From: Chrysosporum bergii ANA360D
GTDB taxonomy: Bacteria; Cyanobacteriota; Cyanobacteriia; Cyanobacteriales; Nostocaceae
Direction of reading: 5' to 3'
NCBI RefSeq assembly: GCF_029891735.1
Contig: NZ_JANQDH010000116.1
Location: 1 to 64,000, forward strand
Length of the DNA stretch: 64,000 nucleotides
This document shows positions 1-64,000 of this stretch, one piece after another. Below the pieces are notes generated by a model, which was not told the origin of the DNA, ran no database searches, and was given only the letters and a program-made list of their open reading frames with translations. Both the position numbers and the translations under genes were made by a program. Numbering within the stretch: position 1 is the stretch's first letter; each line of letters begins with the position of its first letter.

Positions 1-61
1 GTAACAGAAACCAAGTGTATTTTCAGGACTGAGATACTATGTCTTTCATGTCTTAACCCAC

Positions 62-343
62 TTGTCATTTTTGCTTAAACAGTGTATAATCTATTGGGAA
101 CATACTAGGCTGATTTGCTCTGGCTGTGGGTATCGTTGGGGAAAGATTGACTTGTCTGTTCGCTCAGTGTTGTGTTTAAATTGCAGTACTCTTGCAGACA
201 GAGATGAGAATGCTGCTAAGAATATAGAAATGGTCGGCACGGGGCATCGGCACGACCTAAAATGGACAGGGAGTGACTGTAAGACTGTTTCGACAGCGAG
301 TTACTGTGAACTGTCAAGAATCACCGACCTTCAAGGTCGGTGA
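62..343 (+). pseudogene. TnpB (IS200/IS605 OrfB) C-terminal fragment
   Basis: The reading frame encodes only the C-terminal zinc-ribbon end of a TnpB RNA-guided nuclease. Two CxxC pairs (CSGC and CLNC) are followed by the conserved DRDENAAKNI segment, which carries the last RuvC acidic residue. The tail continues to a stop that overlaps the right-end hairpin, as is usual in these elements. A full TnpB is about 400 residues, so the N-terminal and central RuvC parts are absent within the window. No credible upstream frame joins it in the first 61 bases, although the gene could have begun outside the window. The TTG start is arbitrary. It is a decayed transposon gene, not a functional protein. 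Confidence 0.8.
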
Positions 344-352
344 GTATGTCAA
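322..352 (+). repeat. IS200/IS605 right-end hairpin (family A)
   Basis: A perfect 9-bp stem (CACCGACCT / AGGTCGGTG, loop TCA) overlaps the tnpB stop codon and is followed by AGTATG and TCAA at 349-352. A subterminal hairpin followed by a TCAA-like cleavage site is the known layout of IS200/IS605 right ends. In active elements it is also the 3' end of the guide (omega/reRNA) scaffold. A second copy lies in inverse orientation at 23038. Confidence 0.75.
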
Positions 353-519
353 TAACTCAACTCGGTCATCATCTGCAAAAAAGCCGAGTTCTCCCAAACG
401 GCAATATTCATCTATGGTGAAGCGTTTAGCAGTAATTAGGCTCATGATAGCTAAGGCGATAGATATTTATCAAAAAAGCGAGAGACAGGCATAAAATCCC
501 CATCCTCGCCCGTGATCAA
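344..519. other. Non-coding stretch after tnpB relic
   Basis: Between the tnpB fragment and argD no convincing gene is visible. The short frame 273-494 overlaps the transposon end and has no recognisable domain. In a living element the bases just after 352 would be the guide segment. Confidence 0.5.
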
Positions 520-1803
520 CTAGGCTACAAGAGAAGCGATCGCTTGTTCAACTGCCGACAATGCCAAATTAGTTTCCTCTTCGCTAACAATCAACGGTGG
601 TACAAACCTTACCACTTTGGGTCCTGCTGGTACGAGTAATAAACCCCTGTCTATGGCAGCTTTAACAATATCAGCAGCCGTTAGCTGAATATTTGCTTGT
701 AACTCCATACCATTGATCAAACCCCAACCCCGGACTTCAGAAATATGATCAGGATATTTAGCGGCGATGGCATTTAATCCATTTCGCAACTGTATACCCC
801 GGTCTTCGACATTCTGTAAAATGTTTTCCTTGGACAAAGTTTGACAAACTGCCAAAGCCACAGCACAGACAAAAGGATTTCCGCCAAAAGTGCTGGCGTG
901 TTCTCCTGGTTGGAAAACATCACAGAATTTTTTACTCATCATTGCTCCAATGGGGATACCACCACCTAAACCTTTGGCACTAGTAAATATATCTGGTTCT
1001 ACTCCCAGATGTTCATACCCCCATAATTTGCCACTGCGTCCCATACCAACTTGCACTTCATCGAAGATCAACAAAACCCCTGTTTCATTGCAAATTTGCC
1101 GCAGCTTTTGGAAGTAAGCCACATCACCGGGACGAACACCCCCTTCTCCTTGTAAAGGTTCAATCAGAATTGCTGCTACCCGATAATCACCCTCATCTAA
1201 TTCACTAATTGCTGCTTCTATGGCGTTAATATCGTTATAAGGTACGTATTCAAAACCAGGTATTAAAGGGTCAAAGTATTTTTGATACTTGGGTTGTCCT
1301 GTAGCGGTGATTGTTGCCAAAGTCCGACCGTGGAAACTAGCTTTAGCGGTTAAGATAATGGGTTTTTCAATGTCTAAAACTGTGTGGGCATATTTCCGGG
1401 CTAATTTAATGGCTGCTTCGTTAGCTTCAGCCCCAGAGTTACAGAAAAATACACGATCAGCACAAGAATGAGCAACTATCCATTGGGCTAATTCCCCTTG
1501 TTCGGGAATATAGTACAAATTAGAAACATGATGCAGCTTTTGGATTTGCCGTGTCACTGCTTCTACCATTGCTGGGTGGGCGTGTCCTAGGGTGCAGGTG
1601 GCTATTCCGGCTACAAAGTCGAGATATTCCCGTCCTTGGGTATCCCAAACCCGACAGCCCGCGCCCCGGTCTAGGGCTAAGGGAAACCGGGCGTAAGTTG
1701 ACATAACGGCTTGATTGAAGCTTTCAGCCTCAAAAGGGCTGGATGACATAGAATCTGATGTTGGGGTAATGGTAGTTTGCTCAATGAGAGTTTCTATGGT
1801 CAC
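520..1803 (-). CDS. argD: Acetylornithine aminotransferase ArgD
   Basis: A class III PLP-dependent aminotransferase of 427 residues, close to the usual 400-430. It converts N-acetylglutamate semialdehyde to N2-acetylornithine in arginine synthesis, in the cytoplasm. Visible landmarks are the PLP-phosphate contact region CNSGAEANEAAIKLAR, the SFHGRT motif, the cofactor Asp in FDEVQ, and the Schiff-base Lys in TSAKGLGGGIPIG. The first 25 residues are poorly conserved, so the start could be the internal Met at SMSSSP instead. Ornithine or GABA aminotransferases are related, but ArgD is the usual cyanobacterial member. The gene stands alone and is divergent from the K+ channel gene. Confidence 0.9.
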   Translation of the reverse strand: MTIETLIEQTTITPTSDSMSSSPFEAESFNQAVMSTYARFPLALDRGAGCRVWDTQGREYLDFVAGIATCTLGHAHPAMVEAVTRQIQKLHHVSNLYYIPEQGELAQWIVAHSCADRVFFCNSGAEANEAAIKLARKYAHTVLDIEKPIILTAKASFHGRTLATITATGQPKYQKYFDPLIPGFEYVPYNDINAIEAAISELDEGDYRVAAILIEPLQGEGGVRPGDVAYFQKLRQICNETGVLLIFDEVQVGMGRSGKLWGYEHLGVEPDIFTSAKGLGGGIPIGAMMSKKFCDVFQPGEHASTFGGNPFVCAVALAVCQTLSKENILQNVEDRGIQLRNGLNAIAAKYPDHISEVRGWGLINGMELQANIQLTAADIVKAAIDRGLLLVPAGPKVVRFVPPLIVSEEETNLALSAVEQAIASLVA

Positions 1804-1964
1804 GACCGCGCCTCCTGATAGTGTTTGATAAGTGTTTAACTTTAATACTTGCTTACTAGTTTGCTATGGGTTATTAAAAATAACATTTTATTGATAAAGT
1901 CTGATACTTTTTTGTAAACAAACCTTAAATATCCCCATCTTAACATGGTAATGGTGAAAAAAAT

Positions 1965-3029
1965 TTGTATTCCCCACTTGAGAAAAAATACCGACGACTG
2001 CAACAAGAACTAACCATAGGGATTATTTCCCTGGTGGGGGTTTTCCTGACTGGAACTTTGTGGTACAAGTTCATGGAAGGTTGGTCATGGGAAGAAGCTG
2101 CCTACATGACAGTTATTACTTTAACTACTGTAGGCTATGGGGAGACTAATCCTTTGAGTAGCCGGGGGCGATTGTTTACAATTGCTTTAATTATGTTAGG
2201 TGTAATCAATATTGGTTACATTGTCAACAGATTTACAGAGGCTTTGATTCAAGGCTACTTTCAAGAAGGAATTAGACTAAGGCAACAGAAAAGGTTAATG
2301 GAATCACTAACAAAACATTATATCATCTGTGGATTTAGTCGCACTGGTCGTCAAATTGCCAAGGAATTTGAGGCGGAATGCGTACCCTTTGTGGTGGTTG
2401 ATTCTGACTTAGAATCTGTGGAACAAGCACAAGCACAGAACTACATAGCATACCAAGGTGATGTTACCTTAGATGACACACTATTACAAGTCGGGGTCAA
2501 GCGCGCCATTTGTATTGTTGCCGCATTGCCTTCTGATGCTGAAAATTTATATACAGTATTAACAGCAAAAACACTGAATCCAGAAATTCGCGCCATCGCT
2601 AGGGCAAGTACAGAGGAATCTGTGAAAAAATTAAAACGGGGTGGTGCTGATATTGTGGTTTCACCATATATTACCGGTGGTAAGCGCATGGCGGCCGCGG
2701 CCCTAAGACCCCAAGTCCTGGATTTTGTGGATGGTTTTATTTCCGGTAGGGACCGCCAATTTTATATGGAAGAGTTTTTACTAGACCCCATGGCCTGTCC
2801 TCTGGTTGGTAACAGTTTAAAACAAGCTAGGTTGCGATCGCAATCTGGGGCTTTAGTCATCGCCATTCGCCGCGCCGATGGCCACCTGATCGGCGGTCCC
2901 ACTGGTGACACCGTGTTATTACCAGGTGATACGTTGATTTGTATGGGTACTTCTGAGCAATTGCGTAGTTTAAACCAGATTCTCATCCCTATCAATACTC
3001 CACAAAGCCAGCGACATAGAAACACCTGA
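1965..3029 (+). CDS. Potassium channel with RCK/TrkA-N domain
   Basis: A two-helix ion channel subunit of 354 residues. Two membrane segments (about 17-37 and 68-88) flank a pore loop with the selectivity filter TTVGYGE. A cytoplasmic RCK domain follows, with Rossmann motif GFSRTG near residue 117, and then a TrkA-C domain ending near residue 340. Such tetramers pass K+ under control of nucleotide or ion binding to RCK. The start is TTG because nearby ATG and GTG codons (1945, 1951, 1954) are out of frame. It converges on the next gene with only 21 bp between stops. Confidence 0.85.
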   Translation: MYSPLEKKYRRLQQELTIGIISLVGVFLTGTLWYKFMEGWSWEEAAYMTVITLTTVGYGETNPLSSRGRLFTIALIMLGVINIGYIVNRFTEALIQGYFQEGIRLRQQKRLMESLTKHYIICGFSRTGRQIAKEFEAECVPFVVVDSDLESVEQAQAQNYIAYQGDVTLDDTLLQVGVKRAICIVAALPSDAENLYTVLTAKTLNPEIRAIARASTEESVKKLKRGGADIVVSPYITGGKRMAAAALRPQVLDFVDGFISGRDRQFYMEEFLLDPMACPLVGNSLKQARLRSQSGALVIAIRRADGHLIGGPTGDTVLLPGDTLICMGTSEQLRSLNQILIPINTPQSQRHRNT

Positions 3030-3050
3030 ACCATTTAGCAAGCTGAATGA

Positions 3051-3611
3051 TTACTCTTGATTCCATCCATGTAGTGGTGCTATATCTTTAATCACAGTTT
3101 CCATAATAATTGGTGGGACTACTGATACTAAAACACTGGGATAAACTGCTGTGCCCCAGAGGGGATGAATTAGCACGCAACATTCATTTTTAATGACCTG
3201 ATATTTGAGCAAGGCTTTGACCACTGCTGTGTCATTGTGGGGAATTGCACCAGGGTGAGAAAGCAAAGGATAGCCAGTGCGAGGATCAATCAGGTCTGTT
3301 AAATAACCGCGATCGCGTAGGTTAAAAGCTATGTCACAACCAAAGCGCATAAACTTTTCCCGCAGGCGTTCTTTTTCGATTTCTATTTCTGTGGTGCTTG
3401 TAATTAGTTGATAACGTGACTGCTGTAAAACAATCACAACCCATAAATCAGGTTGATGTTGCCAATCTGGTAATATCCGTTCGCGGTTGGCACAGATATA
3501 CTGACTGGGTGAATGAATGGAAATCTGAACCGCTTGTCCTGTTTTGCCAACCAAATTAATAGGACAACTCTGCTCCGAAGTGTAAACTTGGGGATAGTTC
3601 ACTGTGTTCAT
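3051..3611 (-). CDS. MMADHC (CblD)-like protein
   Basis: A 186-residue soluble protein resembling cyanobacterial proteins annotated as methylmalonic aciduria and homocystinuria type D homologues. Those are named after the animal chaperone that routes cobalamin. Conserved-looking blocks are ISIHSPSQYICANRE near the N-terminus and DPRTGYPLLSHPG near residue 109. No signal peptide or membrane segment is seen. The assignment rests on recalled family resemblance rather than a catalytic motif, and the bacterial function is unknown. No cobalamin genes adjoin it. Confidence 0.5.
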   Translation of the reverse strand: MNTVNYPQVYTSEQSCPINLVGKTGQAVQISIHSPSQYICANRERILPDWQHQPDLWVVIVLQQSRYQLITSTTEIEIEKERLREKFMRFGCDIAFNLRDRGYLTDLIDPRTGYPLLSHPGAIPHNDTAVVKALLKYQVIKNECCVLIHPLWGTAVYPSVLVSVVPPIIMETVIKDIAPLHGWNQE

Positions 3612-3766
3612 TCGGTGTTTGCAAGTTTTACATTTAATTCTTGCTAAGATGATAACTCTTAAAACTTCCTAAAAATTATAAACTTTTGATCATAGATCAG
3701 TTTATCGGCAAGTTTTTTTAGAATTACATTTCTTTAGTACAAAGTTATTAAAAACTATCAACGATT

Positions 3767-3792
3767 TAGAGATGTTGCATGGAACGTCTCTA
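3767..3792. repeat. Intergenic palindrome AGAGATGTT / AACGTCTCT
   Basis: A 10-bp stem with one T-G wobble and a 6-base loop (GCATGG). It resembles the dispersed AGAGACGTTnnnnnnAACGTCTCT palindrome seen many times in heterocystous cyanobacterial genomes. It lies in a 256-bp non-coding gap with no other clear signal. Confidence 0.6.
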
Positions 3793-3867
3793 CAGGGGTA
3801 CACCGAAGAGGTATATTTGGATTGAGTCCATGTTTAATAATTTGTGTCTGGGAGGAAACGCTATAAA

Positions 3868-4074
3868 TTAATCCAGCTTAAGGGCATTAACTGGCACTTC
3901 ATCCCAAGAGTTAACTATCCTTAATTTTGCTACCCAACCCGCAGACTTTTGACTATTGGTCAAGTTATTTTGAAAAGACTCATGACAATCTTTAGCTTGC
4001 GATTCGTCACAACAGGCGATACAAGCATAAATCATGCCAGAAGGATCAATTTGCTCATTTACCCAAATTGTCAT
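3868..4074 (-). CDS. Small conserved cyanobacterial protein
   Basis: A 68-residue protein with a cysteine-containing segment CIACCDESQAKDCHES and a C-terminal block WDEVPVNALKLD. It resembles short hypothetical proteins common in filamentous cyanobacteria. No domain with a known role is recognised. The cysteines could bind metal or form disulfides, but nothing here proves it. It has its own ATG and sits alone between the MMADHC-like gene and the exporter operon. Confidence 0.6.
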   Translation of the reverse strand: MTIWVNEQIDPSGMIYACIACCDESQAKDCHESFQNNLTNSQKSAGWVAKLRIVNSWDEVPVNALKLD

Positions 4075-4161
4075 AGTGTATATCCTTAATAAGTCAATGC
4101 CAAAGAAATGTTTGATAATTTTAGGATACCAAGACTGACGGACTTTACGCTTGGGTGAATC

Positions 4162-4896
4162 CTAATCTACGCTATTACTTTTCAACTGCCCATCTTCCAT
4201 GTAAACAATGCGGTCAGCAATATCAAGAATACGGTTGTCGTGAGTCACCAGCAAGATGGTACAGCCTTGTTCCTTGGCTAACTTCTGCATTAATTCCACC
4301 ACATCACGCCCAGATTTTTTGTCAAGTGCAGCAGTGGGTTCATCTGCTAAAACAATTTTAGGGTGGCTGACTAAAGCGCGAGCGATGGCCACTCTTTGTT
4401 TTTGCCCTCCTGATAGTTTTTCTGGATAGTAATTAACACGGTCTCCTAAACCCACAGCTTCCAACATGGCGGTGGCCTTGGCGTTGATATCCTGCTGAAA
4501 AAACTCGTCATGTAACTCTAGGGACATCCTCACATTATCTTTAGCCGTTAAAAAGGTCATTAAGTTATGTGCTTGGAAAATATAGCCAATTTGACGGCGA
4601 AGCTTAGTTAACTGTTTTTTGCTGGCTCCACAAATTTCCTGTCCTAAGATTTTTAGACTACCTTCTTGGGCGGAACGTAGTCCACCCATGAGAGTTAACA
4701 GAGTAGTTTTTCCTGATCCGGAGGGGCCAGTCATAATCACAATTTCACCAGCTTTAATTTCTAAATTTATATCAAATAAAACTTGTTTACGCAGATTCCC
4801 TTCACCAAAATAGTGATTCAGCTTATGGATAGCGATAACCATTTCTTCACTAGAGATATTGACGGAGTAATTACTCAACATGGGATTTTTTTGCAT
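4162..4896 (-). CDS. devA: DevA-type ABC exporter ATPase
   Basis: The ATP-binding subunit of a DevBCA-type (MacB-like) exporter. It has Walker A GPSGSGKTT, Q-loop IFQAHN, signature LSGGQKQR, Walker B IVLADEP and the H-loop HD. The longest frame begins at 4965 inside devC. The start at 4896 follows the devC stop by 16 bp and gives 244 residues, near the family norm. It is the last gene of the minus-strand set SDR-devB-devC-devA. In Anabaena, DevBCA exports heterocyst envelope glycolipids, but several paralogues exist and the cargo of this copy is not shown. Confidence 0.85.
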   Translation of the reverse strand: MQKNPMLSNYSVNISSEEMVIAIHKLNHYFGEGNLRKQVLFDINLEIKAGEIVIMTGPSGSGKTTLLTLMGGLRSAQEGSLKILGQEICGASKKQLTKLRRQIGYIFQAHNLMTFLTAKDNVRMSLELHDEFFQQDINAKATAMLEAVGLGDRVNYYPEKLSGGQKQRVAIARALVSHPKIVLADEPTAALDKKSGRDVVELMQKLAKEQGCTILLVTHDNRILDIADRIVYMEDGQLKSNSVD

Positions 4897-4912
4897 TTGT
4901 GTTGAGATGAAC

Positions 4913-6079
4913 TTAGAAAATATCCGCCGGGTCGGCTGCGCGTAATTTGCCCATGGCGATCGCACCCGAAATACTACACATAATCACAGTTAGAATAAAT
5001 ACATTAATTGCCCGTTCTACCTGCATGGCTATGGGTAGCATTGTGGCGGCTAAGGTGATTTGATATAGTCCAACAGAAAGGAAAAAACTGGGTAAATAAC
5101 CCAAAACAGCCAAAAATAAAGATTCTTGCAGCAACACTAGCAACAAATAGCCGTCGCCATAACCCATTGCTTTCAGTGTCGCGTATTCTGCTAGGTGTTC
5201 GGAAACATCAGAGTAAAGAATTTGGTAAACAATCACAATACCGACTATAAACCCCACTGCTGTTCCTAAACCGAAAATAAAACCAATAGCAGTGCTGTTA
5301 GCCCAGTATTCTTTTTCTACTTGGGCAAAACCTTCCACCGTCAACACCTTAACATCATTGGGTAAACCTGCGGCTAGTTGCGATCGCACTTTTTCCAGGT
5401 CTGCACCGGGTTTGAGTGTAATTAATCCTACGTCTATGTGAGGGCTGCGACGTTCTGGAAACAGTTGTAAAAAAGTAGAATCACTAGTAATCACATTACC
5501 ATCAGCCGCAAAAGAAGCGCCGTTACTAAATACACCTTTAACCCTCACCACTTGATTATTCAATTCTGTTTCCAAGTTGCCTGTTTTTTCCAGAGTCTCA
5601 CTTACCGCCCCGTATTCCGGGCGACCAGCTTTGTCATATAGCACATCATACAATTGTTTGAGGTGACGCTGATTTTCTATTACTTCCGGCAATTTAAAAG
5701 CCGGTTGTACTGGGTCAATACCCCAAACCAAGATAGAGCGATCAATACGTGTTTCCGGGTTGCGCCATTGTCCCATACCAATGTAAACAGAATTTACTGA
5801 TTGCACCCCCTCATAACCTAATGTTTGATATAGTCGCTCTCTAGGAAAGCTCTTGGCTGAAAACAAAGCTTGAAACTGGGGATTAATCAACACCAAATCT
5901 GCCTGTAAATTGCGGTGAGCTTGAATAGCAGCATCATACAACCCCCCTTGAAAACCAAGCTGAATAAACATCAGCATATCAGCAAAAGTAATTCCCGCCA
6001 CTGCAATTAATAGGCGAGTTTTTTCTTTCATTAACTGCCGCCATGCTAGGGGAGTTTTATGTAACAATTGAGAAAGCAT
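4913..6079 (-). CDS. devC: DevC-type ABC exporter permease
   Basis: The membrane subunit of the DevBCA exporter, a MacB/FtsX-type permease. It has one N-terminal helix (AVAGITFADMLMFIQLGF), a large extracytoplasmic domain of about 220 residues, then three C-terminal helices. The start at 6079 (MLSQLLHKTPLAW) gives 388 residues, the typical DevC length. A longer frame begins at 6109 and overlaps devB. It lies 19 bp after devB and 16 bp before devA, which fits cotranscription. Confidence 0.85.
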   Translation of the reverse strand: MLSQLLHKTPLAWRQLMKEKTRLLIAVAGITFADMLMFIQLGFQGGLYDAAIQAHRNLQADLVLINPQFQALFSAKSFPRERLYQTLGYEGVQSVNSVYIGMGQWRNPETRIDRSILVWGIDPVQPAFKLPEVIENQRHLKQLYDVLYDKAGRPEYGAVSETLEKTGNLETELNNQVVRVKGVFSNGASFAADGNVITSDSTFLQLFPERRSPHIDVGLITLKPGADLEKVRSQLAAGLPNDVKVLTVEGFAQVEKEYWANSTAIGFIFGLGTAVGFIVGIVIVYQILYSDVSEHLAEYATLKAMGYGDGYLLLVLLQESLFLAVLGYLPSFFLSVGLYQITLAATMLPIAMQVERAINVFILTVIMCSISGAIAMGKLRAADPADIF

Positions 6080-6098
6080 GATGATAAATTCTAGATTT

Positions 6099-7382
6099 TT
6101 ATAATTCAATTGCTGTTTGCACCTGTAAGTTAGTCAAACCTGCCACTTTTTTACTATCTTCAGGATCAAGACGAATCTTAACATCAATTACCCGTCGATC
6201 TAGGTTTTCTCCTGGTTGGTTGCTGAAAACATTTTGTCTATTCACCTGCAAACCAATCTGAGCAACTGTTCCTTTTAATTCCCCAGTAAATCCTTGACTG
6301 GTAATCACCACCGACTGTTTCAATTTAATTTTACTGATATCGCTTTGATATACTTCTGCCACTGCCATCATTTGCTTGGTTTGGGCTAAATCTGCAATAC
6401 CATTACTGCCTATTTTTTCCCCCACTCGGTTGTGAATTTTGAGAATTTGACCCGCTATTGGTGCTTTGATGTAAGTTTCGGCCAAGTCAGTTTGCTTTTG
6501 TTTGAGTGTAGCCATAGCATTTTCTACCTCAGTCTTGACCGCTTCTATATCCACCGTCCGGACTTCCATAATACTATTGAGTATGGCTTTAGCTTCACGG
6601 ATTTGTTTATTACTGGTGGACTTGATGCGGTCCAGCGCCACTTGGGCTTGGGCTAGTTCTTTCTTAGCAGTAGAGTTAATGCGTTGTAGAACCGCTTGGG
6701 CTTCTTTTACTTGTTGTTTAGCTGTGTCTAAACTCAGTCGCTTACTATCAAATAAAGAGCTAGAAATAGCACCTTGTTTTGATAGTTGCTGATAACGTTC
6801 AAATTCTACCTGAGCGTTATTCAGTTCTGCTTCTAGTTTTTTAATTGTCGCCTCTTGTGCGGTTCTATCTCCTAACCACTGGGCTTCTATGCGAGCAATG
6901 GCTTGTTGTTGAGCTATTTTATCTGCCTCTGACTCGGCTTCTAGGCGTTCAATAGTCGCTTGTTGGGCTTGAATTTCTCCAGGTTTAGCCCCCGCTTTTA
7001 CTTGAGCCAGTTTCCCTTGAGCAACTTTTACTTCTTTTTCTGCTTGCAGTACAGCAGTTTCTAGGGAAGTTCGTGAGTTTAAAATTGCCACCACCCGGCC
7101 GGGTTTGACTTCATCGCCCTCCTTGACTAAAATTTCGGCAATGCGATCGCCATCTAATGGTAAAGGTGCAGACAAACTAATTACTTCTGTTTCTGGTTCT
7201 AGTCTACCTAAAGCCGTAATTCTGGTTGCAACTGGCTCAGTGTTCACCGCCTCTGAAGAAGTATTTTCACTAGCTAAACCAAAGTGAGAAACACCATAAA
7301 CTGCAATTGCGCTGGTAATAGCGGTAGCAGCTAGGACTAAAACAATTAATTTTTGATTATTGCCGGCTTTTGATGTCAACAT
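6099..7382 (-). CDS. devB: DevB-type membrane fusion protein (HlyD family)
   Basis: The periplasmic adaptor linking the DevCA pump to an outer-membrane TolC-like channel. It has an N-terminal membrane anchor (about residues 9-30), a split lipoyl domain (EGDEVKPGRVVAILNSR and the matching half near IKAPIAGQIL) and a long alpha-helical hairpin of about 180 residues. The Met at 7382 is preferred over 7424 because a strong ribosome site GGGAGGA ends four bases upstream (7387-7393). That gives 427 residues. The TolC partner (HgdD) is not in this window. Confidence 0.85.
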   Translation of the reverse strand: MLTSKAGNNQKLIVLVLAATAITSAIAVYGVSHFGLASENTSSEAVNTEPVATRITALGRLEPETEVISLSAPLPLDGDRIAEILVKEGDEVKPGRVVAILNSRTSLETAVLQAEKEVKVAQGKLAQVKAGAKPGEIQAQQATIERLEAESEADKIAQQQAIARIEAQWLGDRTAQEATIKKLEAELNNAQVEFERYQQLSKQGAISSSLFDSKRLSLDTAKQQVKEAQAVLQRINSTAKKELAQAQVALDRIKSTSNKQIREAKAILNSIMEVRTVDIEAVKTEVENAMATLKQKQTDLAETYIKAPIAGQILKIHNRVGEKIGSNGIADLAQTKQMMAVAEVYQSDISKIKLKQSVVITSQGFTGELKGTVAQIGLQVNRQNVFSNQPGENLDRRVIDVKIRLDPEDSKKVAGLTNLQVQTAIEL

Positions 7383-7416
7383 ATTTTCCTCCCTTAGTAA
7401 ATATTTACATAAATTT

Positions 7417-8628
7417 TCATTCATGGCGAGACTTTTGACTAAAAATACGGTAATATAGCCATGTACTAGCTTCTTTCACAGGAAAAAGCAGGTAAGTGAA
7501 AGGATTAATAGTGATAACAATGTTGCGGTAGTCTCGTTTTGCCCAGAATAAAATACCACCAGCTACTTGCTCCGCTGACATAACTCCATAGGGGTTAAGT
7601 TGACTTTTAAAAGGGCCGAGAATTAACTTGCGAATTACACAATTGCCATCCAACCGTTTTAAAGTGACAATATTTCCCAATGTCCGTTTACTCAATTCAT
7701 AAAGAGGACTTAAAGCCGGGGAAACCTCAGCCTCAGAGGTATTCACCCAAATTTCTTTGGTGGCCTTGGCTTGGGGGCTAGTAACAGTGGCGGAAAATAT
7801 ATCTATCAACCGCAATGCAGAGAAAGTATTGACCTCATAGGAAGCAGCAATAGCTTGGGGGGTACGGTCATGGTAGACATTCACACCGTGATTGATAATC
7901 AAAATATCGACTTTTGCTAAAGCATTCTTTAATTCAGCTTCATTACCTAACTCCCAGGAAACCACTTTCAAATTATCCTGGGCTGGTAATTTATCTGGGT
8001 TAGTTGTTAGTGCCACCACTTTGGCATTATGCTTAAGCAGTTCAGCAGTCAGTGCTTGACCGAGAGAACCAGAAGCTCCAGTTATAGCCACAGTTTTACC
8101 TTTTAGAGATAAAGCCGTACCCAATATTTTATCCACCAAAGGAAAAACACCACTATAGTAAGCATTGACATTATCAAAATGATGTCGCCAATGATAAGTG
8201 CGATTTACCCACCACACAGATGGAATAATTTGTAGAGGTCCGGGCAAATGATTGTAATCTGTATCACTAGTACCGAAAAAATATCGTACACAAGCGCCAT
8301 ACAAGAAACTACAGCCATAAGCCACCCCCAACCATAACCCCATCTGGTGAAAAACCAAGGCAATGATAGTTAAAAGCGTCACCAGTAAACTCGATTCCAC
8401 AATATCATGATAAAGCTGAGAATCTTGGTAAGCCTGGAGAGAGACTATAGACAAATCCCGACGATAGACCTGATGGTGCTTATTGTGCCATTTAGAGAGC
8501 CATTTCACCTCATGACACAAAACATGATAACCATCTCTCAACACCTCAGCCAGCAAGAGCGCCAAAACTCCCCAGCCAGCAAACTGCACACAGTTACTTA
8601 CCCACACCCAATTAACCGAACTTAACAT
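7417..8628 (-). CDS. Sterol desaturase-like / short-chain dehydrogenase fusion
   Basis: A two-part enzyme of 403 residues. The N-terminal membrane half has the three histidine boxes of the fatty-acid-hydroxylase/sterol-desaturase superfamily: HVLCH, HNKHH and HWRHH. These bind a di-iron centre in active members. The C-terminal half, from about residue 177, is an SDR with the NAD(P)-binding TGASGSLG and catalytic YELSK. The pairing suggests oxidation and reduction of one lipid-like substrate at the membrane. It is followed 34 bp later by devB, so substrate making and export may be coupled. The substrate is unknown. Confidence 0.85.
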   Translation of the reverse strand: MLSSVNWVWVSNCVQFAGWGVLALLLAEVLRDGYHVLCHEVKWLSKWHNKHHQVYRRDLSIVSLQAYQDSQLYHDIVESSLLVTLLTIIALVFHQMGLWLGVAYGCSFLYGACVRYFFGTSDTDYNHLPGPLQIIPSVWWVNRTYHWRHHFDNVNAYYSGVFPLVDKILGTALSLKGKTVAITGASGSLGQALTAELLKHNAKVVALTTNPDKLPAQDNLKVVSWELGNEAELKNALAKVDILIINHGVNVYHDRTPQAIAASYEVNTFSALRLIDIFSATVTSPQAKATKEIWVNTSEAEVSPALSPLYELSKRTLGNIVTLKRLDGNCVIRKLILGPFKSQLNPYGVMSAEQVAGGILFWAKRDYRNIVITINPFTYLLFPVKEASTWLYYRIFSQKSRHE

Positions 8629-9061
8629 AGTCCTATTTTTCTACACATTATTTATCTTAATCTTTCTTTACATTTGACACAATAGATTAATTGAGGTAGG
8701 ACAGCAACCGCCAATGAGCAAAAGTTAGTAGTGATGACTTTTTATCCATGAAAGCAAAACCAGGCGATGATAAGGAAGCCCCTCCTTCACTTGGTTCCCA
8801 GTCCGAGGTATCATTTAATATCGAACTTATCCATGATTATGGCGAAGCCATTTATGAATGAGAAAAAGTATTTCCCAAAAATCCATGACTTTCGCCAGAT
8901 CCGAAAACCGATTTTTTAATTTTGGATACATTGGAGCTAATTCTCCAGAAAAGTCACCTAAAAACCAACTTTTTTAAATTTATTTAATAATTATCTGTTA
9001 GCAAAAATGATACAAATAGTACCAGCCTAAATATCCTAGCTATCTGTTGAGGAACCTGTCT
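8629..9061. other. Intergenic stretch with one doubtful mini-ORF
   Basis: A 433-bp gap between two divergent genes. A 37-codon frame at 8748-8861 (+) starts MKAKPGDDKEAPPS and ends YGEAIYE. It has no known domain and could be a gene remnant. The side facing the desaturase/SDR gene is AT-rich and probably holds its promoter. No sure promoter can be read. Confidence 0.4.
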
Positions 9062-10642
9062 ATGAGTTTACCTTTTATTTTAGATATAACCATAGGGTTA
9101 ATTTTTATCTACTTAATCTTGAGCTTGTTAGCTGCTGAGATTCAGGAAATGATTACCACAGTTTTACAATGGCGTGCAGTTCACCTCAAAAAATCCATTG
9201 AAATTCTGGTGGCTGGTGATGCGGAAAATTCAGACGAGGATACGGTGATCAGCTTTGTCAATGACTTGTATAACCATCCCCTGATTAAAAGTGTTAACCA
9301 AGAAGCAAAAGGTTTTCTAACTAATTTACCCCGCCATTTAGTTTGGTTTTTGTCATCTCTAACTGTGAAACTTTCACTATTTGGAAAAAAAAGAAATCAC
9401 AGTATTTTTGGATATACACAACAAGATGATCATGCAGACTCACAAATTATCAAACACAGTGGGCCATCTTATATTCCTGCTGAGAGTTTTGCTATAACTG
9501 TCATGGAAACATTAGGTATACCAGTACTTGTTAAAAAACTTACTGAATCAAGGTTGATCAACTTTAAAGATCAGCAGTTACATCAAATACAAACTATTTT
9601 GTTAAACTTTCATAACCAGGTAAATAATATAGATGATCACATAACTAAATTTTCAGTTACTATCTACCAGGATTTTACGGAAATAATTGAGCAAAACTTT
9701 GCCAAAATTCTTGATGATTTCCAAAAAGATAAAGCTGACTTAACTACTAGCATGAATCGTATGGCACAAACTTTAGATAGATACATCGAGATTTTTCAAG
9801 AAGATATGCCAGATGATTTTTTTGCTGGTAAGGCTTTACGAAAACTCAGGTTCATGAAAGAAGATGTATTTAATAACATTGAACGAACTATTGACCTCCA
9901 GGGTTTAAAACCTAATATTCATGAAGTTGTGCAGTTAATCAATATAGGTAGTGATATTCATCAAGGATTACTCAACGAATTTCAAGACAAAAATAGTGAA
10001 GCATACAAAACATTTCAATATTTCAGTGACAAGCTGCAAGTATTCGCAAAAAAATTACCGCCATCCGTAGTAAGTAATATGGCTACATTGGCAAAGCGTG
10101 CCCAAGCAAAAGCTAAAAGTACAGAAGAAGGAATTTATATATTACAACAAGAAATAGAGCAAACCTTTGATCAATCAATGGAGAGATCTGCTGGTGTTTA
10201 CAAACGAAATGCTAAAGGAGTAGCACTTTTAATTGGGTTTACCATTGCTATAATTGCCAATGCTGACGCATTTCATATTGTCAGTAGACTATCAAAAGAT
10301 TCTGCTATCAGGATTGCCATTGTTAATAATGCTGGGGAGATACTTGATAGTAATAATGTGGATAAATCGCGGAAATTAGAAGTTATTAAGCAAGAAACAG
10401 ACCGACTTTTAGCAGAAGTTTCCTTACCCATTGGGTGGAATGCTGTTAACTTAGAGCAGCAAATTGATTGGCATCCCAATAAAAAGTATCATTTTTATAT
10501 CTGGAAATTGTTAACTATGATTTGCGGCTGGTTTGTAAGTGGTGTGGCGATTTCTATGGGTGCGCCGTTTTGGTTTGATTTACTTGGTAAATTTGTCCAT
10601 GTGCGGAATGCAGGCAAACCACCTAAACCTTCTAAAAAATAA
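9062..10642 (+). CDS. Conserved membrane-anchored helical protein, unknown function
   Basis: A 526-residue protein with one N-terminal membrane helix (about 8-28), a long charged, mostly helical middle (about 30-380) and two helices near the C-terminus. The C-terminal region contains the block SMGAPFWFDLLGK, a motif I recall from uncharacterised bacterial membrane proteins, and ends in a Lys/Pro-rich tail. The start at 9062 has TGAGGA upstream at good spacing; the TTG at 9047 is less likely. Its 3' end overlaps the convergent recombinase gene by 11 bp. No catalytic motif was seen; a scaffold or envelope role is a guess. Confidence 0.75.
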   Translation: MSLPFILDITIGLIFIYLILSLLAAEIQEMITTVLQWRAVHLKKSIEILVAGDAENSDEDTVISFVNDLYNHPLIKSVNQEAKGFLTNLPRHLVWFLSSLTVKLSLFGKKRNHSIFGYTQQDDHADSQIIKHSGPSYIPAESFAITVMETLGIPVLVKKLTESRLINFKDQQLHQIQTILLNFHNQVNNIDDHITKFSVTIYQDFTEIIEQNFAKILDDFQKDKADLTTSMNRMAQTLDRYIEIFQEDMPDDFFAGKALRKLRFMKEDVFNNIERTIDLQGLKPNIHEVVQLINIGSDIHQGLLNEFQDKNSEAYKTFQYFSDKLQVFAKKLPPSVVSNMATLAKRAQAKAKSTEEGIYILQQEIEQTFDQSMERSAGVYKRNAKGVALLIGFTIAIIANADAFHIVSRLSKDSAIRIAIVNNAGEILDSNNVDKSRKLEVIKQETDRLLAEVSLPIGWNAVNLEQQIDWHPNKKYHFYIWKLLTMICGWFVSGVAISMGAPFWFDLLGKFVHVRNAGKPPKPSKK

Positions 10643-11903
10643 AAATTATCCGTACTTCCCAGTTTTTACCCCCGCCAATAATTTCTATTTGCTTGATAAA
10701 TTCTCGAAAGTAAAACCTTCTTTCTGCTTCTGATAAGTCAAACCAAAATTGGGGAATTGAAACAGCTTGAGCCACAGAACTTAAATTGACTGGGGGGAGT
10801 GTTGCTAATTTGGCTTGGAGTTGAGAAATTTCTGTACGGAGTTTGTAGACTCTTAACTTAGCTGTTTCATCATCCAAAACCCCGCTTTCCACTAATGCCG
10901 GTAACTGTTGCAGTATTTCTTGCTGCCGAGCGATCGCTTGCTCTAAACTTTTCTTAATTGCATCCAACTGGGGAAAATCCATTTCTGCTACAGCTAGAGG
11001 TAAATCACGGCAAATAGTTTTAATGGTATTTTCTAAAACCTCCTGGTAAGGAATAGCCCGACATTTAGGATTTTTAATGCAGCTGATGGGACGTAAATAA
11101 AGATACTCTTGATCTTGGTTCCGCTTTTTGACACGGGTAACTGTTGTGTGTGACTGACACTCACCACAAACAACCAACCCAGCTAAAGAACGGGGTGCGC
11201 TAGCAGTTCGAGATGGTAAACGACTATTACGGCGTAAAATTCGGTCAATTTGGGCTGCTTCGTCTCGAGAAATGATGGGCGTATGGGTATCAGAAATAAT
11301 TTCATCATTCTGATAAGCCGTATCACCCCGGTAAACGGGATTAGTTAGCCAGCGCCTTCCAGTGGTGACAGAAATTTTTTTACCATACTTTCTCGCCAAG
11401 TAACGCACCGCACCCCGCAGAGAACCATAAAGTAAGAATTGTTCAAAAAAGTCTTTGACTACAGTGGCAGTACTGCGGTCTATGGTATATTTTTCTTTAC
11501 TACGACGATAACCATAGGGAGCTTTACCCGGAGGTGGTGCGCCTTGCAGACGATTATGGGCGTGTGCAAGGCGGATACTACGGCTACGGTGTTGACGTTG
11601 AATTTCCTGTAATAGTTTTAATAAATCTGAAGTATACCCCTGCTCCGTGGCAATGGTGGTGATCCCTATAGACTCAAGTTGATGCAAGCGATCGCTCACC
11701 TCTGCTAAGGAATCCCCCAACTCATCCACACGACGGATCAGCAGGTAATCTGCTGGTTGAGTTTTACAATCAGCGATTAATTTTTGTAATTCTGTTCTTT
11801 GACCCAAATCGTGATAGGTACAATCTACCCCCCAACCCCATGATTGACGAGCAAAGGAAGATTCTAATAAAAGATCACTGTAGATATAAGCAATAATTCT
11901 CAT
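10632..11903 (-). CDS. Serine-recombinase-like protein with degenerate active site
   Basis: A protein of 423 residues with the layout of a large serine recombinase. It has an N-terminal resolvase-like domain (1-110), a recombinase domain with GKAPYGYRR and the WLTNPVYRGDT block (about 125-230), a zinc-ribbon-like region with CGEC and two later Cys (about 255-295), and a coiled coil before the C-terminus. The catalytic positions look lost. The usual YxRxS is read as YIYSD, and the usual DRLxR as DELGD (60-64). No attachment sites or element boundaries were seen, so it may be a retained DNA-binding protein rather than a recombinase. Confidence 0.75.
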   Translation of the reverse strand: MRIIAYIYSDLLLESSFARQSWGWGVDCTYHDLGQRTELQKLIADCKTQPADYLLIRRVDELGDSLAEVSDRLHQLESIGITTIATEQGYTSDLLKLLQEIQRQHRSRSIRLAHAHNRLQGAPPPGKAPYGYRRSKEKYTIDRSTATVVKDFFEQFLLYGSLRGAVRYLARKYGKKISVTTGRRWLTNPVYRGDTAYQNDEIISDTHTPIISRDEAAQIDRILRRNSRLPSRTASAPRSLAGLVVCGECQSHTTVTRVKKRNQDQEYLYLRPISCIKNPKCRAIPYQEVLENTIKTICRDLPLAVAEMDFPQLDAIKKSLEQAIARQQEILQQLPALVESGVLDDETAKLRVYKLRTEISQLQAKLATLPPVNLSSVAQAVSIPQFWFDLSEAERRFYFREFIKQIEIIGGGKNWEVRIIFIF

Positions 11904-12113
11904 CTTTTGATGCCTCTTTTTGGGATCAATGCTTGGATCAATACTCTAGCAGCGATTTTTGCAGGTTATTACGGTCGTGTTTCGACCAGGGGAGATGTCA
12001 ACCCCTAATTAAAAAAGCTGATATCTCGGTCAGGCTGCCTAAAATCAGCAAATAAACAAATTTTTGGCAACACAGGCTATATTGCAAGTAGGACATAATT
12101 AGGAAAAACACCT

Positions 12114-12785
12114 GTGTTTCCCCTCTATGATGAAAACCCTACACGAATTACCCCGTATCTAACTTACGGGTTAATTGGTGTAAATATTTTAGTCTTTCTT
12201 CATGAAGTAAGTCTATCCAGTGAACAACTAGAGCAATTCTTCAGTCTGTATGCTGTGATACCGCGAGAGTTAACCACTAACTTAGTCCCAGAGTGGACAA
12301 CTTTATTTACATCACAGTTCTTACATGGTGGTTGGTGGCATCTGATCTCAAATATGGTATATCTCTGGGTCTTTGGTAACAATATTGAAGACCGTATGGG
12401 TCATTTTAAGTATTTGGTTTTTTATCTGGCTTGCGGTGCCTTAGCCGCTTTGTGTCAGTGGTTTATAGGCATGAATTCCGCTATACCTTCTTTAGGGGCT
12501 AGTGGTGCCATTGCTGGAGTTCTCGGTGCATATGTTATCCGTTTTCCCCAATCTAGAGTTTTAACTTTAGCCTTTTTCGGTTTTTTCGTCACCACTATCA
12601 GAGTTCCGGCAATTATTCTCATCGGCATTTTCGTGATCCAGAATGTAATCTCAGGTCTTGTTAGTCTGCAAGCAGCTGCTAATATGACCGTAGAAACAGG
12701 GGGAGTCGCTTACTGGGCGCACATTGGCGGATTTGTGTTTGGTATTATTCTTGCCCCATTATTCGGTTTGTTTCGGCGTGACTAG
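12114..12785 (+). CDS. Rhomboid family intramembrane serine protease
   Basis: A 223-residue protein with about six membrane helices. It shows the rhomboid signatures HGGWWHLISNM in helix 2, the catalytic Ser in GASGAIAG and the catalytic His in AHIGGF. It cleaves membrane-spanning segments of other proteins within the bilayer. Substrates cannot be inferred. The GTG start has AGGA nine bases upstream. It converges on the Wzc-like gene, with a hairpin between them. Confidence 0.9.
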   Translation: MFPLYDENPTRITPYLTYGLIGVNILVFLHEVSLSSEQLEQFFSLYAVIPRELTTNLVPEWTTLFTSQFLHGGWWHLISNMVYLWVFGNNIEDRMGHFKYLVFYLACGALAALCQWFIGMNSAIPSLGASGAIAGVLGAYVIRFPQSRVLTLAFFGFFVTTIRVPAIILIGIFVIQNVISGLVSLQAAANMTVETGGVAYWAHIGGFVFGIILAPLFGLFRRD

Positions 12786-12811
12786 TAGCAGTCAGTACCC
12801 AAGAAACAGGT

Positions 12812-12845
12812 AGAGGAGGGAGCCAATTTACCGTCCCTTTCCTCT
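12812..12845. terminator. Hairpin between convergent rhomboid and Wzc genes
   Basis: AGAGGA plus GGGA pairs with TCCC plus TCCTCT across a two-base bulge, giving 10 bp with a 12-base loop. The position between two converging stops suits a bidirectional terminator, but no clean T-run follows at once. Confidence 0.45.
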
Positions 12846-12858
12846 TCTGGTGCCTTCT

Positions 12859-15018
12859 TTATTTATTGTTGGTATGGACTGAAATTTCTGAAAAAATTCT
12901 GGTTTTTTCCTCATCTGTGAATGAATGAGACTGGGAAACGAGAATATCAGCACCGTTGACAATCACCCCCAATAAACCTAGTTCAGATTCAACTAATTGA
13001 TCAATAGTTTCTACTAACATATTTTCTTGTGTCAGGTTGGGACGTGTCACTAATACTATGCCATCGCTATAGGGTTGAATCAACAAAGGGTCATTGGATA
13101 AACTGAGAGAACTAGTATCTAATATGACTAAATCAAAACGTTCTCGTACATCTTCCATCAGTCGGCGCATTTCGTTTGATTCCAGAATAGCCGCAGATTG
13201 GCGCAACGGACCAGGGCTAGGAATAATGTATAAATTTTCTACATCAGGAACTAAACGGATACATTCATTCAACTTGGCATAATAGCCCAAGGGTTCAAGT
13301 TTGGCATTAAGATCCGGGCTAACATTGAGGGATGAAGCATGAGAGGGCGATCGCAAATCAGTTTCAATAATCAAAGTTCTTTTACCAGCAAGAGCGGAGG
13401 CTATGCCCAAGTTATAAGCACTCACTGTTTTACCTTCTTGGCGGCTAGTACTAGTAATCAATAAAACCTTAAAATTGTTACCCCCCATCCGGCGCAAATT
13501 GCTGCGGAACTTTTCGTAAAACTCCAAATAGGCAGAATCAGGGGAAAGTATCACAGGTAAGGCCTCTCTATCCAAATCATCAACAGGCATTAAAGGCAAT
13601 TCTCCCAGCAGTGACACTTCCCGTTGCTTGAGGCTGTCGCGGATATCCTCCTTGGTTTTGAAAGTTCCTTCCAGAGAACCCAACAAAAAGATCACCCCAC
13701 CGCCCACCAGCAAGCCCAAGAAACCACCAACACCCAAGGTAATAGGCACACTTTGAGGTTTAGTAGCATTCTTGACAACTTGAGGAATTCTGGCAACCGT
13801 TAAACTACTAACTGTTTCTGCCTCCGCGGCTTTAGAGTCGGTCAGCTTTGCCTGCATTTGGTCATAAATCGCTTTTTTCAGGGCGACTTCCTGTTCTAAA
13901 CGCGATCGCTCCAATTGCTTGTTAGGGATTTTAGAATATTCTTGGCGTAATCTTTCTTCCTCTTCAATTTGTTGAGCCAATTGTTGTTTGAGCGTTTCTC
14001 GTTGAGTTTCCAAAGCCACCATCTGATTAGCCAGCTGTTGTCGGGCTGGGTCTAAGTTACTTTGGGCCCGGATACCCGAAACATTTCCCGGTAAAGGGGC
14101 TGCGGTACCGTTACCTCCTATGACCTCCGCAGCCCGTTGTTGCAGCAATTCTTCAATCGACTGTTTCTGACGCGCCAACTGAATCATAGTTGGGTTTTCA
14201 GGTCGTAAATCTTTACTGAGTAAACTGATTTGAGATTCTACTTGATAAATTTGCGATCGCAGGTTAGAAATAATCGGGTCAGCACTCAAAGCAGAAGAAA
14301 CATAGGCTTGTCCCACATTTAAACCTAACTTTGCTTGTAAACTCTGAATTTGGGCATTAATCCCGGCAATAGTGAGTTTAATTGTTCGTTGCTGATTTTG
14401 GCTATTGGTTACCGCACTCAACAAACTACCATTCTCAGCCGCCAATATTGCCGGACGCTCCCGGCGATCGTACTGTTCTAACTTCTGTTCTGCTGCCTCC
14501 AACTCCGACTTGGCCTGGGGGATACGCTCATTAATTTTTTCTATAATCGCATTTAATCGCCCAGTATTAATATCACCACTCAGCTTAATCATGGCTTGCA
14601 TTAATTCTTCCAAAATCTGCTGGGCGCGTTTGGGGTCAGTATCTTGATATTTCAACTCAATAATTGAGGATACGAGTTGCCCTGTTTCATTTCTTGGCGG
14701 TAGACGCAGCCCCACATTTGTACCAATAGTTTTTGGTTTCACATTAACTTTCGCCGCCACCGGCTCAATAATTTGGTCTGACAGCAAGATTTCCCGAGTT
14801 AGTTCTTGCCCTTGTTGTTGAATTTCGCTACCAGTGGTCGAAAAGGAAACTGGTGGACGAATGTAAGTAAGTGCCGCATCTGCCACATAAGTGGGGGATG
14901 GTTCTGGCTGGGTTGCCACTATGGTTGACCCTGCAACTACTAAAGCAAAACTGCTCAATCCAACCCATTTATATTTCTCAAAAGCAATTAAATAGCGCTT
15001 AACAATTGGTGGAGCCAT
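12859..15018 (-). CDS. Wzc-like polysaccharide co-polymerase with BY-kinase domain
   Basis: A 719-residue inner-membrane protein of exopolysaccharide assembly. A Wzz-type N-terminal part has membrane helices near residues 18-38 and 420-440 around a long coiled-coil periplasmic region. A cytoplasmic ATPase domain follows, with Walker A SRQEGKT, Walker A' ETDLRSP and LVILDTSS. It would regulate chain length and export together with the adjacent Wza. The C-terminus lacks the Tyr-rich tail of classical tyrosine autokinases. The ATG at 15018 is preferred to the TTG at 15024. Confidence 0.85.
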   Translation of the reverse strand: MAPPIVKRYLIAFEKYKWVGLSSFALVVAGSTIVATQPEPSPTYVADAALTYIRPPVSFSTTGSEIQQQGQELTREILLSDQIIEPVAAKVNVKPKTIGTNVGLRLPPRNETGQLVSSIIELKYQDTDPKRAQQILEELMQAMIKLSGDINTGRLNAIIEKINERIPQAKSELEAAEQKLEQYDRRERPAILAAENGSLLSAVTNSQNQQRTIKLTIAGINAQIQSLQAKLGLNVGQAYVSSALSADPIISNLRSQIYQVESQISLLSKDLRPENPTMIQLARQKQSIEELLQQRAAEVIGGNGTAAPLPGNVSGIRAQSNLDPARQQLANQMVALETQRETLKQQLAQQIEEEERLRQEYSKIPNKQLERSRLEQEVALKKAIYDQMQAKLTDSKAAEAETVSSLTVARIPQVVKNATKPQSVPITLGVGGFLGLLVGGGVIFLLGSLEGTFKTKEDIRDSLKQREVSLLGELPLMPVDDLDREALPVILSPDSAYLEFYEKFRSNLRRMGGNNFKVLLITSTSRQEGKTVSAYNLGIASALAGKRTLIIETDLRSPSHASSLNVSPDLNAKLEPLGYYAKLNECIRLVPDVENLYIIPSPGPLRQSAAILESNEMRRLMEDVRERFDLVILDTSSLSLSNDPLLIQPYSDGIVLVTRPNLTQENMLVETIDQLVESELGLLGVIVNGADILVSQSHSFTDEEKTRIFSEISVHTNNK

Positions 15019-15133
15019 AATCAATAATTCAAAATTCCCAATTCAAAATAGAATGCTGTGACATCTGGGCATTTTCAACCCAATCAAAACATCACCCATA
15101 TCTAAGGATAAACTTTTAATTACCAATTACAAA

Positions 15134-16504
15134 TTACCTCCCACCGCCAAAGTTTTCCAAGAAATTGATGAAACTCTGCACATTGAAAAACGGCTGTGTA
15201 ATAGTAGTGAGAAGATTAGAAATTCTCCCCACTAAATTCCGTCCCACAACAATTACATCATTATCTTGAAGCGGCACATTTTGAGAAGCATCTCCAGCCA
15301 AAGCCTTCCTTGCATTTAATCTTTGGGTAACAGCTCTACCTTGTTCGGCATCAAAGCGAACCAAGGCAATATCCTGGAGATTAGCTCTATCTAAATTGAT
15401 TCCACCTAAAACATCTATAAAGTTACTTCCATTAGGTAGTGTTTGAGTCACCACCCCTGAATTAGTATAATTTAGGATTCTGACGCGAATTTGTGGTACA
15501 GCCAAGGATGAACGAGCCACTAAGTTACGGTCGTAACCGTCATCAGTACCAACCTCTTGACGTGGGACAATGATCGCATCACCATCTTGTAACCGTAAAC
15601 TGGGTATTGACCCGTTATTTTGCAGTACTGCATACAAGTCAACAGTTTGTGAAATCACCGAACCATCAACCAACCTGCGACGAACTTTGACCTGTCGCAG
15701 GTCTGCCCTCTGTGTGGAACCACCAGCAATGAACAAAGCATCAGCAACACGAGGTATTGGCGAACTCAGAGGATAAATTCCTGGTCGAAACACTTCGCCG
15801 CTAATGCTGACCTGAACTGGTCGTGGTGTTGCTAATGAAACTTCCAACATCGGCTCAACCAAAACACCACTTAAACTCAAGCGGATTTTTTCTTGTGCTT
15901 CATTCAAACTCAAGCCCTGTAAAGAAACTGTTCCCACTTGAGGAACAACTATATTACCTTCTGGATCAATTTGAGCTTGAAAACTGGAGTCTGGACGCAG
16001 CCCTATTAAAGATAAAACTATTACAGGATCAATCACAAAACGATCCAATGCAACTCGGATTTTTTCTTGTGCTTCTGCCAAAGTTAAACCTTGTAACGAC
16101 ACCGTACCCAATAATGGCACCGTAATATTACCTTCCGGATTGATGAAGGATTGAAAGTTCAAATCAGGGAAACGCTCAACCGTAACACTAATCGTATCTC
16201 CAGTCCCTAAGCGATAGGGACCAGGTGGGCGGGGAATTGTAACGTTAATTACATCTCCTGGACCCAAAAGATAGCGGTTAACTTGGGGAGTAACCTGCTG
16301 ATCAAACCCTTCCCCCCCTAATGGGGGGGAAGATTGCTGTAACAGTGGTTTTAGTTCCACAGCATCCGATGACAGACTGGGTAATTGCTCTGTCAATTTT
16401 TCGCCAGCAGATAAAGGTCTGGCCAAAACCGGCTGCATCGCAGCCATTAATAAGATAGTGATGGGAAAGCTAACAAAATATAGAGTGATAAATGATGCAC
16501 GCAT
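15134..16504 (-). CDS. Wza-like polysaccharide export protein (SLBB)
   Basis: A 456-residue secreted protein with an N-terminal signal segment (about 8-28). It contains two copies of the polysaccharide-export fold: near-identical blocks VPLLGTVSLQGL and VPQVGTVSLQGL about 75 residues apart, each followed by a helix with EAQEKIR. SLBB domains follow (for example SISGEVFRPGIY and LQDGDAIIVPR). It should form the periplasmic/outer-membrane exit channel for a polysaccharide made with the Wzc-like partner 115 bp downstream. No lipobox Cys was seen. Confidence 0.85.
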   Translation of the reverse strand: MRASFITLYFVSFPITILLMAAMQPVLARPLSAGEKLTEQLPSLSSDAVELKPLLQQSSPPLGGEGFDQQVTPQVNRYLLGPGDVINVTIPRPPGPYRLGTGDTISVTVERFPDLNFQSFINPEGNITVPLLGTVSLQGLTLAEAQEKIRVALDRFVIDPVIVLSLIGLRPDSSFQAQIDPEGNIVVPQVGTVSLQGLSLNEAQEKIRLSLSGVLVEPMLEVSLATPRPVQVSISGEVFRPGIYPLSSPIPRVADALFIAGGSTQRADLRQVKVRRRLVDGSVISQTVDLYAVLQNNGSIPSLRLQDGDAIIVPRQEVGTDDGYDRNLVARSSLAVPQIRVRILNYTNSGVVTQTLPNGSNFIDVLGGINLDRANLQDIALVRFDAEQGRAVTQRLNARKALAGDASQNVPLQDNDVIVVGRNLVGRISNLLTTITQPFFNVQSFINFLENFGGGR

Positions 16505-16615
16505 ATTAAAAACCGAATGATATTCAAACTAATATCAAAGTCAAAGTAAATTTCACCGATTGATAATTTTACTAATCTAGATAGTGCCTCTCCAATCAAC
16601 CAACTTGTGAACTAT

Positions 16616-17338
16616 CTAGAAAAAATTGGTCATTAATGTAGCTTGTACTGTTTCACCTATAGACTGAGCTAAAGGCCAAGCAGTTTCTACTTGCCCTAAA
16701 GGTTCCATGGGAATCATTATGCTTACACTAACCCAAGGAACGCGATTTTGATGCCATTGTGCCAATTGATCTGATAAAAACCACCGCCAAGGTGATGGGT
16801 GTCCGCCATTTGGCATAGCATACCATTGCAAGACAGCAAAGGTTTCCTGTTGGGTATAGACGCGAAAGAATCTTGCATATACTTTAGTGTCACTGTTTGC
16901 TTCCGATTTTGGCTTTCCCTTGACCATAAATTCCGCCCAGCGAAATTGAGCTATATCCCAGCGCGGCCAGCGAGATTTTCCCCAGCTATTAATATCAGTC
17001 CACTCAACTTCCGGTTGATCCATCAGACCATTTTGCGGATGCAAAAGTAATATTGCCTGGTTTTGAGTACCTTGTTGCTTGAGAATCTGGAACGACCATC
17101 TACTTGTGCTGACCAATTGTTCAGCTTGTTGAACAGTTTGCCAATTAGGAAGGGTAATCCCAGTTTTACGCATCTCCCGCAATGCTGTGAGATTGGCAAC
17201 ATCTGGTGGCTGTTTCCACTGCCAGCTTCCTGTCATGTATCCGGGAATGCCTCGGAGTATCAATAGCATGATGAACAACAAAAGCACTGCCACATGAGCT
17301 AGTTGCTTTTGTTGAAAAAACTTAGGTAAGGGTTTCAT
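16616..17338 (-). CDS. Cyanoexosortase system-associated protein (EpsI-like)
   Basis: A protein of about 240 residues with one N-terminal membrane helix followed by PGYMTGSWQW and a soluble extracytoplasmic domain. This matches EpsI-like partners encoded beside cyanobacterial exosortases, probably the B-type system. The chosen Met overlaps the exosortase stop by 17 bp, which suggests coupled translation. A longer start at 17362 is possible. Family members are thought to assist exosortase or polymer handling; the exact role is unknown. Confidence 0.75.
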   Translation of the reverse strand: MKPLPKFFQQKQLAHVAVLLLFIMLLILRGIPGYMTGSWQWKQPPDVANLTALREMRKTGITLPNWQTVQQAEQLVSTSRWSFQILKQQGTQNQAILLLHPQNGLMDQPEVEWTDINSWGKSRWPRWDIAQFRWAEFMVKGKPKSEANSDTKVYARFFRVYTQQETFAVLQWYAMPNGGHPSPWRWFLSDQLAQWHQNRVPWVSVSIMIPMEPLGQVETAWPLAQSIGETVQATLMTNFF

Positions 17339-18215
17339 TATTATTTTCGGCTTCTGTGGCAAAATTGTTATTCATCCAGTTAAGCAAAGGTATTAATAAT
17401 AACAACATACAGGCAGAGTACAGGTCTCCACCCCAGCTGTCATGTAACCACTTAAAAGCTGCTTCCTGACCAGTACCGTGAAAAAAGCTAAGTAATGTAT
17501 TACGAATGATATTAGCAATAATACTGATGACAATAGCAGAAGATAAAAACCAAGTTGTAGTGCGGCGCGAAGATAACGCACCAGTCCAATAAAGCAGCAT
17601 CAAGCTGATATAGAAAGTAGTAAACAATATTTTTAGCCCAGCACAATAAGGGGCAACTTCAACAATTCGTCCATTGACGTATATATTGATTTCATCAACA
17701 ATTACCTCCATGCCCAATTGATTGAGGATGAAGCCTGCTGTACCGGCAATAAAACTTTGCAGTGGCAATGTGTAGGGAACAACCAGGTAGGGTATTGCTG
17801 TTGGGGTTGATAAAAATATCAGCAGCAAAGCAAATGCTTGTAATCGGAAACCTGGGAAGCCTTTGAACCAGAAGCACAATCCTGTCAATATGGTAGGCAG
17901 GGAAATATTAACCCACTCTGGAACACCACTCAGATAAAATACCCCTCCTATTGACAGCAAAATAGCTCCTAAAGGATGAATTTTATCTTGCAGCCTATGC
18001 CACTTTTTCCGGTTTAACCAAATCAGATAAGCAGCAAATGGAAGTCCAATAATACCGTGGCTAAAATATTCGTGTTCAATACTAATGCTCTTGTTGATCC
18101 AACCGTCTAGCCAGTGCAGCAACACAGGGGCATACAGTAGCAGTAAAAAAGCTAAAATTGCCAATTTGAGCAATTTTACAGTGTTTTTTTGTTTTAGCTG
18201 TTGATGAAGTGCCAT
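17322..18215 (-). CDS. Cyanoexosortase (exosortase/archaeosortase family)
   Basis: A 297-residue multi-helix membrane protein. The transpeptidase-like Cys lies in APYCAGLKILF and the conserved Arg and His in NIIRNTLLSFFHG, matching the Cys-Arg-His arrangement of exosortases. These enzymes process proteins with short C-terminal sorting tails, or act with polysaccharide systems. No PEP-CTERM-type substrate was seen in this window, so its targets lie elsewhere. It sits between a sugar aminotransferase and Wza/Wzc genes, the usual context. Confidence 0.85.
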   Translation of the reverse strand: MALHQQLKQKNTVKLLKLAILAFLLLLYAPVLLHWLDGWINKSISIEHEYFSHGIIGLPFAAYLIWLNRKKWHRLQDKIHPLGAILLSIGGVFYLSGVPEWVNISLPTILTGLCFWFKGFPGFRLQAFALLLIFLSTPTAIPYLVVPYTLPLQSFIAGTAGFILNQLGMEVIVDEINIYVNGRIVEVAPYCAGLKILFTTFYISLMLLYWTGALSSRRTTTWFLSSAIVISIIANIIRNTLLSFFHGTGQEAAFKWLHDSWGGDLYSACMLLLLIPLLNWMNNNFATEAENNNETLT

Positions 18216-18275
18216 AATTCCCAGGAATTTCCAATTAACAACTGATAGATGAATTAGAGTGTGAAAAACTCCAAA

Positions 18276-19433
18276 TTAAACACATAATAAATTTGGGGCG
18301 GCATCACTGAGAGCGGATGTAATAGCTGCTACCACCTCTTGAATTTGCTCACCCTTTAAACCGGGGTACATGGGCAAAGACAATATTTGATTTGCCAGCT
18401 TTTCTGTTTGGGGAAAATCTCCTAGTTGATAGCCTAAATTGGTGAATGCTGGTTGCAGATGGCAAGGAATTGGGTAGTGAATACCCGTTTGAATTCCTTT
18501 TGCTGTCAGTTTTTCTTGTATTTGCTGACGTTTGAGGATACAATACTCATTAACTTTAATCACATACAGATGATAAACGTGTCCGCTGTTACTTTTATTC
18601 TCCATAGAAATAACACCAGCAGATGCTAGGGGTGCAAGTTCAATATCATACTGCTGGGCAATAGTCAGGCGATGCTGATTCCATTGGGGCAAATATGGTA
18701 ATTTGGCTAATAAAACTGCCGCTTGCAATGTATCCAAACGACTGTTTGTGCCTAATTCCACATGACAATATTTTTGGGATGCACCATAATTTCGTAAGCG
18801 CTTCATTTTTTCAGCTACATCCCTATCCCCCGTTAGCAGTATTCCTCCATCCCCAAAAGCCCCTAAATTTTTGCTGGGATAGAAACTAAAAGCCCCTGCT
18901 ATGCCTACGGAACCAGCGCGACATCCTTCTCTTTCGGCTAAATGAGCTTGGGCTGCATCTTCAAAAATTAGCAGTTTATAAGTATCCGCCAAATCTAAAA
19001 GCTGTTGCGGTGAAACCATCTGTCCATACAAATGCACGGGGATAATGGCTTTGGTTTGTGGCGTGATTGCTTTTGCTGCTGCTTCTAAATCAATTAAAGC
19101 TGTTTGCGGATCACAGTCCACCAGAACAGGCTTGGCCCCAGCACGTAAAACCCCAATCAACGTTGCCACAAAGGTGTTAGCTGGTAAGATTACTTCATCA
19201 CCACAGCCTATGTTACAGGCTTGTAAACCAAGAGCGATCGCATCTGTTCCTGATGCCACACCTACACCATATTTTGTGCCAGATGCCTCTGCAAAAGCAG
19301 TTTCAAAATCTGACAGTGCCTTCCCTAAAATAAAATCTCCCTGTACCAATACAGCCTCTACTGCCCGTTGCAACTGAGGCTGAATGGGCTGGTGTTGTAA
19401 ATTCAGGTCTACAAAAGGAATCTTGCAACTCAT
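18276..19433 (-). CDS. DegT/DnrJ/EryC1/StrS sugar aminotransferase
   Basis: A PLP-dependent enzyme of 385 residues that transfers an amino group to a nucleotide-linked keto sugar. It has the GVASGTDAIALGL cofactor region, EDAAQAH and the Schiff-base Lys in SFYPSKNLGAFGDGG. The start at 19433 (MSCKIPFVDL) fits the family better than 19454. It is the first gene of the minus-strand polysaccharide cluster, so it probably makes an amino sugar for the exported polymer. Confidence 0.85.
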   Translation of the reverse strand: MSCKIPFVDLNLQHQPIQPQLQRAVEAVLVQGDFILGKALSDFETAFAEASGTKYGVGVASGTDAIALGLQACNIGCGDEVILPANTFVATLIGVLRAGAKPVLVDCDPQTALIDLEAAAKAITPQTKAIIPVHLYGQMVSPQQLLDLADTYKLLIFEDAAQAHLAEREGCRAGSVGIAGAFSFYPSKNLGAFGDGGILLTGDRDVAEKMKRLRNYGASQKYCHVELGTNSRLDTLQAAVLLAKLPYLPQWNQHRLTIAQQYDIELAPLASAGVISMENKSNSGHVYHLYVIKVNEYCILKRQQIQEKLTAKGIQTGIHYPIPCHLQPAFTNLGYQLGDFPQTEKLANQILSLPMYPGLKGEQIQEVVAAITSALSDAAPNLLCV

Positions 19434-19916
19434 ATTTATCTTAACCATTCTCAAAAATAAATATCAAATTTTACCTATGAATACAACCCTTTATTGAGCA
19501 AATAATAGTTAATTATTGGTAAAGTATTTATTTGAACAATTCTTTTATTAACAATTGCCAAAAGTGCCTAGTTTATCAATACATATCTATCTTTAAGTAT
19601 AAAAAAACATAAATAATTCCCAACATCAACCATAAAGTTTACATCTGTGGTCTGGAGATTAGAAAAAATCAGAGCAGTTTTTTTGTTTAATTTCATCTTC
19701 AGTCTTATATTACCCTGATCAAATATAAAACTAACGCCATTGACGTTCACAACTTCCAATCCAGTAGATTAAATGAGGTGTTCACCAATGACTGACACAT
19801 TTTGGGTCTGAGTTTGTTGATTAGCGCCCAAATTAGGGAATGCTTAAAAATAGAAAATCATAACCCAGGCTCAGGGGTTATGTAACTTACAAAAACGAGA
19901 TAGGATCAAGGTAGCA
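19434..19916. other. AT-rich intergenic region
   Basis: About 480 bp between the aminotransferase and the kinase-like gene. A 63-codon frame at 19568-19759 (-) has no recognisable domain or ribosome site and is not called. A hairpin sits near the right edge (separate entry). Confidence 0.5.
19859..19882. promoter_or_regulatory. Hairpin in presumed 5' leader of kinase-like gene
   Basis: A perfect 8-bp stem CATAACCC / GGGTTATG with an 8-base loop, ending 34 bases before the start at 19917. It could be a leader structure or the terminator of an unseen transcript. No T-run follows. Confidence 0.4.
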
Positions 19917-21449
19917 GTGGCAATGGTAGACCCTGAAGAAAAATTGTTTAGCTTCCAGGATAGTTGGGTTACTCAGAAAGTAACAGAGAAACAACGCCTA
20001 GAAGCATTGTCTGAATTAGGTTTACGACAACCAGAAACCATTCCGGTCTTTGAAGAAGCCACTCAAACTGCTGCCCACTTTTTAGAAGCGCCAATCTCCA
20101 TATTGGGATTTATAGACCAAGAACGTCATTGGTTCAAATCAGCCGTGGGTTTATCTAGGCTAGGACTAATGAATCATCTGGCACAAAACCGTCAGTTATT
20201 ACGTGAAGAATCCTTTTGTACCCATGTGGTAGAAAGCTATCAAGTTTATGTTATTAACGATACCCATAAAACCTCAAACTCACTACTGAGGAATAGTAAG
20301 TTGGTACAAGATTATGGTATACGTGCTTACTTAGGAGCGCCCCTAATTGATACGGGGGGAAATTGTTTGGGCGCATTGGCAGTAATGGATTTAGTGCCAC
20401 GTAAATTTACAAATCGTGATATTCAATTTATACAAATAATAGCTCGTTGGTGTATGAGTGAATTTGAGTGTAAACGCATGGTGAGGCAAAAACAGCCACA
20501 AGAAAGTAAATCAGAGAAGGCTGCTACTTCATCACTCAATCATCAGGCACTAGACATTAAACTTACCCCAGCTGAGGTAGAAAAAAAATCTAGTTCTACG
20601 CAGCAAATGAAACTAGAACTTTTAGGAAAAATCACTCAAGAGTTACGTACACCATTAACTTCTGTACTTGGTATGTCCGGTATGTTGGGACGTGAGATTT
20701 ATGGACCTTTGACAATGAAACAAAAAGAATATCTGGAAATTATTCAACATAGTGGTCAATACTTACTATCTTTAGTCAACGAAATTACCGAACTGGGGTC
20801 CTTGGATAAAAATGCCTCAAGGCTCAATCTATCGCCTGTAGATATTGATATGTTATGTCAAAAGGCTATTAACACTCTGAAAGAGGCAGCTAACCGCCGT
20901 GAGCAAAATATCCGCCTATCCATAGAACCAGGGTATAGCCGCATTTGGCTGTTGGATAAAGACAAAGTGCGGCAAATCTTACATAATTTAATTTTTAGTG
21001 TGATTCAACTCTCCCCTACAGGTAGTGTTGTCCGTGTTCATGTTTCTTATCAGGAAAACAAGCTGAATATTACTGTTTGGGTTTTCCATCCCTGGTTAGG
21101 AGATGGGATAACTGAGGTGGACTCCTATTTTCATCTTAGTTATTTCTCCAGAGTGGAACCCACAGCCGAAGCTTCAACCCACAGCAGTGATGGAGACAAT
21201 GAGGAGGACTCACAAATGTCCGTGGTTGGGGGGGAAACAGCAGATAAATCTCGTATCAATTCTGATCACGATCTAGCTGAAGATTATAGTAACTTGACCC
21301 GTGAAAGCTTGGGTCTGCTACTTAGTTGTCAGCTGGCAGAATTTCACGGGGGACAAATTGCTATTCAAGGTTCACGGGACTCAGGACACCGCTATGTACT
21401 GTCTTTGCCATTACAGATGCCGACTTCTTCAAAAGTCATGAGTGAGTGA
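19917..21449 (+). CDS. GAF sensor histidine-kinase-like protein lacking the phosphoacceptor His
   Basis: A 510-residue soluble protein with an N-terminal GAF domain (about 40-185), a linker, and a HisKA/HATPase-like module (about 230-505). The H-box reads ITQELRTPLT with Gln (about 241) where SHELRTP would carry the phosphorylated His. The N-box region DKVRQILHNLIFS has Ser in place of the second Asn, and no G1 DxGxG is seen. It is probably a non-autophosphorylating signalling protein. The GTG start is used; ATG at 19923 is equally possible. It precedes ictB. Confidence 0.75.
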   Translation: MAMVDPEEKLFSFQDSWVTQKVTEKQRLEALSELGLRQPETIPVFEEATQTAAHFLEAPISILGFIDQERHWFKSAVGLSRLGLMNHLAQNRQLLREESFCTHVVESYQVYVINDTHKTSNSLLRNSKLVQDYGIRAYLGAPLIDTGGNCLGALAVMDLVPRKFTNRDIQFIQIIARWCMSEFECKRMVRQKQPQESKSEKAATSSLNHQALDIKLTPAEVEKKSSSTQQMKLELLGKITQELRTPLTSVLGMSGMLGREIYGPLTMKQKEYLEIIQHSGQYLLSLVNEITELGSLDKNASRLNLSPVDIDMLCQKAINTLKEAANRREQNIRLSIEPGYSRIWLLDKDKVRQILHNLIFSVIQLSPTGSVVRVHVSYQENKLNITVWVFHPWLGDGITEVDSYFHLSYFSRVEPTAEASTHSSDGDNEEDSQMSVVGGETADKSRINSDHDLAEDYSNLTRESLGLLLSCQLAEFHGGQIAIQGSRDSGHRYVLSLPLQMPTSSKVMSE

Positions 21450-21540
21450 TTAAAGTCCAAAAGCGCGGAACAACACTTGAGCAGGGTTATGATCAATTTA
21501 ACTTGTGGGCGGGTGTACGAATTGATGAGAAAGTGAGTTT

Positions 21541-22953
21541 ATGAATTTAGTCTGGCAACGATTTACTTTATCTTCTTTACCACTCAAAGAATATTTAGCA
21601 ACCAGCTACTTACACCGTTTTTTGGTGGGACTATTACACCCTTGGCGGCAAAGTAGCATTTTGATGCAATGGGGAGACCCAATAGCAGTTGCTTTACTCA
21701 GCTTGGTCTATGCTCTTGCCCCTTTTGTATCCAGTGGCTTAGTAGGACTATTGTTACTAGCCTGTGTGGGATTTTGGCTGCTGTTGACTTTATCCGATGA
21801 GTCAGCACCAGCAAATAAACTGTTATTTACGCCTATTCACTTACTGGTCTTACTCTACTGGGCAATTGCCGTAATCTCCACAGCACTATCACCAGTGAAA
21901 CCAGCAGCTTTTCAAGATTTGGTGGTATTAACCCTTTATCTATTACTGTTTGCCCTTTGCGCTAGGGTGTTGAGGTGGCCTCGGTTGCGATCCTGGCTGA
22001 TTACCCTGTATTTACATATATCTTTGATTGTTAGTGTATACGGATTGCGGCAATGGTTTTTTGGCGCTAAAGCACTAGCAACTTGGGTAGACCCACAATC
22101 TCCCCTTGCTAGAACTACTAGGGTTTATAGTTATTTGGGTAATCCTAATTTATTGGCTGGATATCTTCTACCAGCGGTAGTTTTAAGCTTAGTAGCGATT
22201 TTTGCTTGGCAAGGCTGGATGAAAAAAGCTTTAGCCTTAACTATGTTTATTGCTAATGGTGCTTGTTTAATTCTGACTTTTAGTCGTGGTGGCTGGATTG
22301 GTCTGGTAGTCGGTGTATTAACTGCCATGGCGTTGCTCGTTTATTGGTGGAGTGTGCAAATGCCTCCTTTTTGGCGTACTTGGTCACTACCAATTATTTT
22401 GGCAACTATGACGGGCTTACTCTTGTTAGCAGTAATATTTGTGGAGCCAGTGCGCCTGAGAGTTTGGAGTATTTTTGCAGATCGCCAAGATAGCAGTAAT
22501 AATTTTCGCAGAAATGTTTGGGATGCTGTTTTTGCAATGATCCGCGATCGCCCCCTGATTGGTATTGGTCCAGGTCACAATTCTTTTAATAAAATTTACC
22601 CACTCTACCAACGTCCTCGTTATACGGCTTTGAGTGCTTATTCGCTGTTTTTAGAGGTGGCTGTGGAAACTGGTTTTATTGGTCTAGCCTGTTTTCTTTG
22701 GCTGATCATTGTGACGTTCAATAGCGGATTTTCACAACTGCGACGATGGCGACAATCTAGAAACCTTGAGGGATTTTGGTTAATTGGAGCATTGGCTACT
22801 GTGGCGGGGATGCTGGCTCACGGAATTGTAGATACTATTTGGTTTCGCCCTGAAGTCAATAGCCTGTGGTGGTTGATGGTGGCTATCATTGCCAGCTACT
22901 GGACACCCATCACTTTAAACCAAACTGATAATGTTATTTGTGGTCACGAATAA
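21541..22953 (+). CDS. ictB: IctB family membrane protein (O-antigen-ligase-like)
   Basis: A 470-residue protein with about ten or more membrane helices and a Wzy_C/O-antigen-ligase-type core (LTFSRGGWIGLV and GIGPGHNSFNKIYP). It matches IctB, first described in cyanobacteria as linked to inorganic carbon accumulation. The family fold suggests glycan transfer, and the biochemical role is still debated. It starts at ATG 91 bp after the kinase-like gene. A hairpin follows its stop. Confidence 0.8.
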   Translation: MNLVWQRFTLSSLPLKEYLATSYLHRFLVGLLHPWRQSSILMQWGDPIAVALLSLVYALAPFVSSGLVGLLLLACVGFWLLLTLSDESAPANKLLFTPIHLLVLLYWAIAVISTALSPVKPAAFQDLVVLTLYLLLFALCARVLRWPRLRSWLITLYLHISLIVSVYGLRQWFFGAKALATWVDPQSPLARTTRVYSYLGNPNLLAGYLLPAVVLSLVAIFAWQGWMKKALALTMFIANGACLILTFSRGGWIGLVVGVLTAMALLVYWWSVQMPPFWRTWSLPIILATMTGLLLLAVIFVEPVRLRVWSIFADRQDSSNNFRRNVWDAVFAMIRDRPLIGIGPGHNSFNKIYPLYQRPRYTALSAYSLFLEVAVETGFIGLACFLWLIIVTFNSGFSQLRRWRQSRNLEGFWLIGALATVAGMLAHGIVDTIWFRPEVNSLWWLMVAIIASYWTPITLNQTDNVICGHE

Positions 22954-22994
22954 CCCACAGTAAGCTAAAGATAATTACAGGAAAAAACAGCAGA

Positions 22995-23018
22995 ATTCAG
23001 GAGCTATGGCTCCTGAAT
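22995..23018. terminator. Hairpin downstream of ictB
   Basis: A perfect 10-bp stem ATTCAGGAGC / GCTCCTGAAT with loop TATG, 41 bases after the ictB stop. It is GC-rich at the loop side and well placed as an intrinsic terminator, although the following tract (GCAAAATCGACTTTTG) is only partly T-rich. Confidence 0.6.
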
Positions 23019-23037
23019 GCAAAATCGACTTTTGTCA

Positions 23038-23075
23038 TTGACATACTCACCGACCTAGAAGGACGAGCTTCTAAT
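23038..23075 (-). repeat. IS200/IS605 right-end relic (family A, inverse)
   Basis: Read on the minus strand this is ..AGGTCGGTGAGTATGTCAA, the same terminal sequence as at 322-352, while the other arm of the stem has decayed. No tnpB frame lies on its inner side, so it is a solo end. Confidence 0.65.
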
Positions 23076-23167
23076 CCCATTCTTTTGGTCATTCTCAATT
23101 CTGTTCACTTAACGTGGCGTGGCTGATTGTCGGTTTTGAGGATAACTCAAAATTAATTTTCCATAGC

Positions 23168-23443
23168 TTAGTCTCTGTAGGTTGTACCTCCAGGAGTGGT
23201 TGGCTCCCGATAACGAGTAGGTTCATCGCCGCGCTTTCTACCAGCTAAACCTGCTAGACCAAATAGACCAATTAATCCTAACCAACCCCAGTCAAAATCT
23301 CGTTGTTCGTAAACAGTCGTTCTCGGTGTAGTTTCTACTCTGGGATCGGTGACTTGGGCATTGACAGGTAGAGTTAAAGGCAGCATTACCATACTCAAAC
23401 TGAGAAAGCCCGCACCAACTACTTTGGTGAAATTACGTGTCAT
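23168..23443 (-). CDS. WGxxGxxG family secreted protein
   Basis: A 91-residue protein with a clear signal peptide (about 1-30, ending VNAQ), a short variable region, then DWGWLGLIGLFGLAGLAGRKR and a polar tail. The Trp-Gly glycine-rich helix followed by Arg/Lys defines the cyanobacterial WGxxGxxG(-CTERM) proteins. They are thought to use a membrane-sorting tail, but here residues continue beyond it. The function is unknown. Confidence 0.8.
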   Translation of the reverse strand: MTRNFTKVVGAGFLSLSMVMLPLTLPVNAQVTDPRVETTPRTTVYEQRDFDWGWLGLIGLFGLAGLAGRKRGDEPTRYREPTTPGGTTYRD

Positions 23444-23723
23444 GGTGAAAATCTCTCATCCCTTCCAACGTTACCCACCACTGTATCGAGTCCTGCAGTT
23501 AAGCAAATCAATCTGGGGCTATAAACTAGGCATGATCTTAAGTCACACTGAAGATATACTTTTCATTTTGATTCCATCCAGTTTGATATAGCATTTCTTA
23601 AACACGTGAAATACAAATGTAAATGATTGTCTTGTATTGCGAGCATACTTTGACTAAGCTCAGTACAAGTCTTGACCACTAATGATGTACCTCACTTGGG
23701 CAACATTCGCTATATGCTCAGGG

Positions 23724-24191
23724 TTAATAATTTTTCATCGCCCGTTGCATCTCACGTTGATCTTGCCGTTTTTTCAGCGATTCCCGTTTGTCATGTATTT
23801 TTTTACCTTTGCCAAGGGCTATACTCACTTTTACCCATCCTCGTTTGAAGTACATTTTTAAAGGTACTAGTGTTAGCCCCTGCTGTTCTACTTTGCCAAT
23901 TAATTTGCGAATTTCTTGGCGATGTAGCAGCAATTTTCTTGTGCGCCTTGGTTCATGATTAAAATATTGACCACTAGCGTTGTAAGGAGAGATATGCACG
24001 TTGATCAGCCATGCTTCGCCATTGCGAATCAAAGCATAACCATCTTGGAGGTTGACTTTACCCGCGCGAATGGATTTGACTTCTGTTCCTGTTAACTCTA
24101 CTCCAGCTTCAAAAGTTTCTAGAATTTCATATAAATAACGGGCTTGACGGTTGTCACTAATAACTTTGTAACTTTCGCTCTTTTCACTCAT
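23724..24191 (-). CDS. smpB: SsrA-binding protein SmpB
   Basis: A 155-residue RNA-binding protein of the standard length. It brings tmRNA to stalled ribosomes for trans-translation. It contains the conserved ETFEAGVELTGTEVKS and LYKRGWVK-like (MYFKRGWVKVS) segments and the basic tail GKGKKIHDKRESLKKRQ. No tmRNA gene (ssrA) was recognised nearby. Confidence 0.95.
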   Translation of the reverse strand: MSEKSESYKVISDNRQARYLYEILETFEAGVELTGTEVKSIRAGKVNLQDGYALIRNGEAWLINVHISPYNASGQYFNHEPRRTRKLLLHRQEIRKLIGKVEQQGLTLVPLKMYFKRGWVKVSIALGKGKKIHDKRESLKKRQDQREMQRAMKNY

Positions 24192-24552
24192 TAAACTTTG
24201 CTTGCTTTAAATGTGATGCCAAAATGTTGGGAATAGCTGTGAATGTGATCTCAATATCAGCGTTATCCTATACTCTTTTAATTTAGCTTTTTTTTCAGTT
24301 ATCAACTTTGAGCTTGCCAGTGGAGAACTGGGAGAAAAATTACGGACGCTCAATATTAATTTACACTATTGTGAGTGTCTTATGTAAATTTTGCGTTACA
24401 ATTTGTCAATACTTACTCATGATTTTAATATTTTCTTCACAAATTAACCCTGATACAGTCATTTGCTGGTAATCCTGTCATAGTATGAAACAGATGATCT
24501 CTCATTAAGTAAGTAAACTTCCGAATCAAAAAATGCTAGGGGTCTATTTTCC
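24192..24552. other. Intergenic region upstream of response regulator
   Basis: A 361-bp AT-rich gap between divergent smpB and the regulator gene. It probably holds both promoters. No palindrome, repeat or RNA gene was convincing. Confidence 0.5.
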
Positions 24553-25218
24553 ATGCCCTTGACTATTCTTGTTGTGGATGACGATCTGGGCACTCGTCTA
24601 TCTATTAGCGATTATCTGGAATTGTCTGGCTACTCTGTGGTTACAGCCAATGACGGTCAAGAAGCTTTGGCAATGGTAGATCACTACCATCCTGATTTGA
24701 TCGTTACTGACATTATTATGCCACGAATGAATGGCTATGAACTGGTACGTCGGGTACGTCAACAACCGGGATTCCGGTTATTACCCGTAATTTTATTAAC
24801 AGCACGCACCAAAACCCAGGAAAGAATTTTAGGCTATCAGTCGGGTTGCGATTTGTACTTGCCTAAGCCTTTTGAATTAGAAGAGTTAGCCGCCGCAATT
24901 CGTAATCTTCTGGAGCGATCGCACATTATTCAATCTGAGTACCGTTGTTCTCATCCAGAGAGCTTGGGCGGTTTAGTATCCAGCAAACAGGTGGAACTGC
25001 CAAATACTGTATCCCATCTGTTGGCATCCTTGACCACCAGGGAACGAGAAGTTTTAGAACTTTTGACTCATGGTTTTTCTAATGTTGATATAGGACATCA
25101 ACTGCACTTAAGTCCGAGGACGGTAGAAAAGTATGTGAGCAGTCTGTTAAGAAAAACTGCCACCAGCAACCGAGCGGAGCTGGTGCGTTTTGCCATTAAG
25201 CATGGGCTGGTGGAATAG
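24553..25218 (+). CDS. NarL/LuxR-type response regulator
   Basis: A 221-residue DNA-binding regulator. The receiver domain (1-120) has the acidic pair DDD, the phosphoacceptor Asp in VTDIIMPRMNG, a Thr in LLTART and Lys in PKPFE. A linker leads to a LuxR-type HTH (about 158-218) with LTTREREVLELL and LSPRTVEKYVSSLLRK. It resembles the widely conserved cyanobacterial Rre1/Ycf29-type regulator, but this is not certain. No partner kinase is adjacent. Confidence 0.85.
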   Translation: MPLTILVVDDDLGTRLSISDYLELSGYSVVTANDGQEALAMVDHYHPDLIVTDIIMPRMNGYELVRRVRQQPGFRLLPVILLTARTKTQERILGYQSGCDLYLPKPFELEELAAAIRNLLERSHIIQSEYRCSHPESLGGLVSSKQVELPNTVSHLLASLTTREREVLELLTHGFSNVDIGHQLHLSPRTVEKYVSSLLRKTATSNRAELVRFAIKHGLVE

Positions 25219-25221
25219 GTG

Positions 25222-25707
25222 CTACACTTTTAGTTTCTGAGTGGCAATGTATGCTAGTAGACCTTCACAGGCATCAACAAGTAAATCTATCACTTGATTA
25301 AAACCCTCTACTTCCCCATAATAGGGGTCTGGAACTTCCTTGAGGGTGTGCCGCGTGCAAAATTTACACATTAAGTAAACCTTGTCATGAAATTCCCCAG
25401 TGGGATCAAGAGAAAGTATGTCAACATAATTTTCTTGATCCATTGCCAAAATCATATCAAAGTCTTGAAGGTCTAATTTTTGCAACTGCCGACCCTGACC
25501 ACGCAGTTTAATTCCCAACTTGGCCAGAGCAGCAGCACTCATACGTCTATCGGGTGGGCTACCAATATGATAATTAGACGTACCAGCAGACTCACAGAAA
25601 ATGCGATCGCTCAACCCAGCCTGGTCAATGAGATGATTCATAATGTTTTCTGCCGATGGGGAACGGCAAATGTTCCCCAGACAGACAAACAGCAGCTTAT
25701 AAGGCAT
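25222..25707 (-). CDS. Low-molecular-weight protein tyrosine phosphatase
   Basis: A 161-residue cytoplasmic phosphatase from the preferred Met at 25707. The CX5R P-loop is CLGNICRS near the N-terminus and the general acid lies in DPYYG. The longer frame from 25758 overlaps ybaB and is unlikely. Such enzymes often counter BY-kinases of polysaccharide synthesis or arginine kinases. A Wzc-like protein is encoded 10 kb away, but a link is speculative. Confidence 0.9.
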   Translation of the reverse strand: MPYKLLFVCLGNICRSPSAENIMNHLIDQAGLSDRIFCESAGTSNYHIGSPPDRRMSAAALAKLGIKLRGQGRQLQKLDLQDFDMILAMDQENYVDILSLDPTGEFHDKVYLMCKFCTRHTLKEVPDPYYGEVEGFNQVIDLLVDACEGLLAYIATQKLKV

Positions 25708-25732
25708 AAATATCTTACTTAGTACATTAAAG

Positions 25733-26080
25733 CTACATCCCAGGTATTTCCAGACCACTGGTTAACTCTTCCATCTTTGCCCGCATTGTTGCTGTGGACT
25801 TGATATAGGCATCTTTCATTGCTGCTGTCACCAGGTCAGAGAGTAATTCTGCGCCTTGGTTTAAAGCATCTGGGGCAATTTCCACCCGCTTGGGTTCTTG
25901 ATTACCACTGACAATTACCTTAACCAGTCCACCACCCGATTCTCCCTCGATCTCCATTTGCTCCAATTCTTCTTGAAGAAGTTTAGCGCCTTCTTGAACT
26001 TGCTGGGCCTTTTTGAAGGCATCGGCTAGTTCCTTCATTTTTCCTAGGCCAAAACCGAATCCTTGTCCTTTTCCTGTCAT
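25733..26080 (-). CDS. YbaB/EbfC family nucleoid-associated protein
   Basis: A 115-residue protein of normal length for the family. It has a Gly-rich N-terminus ([16 protein letters not shown]), a helical segment with many Gln/Glu and the conserved [18 protein letters not shown] beta region. These proteins form dimers that bind DNA and help shape the nucleoid. It lies 25 bp before the phosphatase gene, probably in one transcript. Confidence 0.9.
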
Positions 26081-26212
26081 AACTGATGGTTCGCGTGTGC
26101 GTTGAATAACAAATCAAATTCAATTATAGATGGGGTTGGTAATTTGCCTCTTGGATGGCCAATAATTAATTCTGGGGATTGCGGATTACTCAGTCCCCAT
26201 ATTTTTTTCACC

Positions 26213-27283
26213 TTAACCAGCAGCCTGAAATTCACCCATCATTTTTACTTCTGGCTGTAAGTAAATAGACCACCGTTCTTTTACTTGCTGCTGAATATAA
26301 CGAATCAGACAGAAGATGTCGTTGGCCTTGGCTCCACCTCGATTGACGATAAAATTAGCATGTAATAATGCCACTTGAGCGCCACCAATTTGGTATCCTT
26401 TTAAACCTGTTTGTTCAATTAGCCACCCGGCGGCATAAGGGGCAGGATTACGAAACACACTACCACAGCTAGGGAAATTGTAGGGCTGGGTAGCGAGTCG
26501 ATGCTGTTTATGTTGCTTGGTGACAGCCAAAACTTGTGCAGGATCTATACCTGGTTGGAGTTGAAAAGTGGCTTGGGTAACAATCCGTTGGCAACCCCCA
26601 TGTGTAGAGGAATCGCCACTTTGCAGTGATGAAGTCCTATAGCCATAACCTATCTGGGTAGGGGTGAGAGTTTCTAAAGTCCCATCAGGGGAAAGTACAC
26701 GGGCGCTAACTAACATATCTGCAATACAGCTGTTATGCGCTCCAGCATTCATAACTACAGCACCCCCAACAGTTCCCGGTATACCCACAGCCCATTCTAA
26801 TCCCTGCCAACCTAACTTTGCTGCTTCCCATGCTAATCCAGGAATTGATTCTCCCGCAGCCACAGTTAATTGACCTGTTTGGGGATCAAAGTTGTTATGG
26901 CGCAGATGACGAGTGGAAATGACTAAGCCTGGTAAACCGCGATCGCTTACTAACAGGTTAGAACCGGCTCCTAGTATTGTTACAGGTAATCCTTGTTCTT
27001 TTGCGTATTCCACACTAGCTTGTAATGCTTCCAAATTCCGAGGCGCAACGTACCATTCCGCAGATCCCCCAACCCTATAAGAGGTAAATGCAGATAGGGA
27101 AGCTTGTGACTTAATAGTACAATCAGTGTCTTTTAAGTAAATTATTTTACTAACACTTGATTTTTCTGGGTTCTGCTTCTGTGTTGTTGAAGCAAAAATT
27201 GTGCAGACATTTTCCACTGCCTGGGATATTTTCATCTTGACGTAAGCTTGTGAAATTTTGACTTTTAAATGCCGTAAAAACAC
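26213..27283 (-). CDS. murB: UDP-N-acetylmuramate dehydrogenase MurB
   Basis: An FAD enzyme of peptidoglycan synthesis that reduces UDP-GlcNAc-enolpyruvate to UDP-MurNAc. FAD-binding features include [13 protein letters not shown] and [19 protein letters not shown]. The catalytic Ser is in [10 protein letters not shown] and the late Glu in QPEVKMMG. The N-terminus carries about 60 extra residues with no known domain; starts at 27235 or later are possible. It lies 31 bp after murC, a common cyanobacterial pair. Confidence 0.92.
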
Positions 27284-27314
27284 GGCAAGAGAAACAGGTA
27301 AACTCCTGCTTTTT

Positions 27315-28763
27315 CTAGGATGTAGCTATGGCAGGTTGGCAAAGTGTAGCAATTACTTCAGGAATCACCTGATTTAAATTCCCAGCACCTAGAAATAGAG
27401 CTAAATCTCCAGGAAGCAGCTTTTGCCGTAATAAATCACTCATTAAGAGCAGATTTGGTTGATAAATCACTTGTGCTTGCAGTTTAGCTATTTCTCCTGC
27501 CAGGTCTTCACCGCTAATTTGCCCCAAATTAGCCTCTCCGGCGCTGTAAATATCCGTTATTACAACTAAATCAGCATGAGTAAATGACTGGGCAAATTCT
27601 TTTAAAAAGGTGAGTGTGCGACTGTAGCGATGGGGTTGGAAAATCGCCACCACTCTTTGCCCTGGTTTGGCTTGGAGGCGTGCAGCAGCAAGAGTAGCGC
27701 GAATTTCACTAGGGTGGTGGGCGTAATCATCAATGAAGGTAATACCACCAACTTCTCCGCGAAACTCAAAGCGTCGTCTCGCCCCTTCAAAAGTGGCAAT
27801 ACTCTTGGCAATTATGCCAAATTCCAAGCCCAAAGCTCGACCCACAGCCACAGCAGCTAGAGCATTGCTGAGATTATGGCGACTGAGCAACCGCAAATTT
27901 AACACTCCCAAGGCCTTACCTTTTTCCCAAACTAAGGCTGTGCTACCATCAGCACGATAGTCAATATTAGTAACAGTGTAATCTGCACCGGTCTCTGGGT
28001 GGAGACTGTAACTAATTGTTGGTTTAAATCGCTGGCGTACTGTGTCACAATCAATGCAAGCTACCAGAGTTTTACAACCATCTGCAAATTTTTGAAAGAT
28101 GTTCACTACCTCTTCCAATGTTTCGTAGTGATCAGGATGGTCAAGTTCTATATTAGTAATAATGCCAATATCGGGAGCGTGTTTCACCAGAGAACCATCT
28201 GATTCATCTGCTTCAGCTACCAAATACTTGCTTTGCCCTAATCGAGCATTTCCTTGCCAAGCATCTACTTCACCACCTACCAGAATTGTGGGGTCTAAAC
28301 CAGCTTCTAACAGCATATAGCCAATCATGCTACTGGTTGTAGTTTTGCCATGGGTTCCGGCCACTGCAATACTATAGTAATCTGAAATTAAGGCAGCTAG
28401 TACATCAGAACGATGTAAAATTGGACATCCTAATTCCAGAGCTGCTTTGTATTCCAAATTGTTGGCATTAATTGCTGTTGAGCAAACCACTTGAGGCAGT
28501 GTTGACCGGACAGGATTGGCTAGTATTTCTGGTGAGGTGAACAATTCACGAGAGCGAAAGAATTGTAAATTACTTGCTTCTTGTTTACCAAAAATATGTG
28601 TACCGATGGACTCCAACTTTCGCGTAATATGACTTGGGCGAAGATCAGAACCTGATACTGGCATTTGACGCTTGGCTAGAACGTATGCTAGGGCAGACAT
28701 ACCTATGCCACCAATTCCAATAAAATGAAATGGTCTGCCATTAAAATCTACATAATTACTCAT
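27315..28763 (-). CDS. murC: UDP-N-acetylmuramate-L-alanine ligase MurC
   Basis: A 482-residue ligase that adds L-Ala to UDP-MurNAc with ATP. It has the N-terminal Rossmann motif [15 protein letters not shown], the ATP loop [12 protein letters not shown], the DESDGS and ELDHPDHY segments and a Mur ligase C-terminal domain (YAHHPSEI). The length is normal. It is transcribed with murB. Confidence 0.95.
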
Positions 28764-29537
28764 TGATTAGTCCTCTTACACCACACCATAATCAGAAATG
28801 ACACGCGTATCATAACAGGAATTTGTTTTTACCGTAACTGCGCTTGCATCTTGTTTATACTCAATGTTTGGATTATTTTCCTCTGTTGTCTTGCTGATTG
28901 AGAATGATTTTACCCTGGTTAGAGTTTTTTGCTATTTCTAAACTGTTATAAAGACTATTCTGGAAGTTTGTGCCCCATCGGGATAGAAAATGTTGTATTT
29001 GCCAATACATCTTTTCCAATTCCTAAATGCTGTTGGTAACAGTTATACATAGGTAGTGTAACTACCTGGAAACTAAATTAAGCTCAGGCAAAAATTCAGC
29101 ATCATAGTATTTTTGTTTTATCCAAGCCCAATGGAAACTAAATCCAGTTTAGGCATGACTAAACGCAGCACATAGGAATCTTTGGTGACACATTTTATTC
29201 CGTTCATTGGGGACACTTACTACTAGCCCAAACAGCGTTGTCTCAAGTAGCGGGGGCAAAAATCATTTAGCTACCATCACTAAACCCTCCTCATACATAA
29301 AAAAGCGGCCTTGTTTAAGCATCGCTGGGAGATGCTGCAATTAGCTACAGTAGAAAACCCCCTTGTTTCATATAACTGGTTTCCTTAGTAAAAGCAAAAC
29401 GATCTGAGACCTCCTATGCTGTCAATACATGGATATACTTGTCTAGTTGTTATGGAAATAATAACTGGTACTGAATTGTGAGTTTGGATACATCTAAAAC
29501 CCTACCCCGTTAGTAGCCTGGACTGGAACTAGCACAA
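28764..29537. other. Long intergenic region with structured repeats
   Basis: 774 bp with no recognisable protein gene. It holds several small hairpins (for example AGCATC / GATGCT at 29318-29336) and the tandem element described at 29051-29170. The left end should contain the murC promoter. Confidence 0.6.
29051..29170 (+). ncRNA. Candidate tandem small RNA units
   Basis: Two related units share TGGAAACTAAAT (29067-29078 and 29132-29143), AGGCA exactly 19 bases after each start, and CAGCA a little further on. The first is preceded by a perfect hairpin AGGTAG / CTACCT (29051-29067) and followed by a T-rich tract. Tandem conservation without coding potential suggests small RNAs. The unpaired GGAAAC core is reminiscent of the cyanobacterial Yfr2 type, from memory only. 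Strand and ends are guesses. Confidence 0.35.
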
Positions 29538-29801
29538 ATGTGTGCTTGGTTAATTGCACCAGGACTGTTAGGTGATGAAACCATAACTCAAAGCGAGGTC
29601 ATCTGCCAACAAGTAGACCAACTCCTAAAACAGGAGTCATTCACTTTTCACTGGCAATTATTGAATATACCCTTAGTAGGAATTTCGTCAAGTCTGATTC
29701 CTAAACTTTGCCGCGAAGCCCAGTCAATTGGCCATCTAGTTACACCATCGGTAAGATCCTACATCACCACTCACAACCTTTACTCAGGTAAACCTGAATA
29801 G
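29538..29801 (+). CDS. Hypothetical protein upstream of gap2
   Basis: An 87-codon frame with ATG start and no recognised domain. Its composition (LLKQESFTFHWQLLNIPLVG) looks protein-like rather than random, but no ribosome site is obvious. It could be a gene remnant or a short conserved protein. It ends 119 bp before gap2. Confidence 0.35.
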   Translation: MCAWLIAPGLLGDETITQSEVICQQVDQLLKQESFTFHWQLLNIPLVGISSSLIPKLCREAQSIGHLVTPSVRSYITTHNLYSGKPE

Positions 29802-29920
29802 TATTGATTATGTTTTTTTGCTCGATATTAGCAATCATGTTTATTAATACTCCCCCCTTTGCGATATGATTGGGGTCAAAGATATCAATTTATAGGCATA
29901 AATACAGAGGGGAAGACACT

Positions 29921-30934
29921 GTGATTAGAGTCGCAATCAATGGTTTTGGGCGTATTGGACGTAATTTTGCACGCTGCTGGGTAGGCAGAGAAAATAGCAA
30001 AATTGAGCTTGTGGCTGTCAATGACACATCAGATCCTAGAACTAATGCTCATCTCCTCAAGTATGACTCAATGCTGGGGAAGTTAAAGGATGTCCACATT
30101 ACAGCCGATGATAACTCTATCAGCGTGAATGGTAAGACCATTAAATGTGTATCAGATCGCAACCCGGAAAACTTGCCCTGGAAAGAGTGGGGAATTGACC
30201 TCATTATCGAGGCAACAGGCGTATTCACCAGCAGAGAAGGGTCACAGAAGCATTTGAATGCTGGAGCTAAAAAAGTTCTGATCACAGCTCCTGGTAAAAA
30301 CGAAGATGGTACTTTTGTCATGGGTGTGAATCATCATGACTATGATCACAACCAGCACCACATCATCAGTAACGCCAGCTGTACTACCAACTGCTTGGCT
30401 CCCATAGCCAAAGTGTTGAACGATAAATTCAAAATCATCAAAGGCACGATGACCACCACCCACAGCTACACTGGTGACCAGCGCTTGCTAGATGCTTCTC
30501 ACCGAGATTTGCGCCGGGCGCGGGCAGCTGCTATTAACATTGTTCCTACTTCCACCGGTGCAGCAAAAGCAGTGGCTCTGGTGATTCCAGAACTCAAAGG
30601 TAAGTTGAATGGTGTGGCTTTGCGTGTACCTACGCCCAACGTTTCCATGGTGGATTTCGTAGTTCAGGTTGAGAACCCCACTATTACTGAAGAAGTGAAT
30701 CAAGCTCTTAAAGATGCCTCTCAAACTTCATTAAAGGGCATTTTGGACTACAGCGAACTACAGTTAGTGTCTTCTGATTATCAAGGTACTGATGCTTCTT
30801 CAATTGTTGATGCCAGCTTAACTATGGTTATGGGTAATGACTTGGTGAAAGTTATGGCTTGGTATGACAATGAGTGGGGTTATAGCCAAAGAGTTCTAGA
30901 TTTGGCAGAACTAGTAGCCGAAAAGTGGGTTTAG
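29921..30934 (+). CDS. gap2: NAD(P)-dependent glyceraldehyde-3-phosphate dehydrogenase Gap2
   Basis: A 337-residue enzyme that reduces 1,3-bisphosphoglycerate in the Calvin cycle and gluconeogenesis. It has the nucleotide fold [11 protein letters not shown], the catalytic Cys in [12 protein letters not shown], a His in [10 protein letters not shown], and C-terminal [12 protein letters not shown]. The GTG at 29921 with GAGGGGAAG upstream gives the length of known Gap2. A longer frame from 29870 adds an unlikely leader. Which of the cyanobacterial GAPDHs it is rests on overall similarity. Confidence 0.92.
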
Positions 30935-30959
30935 TGATTAGTAATCAATCATTTGTAAG

Positions 30960-31982
30960 CTATTGAGTAAAATGTTGAAATCCCCGGCTGAGACTTAAAA
31001 CTTGGTCGGGGAGTTTTTTATCTTGATGGCATAGTATTACTTGGGAACCTGTGGTAATAGTTCCGACTATAGCGGCACTGTGTCCTAGTTTTGACACTTT
31101 TGACACTAAAGTATTAGCTAAAATTTCTGGTAGGCACAGTACTAATTCAAAGTCTTCACCACCGTAAAGACCATATTCCAGGGCTTGTTCTGGTGTTAGC
31201 CAGTGGTGAAATGTTGCTGGTAAGGGAATTTGCTCTGTTTCTAGGACAGCGCCAACACCACTGGCGCGGCAAATTTGCAAAATAGCATCCGCTAAACCGT
31301 CACTGCTGTCCATGCCGGCTATAAACCGATGAGGAGATAAAGGGTAAGATTGGACAATTTGCCAGAGTATGGGTAAAACATCTAATCTGGGTAGGGGGCG
31401 CTGGTGTGCTTTGATCAGGGTTTTTTGTTCTGGGTCGCTGAGGTTTTGCCTTAATTCTGGATGCAGGAGTAATTGTAAGCCGGCGTGGGATGCTCCGTGA
31501 ACACCTGTAACTACGATGGCATCACCTACTTGAGCCACAGAGCGACGGATAATTCTCTGGGGCTGGACTTGACCAAAGGCAGTAATGGCCACAGTGGTGA
31601 CGGGCGATCGCACGATGTCACCGCCCACAATTGAGGTATTGTATTTCTGGAGGCATTCTGTTATTCCCTGATATAAACGCTCAACCCAACTGACCATAAG
31701 TTCCCCTGGTAGTCCCAACCCGACGGTAATTCCTATGGGAACAGCCCCCATGGCCGCCAAATCGGATAAATTGGCAGATACAGCCCGCCAGCCAGCATCT
31801 TCTGGAGATGTAGTGACATCACTAAAATGCACGCCATCAACCAGTACATCTGTTGTCACTACTAAAGAATGATCAGGTGTGGTTGATAGTACTGCTGCAT
31901 CATCGCCAATTATTTCCGGGGGACAGAAACGCTGTAATGTTGCTAAAATGCCTTGTTCGCCAATATCTTTAACTTTGGTCAT
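30960..31982 (-). CDS. thiL: Thiamine-monophosphate kinase ThiL
   Basis: A 340-residue ATP-dependent enzyme making thiamine diphosphate from the monophosphate. N-terminal GDDAAVL and TTDVLVDGVHF with the following metal-binding Asp residues, SANLSDLAAMGA and GMDSSDGLADA are typical. It converges on gap2 with 25 bp between the stops. Its start codon directly abuts a heptamer repeat tract. Confidence 0.92.
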   Translation of the reverse strand: MTKVKDIGEQGILATLQRFCPPEIIGDDAAVLSTTPDHSLVVTTDVLVDGVHFSDVTTSPEDAGWRAVSANLSDLAAMGAVPIGITVGLGLPGELMVSWVERLYQGITECLQKYNTSIVGGDIVRSPVTTVAITAFGQVQPQRIIRRSVAQVGDAIVVTGVHGASHAGLQLLLHPELRQNLSDPEQKTLIKAHQRPLPRLDVLPILWQIVQSYPLSPHRFIAGMDSSDGLADAILQICRASGVGAVLETEQIPLPATFHHWLTPEQALEYGLYGGEDFELVLCLPEILANTLVSKVSKLGHSAAIVGTITTGSQVILCHQDKKLPDQVLSLSRGFQHFTQ

Positions 31983-32022
31983 TAGTCATTAGTCATTGGT
32001 GATTAGTCATTGGTCATTGGTC
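31981..32022. repeat. Tandem heptamer repeat (STRR type)
   Basis: Six direct copies of a 7-base unit ATTAGTC / ATTGGTC with single changes. Short tandemly repeated heptamers are a known mark of heterocystous cyanobacteria. This tract overlaps the thiL start codon. Confidence 0.85.
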
Positions 32023-32083
32023 AAGAAAAGAGGAGCAGTAATTAACAACTCCTCGAATTTTCCTATTTACACTCGGTAGTTTT

Positions 32084-33190
32084 CTATGTTTCTTGGGGCT
32101 GAACTAAGTTTTCTATGCCCTCGATGACGGCTGCTGTTTTAATTGTGTCACCTTGTTTGAGCTGATCCAAAACTTCTCTACCATCAATGAGATAGCCAAA
32201 AACAGCATAGCGACCATCTAGCAAGTTTCGTCCCGCAGGAGTGAGTTCTGGTTCAAACAAGAAAAAGAAAAATTGAGAGGAACCTCCATTAACTTCGCTT
32301 TCAGGGCGAGCCATTGCCAAGGCACCAAAGGAAGAAAAAGGCAGAACGGGCATATCCAGATACCGCCCGGCTTGTTCCAGAGTGATGCCATAGGTGGGTT
32401 CCCTGTCCCCTTCCACTAAGATTTCTAAAGGAATGGCACGGTATTGGTTAGTGTTTGGATCAATAAAACCTACTTCCTTTCCTTGTGGGTCTCCGGTTTG
32501 CAGCACGTAAGATTCTTCAGCACGGGTAAACTCTAGTCCGTTATAAAAACCTCGTTGCACTAAATCCACAAAGTTACCTGCTGTGACAGGGGCGCTATAA
32601 CCATCTACCACCACAGTCAGATTGCCTTTATTAGTTGCAAAAGCTATTGTAGCTCGACCTTTGAGTTGAGGTAGGTTACTATACTCAGCAGGTACTTCAA
32701 AGGGGTATTCTGTCACCATTGACTCTTCTAATTCGGTGACCAGATCCAGCAGTTGGTTTCTGCCTTGTAGAATTTGTTCTTTGTCTTTGAGTTTTACGAT
32801 TTCTTGGAGTGAATCCACACCGGATTGCAATTCATTGATCCAGGCTTGGGCTTGAGGTTGGCGTTCTGGGGGAACGCTTGCTAGGATTTTGCTAGATTGA
32901 CTGAGAATGCGTGATGCCTTTTTCAAATCGCTAGAGATAGCACGCCAGCGCCGATTAGCCCGCAGTTGGGTGGATATATCTTCTAAGCTGGCTTGCAGTT
33001 CTCTAACTGGTTTATTGTCTATGGGGAGTGCATACCTTAATAAGGCTTTGCCTTCAGTAATAGGATTTCTAGATGGCAAGGCAGCTTGACTACTAGGACT
33101 CCAAGCGGCTGTACTTATGCCTAAAAATATTGTTACTAACAATATTGTCATTAGGCTGTTCTTCAGCCAAGATTTTAATATCTTAAACAT
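32084..33190 (-). CDS. Lumenal/periplasmic cyclophilin-type peptidyl-prolyl isomerase
   Basis: A 368-residue protein with an N-terminal export signal (about 8-33, ending SSQAALP), a helical bundle domain (about 50-170) and a C-terminal cyclophilin domain (from about 180, with VDLVQRGFYNGLEFTR and LQTGDPQG). This order matches plant lumenal CYP38/TLP40 and cyanobacterial homologues, which help photosystem II assembly. The cyclophilin active site is divergent. The start at 33190 places the signal peptide properly; 33214 and 33247 are alternatives. Confidence 0.8.
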   Translation of the reverse strand: MFKILKSWLKNSLMTILLVTIFLGISTAAWSPSSQAALPSRNPITEGKALLRYALPIDNKPVRELQASLEDISTQLRANRRWRAISSDLKKASRILSQSSKILASVPPERQPQAQAWINELQSGVDSLQEIVKLKDKEQILQGRNQLLDLVTELEESMVTEYPFEVPAEYSNLPQLKGRATIAFATNKGNLTVVVDGYSAPVTAGNFVDLVQRGFYNGLEFTRAEESYVLQTGDPQGKEVGFIDPNTNQYRAIPLEILVEGDREPTYGITLEQAGRYLDMPVLPFSSFGALAMARPESEVNGGSSQFFFFLFEPELTPAGRNLLDGRYAVFGYLIDGREVLDQLKQGDTIKTAAVIEGIENLVQPQET

Positions 33191-33428
33191 GGTGGAATAA
33201 TTCAAATGCAACATCGAATTGTTGGCTAGGCTTAACCCATCAATCATCTTCCCACAGTACGAGTACTCAGTAATGGGGGATTTTACATCGGGGATGAAAA
33301 AACTAGTTCCAGTACCCTTCTAGTCCCCACTTCCCCATGACTTGACTAATTACTTGATGATTAATGACTAATTACCACTTTTGAAGGGTACAATATATGC
33401 CGATTGTCTTCCAAAACTTGAAAGCTTC

Positions 33429-33986
33429 ATGATCTCTAGTAACGACTTTCGACCCGGCGTATCAATTGTATTAGATGGGTCAGTATGGCGAGTGATAGAA
33501 TTTCTCCACGTTAAGCCAGGTAAAGGCTCTGCCTTTGTGCGGACAAAACTAAAAAACGTCCAAGGTGGCAACGTTGTAGAAAGAACCTTCCGCGCTGGGG
33601 AAACAGTACCTCAAGCAACTCTGGAAAAATTGACGATGCAGCATACCTACAAAGAGGGCGATGAGTTTGTCTTTATGGATATGGAAACTTACGACGAGGG
33701 CAGACTCTCTGCCGCCCAAATTGGCGAGCGCGTCAAATACCTAAAGGAAGGTATGGAAGTTAACGTGGTTCGTTGGGGTGAACAAGTGCTAGAAGTGGAA
33801 CTACCCAACTCTGTGGTTTTGGAAGTTATCCAAACAGATCCAGGAGTCAAAGGTGATACTGCTACAGGGGGAACTAAACCGGCTGTTCTGGAAACAGGAG
33901 CAACTGTCATGGTTCCTTTGTTTGTTGCTCAAGGTGAACGTATCAAAATTGATACTCGTGAAGATAAATATTTAGGCAGGGAATAA
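33429..33986 (+). CDS. efp: Translation elongation factor P
   Basis: A 185-residue protein, the standard length, in three beta-barrel domains. The tip loop [14 protein letters not shown] contains the Lys that contacts the peptidyl-tRNA end. C-terminal [21 protein letters not shown] is typical. It relieves ribosome stalling at proline runs. The internal ATG at 33429 is chosen over 33381 by family length. accB follows 111 bp later, a conserved cyanobacterial pair. Confidence 0.95.
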
Positions 33987-34097
33987 GTTTGCTTTGTTTC
34001 CACAAAGCCAAGCGGATTTCAGTCCCTATTATGTTAGGGATTACATCCCTACCACATTTCAAATTTGATTTACGGTTAGGTCGAGGTAATAAAAACT

Positions 34098-34574
34098 GTG
34101 CCATTGGAATTTAACGAAATCCGCCAACTACTGGCAACTATCGCCCAAACAGACATTACAGAAGTAACTCTCAAAAGCGACGAATTTGAACTAACGGTAC
34201 GTAAATCGGCTCAGGAAAAACTTACCGCACATCCTAATCAGATTATAGAGGTGGGTAAAAGTCCCGTTTTGGAAACTCCTGTCACTAAATCTGGTGTGGA
34301 GGTACCAGCACCCCCATCAGCCATTGATAAGAGATTAGTAGAAGTGGCTTCGCCCATGGTAGGGACGTTTTATAGCGCTCCTGCACCCGGTGAAGCGCCT
34401 TTTGTTAAAGTGGGCGATCGCGTCCGTGTTGGTCAAACAGTTTGTATCATTGAAGCTATGAAGCTGATGAATGAAATTGAGGCTGAAGTATCCGGACAAA
34501 TCATGGAAATTCTCTTACAAAATGGTGAACCAGTGGAATATGGGCAGCCTTTGATGCGAATTAACCCGGATTAG
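34098..34574 (+). CDS. accB: Acetyl-CoA carboxylase biotin carboxyl carrier protein
   Basis: A 158-residue carrier subunit for the first step of fatty acid synthesis. The biotinyl domain (about 80-156) has the biotin-accepting Lys in EAMKLMNEI and the preceding SPMVGTFYSAPAPG loop. The GTG start matches the common N-terminus PLEFNEIRQLL. It follows efp on the same strand. Confidence 0.95.
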   Translation: MPLEFNEIRQLLATIAQTDITEVTLKSDEFELTVRKSAQEKLTAHPNQIIEVGKSPVLETPVTKSGVEVPAPPSAIDKRLVEVASPMVGTFYSAPAPGEAPFVKVGDRVRVGQTVCIIEAMKLMNEIEAEVSGQIMEILLQNGEPVEYGQPLMRINPD

Positions 34575-34622
34575 GTATTGCTGAAGATGGCTGATTTGGT
34601 AGACAGATATTTCCCAACTTTG

Positions 34623-34653
34623 ACTTAATAAGCTGCTACGCAGCTTATTAAGT
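34623..34653. terminator. Long perfect hairpin after accB
   Basis: Two 14-base arms, ACTTAATAAGCTGC and GCAGCTTATTAAGT, with a 3-base loop, located 48 bases after the accB stop. It may end the efp-accB transcript. No T-run follows, so it may instead be a mobile palindrome. Confidence 0.5.
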
Positions 34654-34777
34654 TAGATGAAGTGAAAACAAAAACAACCGTAGTTTTAACACCTAGGGCA
34701 TGGTATTAGAGGTATTAGCGCAAGGGAATTAGTTGAAGAATGGGGAAGGCGATTAAAATCGCCAACGGCTAACCCCC

Positions 34778-34823
34778 ATGTCTGAAGGTATTAGCTCTGC
34801 TCGCCGTTGATATTTCGGTCAGT
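34778..34823 (-). repeat. Dispersed 46-bp repeat, copy 1
   Basis: A 46-base segment containing TTAGCTCTGCTCGCCGTTGA that matches the reverse complement of 53773-53818 with about five differences. A partial copy lies at 36212-36240. It is non-coding. Confidence 0.7.
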
Positions 34824-34854
34824 TATCAGTTATCGGTGTTGATAACTGATAACT
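34821..34854. terminator. Perfect inverted repeat of CAGTTAT heptamers
   Basis: AGTTATCAGTTATC and GATAACTGATAACT form a 14-bp stem with a 6-base loop, just downstream of the gerMN stop on the minus strand. The arms are doubled heptamers, so this may be an inverted STRR tract acting as a terminator. Confidence 0.5.
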
Positions 34855-34863
34855 ATAACTGAA

Positions 34864-35469
34864 TTAGAGGGGATATTTTTGCTCAAAGCTTTCACGAGTT
34901 AATGGCTGTTGCAATTCCACACCCTCACCGCCTAAAACATCCAACTGTTCTCCTTGTACCTCAATGTACACTTTAGCCTTGGGATTTATGGTTGTCGCAG
35001 TGTAAACAACTTGTCCGATGCGAGCCATCATGGAGGTAGTACCGCCGCCTGTGGTAAAGTCCTCAGATAAATTAACGTGAACCTCATCATTTTCTGTCTT
35101 CACCCCCAGTAACTTGGTTCCTGGGGGGATAGTTGTTGAGTCTGTACCTTCTGTTGGTCCGGCTAACAAAGCTTGGAAAGCTTTTTCTAAAACTTGGTTC
35201 GGTTGTGTAGCAGCTATTTTGACTGGTTGGGGAACTAAATCCACACCTTGACCCCTTGGTTTGAGCCAGTAAACATTAGGTGTTTGCTCTTGGACTGGCT
35301 GGGTAGTTGATGACTGATTGGGCTGTGTAATGGTTGGAGATGGTTTGGTGGGTGTAGGAGACTGGTTAGAAGCAAACCAAGCTACACCACCACCCACCGC
35401 TACAACTGCTGCTGACACTGCTGCAATTACACCTGAAGAAATACGCTGAGATCCTTGTTGGTCCTTCAT
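34864..35469 (-). CDS. GerMN domain secreted protein
   Basis: A 201-residue protein with one N-terminal membrane/signal segment (about 11-30), a Pro/Thr/Gln-rich linker, then a GerMN domain (about 85-185; for example AFQALLAGPTEGT and LSEDF). The domain is named after Bacillus GerM and is found in many envelope proteins; its ligand is uncertain. It appears to be monocistronic. Confidence 0.8.
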   Translation of the reverse strand: MKDQQGSQRISSGVIAAVSAAVVAVGGGVAWFASNQSPTPTKPSPTITQPNQSSTTQPVQEQTPNVYWLKPRGQGVDLVPQPVKIAATQPNQVLEKAFQALLAGPTEGTDSTTIPPGTKLLGVKTENDEVHVNLSEDFTTGGGTTSMMARIGQVVYTATTINPKAKVYIEVQGEQLDVLGGEGVELQQPLTRESFEQKYPL

Positions 35470-35936
35470 ATTTAAAACCTGATTGACTAGGAAGTGAGTT
35501 AGTGTGGCTGGTGAACAGCAGACTGGTTAAAGACGATATCGACACATGGTAAGTTGCTGAAAAACTCAAGATACTTTTATTGACGAAAAATACCAATTGC
35601 GAATATGGGCTGGGCTATTTCAGCAATTCCTCATCTTGCACCCATAGTAACTTTATTTTATCTTTATTTTAGGTGGAGTCTTATCCCCCGTCACCTCAAC
35701 CTTAATCTCAATATAATTGTTTTGTAGCAACATGGATACTAACATGGACTACGGAAAGATGTTTAAGAGGGGAACACCCTCGATTAGAAAATATAATCTA
35801 AATTTCTCAAATCATATTATATTAATAATTAGTCCCTGACTTATGGTCAGGAAAACGAGAAAATCCTCAAGGTTACTGGTTGATGTGGTGGAATAAACCG
35901 GGAAATTTGTTATTGTGGGGGTTTGAGTTGGTTTAA
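35470..35936. other. Intergenic region upstream of gerMN gene
   Basis: AT-rich DNA with no convincing gene. The part next to 35469 should contain the gerMN promoter. The rest may be decayed sequence continuous with the pseudogene at 35937. Confidence 0.4.
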
Positions 35937-36020
35937 CAAGAACGACACCAGAAAGAAGCTGCTTTACAACGGTTACAAGAATTAAAAAGAAAGCTGCGGG
36001 ATGCAGGATTTCAAGGTTAA
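35937..36020 (+). pseudogene. C-terminal remnant of a Uma2/DUF820-like gene
   Basis: Twenty-seven codons read QERHQKEAALQRLQELKRK and end at a stop. This resembles the charged coiled tail typical of cyanobacterial Uma2 (DUF820) putative endonuclease proteins. An in-frame stop sits directly before it and no body of the gene is left. Confidence 0.45.
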
Positions 36021-36197
36021 AGATGTCTCATCTGCCAGATCCTCTGGCTAAGAGTTGAGTGGTGATTGAGCAGTCAACGGAATAATGAGTCAGCATAATT
36101 GATACAAGTTCTAAAAGGATAATCAGCCATAACTTCCAGCCTAGATCACCCTTCAACAACTCGATTCATCCCTAGGTGTGAATTTGTTGGACAAATT

Positions 36198-36240
36198 TTG
36201 ACACTCCGCCAGGCTTTAGCCGTTGGTATTTCGGTCAATT
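36198..36240. repeat. Partial right-end-like motif plus dispersed repeat copy 3
   Basis: TTGACACTCC at 36198 resembles the outer end of the IS605-type relics read in reverse. Bases 36212-36240 share GCCGTTGnTATTTCGGTCAnTT with the repeat at 34778. Both parts are short, so the calls are weak. Confidence 0.35.
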
Positions 36241-36248
36241 AATTTAAT

Positions 36249-37310
36249 TTAAATTCCTTTGAATCCAACTTTTGTTTCTATATTTTGTTGTATTGGTGCA
36301 GATTCTACTCCATTGGGGGTAACTTTGGGATGATGTTGTTGCCAAATACCAAATTGGCTAATAAATATACCCAATAAAATCACAATACCGCCTATATATT
36401 GAGCTTGAGTGGGAGTTTCACCCAAAATGAAATAAGCTGCTAAAATGCCGGCAATGGGGGTAAATGAACCAACTAAGGAAGCGACAGAAACACTTGCATT
36501 TCTCAAACCCTTAACCCAAAAAGATTGACCCAAAACTATAATCACCACCCCATAAAATAACATCCACTGCCACAACAGAGGAGAGAATGGGTCTGTAAAG
36601 TGTTCCTTACCATAAAGCACGATGGCACTCAAGAAAAAAATCACCGTTCCCAAAGCAGTACGAAAAATATTATAAATTCCTATGGGGATACGAGAGAGAT
36701 GCTGTTTACTCATGATGGTGGAAAAAGCTACAGCTACTGAGGCTATGGCTGTGAAAAACTCTCCTAATCCTAAATTGAAACTACCCACTTTCATTATCTC
36801 TTGTTCTGGTGTCTGAAGAAAAATAGCGAGAATCACACCTAGGAAAGCGGCTAGGGCTCCGACAACTTCCCAAATACTTACTCTTTCTTTCAAGACCCAA
36901 AAAGATAAAGCCAAAATTAGGGGGGGTTCTAATCTACCAACTAAAATAATATTGTTCACTTCAGTTAACTCTAAGGCTTGGAAAATTAAGCTGGGAGCAA
37001 CAGCACCTGAGAGAATGGCTACCAAAGTCAAAATAAACCAATTTTTACGGGATATTTGCCGCAAATGTGCTTTTTTCCACTGTTGCCTATAAATTAAGGT
37101 CATAACAATTAAGGCGCAGATGTTTCCCACAAATAAAACGTTACACAGGGAAATGGGATTGCGTCCATTGATTAAGTTTTGGGAACCGATTTCAGTCACC
37201 TTCCGAGTAACTGCACCAGATGAGCCAAAAATTAAAACTGCTAGCCAGAGATAGGCTTGTCCGGGAATACTCTGAATTAAACGATGCCATTTTTTTGGAC
37301 TAGCTACCAT
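36249..37310 (-). CDS. EamA/DMT family transporter
   Basis: A 353-residue inner-membrane protein with ten predicted helices in two EamA repeats (about 18-150 and 175-320). Drug/metabolite transporters of this type move small metabolites; the substrate cannot be read from sequence. ATG at 37310 is chosen rather than the adjacent GTG at 37313. It follows mfd by 50 bp and may be cotranscribed with it. Confidence 0.85.
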   Translation of the reverse strand: MVASPKKWHRLIQSIPGQAYLWLAVLIFGSSGAVTRKVTEIGSQNLINGRNPISLCNVLFVGNICALIVMTLIYRQQWKKAHLRQISRKNWFILTLVAILSGAVAPSLIFQALELTEVNNIILVGRLEPPLILALSFWVLKERVSIWEVVGALAAFLGVILAIFLQTPEQEIMKVGSFNLGLGEFFTAIASVAVAFSTIMSKQHLSRIPIGIYNIFRTALGTVIFFLSAIVLYGKEHFTDPFSPLLWQWMLFYGVVIIVLGQSFWVKGLRNASVSVASLVGSFTPIAGILAAYFILGETPTQAQYIGGIVILLGIFISQFGIWQQHHPKVTPNGVESAPIQQNIETKVGFKGI

Positions 37311-37360
37311 CACACCACGATAATAAAAACATTGTTAATTATAGTAGGCTTGACTATTGC

Positions 37361-40300
37361 TTAAACGACAACTGCTTCCACAACTGCACTTTGCATTTTA
37401 TTCATTGCATCTAATAAATTTTGCAATTGCTGGTCAGGTTTTAATACAGCTAAACCCCGGACTGTAACTTTACCAGGAGAATAAACAAAACGGGTTTTTA
37501 AATGATCTGGCAAGTTGGCTGCTAGTAAGTTCCAGGCTGGTTCTTCCATAGGGGTTTCTAAAACAATGTGTTGCTTGTTCTCTGGTTTAATGCGGCTAAA
37601 TCCTAATTTCTTGGACAGCTGCTTTAGTTCCATGACTCGTAATAGTTGATTGGCTGGAACTGGTAAAGCACCATAGCGATCGCTCCACTCAGCCGCGATA
37701 TACTGTAATTCTTCTAAAGACTTTGCCGCGGCCACGGCACGGTAAGCACTCATTTTTTGGTCTAAATCAGGAATATAATCAGATGGGATAAATGCTGTCA
37801 AGTTGAGGTCTATTTGAGTATCATCAACTTTGGGTATTTCTTGTCCTCTAATTTCCCGAATCGCTTCTTCTAACATTTCCATATATAAATCAAAACCGAT
37901 GGCTTCCATTTGACCGGACTGTTCAGCACCCAGTAAGTTACCGACTCCCCTAATTTCCATATCCCGCATTGCTAATTGATATCCAGAGCCTAGTTGAGTA
38001 AATTCTTGAATCGCCCGTAGCCTTTGTCGGGCTGCATCTGATAGGGCTTGTTGCTGGGGATAAAATAACCAAGCGTGTGCTTGTATTCCTGCACGTCCCA
38101 CACGCCCGCGTAATTGGTATAACTGAGATAAACCAAAACGGTGGGCATCTTCAATTAAAATGGTGTTAACTCGGGGAATATCTAAACCCGATTCAATAAT
38201 TGTTGTACAAACGAGAATGTCGGCATCACCATTACTAAAGGTGAGCATGGTTGATTCTAACTCGCTTTCATTCATTTGACCATGAGCAATGGCAAATCTG
38301 GCGCTGGGTATCATTTCCCGTAATTTAGCTGTTAGTTCCTCAATGCCTTCTACTCGTGGAACTACATAAAATACTTGTCCACCCCTGTCTATTTCTTGAC
38401 GAATGGCACTGCGGATAATTTCTGCTTGCAATGGTGCAAGGTGAGTTTTAATTGGTCTTCTGGTGGGGGGTGGCGTGGTAATCAAACTCATTTCCCGAAT
38501 TCCCGACAAGGACATATATAAAGTCCGGGGGATGGGGGTAGCCGAAAGGGTCAGGACATCAACCTGGGTTTTCAAACTTTTAATTTTTTCCTTTTGGTTC
38601 ACGCCAAATCGTTGTTCTTCATCCACCACCAATAAACCTAAATCCCGAAAGGTGACACTTTTACCCAAAAGCTGATGTGTACCCACTACTATATCTAATT
38701 CTCCGGTGGCTAATCGCTTTTGAATGGTGCGACGTTCTTCTGCGGTGCGAAAACGATTTAATAAGCCAATGTTAATTGGGTAAGGAGCAAAGCGTTCTTT
38801 GAGGGTGTGGTAATGTTGTTGTGTGAGAATGGTGGTGGGTGCTAATAGTGCTACTTGTTTACCTGCTGTGACGGCTTTAAAAATTGCCCGAATGGCTACT
38901 TCTGTTTTACCAAAGCCCACATCACCACAAATCAAGCGGTCCATGGGGCGACTGCTTTCCATGTCTCGTTTTACGTCTTGTACGGCTTTGAGTTGGTCGG
39001 TGGTGGGTTGGTAGGGGAAGGAATCTTCCATTTCTACTTGCCAAGGCATATCTTGAGGATAGTTATAGCCTTCTTGTTTGGATCTGGCTGCATAAAGTTT
39101 CAGCAAATCCACGGCTAGTTTTTTGATGGCCTTGCGGACTCGGTTTTTGGTGTTGTCCCAAACTTTACCGGTCATTTTGTGCAGTTCTGGCGGTTTCTCT
39201 CCCATGCGGCGAAACCGGGATAAAGAACCTACTTGATCCGCAGCGACTCTGAGAGTCCCGTCAGCATACTTGAGTACTAAATAATCACGGGTTTCCTGAT
39301 TAATGGTTAGACTCTCTAGCTTAACAAATTGACCAACGCCGTGGCTTTTGTGAACTACATAGTCACCCTGACGCAGCTTGTGGGGGTCTACTTGTTTGGA
39401 ACTGGCTTGGCGACGTTTGCGGATATATCCTGGTGTGGCTAGGGAATGCTGTCCGTAAAATTCCCGGTCTGTGACTACTACTAAACGATAGGTGGGTAAA
39501 ATAAAACCTTCTAGTTCTGCTAAACCAGAATATTTTAGGGCTACGGGTATATGATTGATTTGGAGTTTGTCTATGGCTTGGTAATCCCGGGGATTGGGGA
39601 TAAACTGAGCGGGACAGTCGTGTTCTTGCAGTAGGGCTACAGAGCGGGATGGTTGGGCAGAAATGAGCCAAATGGAAAAGTTGCGATCGCGCTCTTGTCT
39701 CAATGTTTCCGCTAGTTTACCAAATTGATGGGGTGTCACAGTTAACCCACGGCTGGCTAAGTTTATGCCACTGTTTTCTGTGGCTAATTCTGATAAGTAT
39801 AAAGTTTTAAATTGACTTATGTCAGCCAGACATTCAGCAAAACACCGATGAATTTTGGGCAATTCCCTAGTGATGGTTGTAGATGCTTCCTCAATGGACA
39901 TCCTCCATTGTTCTTCTGCATTTTCTACCCAGCGATGGCTATGAGCATGACACTGTTCTGGTTCATCTATGACAATTAAGGTATTTTCACTTAGATAATC
40001 TAAGATAGAAGCCGGTGGTGCAAAAGCCAACCCCAAAAAACGCTGCACTTCTAGTAGTTCTGAGTCTGTTAATTCAGCTTTGTGTTCTAGTGCTGCTAAG
40101 ACAATGGGAGCAAAGCTGGTGGGGGTCAAGGTAATTTGCTCAATTTTGTCGAGGGCGGAACGTTGACTGGCTGGGTCAAATTCGCGGATTTTTTCAATTT
40201 CGTCGCCAAACCACTCTAGTCTAACTGGCATTTCCGACGAAACGGGAAAGATATCAACAATATCACCACGGCGACTCCATTGTCCTTCTGTTTCTACCAG

Positions 40301-40819
40301 TGGGACTCGTTCATACCCCAATTTAGCGATTTTTTCGCCGAAACTATCTAGGTCAAATTCCATCCCCCGCTTCACTGTTAGACAACAAGGTGTAAAGGCT
40401 GCTGGGGGTGGTAAATGGGGTTGTAGTGCGCTAACGGTGGCTACAATAGCCAAAGAATTTTGGGGTGTGGAATTAAAGTCTTTATTGACCAAATCTGCCA
40501 AAACCTGCATCTGACCCCAGGTCATTTCTGTTTCTGGGTCAAAAGGTTCGTAAGGAGAAGCTTCAGAAGTGGGATAAAAATGTACTGTGTGCCATCCCAT
40601 CGCTTCTAACTGTGCATAAGCGCGTCCCGCTTCTTCTAGGGTTGGTACTACTAGCAACAAATTTCTGCCTGCATTTTGTGCTAAGGCCGAAACTACTAGA
40701 CCTTTGGGTAGACGAGAAAGACCGTTTAAGCGTAATTCTTGTTGGTGATTTAATTTTGAGAGTAACTCGGTGCTGAGGGGCGATCGCCCCAAAGCCCGCA
40801 CAATAGAAGAAAATGCCAT
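37361..40819 (-). CDS. mfd: Transcription-repair coupling factor Mfd
   Basis: A 1152-residue DNA translocase that removes stalled RNA polymerase and recruits UvrA. It has a UvrB-homology N-terminal part, an RNA-polymerase-interacting domain (near [13 protein letters not shown], about 485), helicase motifs ([28 protein letters not shown], and GRVGRAG) and a C-terminal TRCF domain. The length is normal and the frame intact. Confidence 0.96.
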
Positions 40820-41023
40820 AAGTTTGACTACAGGAGGAAGTGGTTAAAGATAAGAAAAATTAGAGTTAGTCTATATTCACCATTTTAAAAGTGTTACGTG
40901 TCCGGTTTTTATGGCTGTGCAAGAATCATCAAAAACTTAAACCATGACTTTATGATCTGCATCTTCAATACTAGATACTAAAAGGTAAGCTACATTTGCT
41001 TTCCTCAGTGGCAATTCTCAAAA

Positions 41024-42358
41024 ATGTCCTCCATTAGTTTTCAAATTTCCGTCCTTTTAGTGCTAATTATTGCCAATGGACTGTTTTCTCTGTCAAAAAT
41101 GGCAATTGTTTCTGCCCGTAAAGTTAGGCTACAACAGCTTGCCAATCAAGGGGACGTCCAAGCCAGGGTAGCATTAGAACTTGCTGAGTCGCCAAATCAT
41201 TTTTTGTCCACAATTCAAATAGCTATTACCCTTTTAGCTACCCTCACAGGTGCTTTTGCAGCAGTAACAATTACCAACCCCATATCAATATATATTCGGT
41301 TAATTCCTTTTCTTGCTCCTTATAGTCAGATCATCGCCTTTTGCTTAGTAGTTATAATCATCACCTGTTTATCCCTGATTGTTGGTGAATTAATGCCAAA
41401 ACGTCTAGCACTGAACAACCCAGAAGGCATTGCCGCGTTTATGGCTATTCCCATGAAAGGGGTGACCACCCTTGCTTTACCATTGGTATCTTTTCTCAAT
41501 GCTTGTACAGATGTGATAGTGCAAGGATTAGGCATGACACCCTATATTGAGCCACCAGTCACAGAGGAAGAAATTAAAATCTTAATTGAACAAGGCACAG
41601 AAGCGGGAACCTTTGAAGAAGCAGAACAGGATATGGTTGAGCGGGTGTTTCGTTTAGGCGATCGCCCTGCCAGTTCTTTTATGACCCCCCGCCCTGATAT
41701 TGTCTGGTTAGACTTAGAGGATTCTCCCGCAGAAAACCGCCACAAGATCATTGAAAGTGGTTATTCTCGCTATCCTGTTTGTCAGGGAGGATTAGATAAT
41801 GTCCTGGGTATAATTGCTGTCACTGATTTGTTAGCTGGCTGTTTCCGCAATGAACCTATGGACTTAACAACAGGATTGCGCCAGCCCGTATTTGTGCCAG
41901 AAATTACTCATGGTTTAAAGGTGTTGGAGTTATTCAAACAAACCATTACATACATAGCTTTAGTAGTGGATGAATATGGTGTGATTCAAGGATTAGTCAC
42001 TCTCAACGACATCATGAGCGAAATAGTGGGTGATGTTCCCGAAGAACCAGGAGAGGAACAGCCACAAGCAGTACAACGAGAAGACGGTTCTTGGTTATTG
42101 GATGGAATGTTACACATAGACGAGTTTTATGAACTGTTTAATTTAGAAGAATGGGAAATTGGCAAAAGAGGTAGTTATCAGACACTAGGTGGTTTTGTCA
42201 TCAATCATCTTGGGCGTATCCCCGTAGCCGCAGATTATTTTATCTGGCGTGGTATGCGTATTGAAGTCATGGATATGGATACTAACCGTGTTGATAAGGT
42301 GTTAGTCATACCCATGGTAGATGAAGAAGTAGCCAATCAGTCTAAGGGCGAATATTAA
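41024..42358 (+). CDS. CNNM/CBS domain protein (HlyC/CorC family)
   Basis: A 444-residue membrane protein. The N-terminal CNNM domain has about four hydrophobic segments (1-190). A pair of CBS domains follows (about 215-335; SFMTPRPDIVWL and YPVCQGG), then a CorC_HlyC transporter-associated domain at the C-terminus. Related proteins are Mg2+/Co2+ efflux or magnesium homeostasis factors; the hemolysin name is historical. It is monocistronic. Confidence 0.85.
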   Translation: MSSISFQISVLLVLIIANGLFSLSKMAIVSARKVRLQQLANQGDVQARVALELAESPNHFLSTIQIAITLLATLTGAFAAVTITNPISIYIRLIPFLAPYSQIIAFCLVVIIITCLSLIVGELMPKRLALNNPEGIAAFMAIPMKGVTTLALPLVSFLNACTDVIVQGLGMTPYIEPPVTEEEIKILIEQGTEAGTFEEAEQDMVERVFRLGDRPASSFMTPRPDIVWLDLEDSPAENRHKIIESGYSRYPVCQGGLDNVLGIIAVTDLLAGCFRNEPMDLTTGLRQPVFVPEITHGLKVLELFKQTITYIALVVDEYGVIQGLVTLNDIMSEIVGDVPEEPGEEQPQAVQREDGSWLLDGMLHIDEFYELFNLEEWEIGKRGSYQTLGGFVINHLGRIPVAADYFIWRGMRIEVMDMDTNRVDKVLVIPMVDEEVANQSKGEY

Positions 42359-42362
42359 TCAA

Positions 42363-42383
42363 TTTTGGATTTTGGATTTTGGA
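42363..42383. repeat. Three-copy heptamer TTTTGGA
   Basis: Three exact tandem copies of TTTTGGA in the 32-bp gap between two convergent genes. This is a short STRR-type tract. Confidence 0.75.
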
Positions 42384-42390
42384 TTACACC

Positions 42391-43572
42391 CTAACTTTGG
42401 GATAACCGCTTAATTTCATCACCTGCTAACATTTCATGGGCTTTGGCTAACAGGTGAGGAATTTTCTCGGCGTGGGGGCTATGGGTAAGAATTGGTTGTA
42501 GGTCTAATTCATCTAAACGGTCTGCTTTGTTACCAGGAAACCAGTGACCACCATTACCGAGTAAGTTGTAACGAGCTTTGGCGTAGTCTACTAAATCGTA
42601 GGCCATGGCTAAATTTAATAACCACAAAATCACACGAATATTCACTTGTCCCGGCGTTTCCTCAAGAGTGGGTAAGTTAGTATCCCAAGTTTTTACCCAG
42701 TCTTCTCCTAAAATAGCTATAGCCTCCTGTTCTAAGTTCTGTAAAATTGGCGGTAAAATTTCTTGAGCTTGATCTAGATATTCTAAGCTTTTGAGATGTT
42801 CATCAAAGTCTCCGGGTTTAGCCGCACCCACACTCAAGGTATGTACCTGTTCATGGCTGAGACAAAATAAATCATTAAAGACCATGGGACTTAATGGGGC
42901 GCAAAGATTAACTAACTTTTGTGGTGGGTTATATAACCTTCCCCCTTTATCCGAGGGACTAATAATAAACACCCCCATGTCATGACGGTTAGCTGCTTTA
43001 ATTGCTTCCCAGTTCCATTGATTAATGTAGTACCAATGCAAATTAACATAGTCAAACTGATTAGTATTAATTGCTTGGATAATCACATCTTGAGAACCAT
43101 GAGTAGAAAAGCCAATAAATCTCACTTTTCCTTCTGCTTGTAACTGCTGGGCTATTTCTAGGCAGCCGCCAGGACGCATACTATAGTCTAAAGATTCCCC
43201 ATGGTTGATGCCGTGTAAACCGAGTAAATCAACATAATCTAACTGAAGATTTGCTAGTGACTGTTCAAATTTTTGGCGAAATTCTTGCGCATCTGCAACT
43301 GGGCAGACTTTTGTTTGTACAATTAACTTTTCCCTGGGGAACTGGGGCAATATTCTCCCCAATTGCATTTCTGATGTACCATAACCACGGGCAGTTTCAA
43401 TGTGATTAATTCCCACAGACAAAGCTTGGCTGATAGTCGCTTCTAAATTTGCCTGACTATCCGCAGGAATTTCGGAATTAGCAACATCTTGCCATTTAAA
43501 TTGATATCTCATGCCACCACAAGAAAAAACAGGCATTTGTAATTCTGTGCGGCCAAACCTTCTATATAGCAT
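42391..43572 (-). CDS. Aldo/keto reductase
   Basis: A 393-residue oxidoreductase with a TIM-barrel AKR domain (about 1-290) and a helical C-terminal region. The catalytic-site block reads IETARGYGTSE, with Glu where many AKRs have the catalytic Asp. Lys is in IVQTKV and His in LLGLHGINHG. The Met at 43572 (MLYRRFGRTEL) is the usual start; 43608 adds a leader. The substrate is unknown. Confidence 0.8.
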   Translation of the reverse strand: MLYRRFGRTELQMPVFSCGGMRYQFKWQDVANSEIPADSQANLEATISQALSVGINHIETARGYGTSEMQLGRILPQFPREKLIVQTKVCPVADAQEFRQKFEQSLANLQLDYVDLLGLHGINHGESLDYSMRPGGCLEIAQQLQAEGKVRFIGFSTHGSQDVIIQAINTNQFDYVNLHWYYINQWNWEAIKAANRHDMGVFIISPSDKGGRLYNPPQKLVNLCAPLSPMVFNDLFCLSHEQVHTLSVGAAKPGDFDEHLKSLEYLDQAQEILPPILQNLEQEAIAILGEDWVKTWDTNLPTLEETPGQVNIRVILWLLNLAMAYDLVDYAKARYNLLGNGGHWFPGNKADRLDELDLQPILTHSPHAEKIPHLLAKAHEMLAGDEIKRLSQS

Positions 43573-43668
43573 TAGTTGATTTTTTCGGTTATTTCCACGG
43601 TTTGACATTCCCCAGCCTAAAGTAGTGCGGGCATCTTGGCGGCTACTTACAGAATTTAATGTTAAATT

Positions 43669-44886
43669 CTAAACAGGCTCTTGCAATTCAGCAGTGCGGA
43701 TTGAAAGCAGCTTTGTTTGATTACCGCGTTGTACTTTCACCTGTAATAACTGACCCAGACGGCTGTTTTCCACTAAGTTCTGTAATTGGTCGGCACTGGT
43801 GACAGGTTCGCCATCAATTTGGAAAATCACGTCACCGCGTCGTATACCTGCGGAGGCAGCAGGGGAATTAGGTATAACTCGCATTACCAAAATACCGTTA
43901 ATTTCTGGTATTTGAATGGGAGAATTAGGGTCAGTGTTATTTTGTCTGGCTAGCTCAGGGGTTAAAGTTATCATTTGCACGCCTAAATAGGGGTGAATAA
44001 CTTTACCGTCTCGTTGCAATTTTAAAGCAATTTCTTTGGCTTTATCAATGGGAATGGCAAAGCCAATACCCATAGCATCGGGACGAATGGCGGTGTTAAT
44101 ACCGATAACTTCCCCGCGTTCGTTTAATAGGGGACCGCCGGAGTTACCAGGATTAATAGCAGCATCGGTTTGAATAAAATCTAAGCGTTTGTCAGCGATG
44201 CCAACTTGGGCGCTAGAACGTTTGAGAGTGCTGACAATTCCCAAGGTGACTGTATTATCAAATCCTAAAGGATTACCCACAGCGATCGCCCAGTCTCCCA
44301 CTTGTACTGTATCGGAAGAACCCAAAGCAGCAACGGGCAAATCTTGATCGGGATTAATCTTGACGACTGCTAAATCTGTGATTTCATCAATTCCTTGAAC
44401 TTTGCCTTCATAACTGCGACCATCTTTCAACCGCACTGTGACTTTATCAGCATTATCAACTACATGGGCGTTGGTCAAAACCAAACCACGTTTATCAATA
44501 ATGAACCCAGAACCCAAACCGCGTAATTGTTCAGGTGGTAACTGTTGCGGGAAACCATCGCCAAAAAATCGCCGAAAGAATGGGTCTTCCATAAATGGGT
44601 CTATGCGTCGGGTAATGGTGCGTTCTGTGTCAATACGTACTACTGCTTTACCCACACGATTTACAGCTGCTGTAACAAAGCTAGTGCTACCAAAAGTCGC
44701 ATTTACTGGTGATTGCTTTTGAGTAATTATATCTGAACCATCGGTAACATTGATCAAATCAGGTGCGGGTTCTGCGTGAGAAGGCAATACCTGAAAACTG
44801 GCCACAGTTAGGGCTGCACCCAAAATTACGGCTAACAGATATGAACTCAATTGACGTATAGAACTTGATATTTGCGGGAATTTCAT
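43669..44886 (-). CDS. HtrA/Deg family serine protease
   Basis: A 405-residue periplasmic/lumenal protease. It has a signal or anchor segment (about 12-37), a trypsin-like domain with catalytic His in NAHVVDN, Asp in DLAVVKI and Ser in GNSGGPLL, and a single PDZ domain near the C-terminus (GIRRGDVIFQIDGEPV). The open frame continues upstream to 45084, but that part encodes a TnpB zinc ribbon, so the ATG at 44886 is taken as the true start. It is probably a HhoA/HhoB/HtrA-type quality-control protease. Confidence 0.9.
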   Translation of the reverse strand: MKFPQISSSIRQLSSYLLAVILGAALTVASFQVLPSHAEPAPDLINVTDGSDIITQKQSPVNATFGSTSFVTAAVNRVGKAVVRIDTERTITRRIDPFMEDPFFRRFFGDGFPQQLPPEQLRGLGSGFIIDKRGLVLTNAHVVDNADKVTVRLKDGRSYEGKVQGIDEITDLAVVKINPDQDLPVAALGSSDTVQVGDWAIAVGNPLGFDNTVTLGIVSTLKRSSAQVGIADKRLDFIQTDAAINPGNSGGPLLNERGEVIGINTAIRPDAMGIGFAIPIDKAKEIALKLQRDGKVIHPYLGVQMITLTPELARQNNTDPNSPIQIPEINGILVMRVIPNSPAASAGIRRGDVIFQIDGEPVTSADQLQNLVENSRLGQLLQVKVQRGNQTKLLSIRTAELQEPV

Positions 44887-45084
44887 GATCACAAGCTCAT
44901 GTAATAGGTTAACTTTTCTTGGGAGTTCGCAACCACAATTACATTTATGGGTACGAGTTGAAAGAGATTTTTTCACAATTGCACCACAATTACTGCATTT
45001 TTGTGATGTGTAATGTGGAGCAACAGCAACAACCACACTGTTAAATTTCACAGCAAAATATTTTAACCATTTCCACCTATTCAT
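44887..45084 (-). pseudogene. TnpB zinc-ribbon fragment in frame with htrA
   Basis: Sixty-six codons contain the TnpB-like APHYTSQKCSNCGAIVKKSL and a second Cys pair (CNCGC). The usual DRDxNAA block that should follow is missing. The fragment runs without a stop into htrA. A stop lies just before its first Met. It is a transposon remnant; whether a fused protein is ever made is unknown. Confidence 0.8.
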
Positions 45085-45151
45085 CCCTTACCTAAAGGAC
45101 GGTTAAGTTTTTCCGCCAAGCTCCAAAACTTAACCTCATGGGTTTTTAGCC
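45085..45151 (-). repeat. Omega-RNA-like relic (family B), copy 1
   Basis: On the minus strand it begins GGCTAAAAACCC and contains GGTTAAGTTTTGGAG and GGCGGAAAAACTTAACCG. These segments match 50532-50600 (+) and 58633-58703 (-). In complete IS605-type elements this segment lies between tnpB and the terminal hairpin. Here a TnpB fragment follows it instead. Confidence 0.65.
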
Positions 45152-45340
45152 TTTTTCCTGATAAAGTACCTGTAATTAAAGTTAATAGAATATTCAATAT
45201 CATAGCTATTATGGAGATTCGCCCTTGTTAAGTTCGGGTTTCACACTACCATCATATTCTGGGAATAATCAATCAACAACCTTGATCACTCAGCCAATTT
45301 TCTAGGCTAGGATCTGAGTATTACCAGTGCTTCAATAACC
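45152..45340. other. Intergenic region upstream of csoR-like gene
   Basis: A gap of 189 bp that should contain the promoters of the regulator and possibly htrA. No clear operator palindrome was found. Confidence 0.35.
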
Positions 45341-45706
45341 ATGAACGGATCAAACCAATTAGCTCAAGAATCTTTGTCAGCATCCCAGCCGGTGCAAAAT
45401 GCTCACAGTCATGATGGCAAGTCAGCCCATTCTCACGTTCATAGTCAAGACTCACTACGGAAAATCGTTAATCGTTTGTCACGAATAGAAGGCCACATTC
45501 GCGGCATCAAGACCATGGTACAGCAAGATAGCCCTTGTCCTGATGTGTTACTACAAATTGCGGCTGTGCGGGGGGCTTTGGACAAGGTGGCCAGAATTGT
45601 TTTAGATGAACATTTAACAGAGTGTATTGCTAGAGCGGCTGAAGAAGGTAATATGGAGGTGGAAATTGAACAGTTAAAGGCTGCTTTGGATCGGTTTTTG
45701 CCTTAA
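45341..45706 (+). CDS. CsoR/RcnR (DUF156) metal-sensing regulator
   Basis: A 121-residue four-helix DNA-binding regulator. The core (about 42-121) has RLSRIEGHIRGIKTMV, a Cys in DSPCPDVL and a later EHLTEC, the positions used for metal or thiol sensing in CsoR/RcnR/InrS. The N-terminal 40 residues include a His-rich stretch HSHDGKSAHSHVH that may bind nickel or another metal. It resembles the cyanobacterial nickel sensor InrS, but no exporter gene is adjacent. Its stop overlaps the convergent nagZ stop by 4 bp. Confidence 0.85.
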   Translation: MNGSNQLAQESLSASQPVQNAHSHDGKSAHSHVHSQDSLRKIVNRLSRIEGHIRGIKTMVQQDSPCPDVLLQIAAVRGALDKVARIVLDEHLTECIARAAEEGNMEVEIEQLKAALDRFLP

Positions 45707-46812
45707 TAAGAACAAGCCAAGGCCAGTTGGGCGTGTTGTTGTAGCATATCTTGATCTAGGGGCTGGATATGATATTGGGGAGTGACTGCGAGTAGTTTCT
45801 TAATTCTGTCTTTAGCCGCGGCTACAACTGATTCATCTAGGCTACCTTTAGCTAAAGAACTAACAAAATCTTCAGCTATTTTATAAGTACGTTCAATGGA
45901 TGATGAGTCAATATTCCGGGAAATAATCAACAGGTCACAGCCAGCATCAAAGGCTTTTGCTACTGTTCCAGTTTGGGTAAACATATGTGATACAGCTTTC
46001 ATATCCAGGTCATCGGAGACGACCACTCCTGTAAAGCCCAATTCTTGCCGCAGTATGTCGTTGAGAATAACAGGGGAGAGGGTAGCTGGCCAATGTGGAT
46101 CTATTTGGGGAAAGAGAATGTGAGCCGTCATAATCAAGGGAATTTGCTCTGCAATTAAGGCTTTAAATGGGATCAATTCCCGCTTGCTTAGGTCTTCTAA
46201 TGTCAGGTTAAGTATTGGTAGTTCAATATGAGAATCTTTGCTGGTGTCTCCATGTCCAGGAAAATGTTTAGCACATCCTAAAATTCCCTCTTGCTGAAGT
46301 CCTTTGTAGTATTCACAGACATTTTTAGCTGTTGCTTCTGGGGTGCGCCCAAAGGCACGAGGCCCGATAATTGGATTTTCAGGATAGGAAAAAATATCGG
46401 CTACAGGAGACCAAGAAAGATTTATTCCTAAAGACTTTAATTCTAGTGCTGTGGCTTCGGCTACTCTACGTACTCGGTGGGGGTGTTTCTCTTCTTGGGG
46501 AGATGGTAATAACAAGGGGTAAGGAAATCGAGTAATTGGTGGTGGTGTCCGCACTACTCTCCCCCCTTCGTGATCCAAGGTCATCAACATTGCATCACGT
46601 CCTGTATATTTTCTGATTTGCTCATTGAGCTTGTGGAAGCTTTCTAGCCAAACTTGATAACGGTTACCATGTAGAAAGTTTTTGGCAAAGAATATTACCC
46701 CAACTGGTTGTAATTCACTGAGGAGGCGTTTGTCATCATCATTTAAGCAAGTACCAGACACCCCAACTATTAAGTGATGCCCAAAAGATTCTAATTCTTG
46801 AGTTTTTACCAT
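45703..46812 (-). CDS. nagZ: Beta-N-acetylhexosaminidase NagZ (GH3)
   Basis: A 369-residue family-3 glycoside hydrolase. It has the NagZ signature KHFPGHGDTSKDSH, which includes the Asp-His loop, and the nucleophile Asp in VVSDDLDMKAVSH. It removes N-acetylglucosamine from anhydro-muropeptides during peptidoglycan recycling. No signal peptide is visible, so a cytoplasmic location is likely. The glycosyltransferase gene lies 46 bp upstream. Confidence 0.9.
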   Translation of the reverse strand: MVKTQELESFGHHLIVGVSGTCLNDDDKRLLSELQPVGVIFFAKNFLHGNRYQVWLESFHKLNEQIRKYTGRDAMLMTLDHEGGRVVRTPPPITRFPYPLLLPSPQEEKHPHRVRRVAEATALELKSLGINLSWSPVADIFSYPENPIIGPRAFGRTPEATAKNVCEYYKGLQQEGILGCAKHFPGHGDTSKDSHIELPILNLTLEDLSKRELIPFKALIAEQIPLIMTAHILFPQIDPHWPATLSPVILNDILRQELGFTGVVVSDDLDMKAVSHMFTQTGTVAKAFDAGCDLLIISRNIDSSSIERTYKIAEDFVSSLAKGSLDESVVAAAKDRIKKLLAVTPQYHIQPLDQDMLQQHAQLALACSY

Positions 46813-46858
46813 AATATTTTACCTTACCTTGGTATTTTCACAATCCAAAAAGATTTTA

Positions 46859-47629
46859 CTAACTTTTTAATTTCTCTGCTTCAATGAGGCGAATAGAAAG
46901 AATGGTTTCCGCTATAACCCGATGAAATACGTAATACCAACCACGCCAACCATTAAAAATCCAACCTTCAATAATTAAGCAATAGAAAAACACCATCCCA
47001 GGGGCTAAGATTTTTTTTCTGCGAATACGATCAACCCAATCAAGTTGATTAACGGGAGTTTCTAGTATTTTCTTGGCTTCTAGGAGTGTATAGCGTTCTT
47101 GTGACCATAACCAACGACTGAAGGGTTTACGATCATCGTGGTATAAATAACTGGAAAGCAGGGCGGATTTACCAGTGAGTTGTAAAACTTGTGTGTGTCC
47201 GTCATCAATATAGGTGGCTTTACTTTTTTGAAACAAAACTTGACGGGGAGGAAGTATTCTAGTATTGCGAACAGGCTTGCCTAATACACAGTACTTGAAC
47301 CGGACAAAGTAGCCATCAATTTCTCCGTCTACAGGTAAGGTGGCCATTTCAGAGATTAAATCATCTGTAACTAGATAATCCGCATCCAGAGACAAGACCC
47401 AGGGGGATTGGACTTGCTCTAAGCCGTAGTTCCATTGTTGAGCGTGGGTGTCGAATTGGCGCTTAAATAGCTCAACTTGGGAATAAGAGTTGAGAATTTC
47501 TAGGGTTGTGTCGGTGCTATAGCTATCAACAACTATGATTTTTTCCGCCCACGTGAGTTGCTGGAGTGTGCGCTCAATATTGGCTGCTTCATTATAGGTC
47601 AGAATCACAGGGGTAATCTTTTCTAACAT
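46859..47629 (-). CDS. Family 2 glycosyltransferase
   Basis: A 256-residue GT-A enzyme with VILTYNEAANIERTL at the N-terminus, VVDSYSTDTT and the metal-binding motif SLDADYL. A hydrophobic stretch (about 212-232) suggests membrane association. It is similar to lipid-A/LPS core-type and beta-glucosyl GT2 members. Donor and acceptor are unknown. It may be cotranscribed with nagZ. Confidence 0.85.
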   Translation of the reverse strand: MLEKITPVILTYNEAANIERTLQQLTWAEKIIVVDSYSTDTTLEILNSYSQVELFKRQFDTHAQQWNYGLEQVQSPWVLSLDADYLVTDDLISEMATLPVDGEIDGYFVRFKYCVLGKPVRNTRILPPRQVLFQKSKATYIDDGHTQVLQLTGKSALLSSYLYHDDRKPFSRWLWSQERYTLLEAKKILETPVNQLDWVDRIRRKKILAPGMVFFYCLIIEGWIFNGWRGWYYVFHRVIAETILSIRLIEAEKLKS

Positions 47630-47920
47630 TGATACAATGCCATGAGAATTATTGACATAGGAGTTTGTAATTGACTCTTGTTATTGGATAGCATAAATAA
47701 TCCGAAATTTATCAATTTATTTGATTAGGTTATATTAGTATATAAATAAACAATATTGACTCTTTACTAAAGAATAACACTTAGAGGATATGACAGTCAA
47801 ATTACTGAGAAGAGAAGTTTTTCTAGAGGCAATGACAGAATACCTGCCAAATGTAACGGATTGCAACGTATAATGAGAACGATAAAACGATCAAAAAATA
47901 TTGAAAGGCAGTAAGTTTAA
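47630..47920. other. Intergenic region upstream of pds
   Basis: A 291-bp AT-rich gap between divergent genes, with promoters on both sides. No repeat, RNA gene or clear operator was seen. Confidence 0.4.
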
Positions 47921-50276
<2,356 letters not shown>

Positions 50277-50423
50277 ACAACCTCCCTTAATTCCCCATCC
50301 GCCCAGGGGTGGGGATACATCAGGACGGGGCGACAGCCCCAACTTAATTTTTTAGAAGCAATTTTTTTTTAATGGTTGACTAAATCAAAAAACTTTGCTA
50401 ATATTAATATCTGTAACCCACCT

Positions 50424-50515
50424 GGAGAGGTGGCTGAGTGGTCGAAAGCGACAGATTGCTAATCTGTTGTACGGCAGGTAACTCCGTACCGAGGGTTCGA
50501 ATCCCTCCCTCTCCG
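50424..50515 (+). tRNA. tRNA-Ser (anticodon GCU)
   Basis: A 92-base class II tRNA. The acceptor arm GGAGAGG / CCTCTCC with discriminator G, the anticodon stem ACAGA / TCTGT with loop TTGCTAA, a long variable arm, and the T-loop GGTTCGAATCC all fold. CCA is not encoded. A transposon relic begins 17 bases after it. Confidence 0.97.
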
Positions 50516-50531
50516 TTTTGAGAATAAAATA

Positions 50532-50644
50532 GGCTGAAAACCCTTGAGGTTTAGTTTTGGAGTCTGGCGGTAAAACTTAGCCTTCTTTTGGGCAAGGTAT
50601 GAAAGCTAGTAGAATCCCCCCGGGTTTACTCCGGGGATTGTCAA
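50532..50644 (+). repeat. Solo IS605-type right end with omega-RNA-like segment (family B), copy 2
   Basis: The most complete family B copy. It starts GGCTGAAAACCC, includes TTTTGGAG and GGCGGTAAAACTTAG, and ends in a hairpin AATCCCC / GGGGATT followed by GTCAA. No tnpB precedes it; its neighbour is tRNA-Ser. The scaffold-like shape matches TnpB guide RNAs, but transcription is not shown. Confidence 0.7.
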
Positions 50645-50739
50645 TAACAATTCATAACTAAAAAAATGTTTACTACTGTAGGTAGATGCTATGATTTATG
50701 GCTTAGTTTCGGAGATTGTCAATCCAAGGAGTAAATTAA

Positions 50740-52020
50740 ATGCCAAGAATTAACACTGCCCTAGCCTTGAGTATACTTACTCTAGCTACGGGTTTCTTTT
50801 TAGGTGCTTGCGAAAATGCTAGTAACACCAACAGCACAACTAATAGTCAAGGGCTAAAAGTTGGTACTTTACTACCAACAACCGGTGATTTAGCCTCCAT
50901 CGGACAGCAAATGGTAGGCTCTGTTCCTTTATTACTGGACACTGTTAACGCTTGCGAGGGGGTTAATGGACAACCAGTAACTATAGTGGAAGTAGACGAC
51001 CAAACCGATCCTAGAGCGGGTGCTGCTGGTATGACTAAATTGGCAACTCTGGATAAAGTGGCGGGTGTGGTAGGTTCCTTTGCTAGTAGTGTTTCCACTG
51101 CTGCTGTCTCAGTTGCTGTACCTAATCAAGTTATGATGGTTTCCCCTGGTAGTACCAGTCCAGTTTTTACCGAAAAAGCACAAAAAGGAGACTTTAAGGG
51201 TTTTTGGGCGCGCACTGCTCCCCCTGATACCTACCAAGCACTAGCATTAGCTCAACTAGCCAATCAAAAAGGATTTAAGCGAGTTTCTACAGTTGTAATT
51301 AATAATGATTATGGGGTTGGATTTGAAAAAGCATTTGTACAAGCTTTTGAAAAATTGGGTGGAACTGTAGTTAATAAAAATAAACCTGTCCGCTATGACC
51401 CCAAAGCTCAAACATTTGATACTGAAGCTGCGGCTGCCTTTGCGGATAAGCCAGATGCAGTGGTAGCTGTTCTCTACGCTGAAACTGGTAGTCTCCTCCT
51501 CAAAACTGCTTACCAGCAAGGTTTGACTGAAGGTGTACAAATTCTGCTTACAGATGGGGTGAAATCACCCGATTTCCCCGACCAGGTAGGCAAAGGCAGT
51601 AATGGCCAATATCTCTTAACTGGGTCTTTGGGTACAGTACCAGGTTCCGATGGTAAGGCCTTGGCAGATTTTAACCGCCTGTGGCAAGAAAAAAAAGGCA
51701 GTTCTCCAGGGGAATACGCTCCCCAAACTTGGGATGCTGCTGCTTTGTTGGTGTTGGCAGCACAAGCCGCACAGGAAAACACAGGGGTTGGTATTGCTAA
51801 TAAAATACGTGAAGTGGCTAATGCACCTGGTACAGAAGTTACTGATGTTTGCCAGGGGCTGAAGTTGCTACGAGAGGGGCAAGACATCAACTACCAAGGG
51901 GCAAGTGGTAATGTTGATGTAGATGCTAATGGTGATGTTGTCGGTGTCTATGACGTTTGGACTGTCACAGCCGATGGCAAAATTGAGGTGATTGATAAAG
52001 TTAGTCCTACTCCTCAATAA
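50740..52020 (+). CDS. Amino-acid-type ABC transporter substrate-binding lipoprotein
   Basis: A 426-residue periplasmic-binding protein of the Leu/Ile/Val (peripla_BP_6) type. The signal peptide ends in a lipobox FFLGAC with Cys about residue 24, followed by a Ser/Thr/Asn-rich linker. The fold then begins at KVGTLLPTTGDLASIGQQM. It should deliver branched-chain, neutral amino acids or urea-like ligands to an ABC permease, none of which is encoded nearby. Confidence 0.85.
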   Translation: MPRINTALALSILTLATGFFLGACENASNTNSTTNSQGLKVGTLLPTTGDLASIGQQMVGSVPLLLDTVNACEGVNGQPVTIVEVDDQTDPRAGAAGMTKLATLDKVAGVVGSFASSVSTAAVSVAVPNQVMMVSPGSTSPVFTEKAQKGDFKGFWARTAPPDTYQALALAQLANQKGFKRVSTVVINNDYGVGFEKAFVQAFEKLGGTVVNKNKPVRYDPKAQTFDTEAAAAFADKPDAVVAVLYAETGSLLLKTAYQQGLTEGVQILLTDGVKSPDFPDQVGKGSNGQYLLTGSLGTVPGSDGKALADFNRLWQEKKGSSPGEYAPQTWDAAALLVLAAQAAQENTGVGIANKIREVANAPGTEVTDVCQGLKLLREGQDINYQGASGNVDVDANGDVVGVYDVWTVTADGKIEVIDKVSPTPQ

Positions 52021-52059
52021 TCAATACCACATCTGGGAAGTTGGCAATTCTATCTCACA

Positions 52060-52079
52060 TAGCCCACTTTTGTGGGCTA
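52060..52079. terminator. Terminator between convergent genes
   Basis: A perfect 8-bp stem TAGCCCAC / GTGGGCTA with loop TTTT, 39 bp after the binding-protein stop and 10 bp from the stop of the next minus-strand gene. Its position suits bidirectional termination. Confidence 0.65.
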
Positions 52080-52089
52080 AAATAGTTAT

Positions 52090-52689
52090 TTATTCAGGTT
52101 CGTTCACCCTAGCTTCTAGGGTTTTCACCTGGGTTTGTAATTCCACAATTCTTTGCATATGCGATCGCTCTAGGGAATAACCTAACCACACAAAGCTACC
52201 ACCGAACATAGTCACAACTCCAGCCAAAATACCAGTTAGCAATGTTACCTGAGAACGAAGATGTTTTACTTCCTGAAGCTGATACTGAGAATTAGTGACA
52301 GAATCTAGGTTGCTCTGGGGATTTTCTCTGACTAACTGTGTTTTCGGTTCCTCTGAAGTTTTGAAAGTTACTTTGCTTTGCAGCCAATTAGTAATTAATT
52401 GAGAACCGTTATTTTTAAACCACCGCCAAGCAAAAATTCTAAATATTGGCTTGGATGTATGGGAAATAAATTTCAGAAGTACATTGAGAGTACGACCGGG
52501 AAATTTGTGGTTAATCAGATTATGAGACCCGACATCATATAAACAATCTAATAGTATCTTTACTGTTGTTTCCTCTCTAGAAATCAAATTTTGCAATAAT
52601 AGAAAAACATCATGTATACGTTCTTCTTGTATTTGCTTTTCTACTACGAACTTTTTGTTATTATTGGCTAGTTTATCTGGTTTATTCAT
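52090..52689 (-). CDS. Hypothetical membrane protein with coiled coil
   Basis: A 199-residue protein of unknown function. The N-terminal part is charged and helical. One membrane segment (about 147-170, TGILAGVVTMFGGSFVWLGY) is followed by a short coiled coil (IVELQTQVKTLEARV). No catalytic motif is seen. Confidence 0.65.
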   Translation of the reverse strand: MNKPDKLANNNKKFVVEKQIQEERIHDVFLLLQNLISREETTVKILLDCLYDVGSHNLINHKFPGRTLNVLLKFISHTSKPIFRIFAWRWFKNNGSQLITNWLQSKVTFKTSEEPKTQLVRENPQSNLDSVTNSQYQLQEVKHLRSQVTLLTGILAGVVTMFGGSFVWLGYSLERSHMQRIVELQTQVKTLEARVNEPE

Positions 52690-52825
52690 ATGTATAAACT
52701 CTAATTGTTTTGCAAGAATTATTTTTTATAATACCAATATCAACAAATACTCTAAAAATCTATCCTAGGTATTAAAAAGGCAAAAGTTACATTTACCTTT
52801 GCCTTTCATATTCTAAATTATCTGA

Positions 52826-53644
52826 TTAGAAGCCGGAGAAATTGTAACCAACTCCTAACAACAAACCAACATCAGTGTCGTCAAAAAATCCAGCATTGAG
52901 GGAAGCTGTAGCGGTGAATTGGGCATTTAGGGGAAAATCAACACCACCAGATACTAACAAAGCAGTTTTTGAATCATCACCAGTTTTAATAGCTGCACCT
53001 ACTCCAACATAAGGCGCAAAGGCCAAAGGTTCATCAAATGGATCAGGCTGTTGCAATTTAAAGTCGTAGGTAACAGGAATCAAGATAGTAGTGTTGTTAC
53101 CAAACACTGCTGACGGTCTGAGGGATATGGTATTTGTCACTCCCACTTTACTTATAACTGCAAAATTACCGTCACCTAAAGATGAGTCACCACCACCTAA
53201 ACCAATGTTACCAGCCACGCCAATATAGCTTCCCCCTCCACGAGTAGCTCCACCAAAAACAATATCTGCTTGTGCTACCTGAGTAGGAAAAAATTGAGCA
53301 GTTGGTTTTGATTCAGAAGTAAGAGCAGCTGATGAAGTTATCGCCGTCCCTGGTATAGGTGTGAGTGCTGCATCAGCAACTTGCTGATTATGAGCTTGGG
53401 GAAACTGCTGTAACAGTATGGTATCCACAGATGTTGCATTTACAGAAGAACCAGCCAGCAGGTGAGTATGTGCTGTTTCAGCAACAGCAGGTAAACCACC
53501 ACTCAACACTGTCAGGGCGGCTAAAGCGGGTAAGTAAAACCAACTGTTGCGTTGACGTAGGGTATCGAAGACGGGAAAAATATTCACATTCACTCCTAAC
53601 GAAATATTGTGGCTACGGACATTTTGTGATGATGATTCCAACAA
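52826..53644 (-). CDS. Outer-membrane beta-barrel-like protein
   Basis: A 272-residue protein with a long N-terminal signal region (cleavage likely after VAETA, about residue 58) and a Gly-rich C-terminal half of alternating beta strands ending in Phe (VGYNFSGF), the usual outer-membrane barrel terminus. A start further in is possible because the first 30 residues are polar. The function is unknown. Confidence 0.65.
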   Translation of the reverse strand: MLESSSQNVRSHNISLGVNVNIFPVFDTLRQRNSWFYLPALAALTVLSGGLPAVAETAHTHLLAGSSVNATSVDTILLQQFPQAHNQQVADAALTPIPGTAITSSAALTSESKPTAQFFPTQVAQADIVFGGATRGGGSYIGVAGNIGLGGGDSSLGDGNFAVISKVGVTNTISLRPSAVFGNNTTILIPVTYDFKLQQPDPFDEPLAFAPYVGVGAAIKTGDDSKTALLVSGGVDFPLNAQFTATASLNAGFFDDTDVGLLLGVGYNFSGF

Positions 53645-53772
53645 ATCTGCCGATATTCAAACTTTAACATTAGAAAATCAGTTATTATATCTTTAAGTGG
53701 ATATAAATTGTGATAAAAATACTGTCTTTTATGTATATAAAACTACCATAAAGAAAGCGATCGCACTGGATT

Positions 53773-53818
53773 ATTGACGGAAATATCAACGGCGAGCAGA
53801 GCTAATGGCTTCAGATAT
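53773..53818 (+). repeat. Dispersed 46-bp repeat, copy 2
   Basis: The reverse complement of 34778-34823 with about five changes. It lies three bases before a right-end relic, so the two may once have been one element. Confidence 0.7.
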
Positions 53819-53820
53819 AA

Positions 53821-53864
53821 AGTGACGCTGGAATCCCACGCCTTGATAGCGTGGGAAGTGTCAA
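53821..53864 (+). repeat. IS605-type right-end relic (family C), copy 1
   Basis: AGTGACGCTGGAATCCCACGC is followed by a stem (CCCACGC / GCGTGGG) and AGTGTCAA. The same end occurs in reverse at 61132 and 62900. It ends 8 bp from the ndhD stop codon, on the opposite strand. Confidence 0.7.
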
Positions 53865-53872
53865 TAACTTTT

Positions 53873-55564
53873 TTATAGAGGTACAACCGAGGGTGCAACG
53901 GTAGCACTCACTATTTCTTCGGCTGTATAGGCATTAGGAGATACCTTATAGACATGAGGGCTGGTTTGCGAAATAGTCATCAGAGATTGGCGGACCTGAG
54001 CATTTACCGCCACAGTCTTGACATCATACATTTGCATAGTGAACTTAGGGTACAACCCGATACCCACAATTAGCACTAAAAAACAGGCAGCAATAAACAA
54101 TTCACGGGGTTTAACATCACTATAGATGGTTTGATTAGGTAGCAAGCAGTCAGTACCAAAACAAGCTGTTCCTTCGCTCTCCTGATTTTCAAAAGCTGCA
54201 TTATTAATGTTACACATTAGTCCAGCACTAGTGCCATAAAATACCTTGCGCAGCAAATTGAGCAGATAAATCGGCGTGAGAATAACTCCCACTGCGGCCA
54301 GGAAAACTGTGACAATGCAGAAAGTTGAACTGTAGACATCACTGGTAATTATGCCCACAAACACCGATAGTTCCCCCGCAAAGCCACTCATCCCAGGGAG
54401 GGCTAGGGAAGCCATGGCGCTGATTGTAAATAATGCGAATGCTGTGGGCATCAGCTGACCAATACCGCCCATATCATCCATTGACATGGTGCGGGTGCGA
54501 TCATAAGTGACACCTGCCAAGAAAAACAGCACCGAAGCAATCAAACCATGAGAAATCATCTGTAACATTGCGCCGTTCATGCCCACATCAGTAAAAGAGG
54601 CAATACCCAGCAGTACAAATCCCATATGAGAAATCGACGAATAAGCCAACCGACGCTTCATATTCGATTGAGCCAAGGAGTTCAACGCACCATAGATAAT
54701 GTTGACAACCCCCAAAATAGCTAGAACTGGTGCAAAGTATATGTGTGCATGGCTAAAAATTTCCAAATTCAAGCGAAGCAGTCCGTATCCCCCCATTTTC
54801 AGGAGTACACCAGCCAAAATCATAGATACTGGTGACGAAGCCTCTCCGTGGGCATCAGGCAACCAAGTGTGCATGGGGAACACAGCCAACTTCACCCCAA
54901 AGGCAATCAGCAATCCTGCATACAATAGGAGTTCCAAACTCAAGGGGTAATCCTTCAGTTTTAGGGCAGAGAGATCAAAAGTGACATTACCACCACCGTA
55001 GAGAGCCATGGCTAATGCTGCCACGAGAATGAATATGGAAGCCGCAGCCGTATACAGCAAGAATTTTGTAGCTGCGTAACGTCGCTTTTGCCCGCCCCAA
55101 ATGGAAATCAGTAGGTATACGGGAATTAGCTCCACTTCCCACATGATGAAAAACAGCAGTAGGTCTTTGGCTACAAATACCCCCACCTGCGCAGAGTACA
55201 ACACAAGCATGAGGAAATAGAAAAGCCGGGGTCTGCGATCAACTTGCCAAGCTGAAAAAATTGCCAGTGTTGTCACCAGTCCGGCTAAAAGTACAAAGGG
55301 CATTGATAACCCATCCACAGCCACTGCCCAACTCAAACCCAACTCAGGTATCCAGGTATAATTCTCTTCCATTTGCCAAGCAGCATTGCTAGGATCGTAA
55401 TGCTGCCAAAAGGTATAGGACATTGCGATTAAATCAGTAATTCCTACACCCAAAGCATACCATCGTACCCACTTGCCATCTTTATCCGGTAGTATAGGAA
55501 TTGCCAAAGCAGCAATGAATGGTAGTAGGACAATCGCGGTTAGCCAGGGAAATTGATCCGCCAT
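53873..55564 (-). CDS. ndhD: NAD(P)H-quinone oxidoreductase subunit 4 (NdhD)
   Basis: A 563-residue membrane subunit of the NDH-1 complex with about 14 helices. It includes the proton-pathway residues in [13 protein letters not shown] (Glu) and [18 protein letters not shown] (Lys, His). Between the last two helices a loop carries [12 protein letters not shown], which I recall from one NdhD subtype. No other ndh genes adjoin, as is usual for the extra ndhD copies of cyanobacteria. Which NdhD paralogue it is cannot be fixed. Confidence 0.92.
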
Positions 55565-55669
55565 TATATCAATAAGAAAAAATATCTATCTATAGATCAT
55601 CTCACAACATAGCGTATTTTTTAATAATTTCTTAATAATTATTGTTTGGTGGTGGAGGATTATAGAAAT

Positions 55670-56659
55670 TTATTCATCAGCCAATTTCCCCCATTTATCC
55701 GCTTGGGGAAGTGAAACCTGATGTTGTGACTCTAGCCAACGTTCAGCGTCAATAGCGGCCATACAGCCGGTTCCTACAGCGGTGGCGGCTTGGCGATATA
55801 CATAGTCTTGAGCATCACCACTAGCAAACACGCCTGTAATATTTGTATAGGTTGAATTGGAGACAGTACGGATATATCCTTTACTGTCCATATCTAGCCA
55901 TCCCTGGAAAATTTTTGTATTTGGCTGATAACCAATAGCCACGAATAAACCTGCTACGGGTAGGGTATATGTCTGTTCAGTTGGAATATTTTTCAGCAGT
56001 AGTCCTTGTACTTCCTCGGTTCCTAAAACATCTTCAACTAATGTATTCCAAATAAAGTCAATCTTTTCTTTGGCAAAAGCACGCGCTTGTAAGATTTTAG
56101 CAGCACGCAATTTTTCCCGGCGGTGAATAACATAAACCCGGGCACAAAAGCGCGTTAAGAAGATGGCATCTTCTATGGCCGTGTCCCCCCCTCCCACAAT
56201 TGCGACTTCCTGTTCTCGGAAAAAAGCTCCGTCACAGGTGGCGCAGGATGACACACCACGACCTAAAAGCCTTTTTTCGTTTTTTAACCCCAGGTACTTC
56301 GGACTAGCACCAGTAGCAATAATTACGGCATCAGCCAACAAAGTTTTTTCCTCGTTCAAAATCAGGTGAAATGGTGGCTGTGAAAAATCTACAGATGTAA
56401 TCATGCCATAACGCAATTCTGCACCAAAGCGAACCGCTTGGGCTTCAAAGTGCTGCATTAATTCAGGACCAAGAATACCATTGACAAAACCTGGATAGTT
56501 TTCTACTTCTGTAGTGGTGGCCAGTTGACCCCCCGGTTCTGGTCCCCTAATTACTAGTGGCTTGAGGTTAGCCCGTGCTGCATAAATAGCAGCAGTTAGT
56601 CCTGCTGAACCAGCGCCGATGATAATCACTTGACGATGCTCGGAATTGACAACATTCAT
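55670..56659 (-). CDS. trxB: Thioredoxin reductase TrxB
   Basis: A 329-residue FAD enzyme that passes electrons from NADPH to thioredoxin. It has the FAD motif GAGSAGLTAAIYAARA, redox pair CATC in SSCATCDGAFF, NADPH motif GGGDTAIEDA, and HRREKLRAA. The last makes NADPH use likely and argues against the diflavin-linked DDOR type. It lacks a C-terminal thioredoxin domain, so it is not NTRC. The Met at 56659 is chosen; the frame from 56746 adds an unrelated leader. Confidence 0.9.
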   Translation of the reverse strand: MNVVNSEHRQVIIIGAGSAGLTAAIYAARANLKPLVIRGPEPGGQLATTTEVENYPGFVNGILGPELMQHFEAQAVRFGAELRYGMITSVDFSQPPFHLILNEEKTLLADAVIIATGASPKYLGLKNEKRLLGRGVSSCATCDGAFFREQEVAIVGGGDTAIEDAIFLTRFCARVYVIHRREKLRAAKILQARAFAKEKIDFIWNTLVEDVLGTEEVQGLLLKNIPTEQTYTLPVAGLFVAIGYQPNTKIFQGWLDMDSKGYIRTVSNSTYTNITGVFASGDAQDYVYRQAATAVGTGCMAAIDAERWLESQHQVSLPQADKWGKLADE

Positions 56660-56897
56660 TTTTCCGGTTTTTCTCTCAACAGCTTTGAGAGTAAGTAAAT
56701 TTGATGTCTCTTGTGTTTTTTTTGGGTGACAGTTCCAAATTATCAATACTCAAGCGGCTTGACATCCTTCCTTTGCAAGACTATCTGGCATCGGTGGGGA
56801 CTTTATACTATGACTTAAGATGCACCATTAGATTGATGCTGATTTGTAAATGTTGTCATCACGATTAAGATAATGAAGTATCATGAGGTAAGATATT

Positions 56898-57851
56898 ATG
56901 TTTATACCCCTTGGTTTTGGTGAAAAATATGTCATGACCACACTGGGCAGAATGGCTTATTATGCCCCGGTGGGGAAACCTTGGTCTAATTTGACTATTG
57001 AACCGTCAAGCAATCGTACTTTAGTATTTTTACACGCCTTTGGCGGTGGGTCTTCTGCTTACGAGTGGTCTAAAGTTTATCCAGCTTTTACTGTAGATTA
57101 TCACATTGTTGCACCAGATTTAATTGGCTGGGGGAGGTCTGACCATCCAGCCCGTAAGTATGGAATTGATGACTATATTCGCAACATCATTGAATTTGTA
57201 GAAAAAACCTGTAATCTGCCCGTAACTGCCATTGCTTCCGGTTTAACGGCTGCTTTTACCATTCGCGCCGCCATTGAGCGTCCAGATTTATTCAAATCCT
57301 TAATTTTAACCACCCCAGCAGGTTTAGCAGAATTTGGACAGGACTACAGTCGTAGTATTGCGGCTCAAGTAGTGAAAGTCCCTGTTTTTGATCGTTTATT
57401 ATATCTGTCTGGGGTGGCGAGCAGTTTGGGAATTCGCAACTTTTTAGAACAACGGCAATTTGCTCGTGCCTCACGGGTTTATCCTGAGATTGTCGAAGCT
57501 TATCAACAATCTGCTCAACAATTCAATGCAGAATACGCAGCTCTGGCTTTTGTCCGTGGAGATTTAGTTTTTGATTTATCCCAATATATCACGCGCTTAA
57601 CCGTGCCCACTGCCATCATTTGGGGGCAAAAAACGGAATACACGGGGCCAGAAGTTGGTCGCCGTTTAGCGGAAATGAACCCACAAGCAATCCGGATTTT
57701 CTGTCATCTTGAAGATGTAGGCTTAACTCCCCAACTAGAACTACCAGGGGTGACTATTGGATTAATTCGCAAGTTTTTGCTTGTACTACAGTCAGAAGAG
57801 ACTCAAGATGCTGCTGTTGATGGAGCCGGCACTATTTCTATTTCGGTATAA
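56898..57851 (+). CDS. Alpha/beta-hydrolase-like protein, catalytic His missing
   Basis: A 317-residue protein with the alpha/beta hydrolase fold: oxyanion segment LHAFGGGSSAYEW, DLIGWGRSDHP and a nucleophile elbow AIASGLTAAF (Ser about 114). Where GHxxxxExP is expected, the sequence reads VGLTPQLELP, so Leu (about 276) replaces the catalytic His. GAGG lies nine bases before ATG. It may be a non-enzymatic family member or use another residue. The substrate is unknown. Confidence 0.75.
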   Translation: MFIPLGFGEKYVMTTLGRMAYYAPVGKPWSNLTIEPSSNRTLVFLHAFGGGSSAYEWSKVYPAFTVDYHIVAPDLIGWGRSDHPARKYGIDDYIRNIIEFVEKTCNLPVTAIASGLTAAFTIRAAIERPDLFKSLILTTPAGLAEFGQDYSRSIAAQVVKVPVFDRLLYLSGVASSLGIRNFLEQRQFARASRVYPEIVEAYQQSAQQFNAEYAALAFVRGDLVFDLSQYITRLTVPTAIIWGQKTEYTGPEVGRRLAEMNPQAIRIFCHLEDVGLTPQLELPGVTIGLIRKFLLVLQSEETQDAAVDGAGTISISV

Positions 57852-58016
57852 GTTCATCTTATCCTGGATGTGTAAAGGTGGCTATAAGCGGGCAAGTTGC
57901 CCGCTATGTAATATTTTGATGATATTTTTATAGGATGTGCCTCTACACTGATTGCATTACTGGTGATTACCTGCTTATATTATGAGTTAACGCCCAGTAA
58001 TTCCCAATTATGGCAC

Positions 58017-58469
58017 ATGAAGCATCTATTCAGAAAAATCGGCAGACTTGCTCAGGACGAAAAATTTATACAGCTGATAGAAAACTTTGAGGTTCTGGTC
58101 TCTAAGGTGTTGTCATTAGCAATGCTAGTGGTAATCATAGTGACTATTTTTGATTTAGTAGTTTATCTAATTAATGAACTATTTACTAGTCCTTATGGCA
58201 GATTTAATCAAACTTTATTTACGATTTTTGGATTATTTTTAAATATTTTAATTGCTTTAGAAATATTAGAAAATATTACTGCCTACCTGCGAAAACACGT
58301 TGTTCAGGTGGAATTAGTTATTGTTACTTCTTTAATTGCTGTGTCCCGTAAAATTATTATTCTTGATTTAGGAAAAGTAACTGGTGTTGATATTATTGGT
58401 TTAGGTGTTGCGGTTTTGTCCCTATCCATTAGTTATTGGATTATTCGTAACAGCAATATCAGACATTAA
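58017..58469 (+). CDS. PsiE family membrane protein
   Basis: A 150-residue protein with four predicted helices, matching the phosphate-starvation-inducible PsiE family (KIIILDLGKV and the preceding ENITAYLRKHVV). The name comes from E. coli regulation and the function is unknown. The Met at 58017 is chosen because the upstream extension from 57963 lacks family resemblance. Confidence 0.75.
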   Translation: MKHLFRKIGRLAQDEKFIQLIENFEVLVSKVLSLAMLVVIIVTIFDLVVYLINELFTSPYGRFNQTLFTIFGLFLNILIALEILENITAYLRKHVVQVELVIVTSLIAVSRKIIILDLGKVTGVDIIGLGVAVLSLSISYWIIRNSNIRH

Positions 58470-58599
58470 GGTTTATAGGATATAGCATTTCTTAAACACA
58501 AAGTGAAATCTTGTAGTGCGGGCATCTTCTCTGCTGTGACTGCTTAAGTAATATTATTGACATAAAAGATATCAAGAAACATAGTTAAAATGACTAGTT

Positions 58600-58703
58600 A
58601 AAATGACTGAGGCGTAAACCCATCAACTGGCTTTCATCCTTTGCCTGAAGGACGGTTAAGTTTTTCCGCCAGGCTCCAAAACTCAACCTTAAGGGTTTTC
58701 AGC
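58600..58703 (-). repeat. Omega-RNA-like/right-end relic (family B), copy 3
   Basis: The minus strand reads AGCTGAAAACCCTTAAGGTT, then TTTTGGAG, GGCGGAAAAACTTAACCG and TGAAAGCCAG. This matches 50532-50610 closely. The terminal hairpin (GGGTTTACGCC part) is worn and the TCAA end is not clear. Confidence 0.6.
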
Positions 58704-58922
58704 TTATTTTATCATACGAAATAGGTCTTTTATGTTATGATTTGGGTTTAAGGTTGTGGCCAAGTATTCAGCCATAACCTTTTTTGACGGTAAGTAAATC
58801 TGTAAAGCTATAGTGTATTTAGCAATGCTGCTGTTGGCGTGGTCATGGTTAACCCCTACTGCCAGGTATTTTTGATGAATTTGTTTGCAAAGACACTCTA
58901 ACTCGATGACAGGCAAAAACAC
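58704..58922 (-). CDS. Doubtful short ORF antisense to FHA-PrsW start
   Basis: Seventy-two codons with no recognised domain. It begins 17 bp inside the opposite gene and ends at the edge of the family B relic. It could be cargo or a remnant of the old element. Given only as a possibility. Confidence 0.2.
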   Translation of the reverse strand: MFLPVIELECLCKQIHQKYLAVGVNHDHANSSIAKYTIALQIYLPSKKVMAEYLATTLNPNHNIKDLFRMIK

Positions 58923-60273
58923 AAGACATAATGCATTTCTCCGGCTAGTGTCTGGTAATGCAGGACCTTATGGCTCTGAATCTCGCTACTCCCTGCTAAC
59001 TAGTAAAGAGGTCGTAATTGGACGTGACCCCACTTGCCAAATTGTCTTGGATGCTCTGACTTATCGCATGGTATCTCGGCGTCATGCTGTGGTTCGTCCC
59101 CTCTCTTCGTCTATTGATGGTAAATTTAGCTGGCTACTTTGTGATTTAAATAGTGCCAATGGCACTTTCTTAAATGGAAAGTGCTTGTTTGAATGTCAGG
59201 AATTACACGCAGGCGATCGCATTTCTCTGGGTTCTGATGGACCGCAATTTATTTTTGAGTATGATTTGATTTCTCAGCCCACAGAAATGAGCAAACAAGT
59301 CAAACCCCTACCGTCAGCTTCTCAAAATAACGGTCACACTGATTTAAAACAGCCGGATTCAGTGAGTTTTACCCAACTGTTTCCCATTATTTCCACTGGT
59401 AAGGATTTAACTCGCAAGGCTTACTTAATACCGGGAATACTGACTGTGATCTTTGTGGTACTGATGTTTGCTACAGTGGGTCGCCCCCAAGCTAATCAAG
59501 TGATTGTGGCAACTTATATCGCATCAGCTGCTTACTATTTTGTTTACCAACTGTGCGGTAAACAAAAGCCTTGGTGGGTACTAGTGGGAACAGCATTGAG
59601 TACAACTTTTATTTTGCTGAGTCCTTTATTGAATTTGTTTATTTTTGTGTTTCGGGTGATTTTGCCTGGTAGTTTACCTTCACCTGAAGAGCCTACCACG
59701 TTTACAGAATTGCTGGTAAGAATGTTCTTTGGTGCGGGGTTAATGGAAGAGTTACTTAAGGCCTTACCTCTCATTGCTGCCTATTTCATAGGTCGGGGTT
59801 TAACCTCGCCTTGGCGGGAACGCGTCGGTATTTGGGAACCTTTGGATGGTATTCTCTTGGGTACAGCTTCTGCTATTGGCTTTACTTTGCTGGAAACTCT
59901 GGGGCAATATGTGCCACAAATTACGCAGCAGGTAGGTATAGGGGCGGCTGGTCAATTGGTGGGATTTCAATTGCTAATTCCCCGCATTCTCGGTTCGGTA
60001 GCCGGACACATGGCTTACAGTGGCTATATGGGATATTTTATTGGCTTGGCTGTACTTAAGCCCCGCATGAGTTGGCAGATTCTCTCCATTGGTTATATTA
60101 GCGCCTCTGCTCTCCATGCTTTATGGAATGCCACAGGCTCCATTAATGCTTTACTGTTGGTGGTGGTTGGGGTGGTGTCCTATGCGTTTTTAATGGCAGC
60201 AATTCTCAAAGCACGGGTGTTATCACCAACGCGATCGCAAAACTTTGCTACCCGGTTTATCGATCCAAAGTAG
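58906..60273 (+). CDS. FHA-PrsW intramembrane protease fusion
   Basis: A 455-residue protein. An N-terminal FHA domain (about 15-105; VVIGRDPTCQIVLD, SRRHAVV and SANGTFLNG) binds phosphothreonine. A linker leads to about eight membrane helices forming a PrsW-type protease, with Glu pair MEELLKALP and His residues in SVAGHMAYSGYMGYF and SALHALWNA. In Bacillus, PrsW cleaves an anti-sigma factor. The internal ATG at 58906 is preferred to the TTG at 58885. It should link phosphorylation to membrane proteolysis. Confidence 0.8.
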   Translation: MTGKNTRHNAFLRLVSGNAGPYGSESRYSLLTSKEVVIGRDPTCQIVLDALTYRMVSRRHAVVRPLSSSIDGKFSWLLCDLNSANGTFLNGKCLFECQELHAGDRISLGSDGPQFIFEYDLISQPTEMSKQVKPLPSASQNNGHTDLKQPDSVSFTQLFPIISTGKDLTRKAYLIPGILTVIFVVLMFATVGRPQANQVIVATYIASAAYYFVYQLCGKQKPWWVLVGTALSTTFILLSPLLNLFIFVFRVILPGSLPSPEEPTTFTELLVRMFFGAGLMEELLKALPLIAAYFIGRGLTSPWRERVGIWEPLDGILLGTASAIGFTLLETLGQYVPQITQQVGIGAAGQLVGFQLLIPRILGSVAGHMAYSGYMGYFIGLAVLKPRMSWQILSIGYISASALHALWNATGSINALLLVVVGVVSYAFLMAAILKARVLSPTRSQNFATRFIDPK

Positions 60274-60290
60274 GGGAGTAGTGAAGTATC

Positions 60291-60320
60291 TTGACACTCC
60301 CCGGACTAAACGCACGGAGG
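60291..60320 (-). repeat. IS605-type right-end relic (family D)
   Basis: In reverse it reads CCTCCGTGCGTTTAGTCCGG followed by GGAGTGTCAA. The loop GTTTAG/T and the end resemble 50632-50644. It starts 18 bp after the FHA-PrsW stop and could also serve as its terminator. Confidence 0.5.
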
Positions 60321-60371
60321 TTATACATTATACTTTTAGAATTTGCTCTAATTCAGGTTTTCACCAAAGGG

Positions 60372-61019
60372 TTAATGTTGAGACTGAAAGGTTTTTAATT
60401 GTCTGAAAGCATAATCAGCGATCGCCACACTAATCTTAGCTTGTTCAATTTCTGATAATGTGAGCCAATCTTGATGTTTAACTTGACTAATCATCAAGGT
60501 TAAGTCTGGGGATTTACTACTACGCATAGCATGGACAAAGGGACGAGTTAAAACCAATAGATCATCTACATCCCAAGCAGGTAATACAGATTTCACGCAT
60601 TGCACTAGTCTATCACTTATGGATTGTTGGCTGGCGGAAATTTCAGCAGCTTTCTTGGCTATGGAGTTTAGCCAGCTTGGGGGTACAATATGGGCAAAAG
60701 CTGAATTTAAAGAAACTTGCAAATGATCCACAGCTGACTTATTCGGATTGCTTTTGTAATTTGAGGTAGTTACAACTTCAGACCAAAGCTGATCTAATGT
60801 TTCATAAAAGGCTAGGGAATTTGCACTTAAGGTTTCATCTAGCCAATCTTGGGTGACAAACTGTTGTTCTAATTGGCTAAAATAAGCTTCAGATTCAACA
60901 TCAGCCGGAGTCCAGGGATAAGTAGCATCTTCTGGCGTTAGTAGTGTATCTAATAATTCTAATTCTATTTCAGACTTTAAAGTCATGAAAGTATCTGATA
61001 CATTATTATTTTTAGTCAT
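60372..61019 (-). CDS. Hypothetical cyanobacterial protein in CHAT/FHA cluster
   Basis: A 215-residue soluble, mostly helical, acidic protein with no signal peptide or membrane segment. Blocks such as YPWTPADVESEAYFSQLEQ and PAWDVDDLLVLTRPFVHAM look conserved, but I do not recognise a domain. Its place between FHA-PrsW and CHAT-FHA genes suggests a partner or substrate role, by inference only. Confidence 0.7.
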   Translation of the reverse strand: MTKNNNVSDTFMTLKSEIELELLDTLLTPEDATYPWTPADVESEAYFSQLEQQFVTQDWLDETLSANSLAFYETLDQLWSEVVTTSNYKSNPNKSAVDHLQVSLNSAFAHIVPPSWLNSIAKKAAEISASQQSISDRLVQCVKSVLPAWDVDDLLVLTRPFVHAMRSSKSPDLTLMISQVKHQDWLTLSEIEQAKISVAIADYAFRQLKTFQSQH

Positions 61020-61312
61020 TTGTCGATTCCTGGTTTTTTATTTATTTATCAATATTGACAGATACAACTGCCAAGATTATTTTTCCGCAAAACTAGGTAA
61101 CAGTTTTGATATGTAAATTAGTATAAGCTGTTTGACACTCCCCACGCTATCCGATGAGATTCCAGCGTCACTGACGTTACTTCCCGAATACCCGACGTTA
61201 GCGTTTACACAATCTCCCTCGCTACTATGCGCAAAAATCCTCTAGGGATGGGAGCGACCACAAGAGTTAAAACATCCCACTCTCCCAAGTTCCAATTTTT
61301 TTCTAATGGCTG
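61020..61312. other. Gap between hypothetical and CHAT-FHA genes
   Basis: A 293-bp non-coding gap. The AT-rich part next to 61019 should hold the promoter of the hypothetical gene. The middle is occupied by the family C relic at 61132. Confidence 0.5.
61132..61212 (-). repeat. IS605-type right-end relic (family C), copy 2
   Basis: TTGACACTCCCCACGC, then ATTCCAGCGTCACTGACGTT and CCCGACGTTAGCGTTTACAC, read in reverse. It matches 62900-62980 over about 80 bases with scattered changes. Several nested stems suggest a folded RNA or DNA end. Confidence 0.7.
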
Positions 61313-62878
61313 CTAGGAATCCTCAAGGACAAACTGCCAAATCTCACTGTGAGAATTGCCAAACTTTAGCTGCATTCCCGATTGTAAAAGAACTTCCTCA
61401 CGGAGTATTTGTTGCCAACCATTAGGACTTAAGCACCAGGTTGTACCGTAGGTGGATAAATCTTGCAGGTAATAATTTCTGACTGTGGTTTTACCTGTGA
61501 GAGTACTGCGGCATAAAATTTCGGCGTGACGTTTGGAAACAGAAGGTTCCGGAATGACAATATCATTATCTTTGGTGCGACCGATGCGGGTGACTCTTGG
61601 TTTAAGAGGCCATGTTTGCCGGCTGGATGAAAGCGATCGCAAATAAGCTGTGGGAATCTGGTAGTTAATATTGGGGGTGATATTATCTGGTAGTTCGGTA
61701 ATTCCTTCATCAAAACTTTTAATTAATTCTCCGTCAAAATCTGGATGTAGATAAAGAACTGGTAGAGTCCAAGCCAATTGATTGAACTTATACAGTGTTA
61801 ACAGTTCTTGCCTAGCTTCTGCAACTGCCTGATCAATTGACTTACGCGATCGCAATGCTTCGGTAAAGGCTTGAATAAAACTGTGGCTTTCGTGGTCGGC
61901 AATTTGATCACGCATTCCTAAAACCGCAGGTACACCATGACGAATTAATACTTCTGCCAAACTGCTGGCGGGAATGGCTTGATGATTGATAGCTGCGGGA
62001 CCAGCGCCCCAGCAAGCATTAAAAACTGCTAGTTTTAGACCTGTCCGGGTTAATACTTGTGCTAATTCAATACCATTGAGGGTCATTTGTGGACGCAAAC
62101 AGAATAGTCCTCCATCGGGTCCAGGTAGTCCATGACCAGCATAAAAGAAAACGTTATAGGCTGAGGTTTCTAACTCTTGAATTAGGTCTTGGGGTGTGGG
62201 TTGCAGGAGTGTTTTAACCATGCAGGGTGCAGATTCCTGAGAGTTGCTACTGGCAATAATTTTTTCTAAGATAGCCGCTTCCTTTGCCAGTTGTAGGTTT
62301 TCATCATGTCCCAAGACCAACAATATATTTAAAGCCTGATCGGTTCGCAAATAAGGTAAGGGTTCAACTTCACTGGTGGTACGACTAAAGAGCAAATCTG
62401 GCGAGAGGGACATGGCCGGTTGGCCGGGGTCGCCCTGCATAATTTCCCAAGGTAGGGCAATTAGATCGGGGTCACGAATTTCTAACCGAAAACGCAAGGG
62501 TTTATACTGCCCCATGGCTATACCGCGACTACGTTCCAGACTACGCAAAATTGGACCGTTGAATACCCAGCGCCAGAGAGTAATACCTAAGTATTGCATT
62601 AGACGACTACTGTAATTAGTTGTCTTTCCTCCAGAGTGTGAGATTAACTTGATGGAGGATGGGTTAACTGACAGTGGCTCTAAACCTGGAGAAATACATA
62701 AACCACTGTGTCCAGCAAACATTTGCTGCCATTCTTGCCAAACTTGAGTTAGTTCATCTGACCACACACAGTCATGTAAAACATAACCACTGGGATAGGG
62801 AGCCTTGACCACCCAAATGGCGAAGTTATTTTTGCCAGTGTTGATGAGACGGGCGATCGCCAAGTTGAGGGATGCCAT
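61313..62878 (-). CDS. CHAT-domain peptidase with C-terminal FHA
   Basis: A 521-residue protein. A caspase-like CHAT domain (about 130-390) has the catalytic His in FFYAGHGLPG (249) and Cys in VFNACWG (289). A C-terminal FHA domain (about 425-515) contains VTRIGRTKDNDIVI and SKRHAEI. CHAT peptidases occur in bacterial caspase-like and gasdermin or CRISPR-linked systems, while FHA reads phosphothreonine. The PP2C gene lies upstream on the same strand, 165 bp away. Confidence 0.85.
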   Translation of the reverse strand: MASLNLAIARLINTGKNNFAIWVVKAPYPSGYVLHDCVWSDELTQVWQEWQQMFAGHSGLCISPGLEPLSVNPSSIKLISHSGGKTTNYSSRLMQYLGITLWRWVFNGPILRSLERSRGIAMGQYKPLRFRLEIRDPDLIALPWEIMQGDPGQPAMSLSPDLLFSRTTSEVEPLPYLRTDQALNILLVLGHDENLQLAKEAAILEKIIASSNSQESAPCMVKTLLQPTPQDLIQELETSAYNVFFYAGHGLPGPDGGLFCLRPQMTLNGIELAQVLTRTGLKLAVFNACWGAGPAAINHQAIPASSLAEVLIRHGVPAVLGMRDQIADHESHSFIQAFTEALRSRKSIDQAVAEARQELLTLYKFNQLAWTLPVLYLHPDFDGELIKSFDEGITELPDNITPNINYQIPTAYLRSLSSSRQTWPLKPRVTRIGRTKDNDIVIPEPSVSKRHAEILCRSTLTGKTTVRNYYLQDLSTYGTTWCLSPNGWQQILREEVLLQSGMQLKFGNSHSEIWQFVLEDS

Positions 62879-62899
62879 GGATTCACTAAACTAAAGGAG

Positions 62900-62980
62900 T
62901 TGACATTCCCCACGCCTTTAGGCGGGGGATTCCAGCGTCACTGGCGTTACTTCCCGTCTGCCCGACGGTAGCGTTTGCAC
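62900..62980 (-). repeat. IS605-type right-end relic (family C), copy 3
   Basis: TTGACATTCCCCACGCC TTTA GGCG, followed by ATTCCAGCGTCACTGGCGTT and CCGACGGTAGCGTTTGCAC. It has a strong terminal hairpin and two further small stems. It lies in the gap between PP2C and CHAT-FHA and is the best preserved family C copy. Confidence 0.75.
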
Positions 62981-63043
62981 GATTCAAAATTACTGTCTGT
63001 ATTATTTCAGATTTTCACAAGTTTAACGAGTACTAACCCAAGT

Positions 63044-64000
63044 TTAATTGGCATCTATGGGTTTGTTAGCTGGAGAAGTTGGGTTAGAGGAAGAATTACA
63101 GAGATTTTTTTGGTTTGATGGCAATATCCGAAGTGGAAACTTTTGCAGTTGAGATAATTTAATCGGTGGTAAAGGCTGATTAGGTGAATTGGTGGTGTTT
63201 GGGGTACAGAGTCGCAAATTTACTAAAACATCTCCAGTTTCCGGCTGAAGATTGGATTTGATATCAATAACTTCTAAAACTTCTAACAAACTTTTTGGGG
63301 GCAATGTTTGCTCACTCTGGAGAGAAATTTCTGCCTGGGTTTCGATTACTCCACCTGGACTGAGGTTGGCAAGGGGTGAGTTTGTGACTGGGGTAGTTAC
63401 AGTTGGTTGTATAGTTTTTATGGGGGTTGGATCTGAGGGCAATCGCCATTCCATTACCCAGTATCCCAGTGAACCAGCTAAGACTACCAAGGAGAAGGGA
63501 ACTATAAAATGTAAGGGTAGTTTAGCAATTCTCGTGGGTTGAGTTTCTGGTATTACCTTGGTTTTTGTGCGATTGGCTTCGCCAGTGCCGTGTAGGCAAT
63601 CGCTATTCTCCAGTATTTGTGGTTGTAATGCTTTGGTGACAGTGTTTGCAACTATGATCGAGGAAATATCGGGAATGAGTGGTTTTATAGTTGATTGTGG
63701 TTCGCAATATTTAATTTTCTGGTGTATTAATGCCAGGGTGACATTATCGTGTCCGTTTTTGGTGTTAGCTAATTCCACTAATTTATCAGCCACTTGGACT
63801 ATATCATTTTCACCAGTGAGAATTGGTAAAATTTCCGTTTCCCAATAATCTTCCACGCGGTCATAATCAGTCAGTCCATCTGATGCCAGTAAAAAAATCG
63901 CATCTTCATCAATGATAAACCTCTGGGAAGTGGGATGTAACAAGTTACTGGCACTCATTCCTAAAGCTTGCAGTAGAGATCCAGCAGCACCTTGTTGCAC
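63044..64000 (-). CDS. Membrane-anchored PP2C-type Ser/Thr phosphatase (C-terminal part)
   Basis: Partial gene cut by the window edge. The visible 318 residues begin inside a PP2C catalytic domain, with the metal-site motifs LLASDGLTDYD and GHDNVTLALI. A linker, one membrane helix (about 168-188) and a 125-residue Pro/Thr/Ser-rich outer region follow. It would remove phosphates placed by Ser/Thr kinases and so oppose FHA binding by neighbours. The GTG at the edge is not the true start. Confidence 0.85.
   Translation of the reverse strand: MQQGAAGSLLQALGMSASNLLHPTSQRFIIDEDAIFLLASDGLTDYDRVEDYWETEILPILTGENDIVQVADKLVELANTKNGHDNVTLALIHQKIKYCEPQSTIKPLIPDISSIIVANTVTKALQPQILENSDCLHGTGEANRTKTKVIPETQPTRIAKLPLHFIVPFSLVVLAGSLGYWVMEWRLPSDPTPIKTIQPTVTTPVTNSPLANLSPGGVIETQAEISLQSEQTLPPKSLLEVLEVIDIKSNLQPETGDVLVNLRLCTPNTTNSPNQPLPPIKLSQLQKFPLRILPSNQKNLCNSSSNPTSPANKPIDAN

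Follow-up and report, generated by a model that had tools for sequence, protein, structure and literature searches.

HetF (alr3546) is described as a CHAT protease that acts in cell division and in heterocyst differentiation, and in which a transmembrane segment is followed by a TPR region (PMC8406250), and PatU3 is reported to be cleaved by it (PMC12288457). FHA-fused PrsW proteins, found in several bacteria, have been proposed as signalling peptidases (PMC3482391), in a passage that mentions neither a cyanobacterial cluster nor a CHAT partner. Two further genes are known from nitrogen fixation studies in Anabaena PCC 7120: a mutant of prpJ (all1731), encoding a plasma-membrane PP2C phosphatase required in heterocyst maturation, was reported to lack the major heterocyst glycolipid and to be unable to fix N2 in air (PMC6161253), while alr1728 is recorded as a "Fox gene" with unknown function, raised under FurA overexpression (PMC4005646). 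The gene all1729, lying between them, is listed as one of 10 filament-core genes (PMC2821919). We found no paper on all1730, nor any joining a CHAT and an FHA domain in cyanobacteria, although published work may already cover part of this cluster.

At the end of the window (the whole 64,000-nucleotide stretch of DNA analyzed) four genes lie side by side. An FHA-PrsW gene (58906..60273, + strand) is faced by three genes on the − strand, encoding an acidic 215-aa protein, hereafter H215 (60372..61019), a CHAT-FHA protein (61313..62878) and a membrane PP2C phosphatase, of which the C-terminal part falls at 63044..64000; the PP2C gene leaves the window and in full occupies contig positions 63044-65311 (755 aa; locus L005:5044-7311). 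These four neighbors and their mixed strands had been proposed in an earlier note made from the letters alone, and both points were confirmed, the PrsW, CHAT, PP2C_2 and both FHA domains passing the Pfam cut-offs in a profile search. The listed ORF of FHA-PrsW opens at 58885, while alignment places the start used in relatives at the inner ATG, 58906. The interval delimited earlier began at 58470, where about 0.4 kb holds no listed ORF on the + strand.

The CHAT (caspase-like) domain of CHAT-FHA (61787..62584, − strand; residues 99-364; Pfam 1.3e-19) scored 71.2 bits against PF12770, whose gathering score is 24 bits. The catalytic pair His249/Cys289, previously read as intact, does not vary across the 21 sequences aligned, persists in 93% or more of a wider set of 64 rows, and aligns with the His and Cys of HetF, with which the protein shares 32% identity over 314 positions spanning this region. 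By sequence, CHAT-FHA is a paralogue of HetF, its nearest named protease, and apparently one unstudied to date. With 140.8 bits it lies under the 1200-bit cut-off of the NCBIfam HetF model NF045509, and a separate HetF (1376 bits) is present in the same genome; it is nonetheless the next-best match of the model after HetF itself, with CHAT-FHA rows scoring mostly 136-181 bits and other rows, HetF pieces aside, at most 45.2. In a CHAT tree, from which ten collected rows were left out (eight duplicates, one truncated HetF and the HetF row L213), all CHAT-FHA sequences fell on one side of a branch (99/100). Two "other" rows were badly placed, with a branch length of 10, and are unusable as a root; the relation to HetF rests therefore on the model scores. 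The two proteins share the CHAT domain and its His/Cys pair and differ in size (837 aa for HetF, 521 aa for CHAT-FHA) and in layout, since CHAT-FHA carries an FHA domain in place of the membrane and TPR parts; no hydrophobic 19-mer reaching 1.6, hence no membrane segment, was found in it. CHAT-FHA occurs also in genomes without a HetF match.

The residues by which FHA domains bind phosphothreonine are GR, S..H and NG(T). Both proteases carry such a domain, as had been claimed, and each may bind phosphothreonine. In FHA-PrsW (59011..59232, + strand; residues 43-116 of the 462-aa ORF; Pfam 2.4e-16) all of these residues are kept, G46 R47, S64, H67 and N92 G93 T94 being invariant, while in CHAT-FHA (61358..61591, − strand; residues 430-507; 5e-14) G433, R434, S448 and H451 are kept and the Asn of the NGT loop is replaced by Tyr (S-T-Y-G-T). 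The PrsW intramembrane protease domain (59566..60204, + strand; residues 228-440; Pfam 2.6e-37) scored 128.7 bits against PF13367 (gathering score 23.5). PrsW superfamily motifs consist of EE, E, H and H; all 21 aligned sequences carry the corresponding E288, E289, E337, H375 and H411 without change, and each is retained by no fewer than 93% of the rows in a wider set of 51, so that the reading of this active site as intact also stands. The protein shares its FHA and PrsW fusion with the proposed signalling peptidases (PMC3482391) and falls short of the PrsW equivalog NF033739 (23.5 bits; cut-off 225). A TxxD motif in its linker was considered as an FHA ligand and discarded, T171 being invariant in 21 rows and not among the positions 93% kept in 51.

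The PP2C protein matched PP2C_2 (8.5e-10) and has one hydrophobic segment, near residue 602, in agreement with the "membrane" label given to it earlier. Its nearest NCBIfam model is the PRK14559 serine/threonine phosphatase (NF011149; 248.5 bits, under the 374-bit cut-off), and the model of its PP2C domain matched the fold of PstP (3.9e-12); modelled in full, the protein gives a weak structure (pLDDT 56), in which the PP2C domain alone is readable. The region between the zinc ribbon and the PP2C domain appeared kinase-like by eye and was rejected as a pseudokinase, no kinase occurring among the Pfam matches (35 members) or the PDB sequence matches. An upstream Ser/Thr kinase, which the earlier note had envisaged, did not prove to belong to the group: an ORF with WD40 repeats, judged kinase-like by eye, starts about 9.8 kb past the PP2C gene, while 7 of 80 related loci contain no more than a short piece of a similar protein.

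By position mapping, we infer that the window genes are orthologues of PCC 7120 all1731 (prpJ), all1730 (CHAT-FHA), all1729 (H215) and alr1728 (FHA-PrsW), whose strand letters l, l, l, r agree with the strands of the cluster. PrpJ occupies the same position near asr1734, and the published asr1734 FurA box had one exact match in 2.67 million positions of 80 loci; this lies in locus L027, 387 bases before the start of an ORF located upstream of the PP2C gene. When up to 2 mismatches were allowed, 7 positions were found, all of which share that strand and lie upstream of PP2C. Locus L027 also carries the alr1728 box (16 of 19) at its published distance before FHA-PrsW, and the 80 loci together hold 5 such positions, this one included; a second alr1728 FurA box was recovered in 0 of 211 genomes. 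The window PP2C is thus very probably the PrpJ orthologue, by position rather than by PrpJ sequence, and FHA-PrsW very probably that of Alr1728, by position and promoter box rather than by compared domain make-up; both identities have good support.

A survey of gene neighborhoods, which had been suggested as a check, showed that the four genes adjoin in relatives and that their association persists in distant loci. Within the stretch fetched from each of 80 relatives, H215 was present in 80 cases, PP2C in 79 and FHA-PrsW in 77. Among 386 genomes of the phylum, H215 and CHAT-FHA occurred together in 86 of the 90 with either, and H215 and PP2C (matches of at least 646 bits) in 84 of 92, co-occurrences whose Fisher p-values ignore shared ancestry. 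FHA-PrsW is the loosest member, absent from 20 of 89 H215 genomes and present without H215 in 11. Were the genes independent and kept together merely by slow rearrangement, unrelated neighbors should tell the same story, and in Nostocales they do: five flanking families, housekeeping ndhM included, are retained in 41-57 of 59 full-flank loci, so part of the conservation there is background synteny. In 40 mostly distant loci, however, six flanking families remain in only 0-7 while CHAT-FHA adjoins H215 in 23, order and strands stay constant while the flanks change, and in the window lineage the four genes are still together, now adjoining atp genes. Separated copies of H215 and CHAT-FHA still co-occur as well; outside the family of the window organism 19 of 43 co-occurring pairs lie apart, and since every one of these has 13 kb or more of contig free on a relevant side, contig ends are no explanation. 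The test for a nearby H215 used a 150-bit cut that would miss weak H215, and the separation rests therefore on the other genome-wide and contig-room checks. No neighbor family was common to most loci of the dispersed copies, and the neighbors seen looked ordinary and unrelated by eye. Independence is consequently improbable, and the four genes are well supported as one shared module, to our reading an old cluster representing one ancestral cyanobacterial control module. PsiE was considered as a fifth member and dropped (57 of 80 loci but 0 of the 40 distant ones), as was a 118-aa upstream neighbor, which is the housekeeping protein NdhM.

We consider it fairly probable that these genes form a HetF-like proteolysis module, tuned by phosphorylation, which serves heterocyst maturation and has a wider role besides. 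Of the H215 genomes outside the family of the window organism, 42 were tested for HetR and 14 lack it, so heterocysts alone cannot account for the role. Proteins phosphorylated on threonine would recruit or release both FHA-bearing proteases, and PrpJ would remove the phosphate. CHAT-FHA would work with H215, and in the simplest case would either cut it, in the way HetF cuts PatU3, or be held by it, and FHA-PrsW would clip a membrane protein of the same pathway; the output in heterocyst formers would be heterocyst maturation, i.e., aerobic nitrogen fixation. The FHA ligands, the cleavage of H215 and the PrsW substrate are the presumed parts of this scheme. It would join two published, unexplained nitrogen-fixation genes (prpJ and alr1728), a HetF paralogue and a filament-core protein in one testable pathway. 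It also opens a way to the targets still missing for the PrpJ phosphatase, and it suggests caspase-like proteolysis as a regulator of bacterial development beyond the HetF-PatU3 step.

H215 is the unrecognized acidic protein of the earlier description, and it remained so: its net charge is -13, no Pfam family matched it, and no paralogue was found in its own genome at E 10. Its alignment holds 24 invariant columns in 81 rows; no Thr is conserved in 90% of them, hence the protein is no obvious FHA ligand. Its predicted model is helical (pLDDT 71.9), and the best match to PDB folds reached E 0.75, with nothing enzyme-like. Such a helical model would also suit an uncut H215 serving as adaptor, chaperone or inhibitor, needed by the module with or without CHAT-FHA, a possibility we rate clearly below an even chance. 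Three genomes (G005, G207 and G123) carry H215 but gave no CHAT-FHA, even with the threshold at E 1e-10, G207 having only a HetF-like match, and H215 may thus be more than a CHAT-FHA substrate. In G005 (locus L120) CHAT-FHA is gone without trace, the site between PP2C and H215 being intact and empty, and PP2C, H215 and FHA-PrsW are still clustered. These are, however, only 3 of 89 H215 genomes, and since all are draft assemblies of 150-230 contigs a CHAT-FHA may have been missed, although the intact, empty site in G005 speaks against this there. Moreover, across the 80 genomes in which HetR was also sought, H215 and CHAT-FHA were both present in 39 and discordant in 4, against 28 and 19 for H215 and HetR, which counts against this alternative.

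A joint role in stress signalling, cell death or defence, as the earlier note had put forward, was not supported. Csx29 is a CHAT effector that cuts a partner after sensing an invader, and by analogy a caspase-like CHAT protein with a near-constant partner might act in defence or regulated cell death; of two mutations reported for a phage-resistant strain, one falls in another CHAT gene, all2170 (PMC10811720). On the other hand, at E 0.01 the 4 proteins matched 0 families of PADLOC-DB, both H215 and CHAT-FHA are present throughout the 43 genomes of the drawn set that belong to the window organism's family, with one CHAT-FHA match each, so that inheritance looks vertical, the nearest relative of CHAT-FHA is the developmental HetF, and two orthologues by mapping (prpJ and alr1728) have reported nitrogen-fixation phenotypes. 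We regard a defence function as very unlikely, and keep to the phosphorylation-tuned module.

A more far-reaching version of that module is conceivable, though we hold it only tentatively: a second switch of the HetF-PatU3 type, wider and perhaps older than HetF, in which CHAT-FHA would cut H215 on a phosphothreonine cue and PrpJ would reset it, and which with FHA-PrsW would act as a general envelope or division regulator in multicellular cyanobacteria, later used for heterocyst maturation.

The earlier note had placed four genes side by side, and the open reading frames of the window bear this out: FHA-PrsW (58906-60273, forward strand), the acidic 215-aa protein H215 (60372-61019, reverse), CHAT-FHA (61313-62878, reverse) and PP2C (63044-65311, reverse). 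Its domain calls held as well, FHA, PrsW and CHAT all scoring above the Pfam cut-offs, and the active sites it described as intact have catalytic residues that do not vary among the 21 sequences aligned for each protease and are also kept in wider sets. The PP2C gene is truncated by the window end; the contig runs on to 76951 bases, and the whole 755-aa protein carries a PP2C domain (8.5e-10, Pfam), a single hydrophobic segment, a C-terminal tail and, at its N-terminus, invariant Cys residues of zinc-ribbon type (weak DZR match, E 0.11, below cut-off). No hydrophobic segment was found in CHAT-FHA. H215 matched no Pfam family; its predicted structure is helical, at modest confidence (pLDDT 71.9), and comparison of the model with the PDB gave no convincing match (best E 0.75). 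A widely kept Thr is absent from H215, hence its link with CHAT-FHA need not run via the FHA domain. A 56-base repeat (61158-61213 and 62928-62983, copies 88% identical) occurs once in each intergenic gap of the PP2C - CHAT-FHA - H215 row and may be what is left of a mobile element.

Bacterial genomes scanned with CHAT-FHA yielded 116 relatives, the best 80 of which were retained; by record title nearly all of these belong to Nostocales genera, a few being just "uncultured cyanobacterium", and the CHAT-FHA match was essentially full-length (best segments 68-85% identical). The proposed neighbourhood recurred in them, with H215 in 80/80, PP2C in 79/80 and FHA-PrsW in 77/80 of the fetched stretches. 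At the 59 loci with full flanks, CHAT-FHA and H215 were present in 59, PP2C in 58 and FHA-PrsW in 57, and flanking families were likewise kept: NdhM in 57, a response-regulator-like protein in 53, a PsiE-like family in 46, a protein of 150 aa in 45 and a large oxidoreductase-like one in 41. Background synteny thus accounts for part of the signal inside this order. Both the window and two further loci (L009, L010) have atp genes adjoining the PP2C side, and the four genes are still together. The ndhM gene lies upstream of PP2C (L071:4303-4656 and equivalents) in 57/59 Nostocales loci and 7/40 mostly distant ones; in the window lineage atp genes occupy its place.

Beyond the order, four profiles were run on an identical set of 386 genomes of the phylum, with E limits ranging up to 1e-3 for H215 and up to 1e-80 for PP2C. 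Matches were found in 89 genomes for H215, 87 for CHAT-FHA, 80 for FHA-PrsW and 121 for PP2C. H215 occurred together with CHAT-FHA in 86 of the 90 genomes holding either, with PP2C in 84/92 (matches of at least 646 bits, a cut of our own choice) and with FHA-PrsW in 69/100, the Fisher values for co-occurrence ignoring shared ancestry. H215 and CHAT-FHA were both present in all 43 genomes of the set that belong to the own family, Nostocaceae. Another 43 genomes, from outside that family, had the two as well, adjacent in 24 and apart in 19; contig ends do not explain the separation, since at least 13 kb of contig lay on one relevant side in each of the 19 (G097 included). In 40 fetched loci, mostly distant (3/40 from the own family), CHAT-FHA lay ahead of H215 in the same orientation in 23, PP2C shared that strand in 14 and FHA-PrsW faced H215 in 10 (11 if a two-base overlap is allowed), whereas six Nostocales flanking families were found in 7, 2, 0, 0, 0 and 0. 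CHAT-FHA was not found at E 1e-10 in three H215 genomes (G005, G207, G123), all draft assemblies, and one genome (G237) has CHAT-FHA without an H215 match. PP2C, H215 and FHA-PrsW are clustered in G005, where no remnant of CHAT-FHA separates them.

Among named families CHAT-FHA matches best to HetF, the CHAT protease of heterocyst development, although its 140.8 bits fall far under the 1200-bit cut-off of that model. In 40 genomes that we selected, HetF itself scored 434-1444 bits (25/40), CHAT-FHA 136-181 bits (split in G286 into pieces of 94 and 53), and other rows, beyond further HetF pieces, at most 45.2 bits. The CHAT tree, which has no usable root, separates CHAT-FHA from HetF by a branch with support 99/100. 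Seven of the 40 (G051, G308, G095, G105, G143, G111, G131) have CHAT-FHA and no HetF match, so that, of the two proteins, CHAT-FHA may have the wider distribution. HetF is described as a protease able to cleave PatU3 (review PMC12288457). The draft G005 (L120, L225), besides lacking CHAT-FHA, has a HetF-like protein, a 525-aa frame, from which the catalytic part (model positions 139-420) is missing.

In Anabaena PCC 7120, all1731 is prpJ (PMC6161253); it is very probably the counterpart of PP2C. The next genes, all1730 (CHAT-FHA), all1729 (H215) and alr1728 (FHA-PrsW), were guessed from the numbering and then tested, the mapping being by strand, position and promoter boxes. Locus-tag letters in this strain denote strand, and those of the four genes agree with the cluster. 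Table 1 of PMC4005646 lists FurA boxes and how far each lies from the ATG: 388 for asr1734, 205 and 531 for alr1728. The asr1734 box has a single exact occurrence in 2.67 million positions of 80 loci, in Nostoc parmelioides (L027), where an ORF on the opposite strand to PP2C starts 387 bases further on; with up to two mismatches it has 7 positions, 7/7 upstream of PP2C on the opposite strand. The alr1728 box at 205 matches at 16/19, 204 bases before FHA-PrsW in L027, this being one of just 5 positions in the 80 loci that match so well; the box at 531 was not recovered in the genomes and loci searched.

According to PMC6161253, the prpJ mutant does not make the major heterocyst glycolipid, a protein-kinase double mutant does not make the minor one, and neither fixes nitrogen in air. 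PMC4005646, citing Lechno-Yossef 2011, calls alr1728 a "Fox gene with unknown function" and reports its transcript raised by FurA overexpression. PMC2821919 counts all1729 among 10 core genes of filamentous species, alongside HetR, HetZ and PatU3. In a test of 80 genomes from other families, made up of 42 of the 46 H215 carriers there and 38 non-carriers that we picked, HetR_C was found in 28/42 carriers vs. 5/38 non-carriers, counts that do not settle a "filament-only" distribution of H215.

We consider it fairly probable that the FHA proteases, PrpJ and H215 constitute one module steered by phosphothreonine, with heterocyst maturation as its output in heterocyst formers. Kinases encoded elsewhere would set the phosphothreonine marks steering the two FHA-bearing proteases and PrpJ would remove them, while CHAT-FHA would function together with H215 and FHA-PrsW would act in the membrane; the FHA ligands, H215 as a cleavage target and the substrate of PrsW are inferred. 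Every single domain is already known, as is the FHA-PrsW fusion as such, in general a proposed signalling peptidase (PMC3482391). No earlier description of the module, of CHAT-FHA as a HetF paralogue or of a link between two Fox genes (prpJ, alr1728) was found in the literature searched, key subscription papers lying outside it.

Close to the four-gene module, and no part of it, three genes stand in a row on the contig continuation (L005:15673-18951, contig 73673-76951): one for a VWA protein (6.4e-10), one for another PP2C (1.6e-58) and an ORF with WD40 repeats. None of the 25 listed of 58 family matches of the WD40-repeat ORF names a kinase; its N-terminus looks kinase-like by eye. The arrangement is like that of a TerY-P triad.
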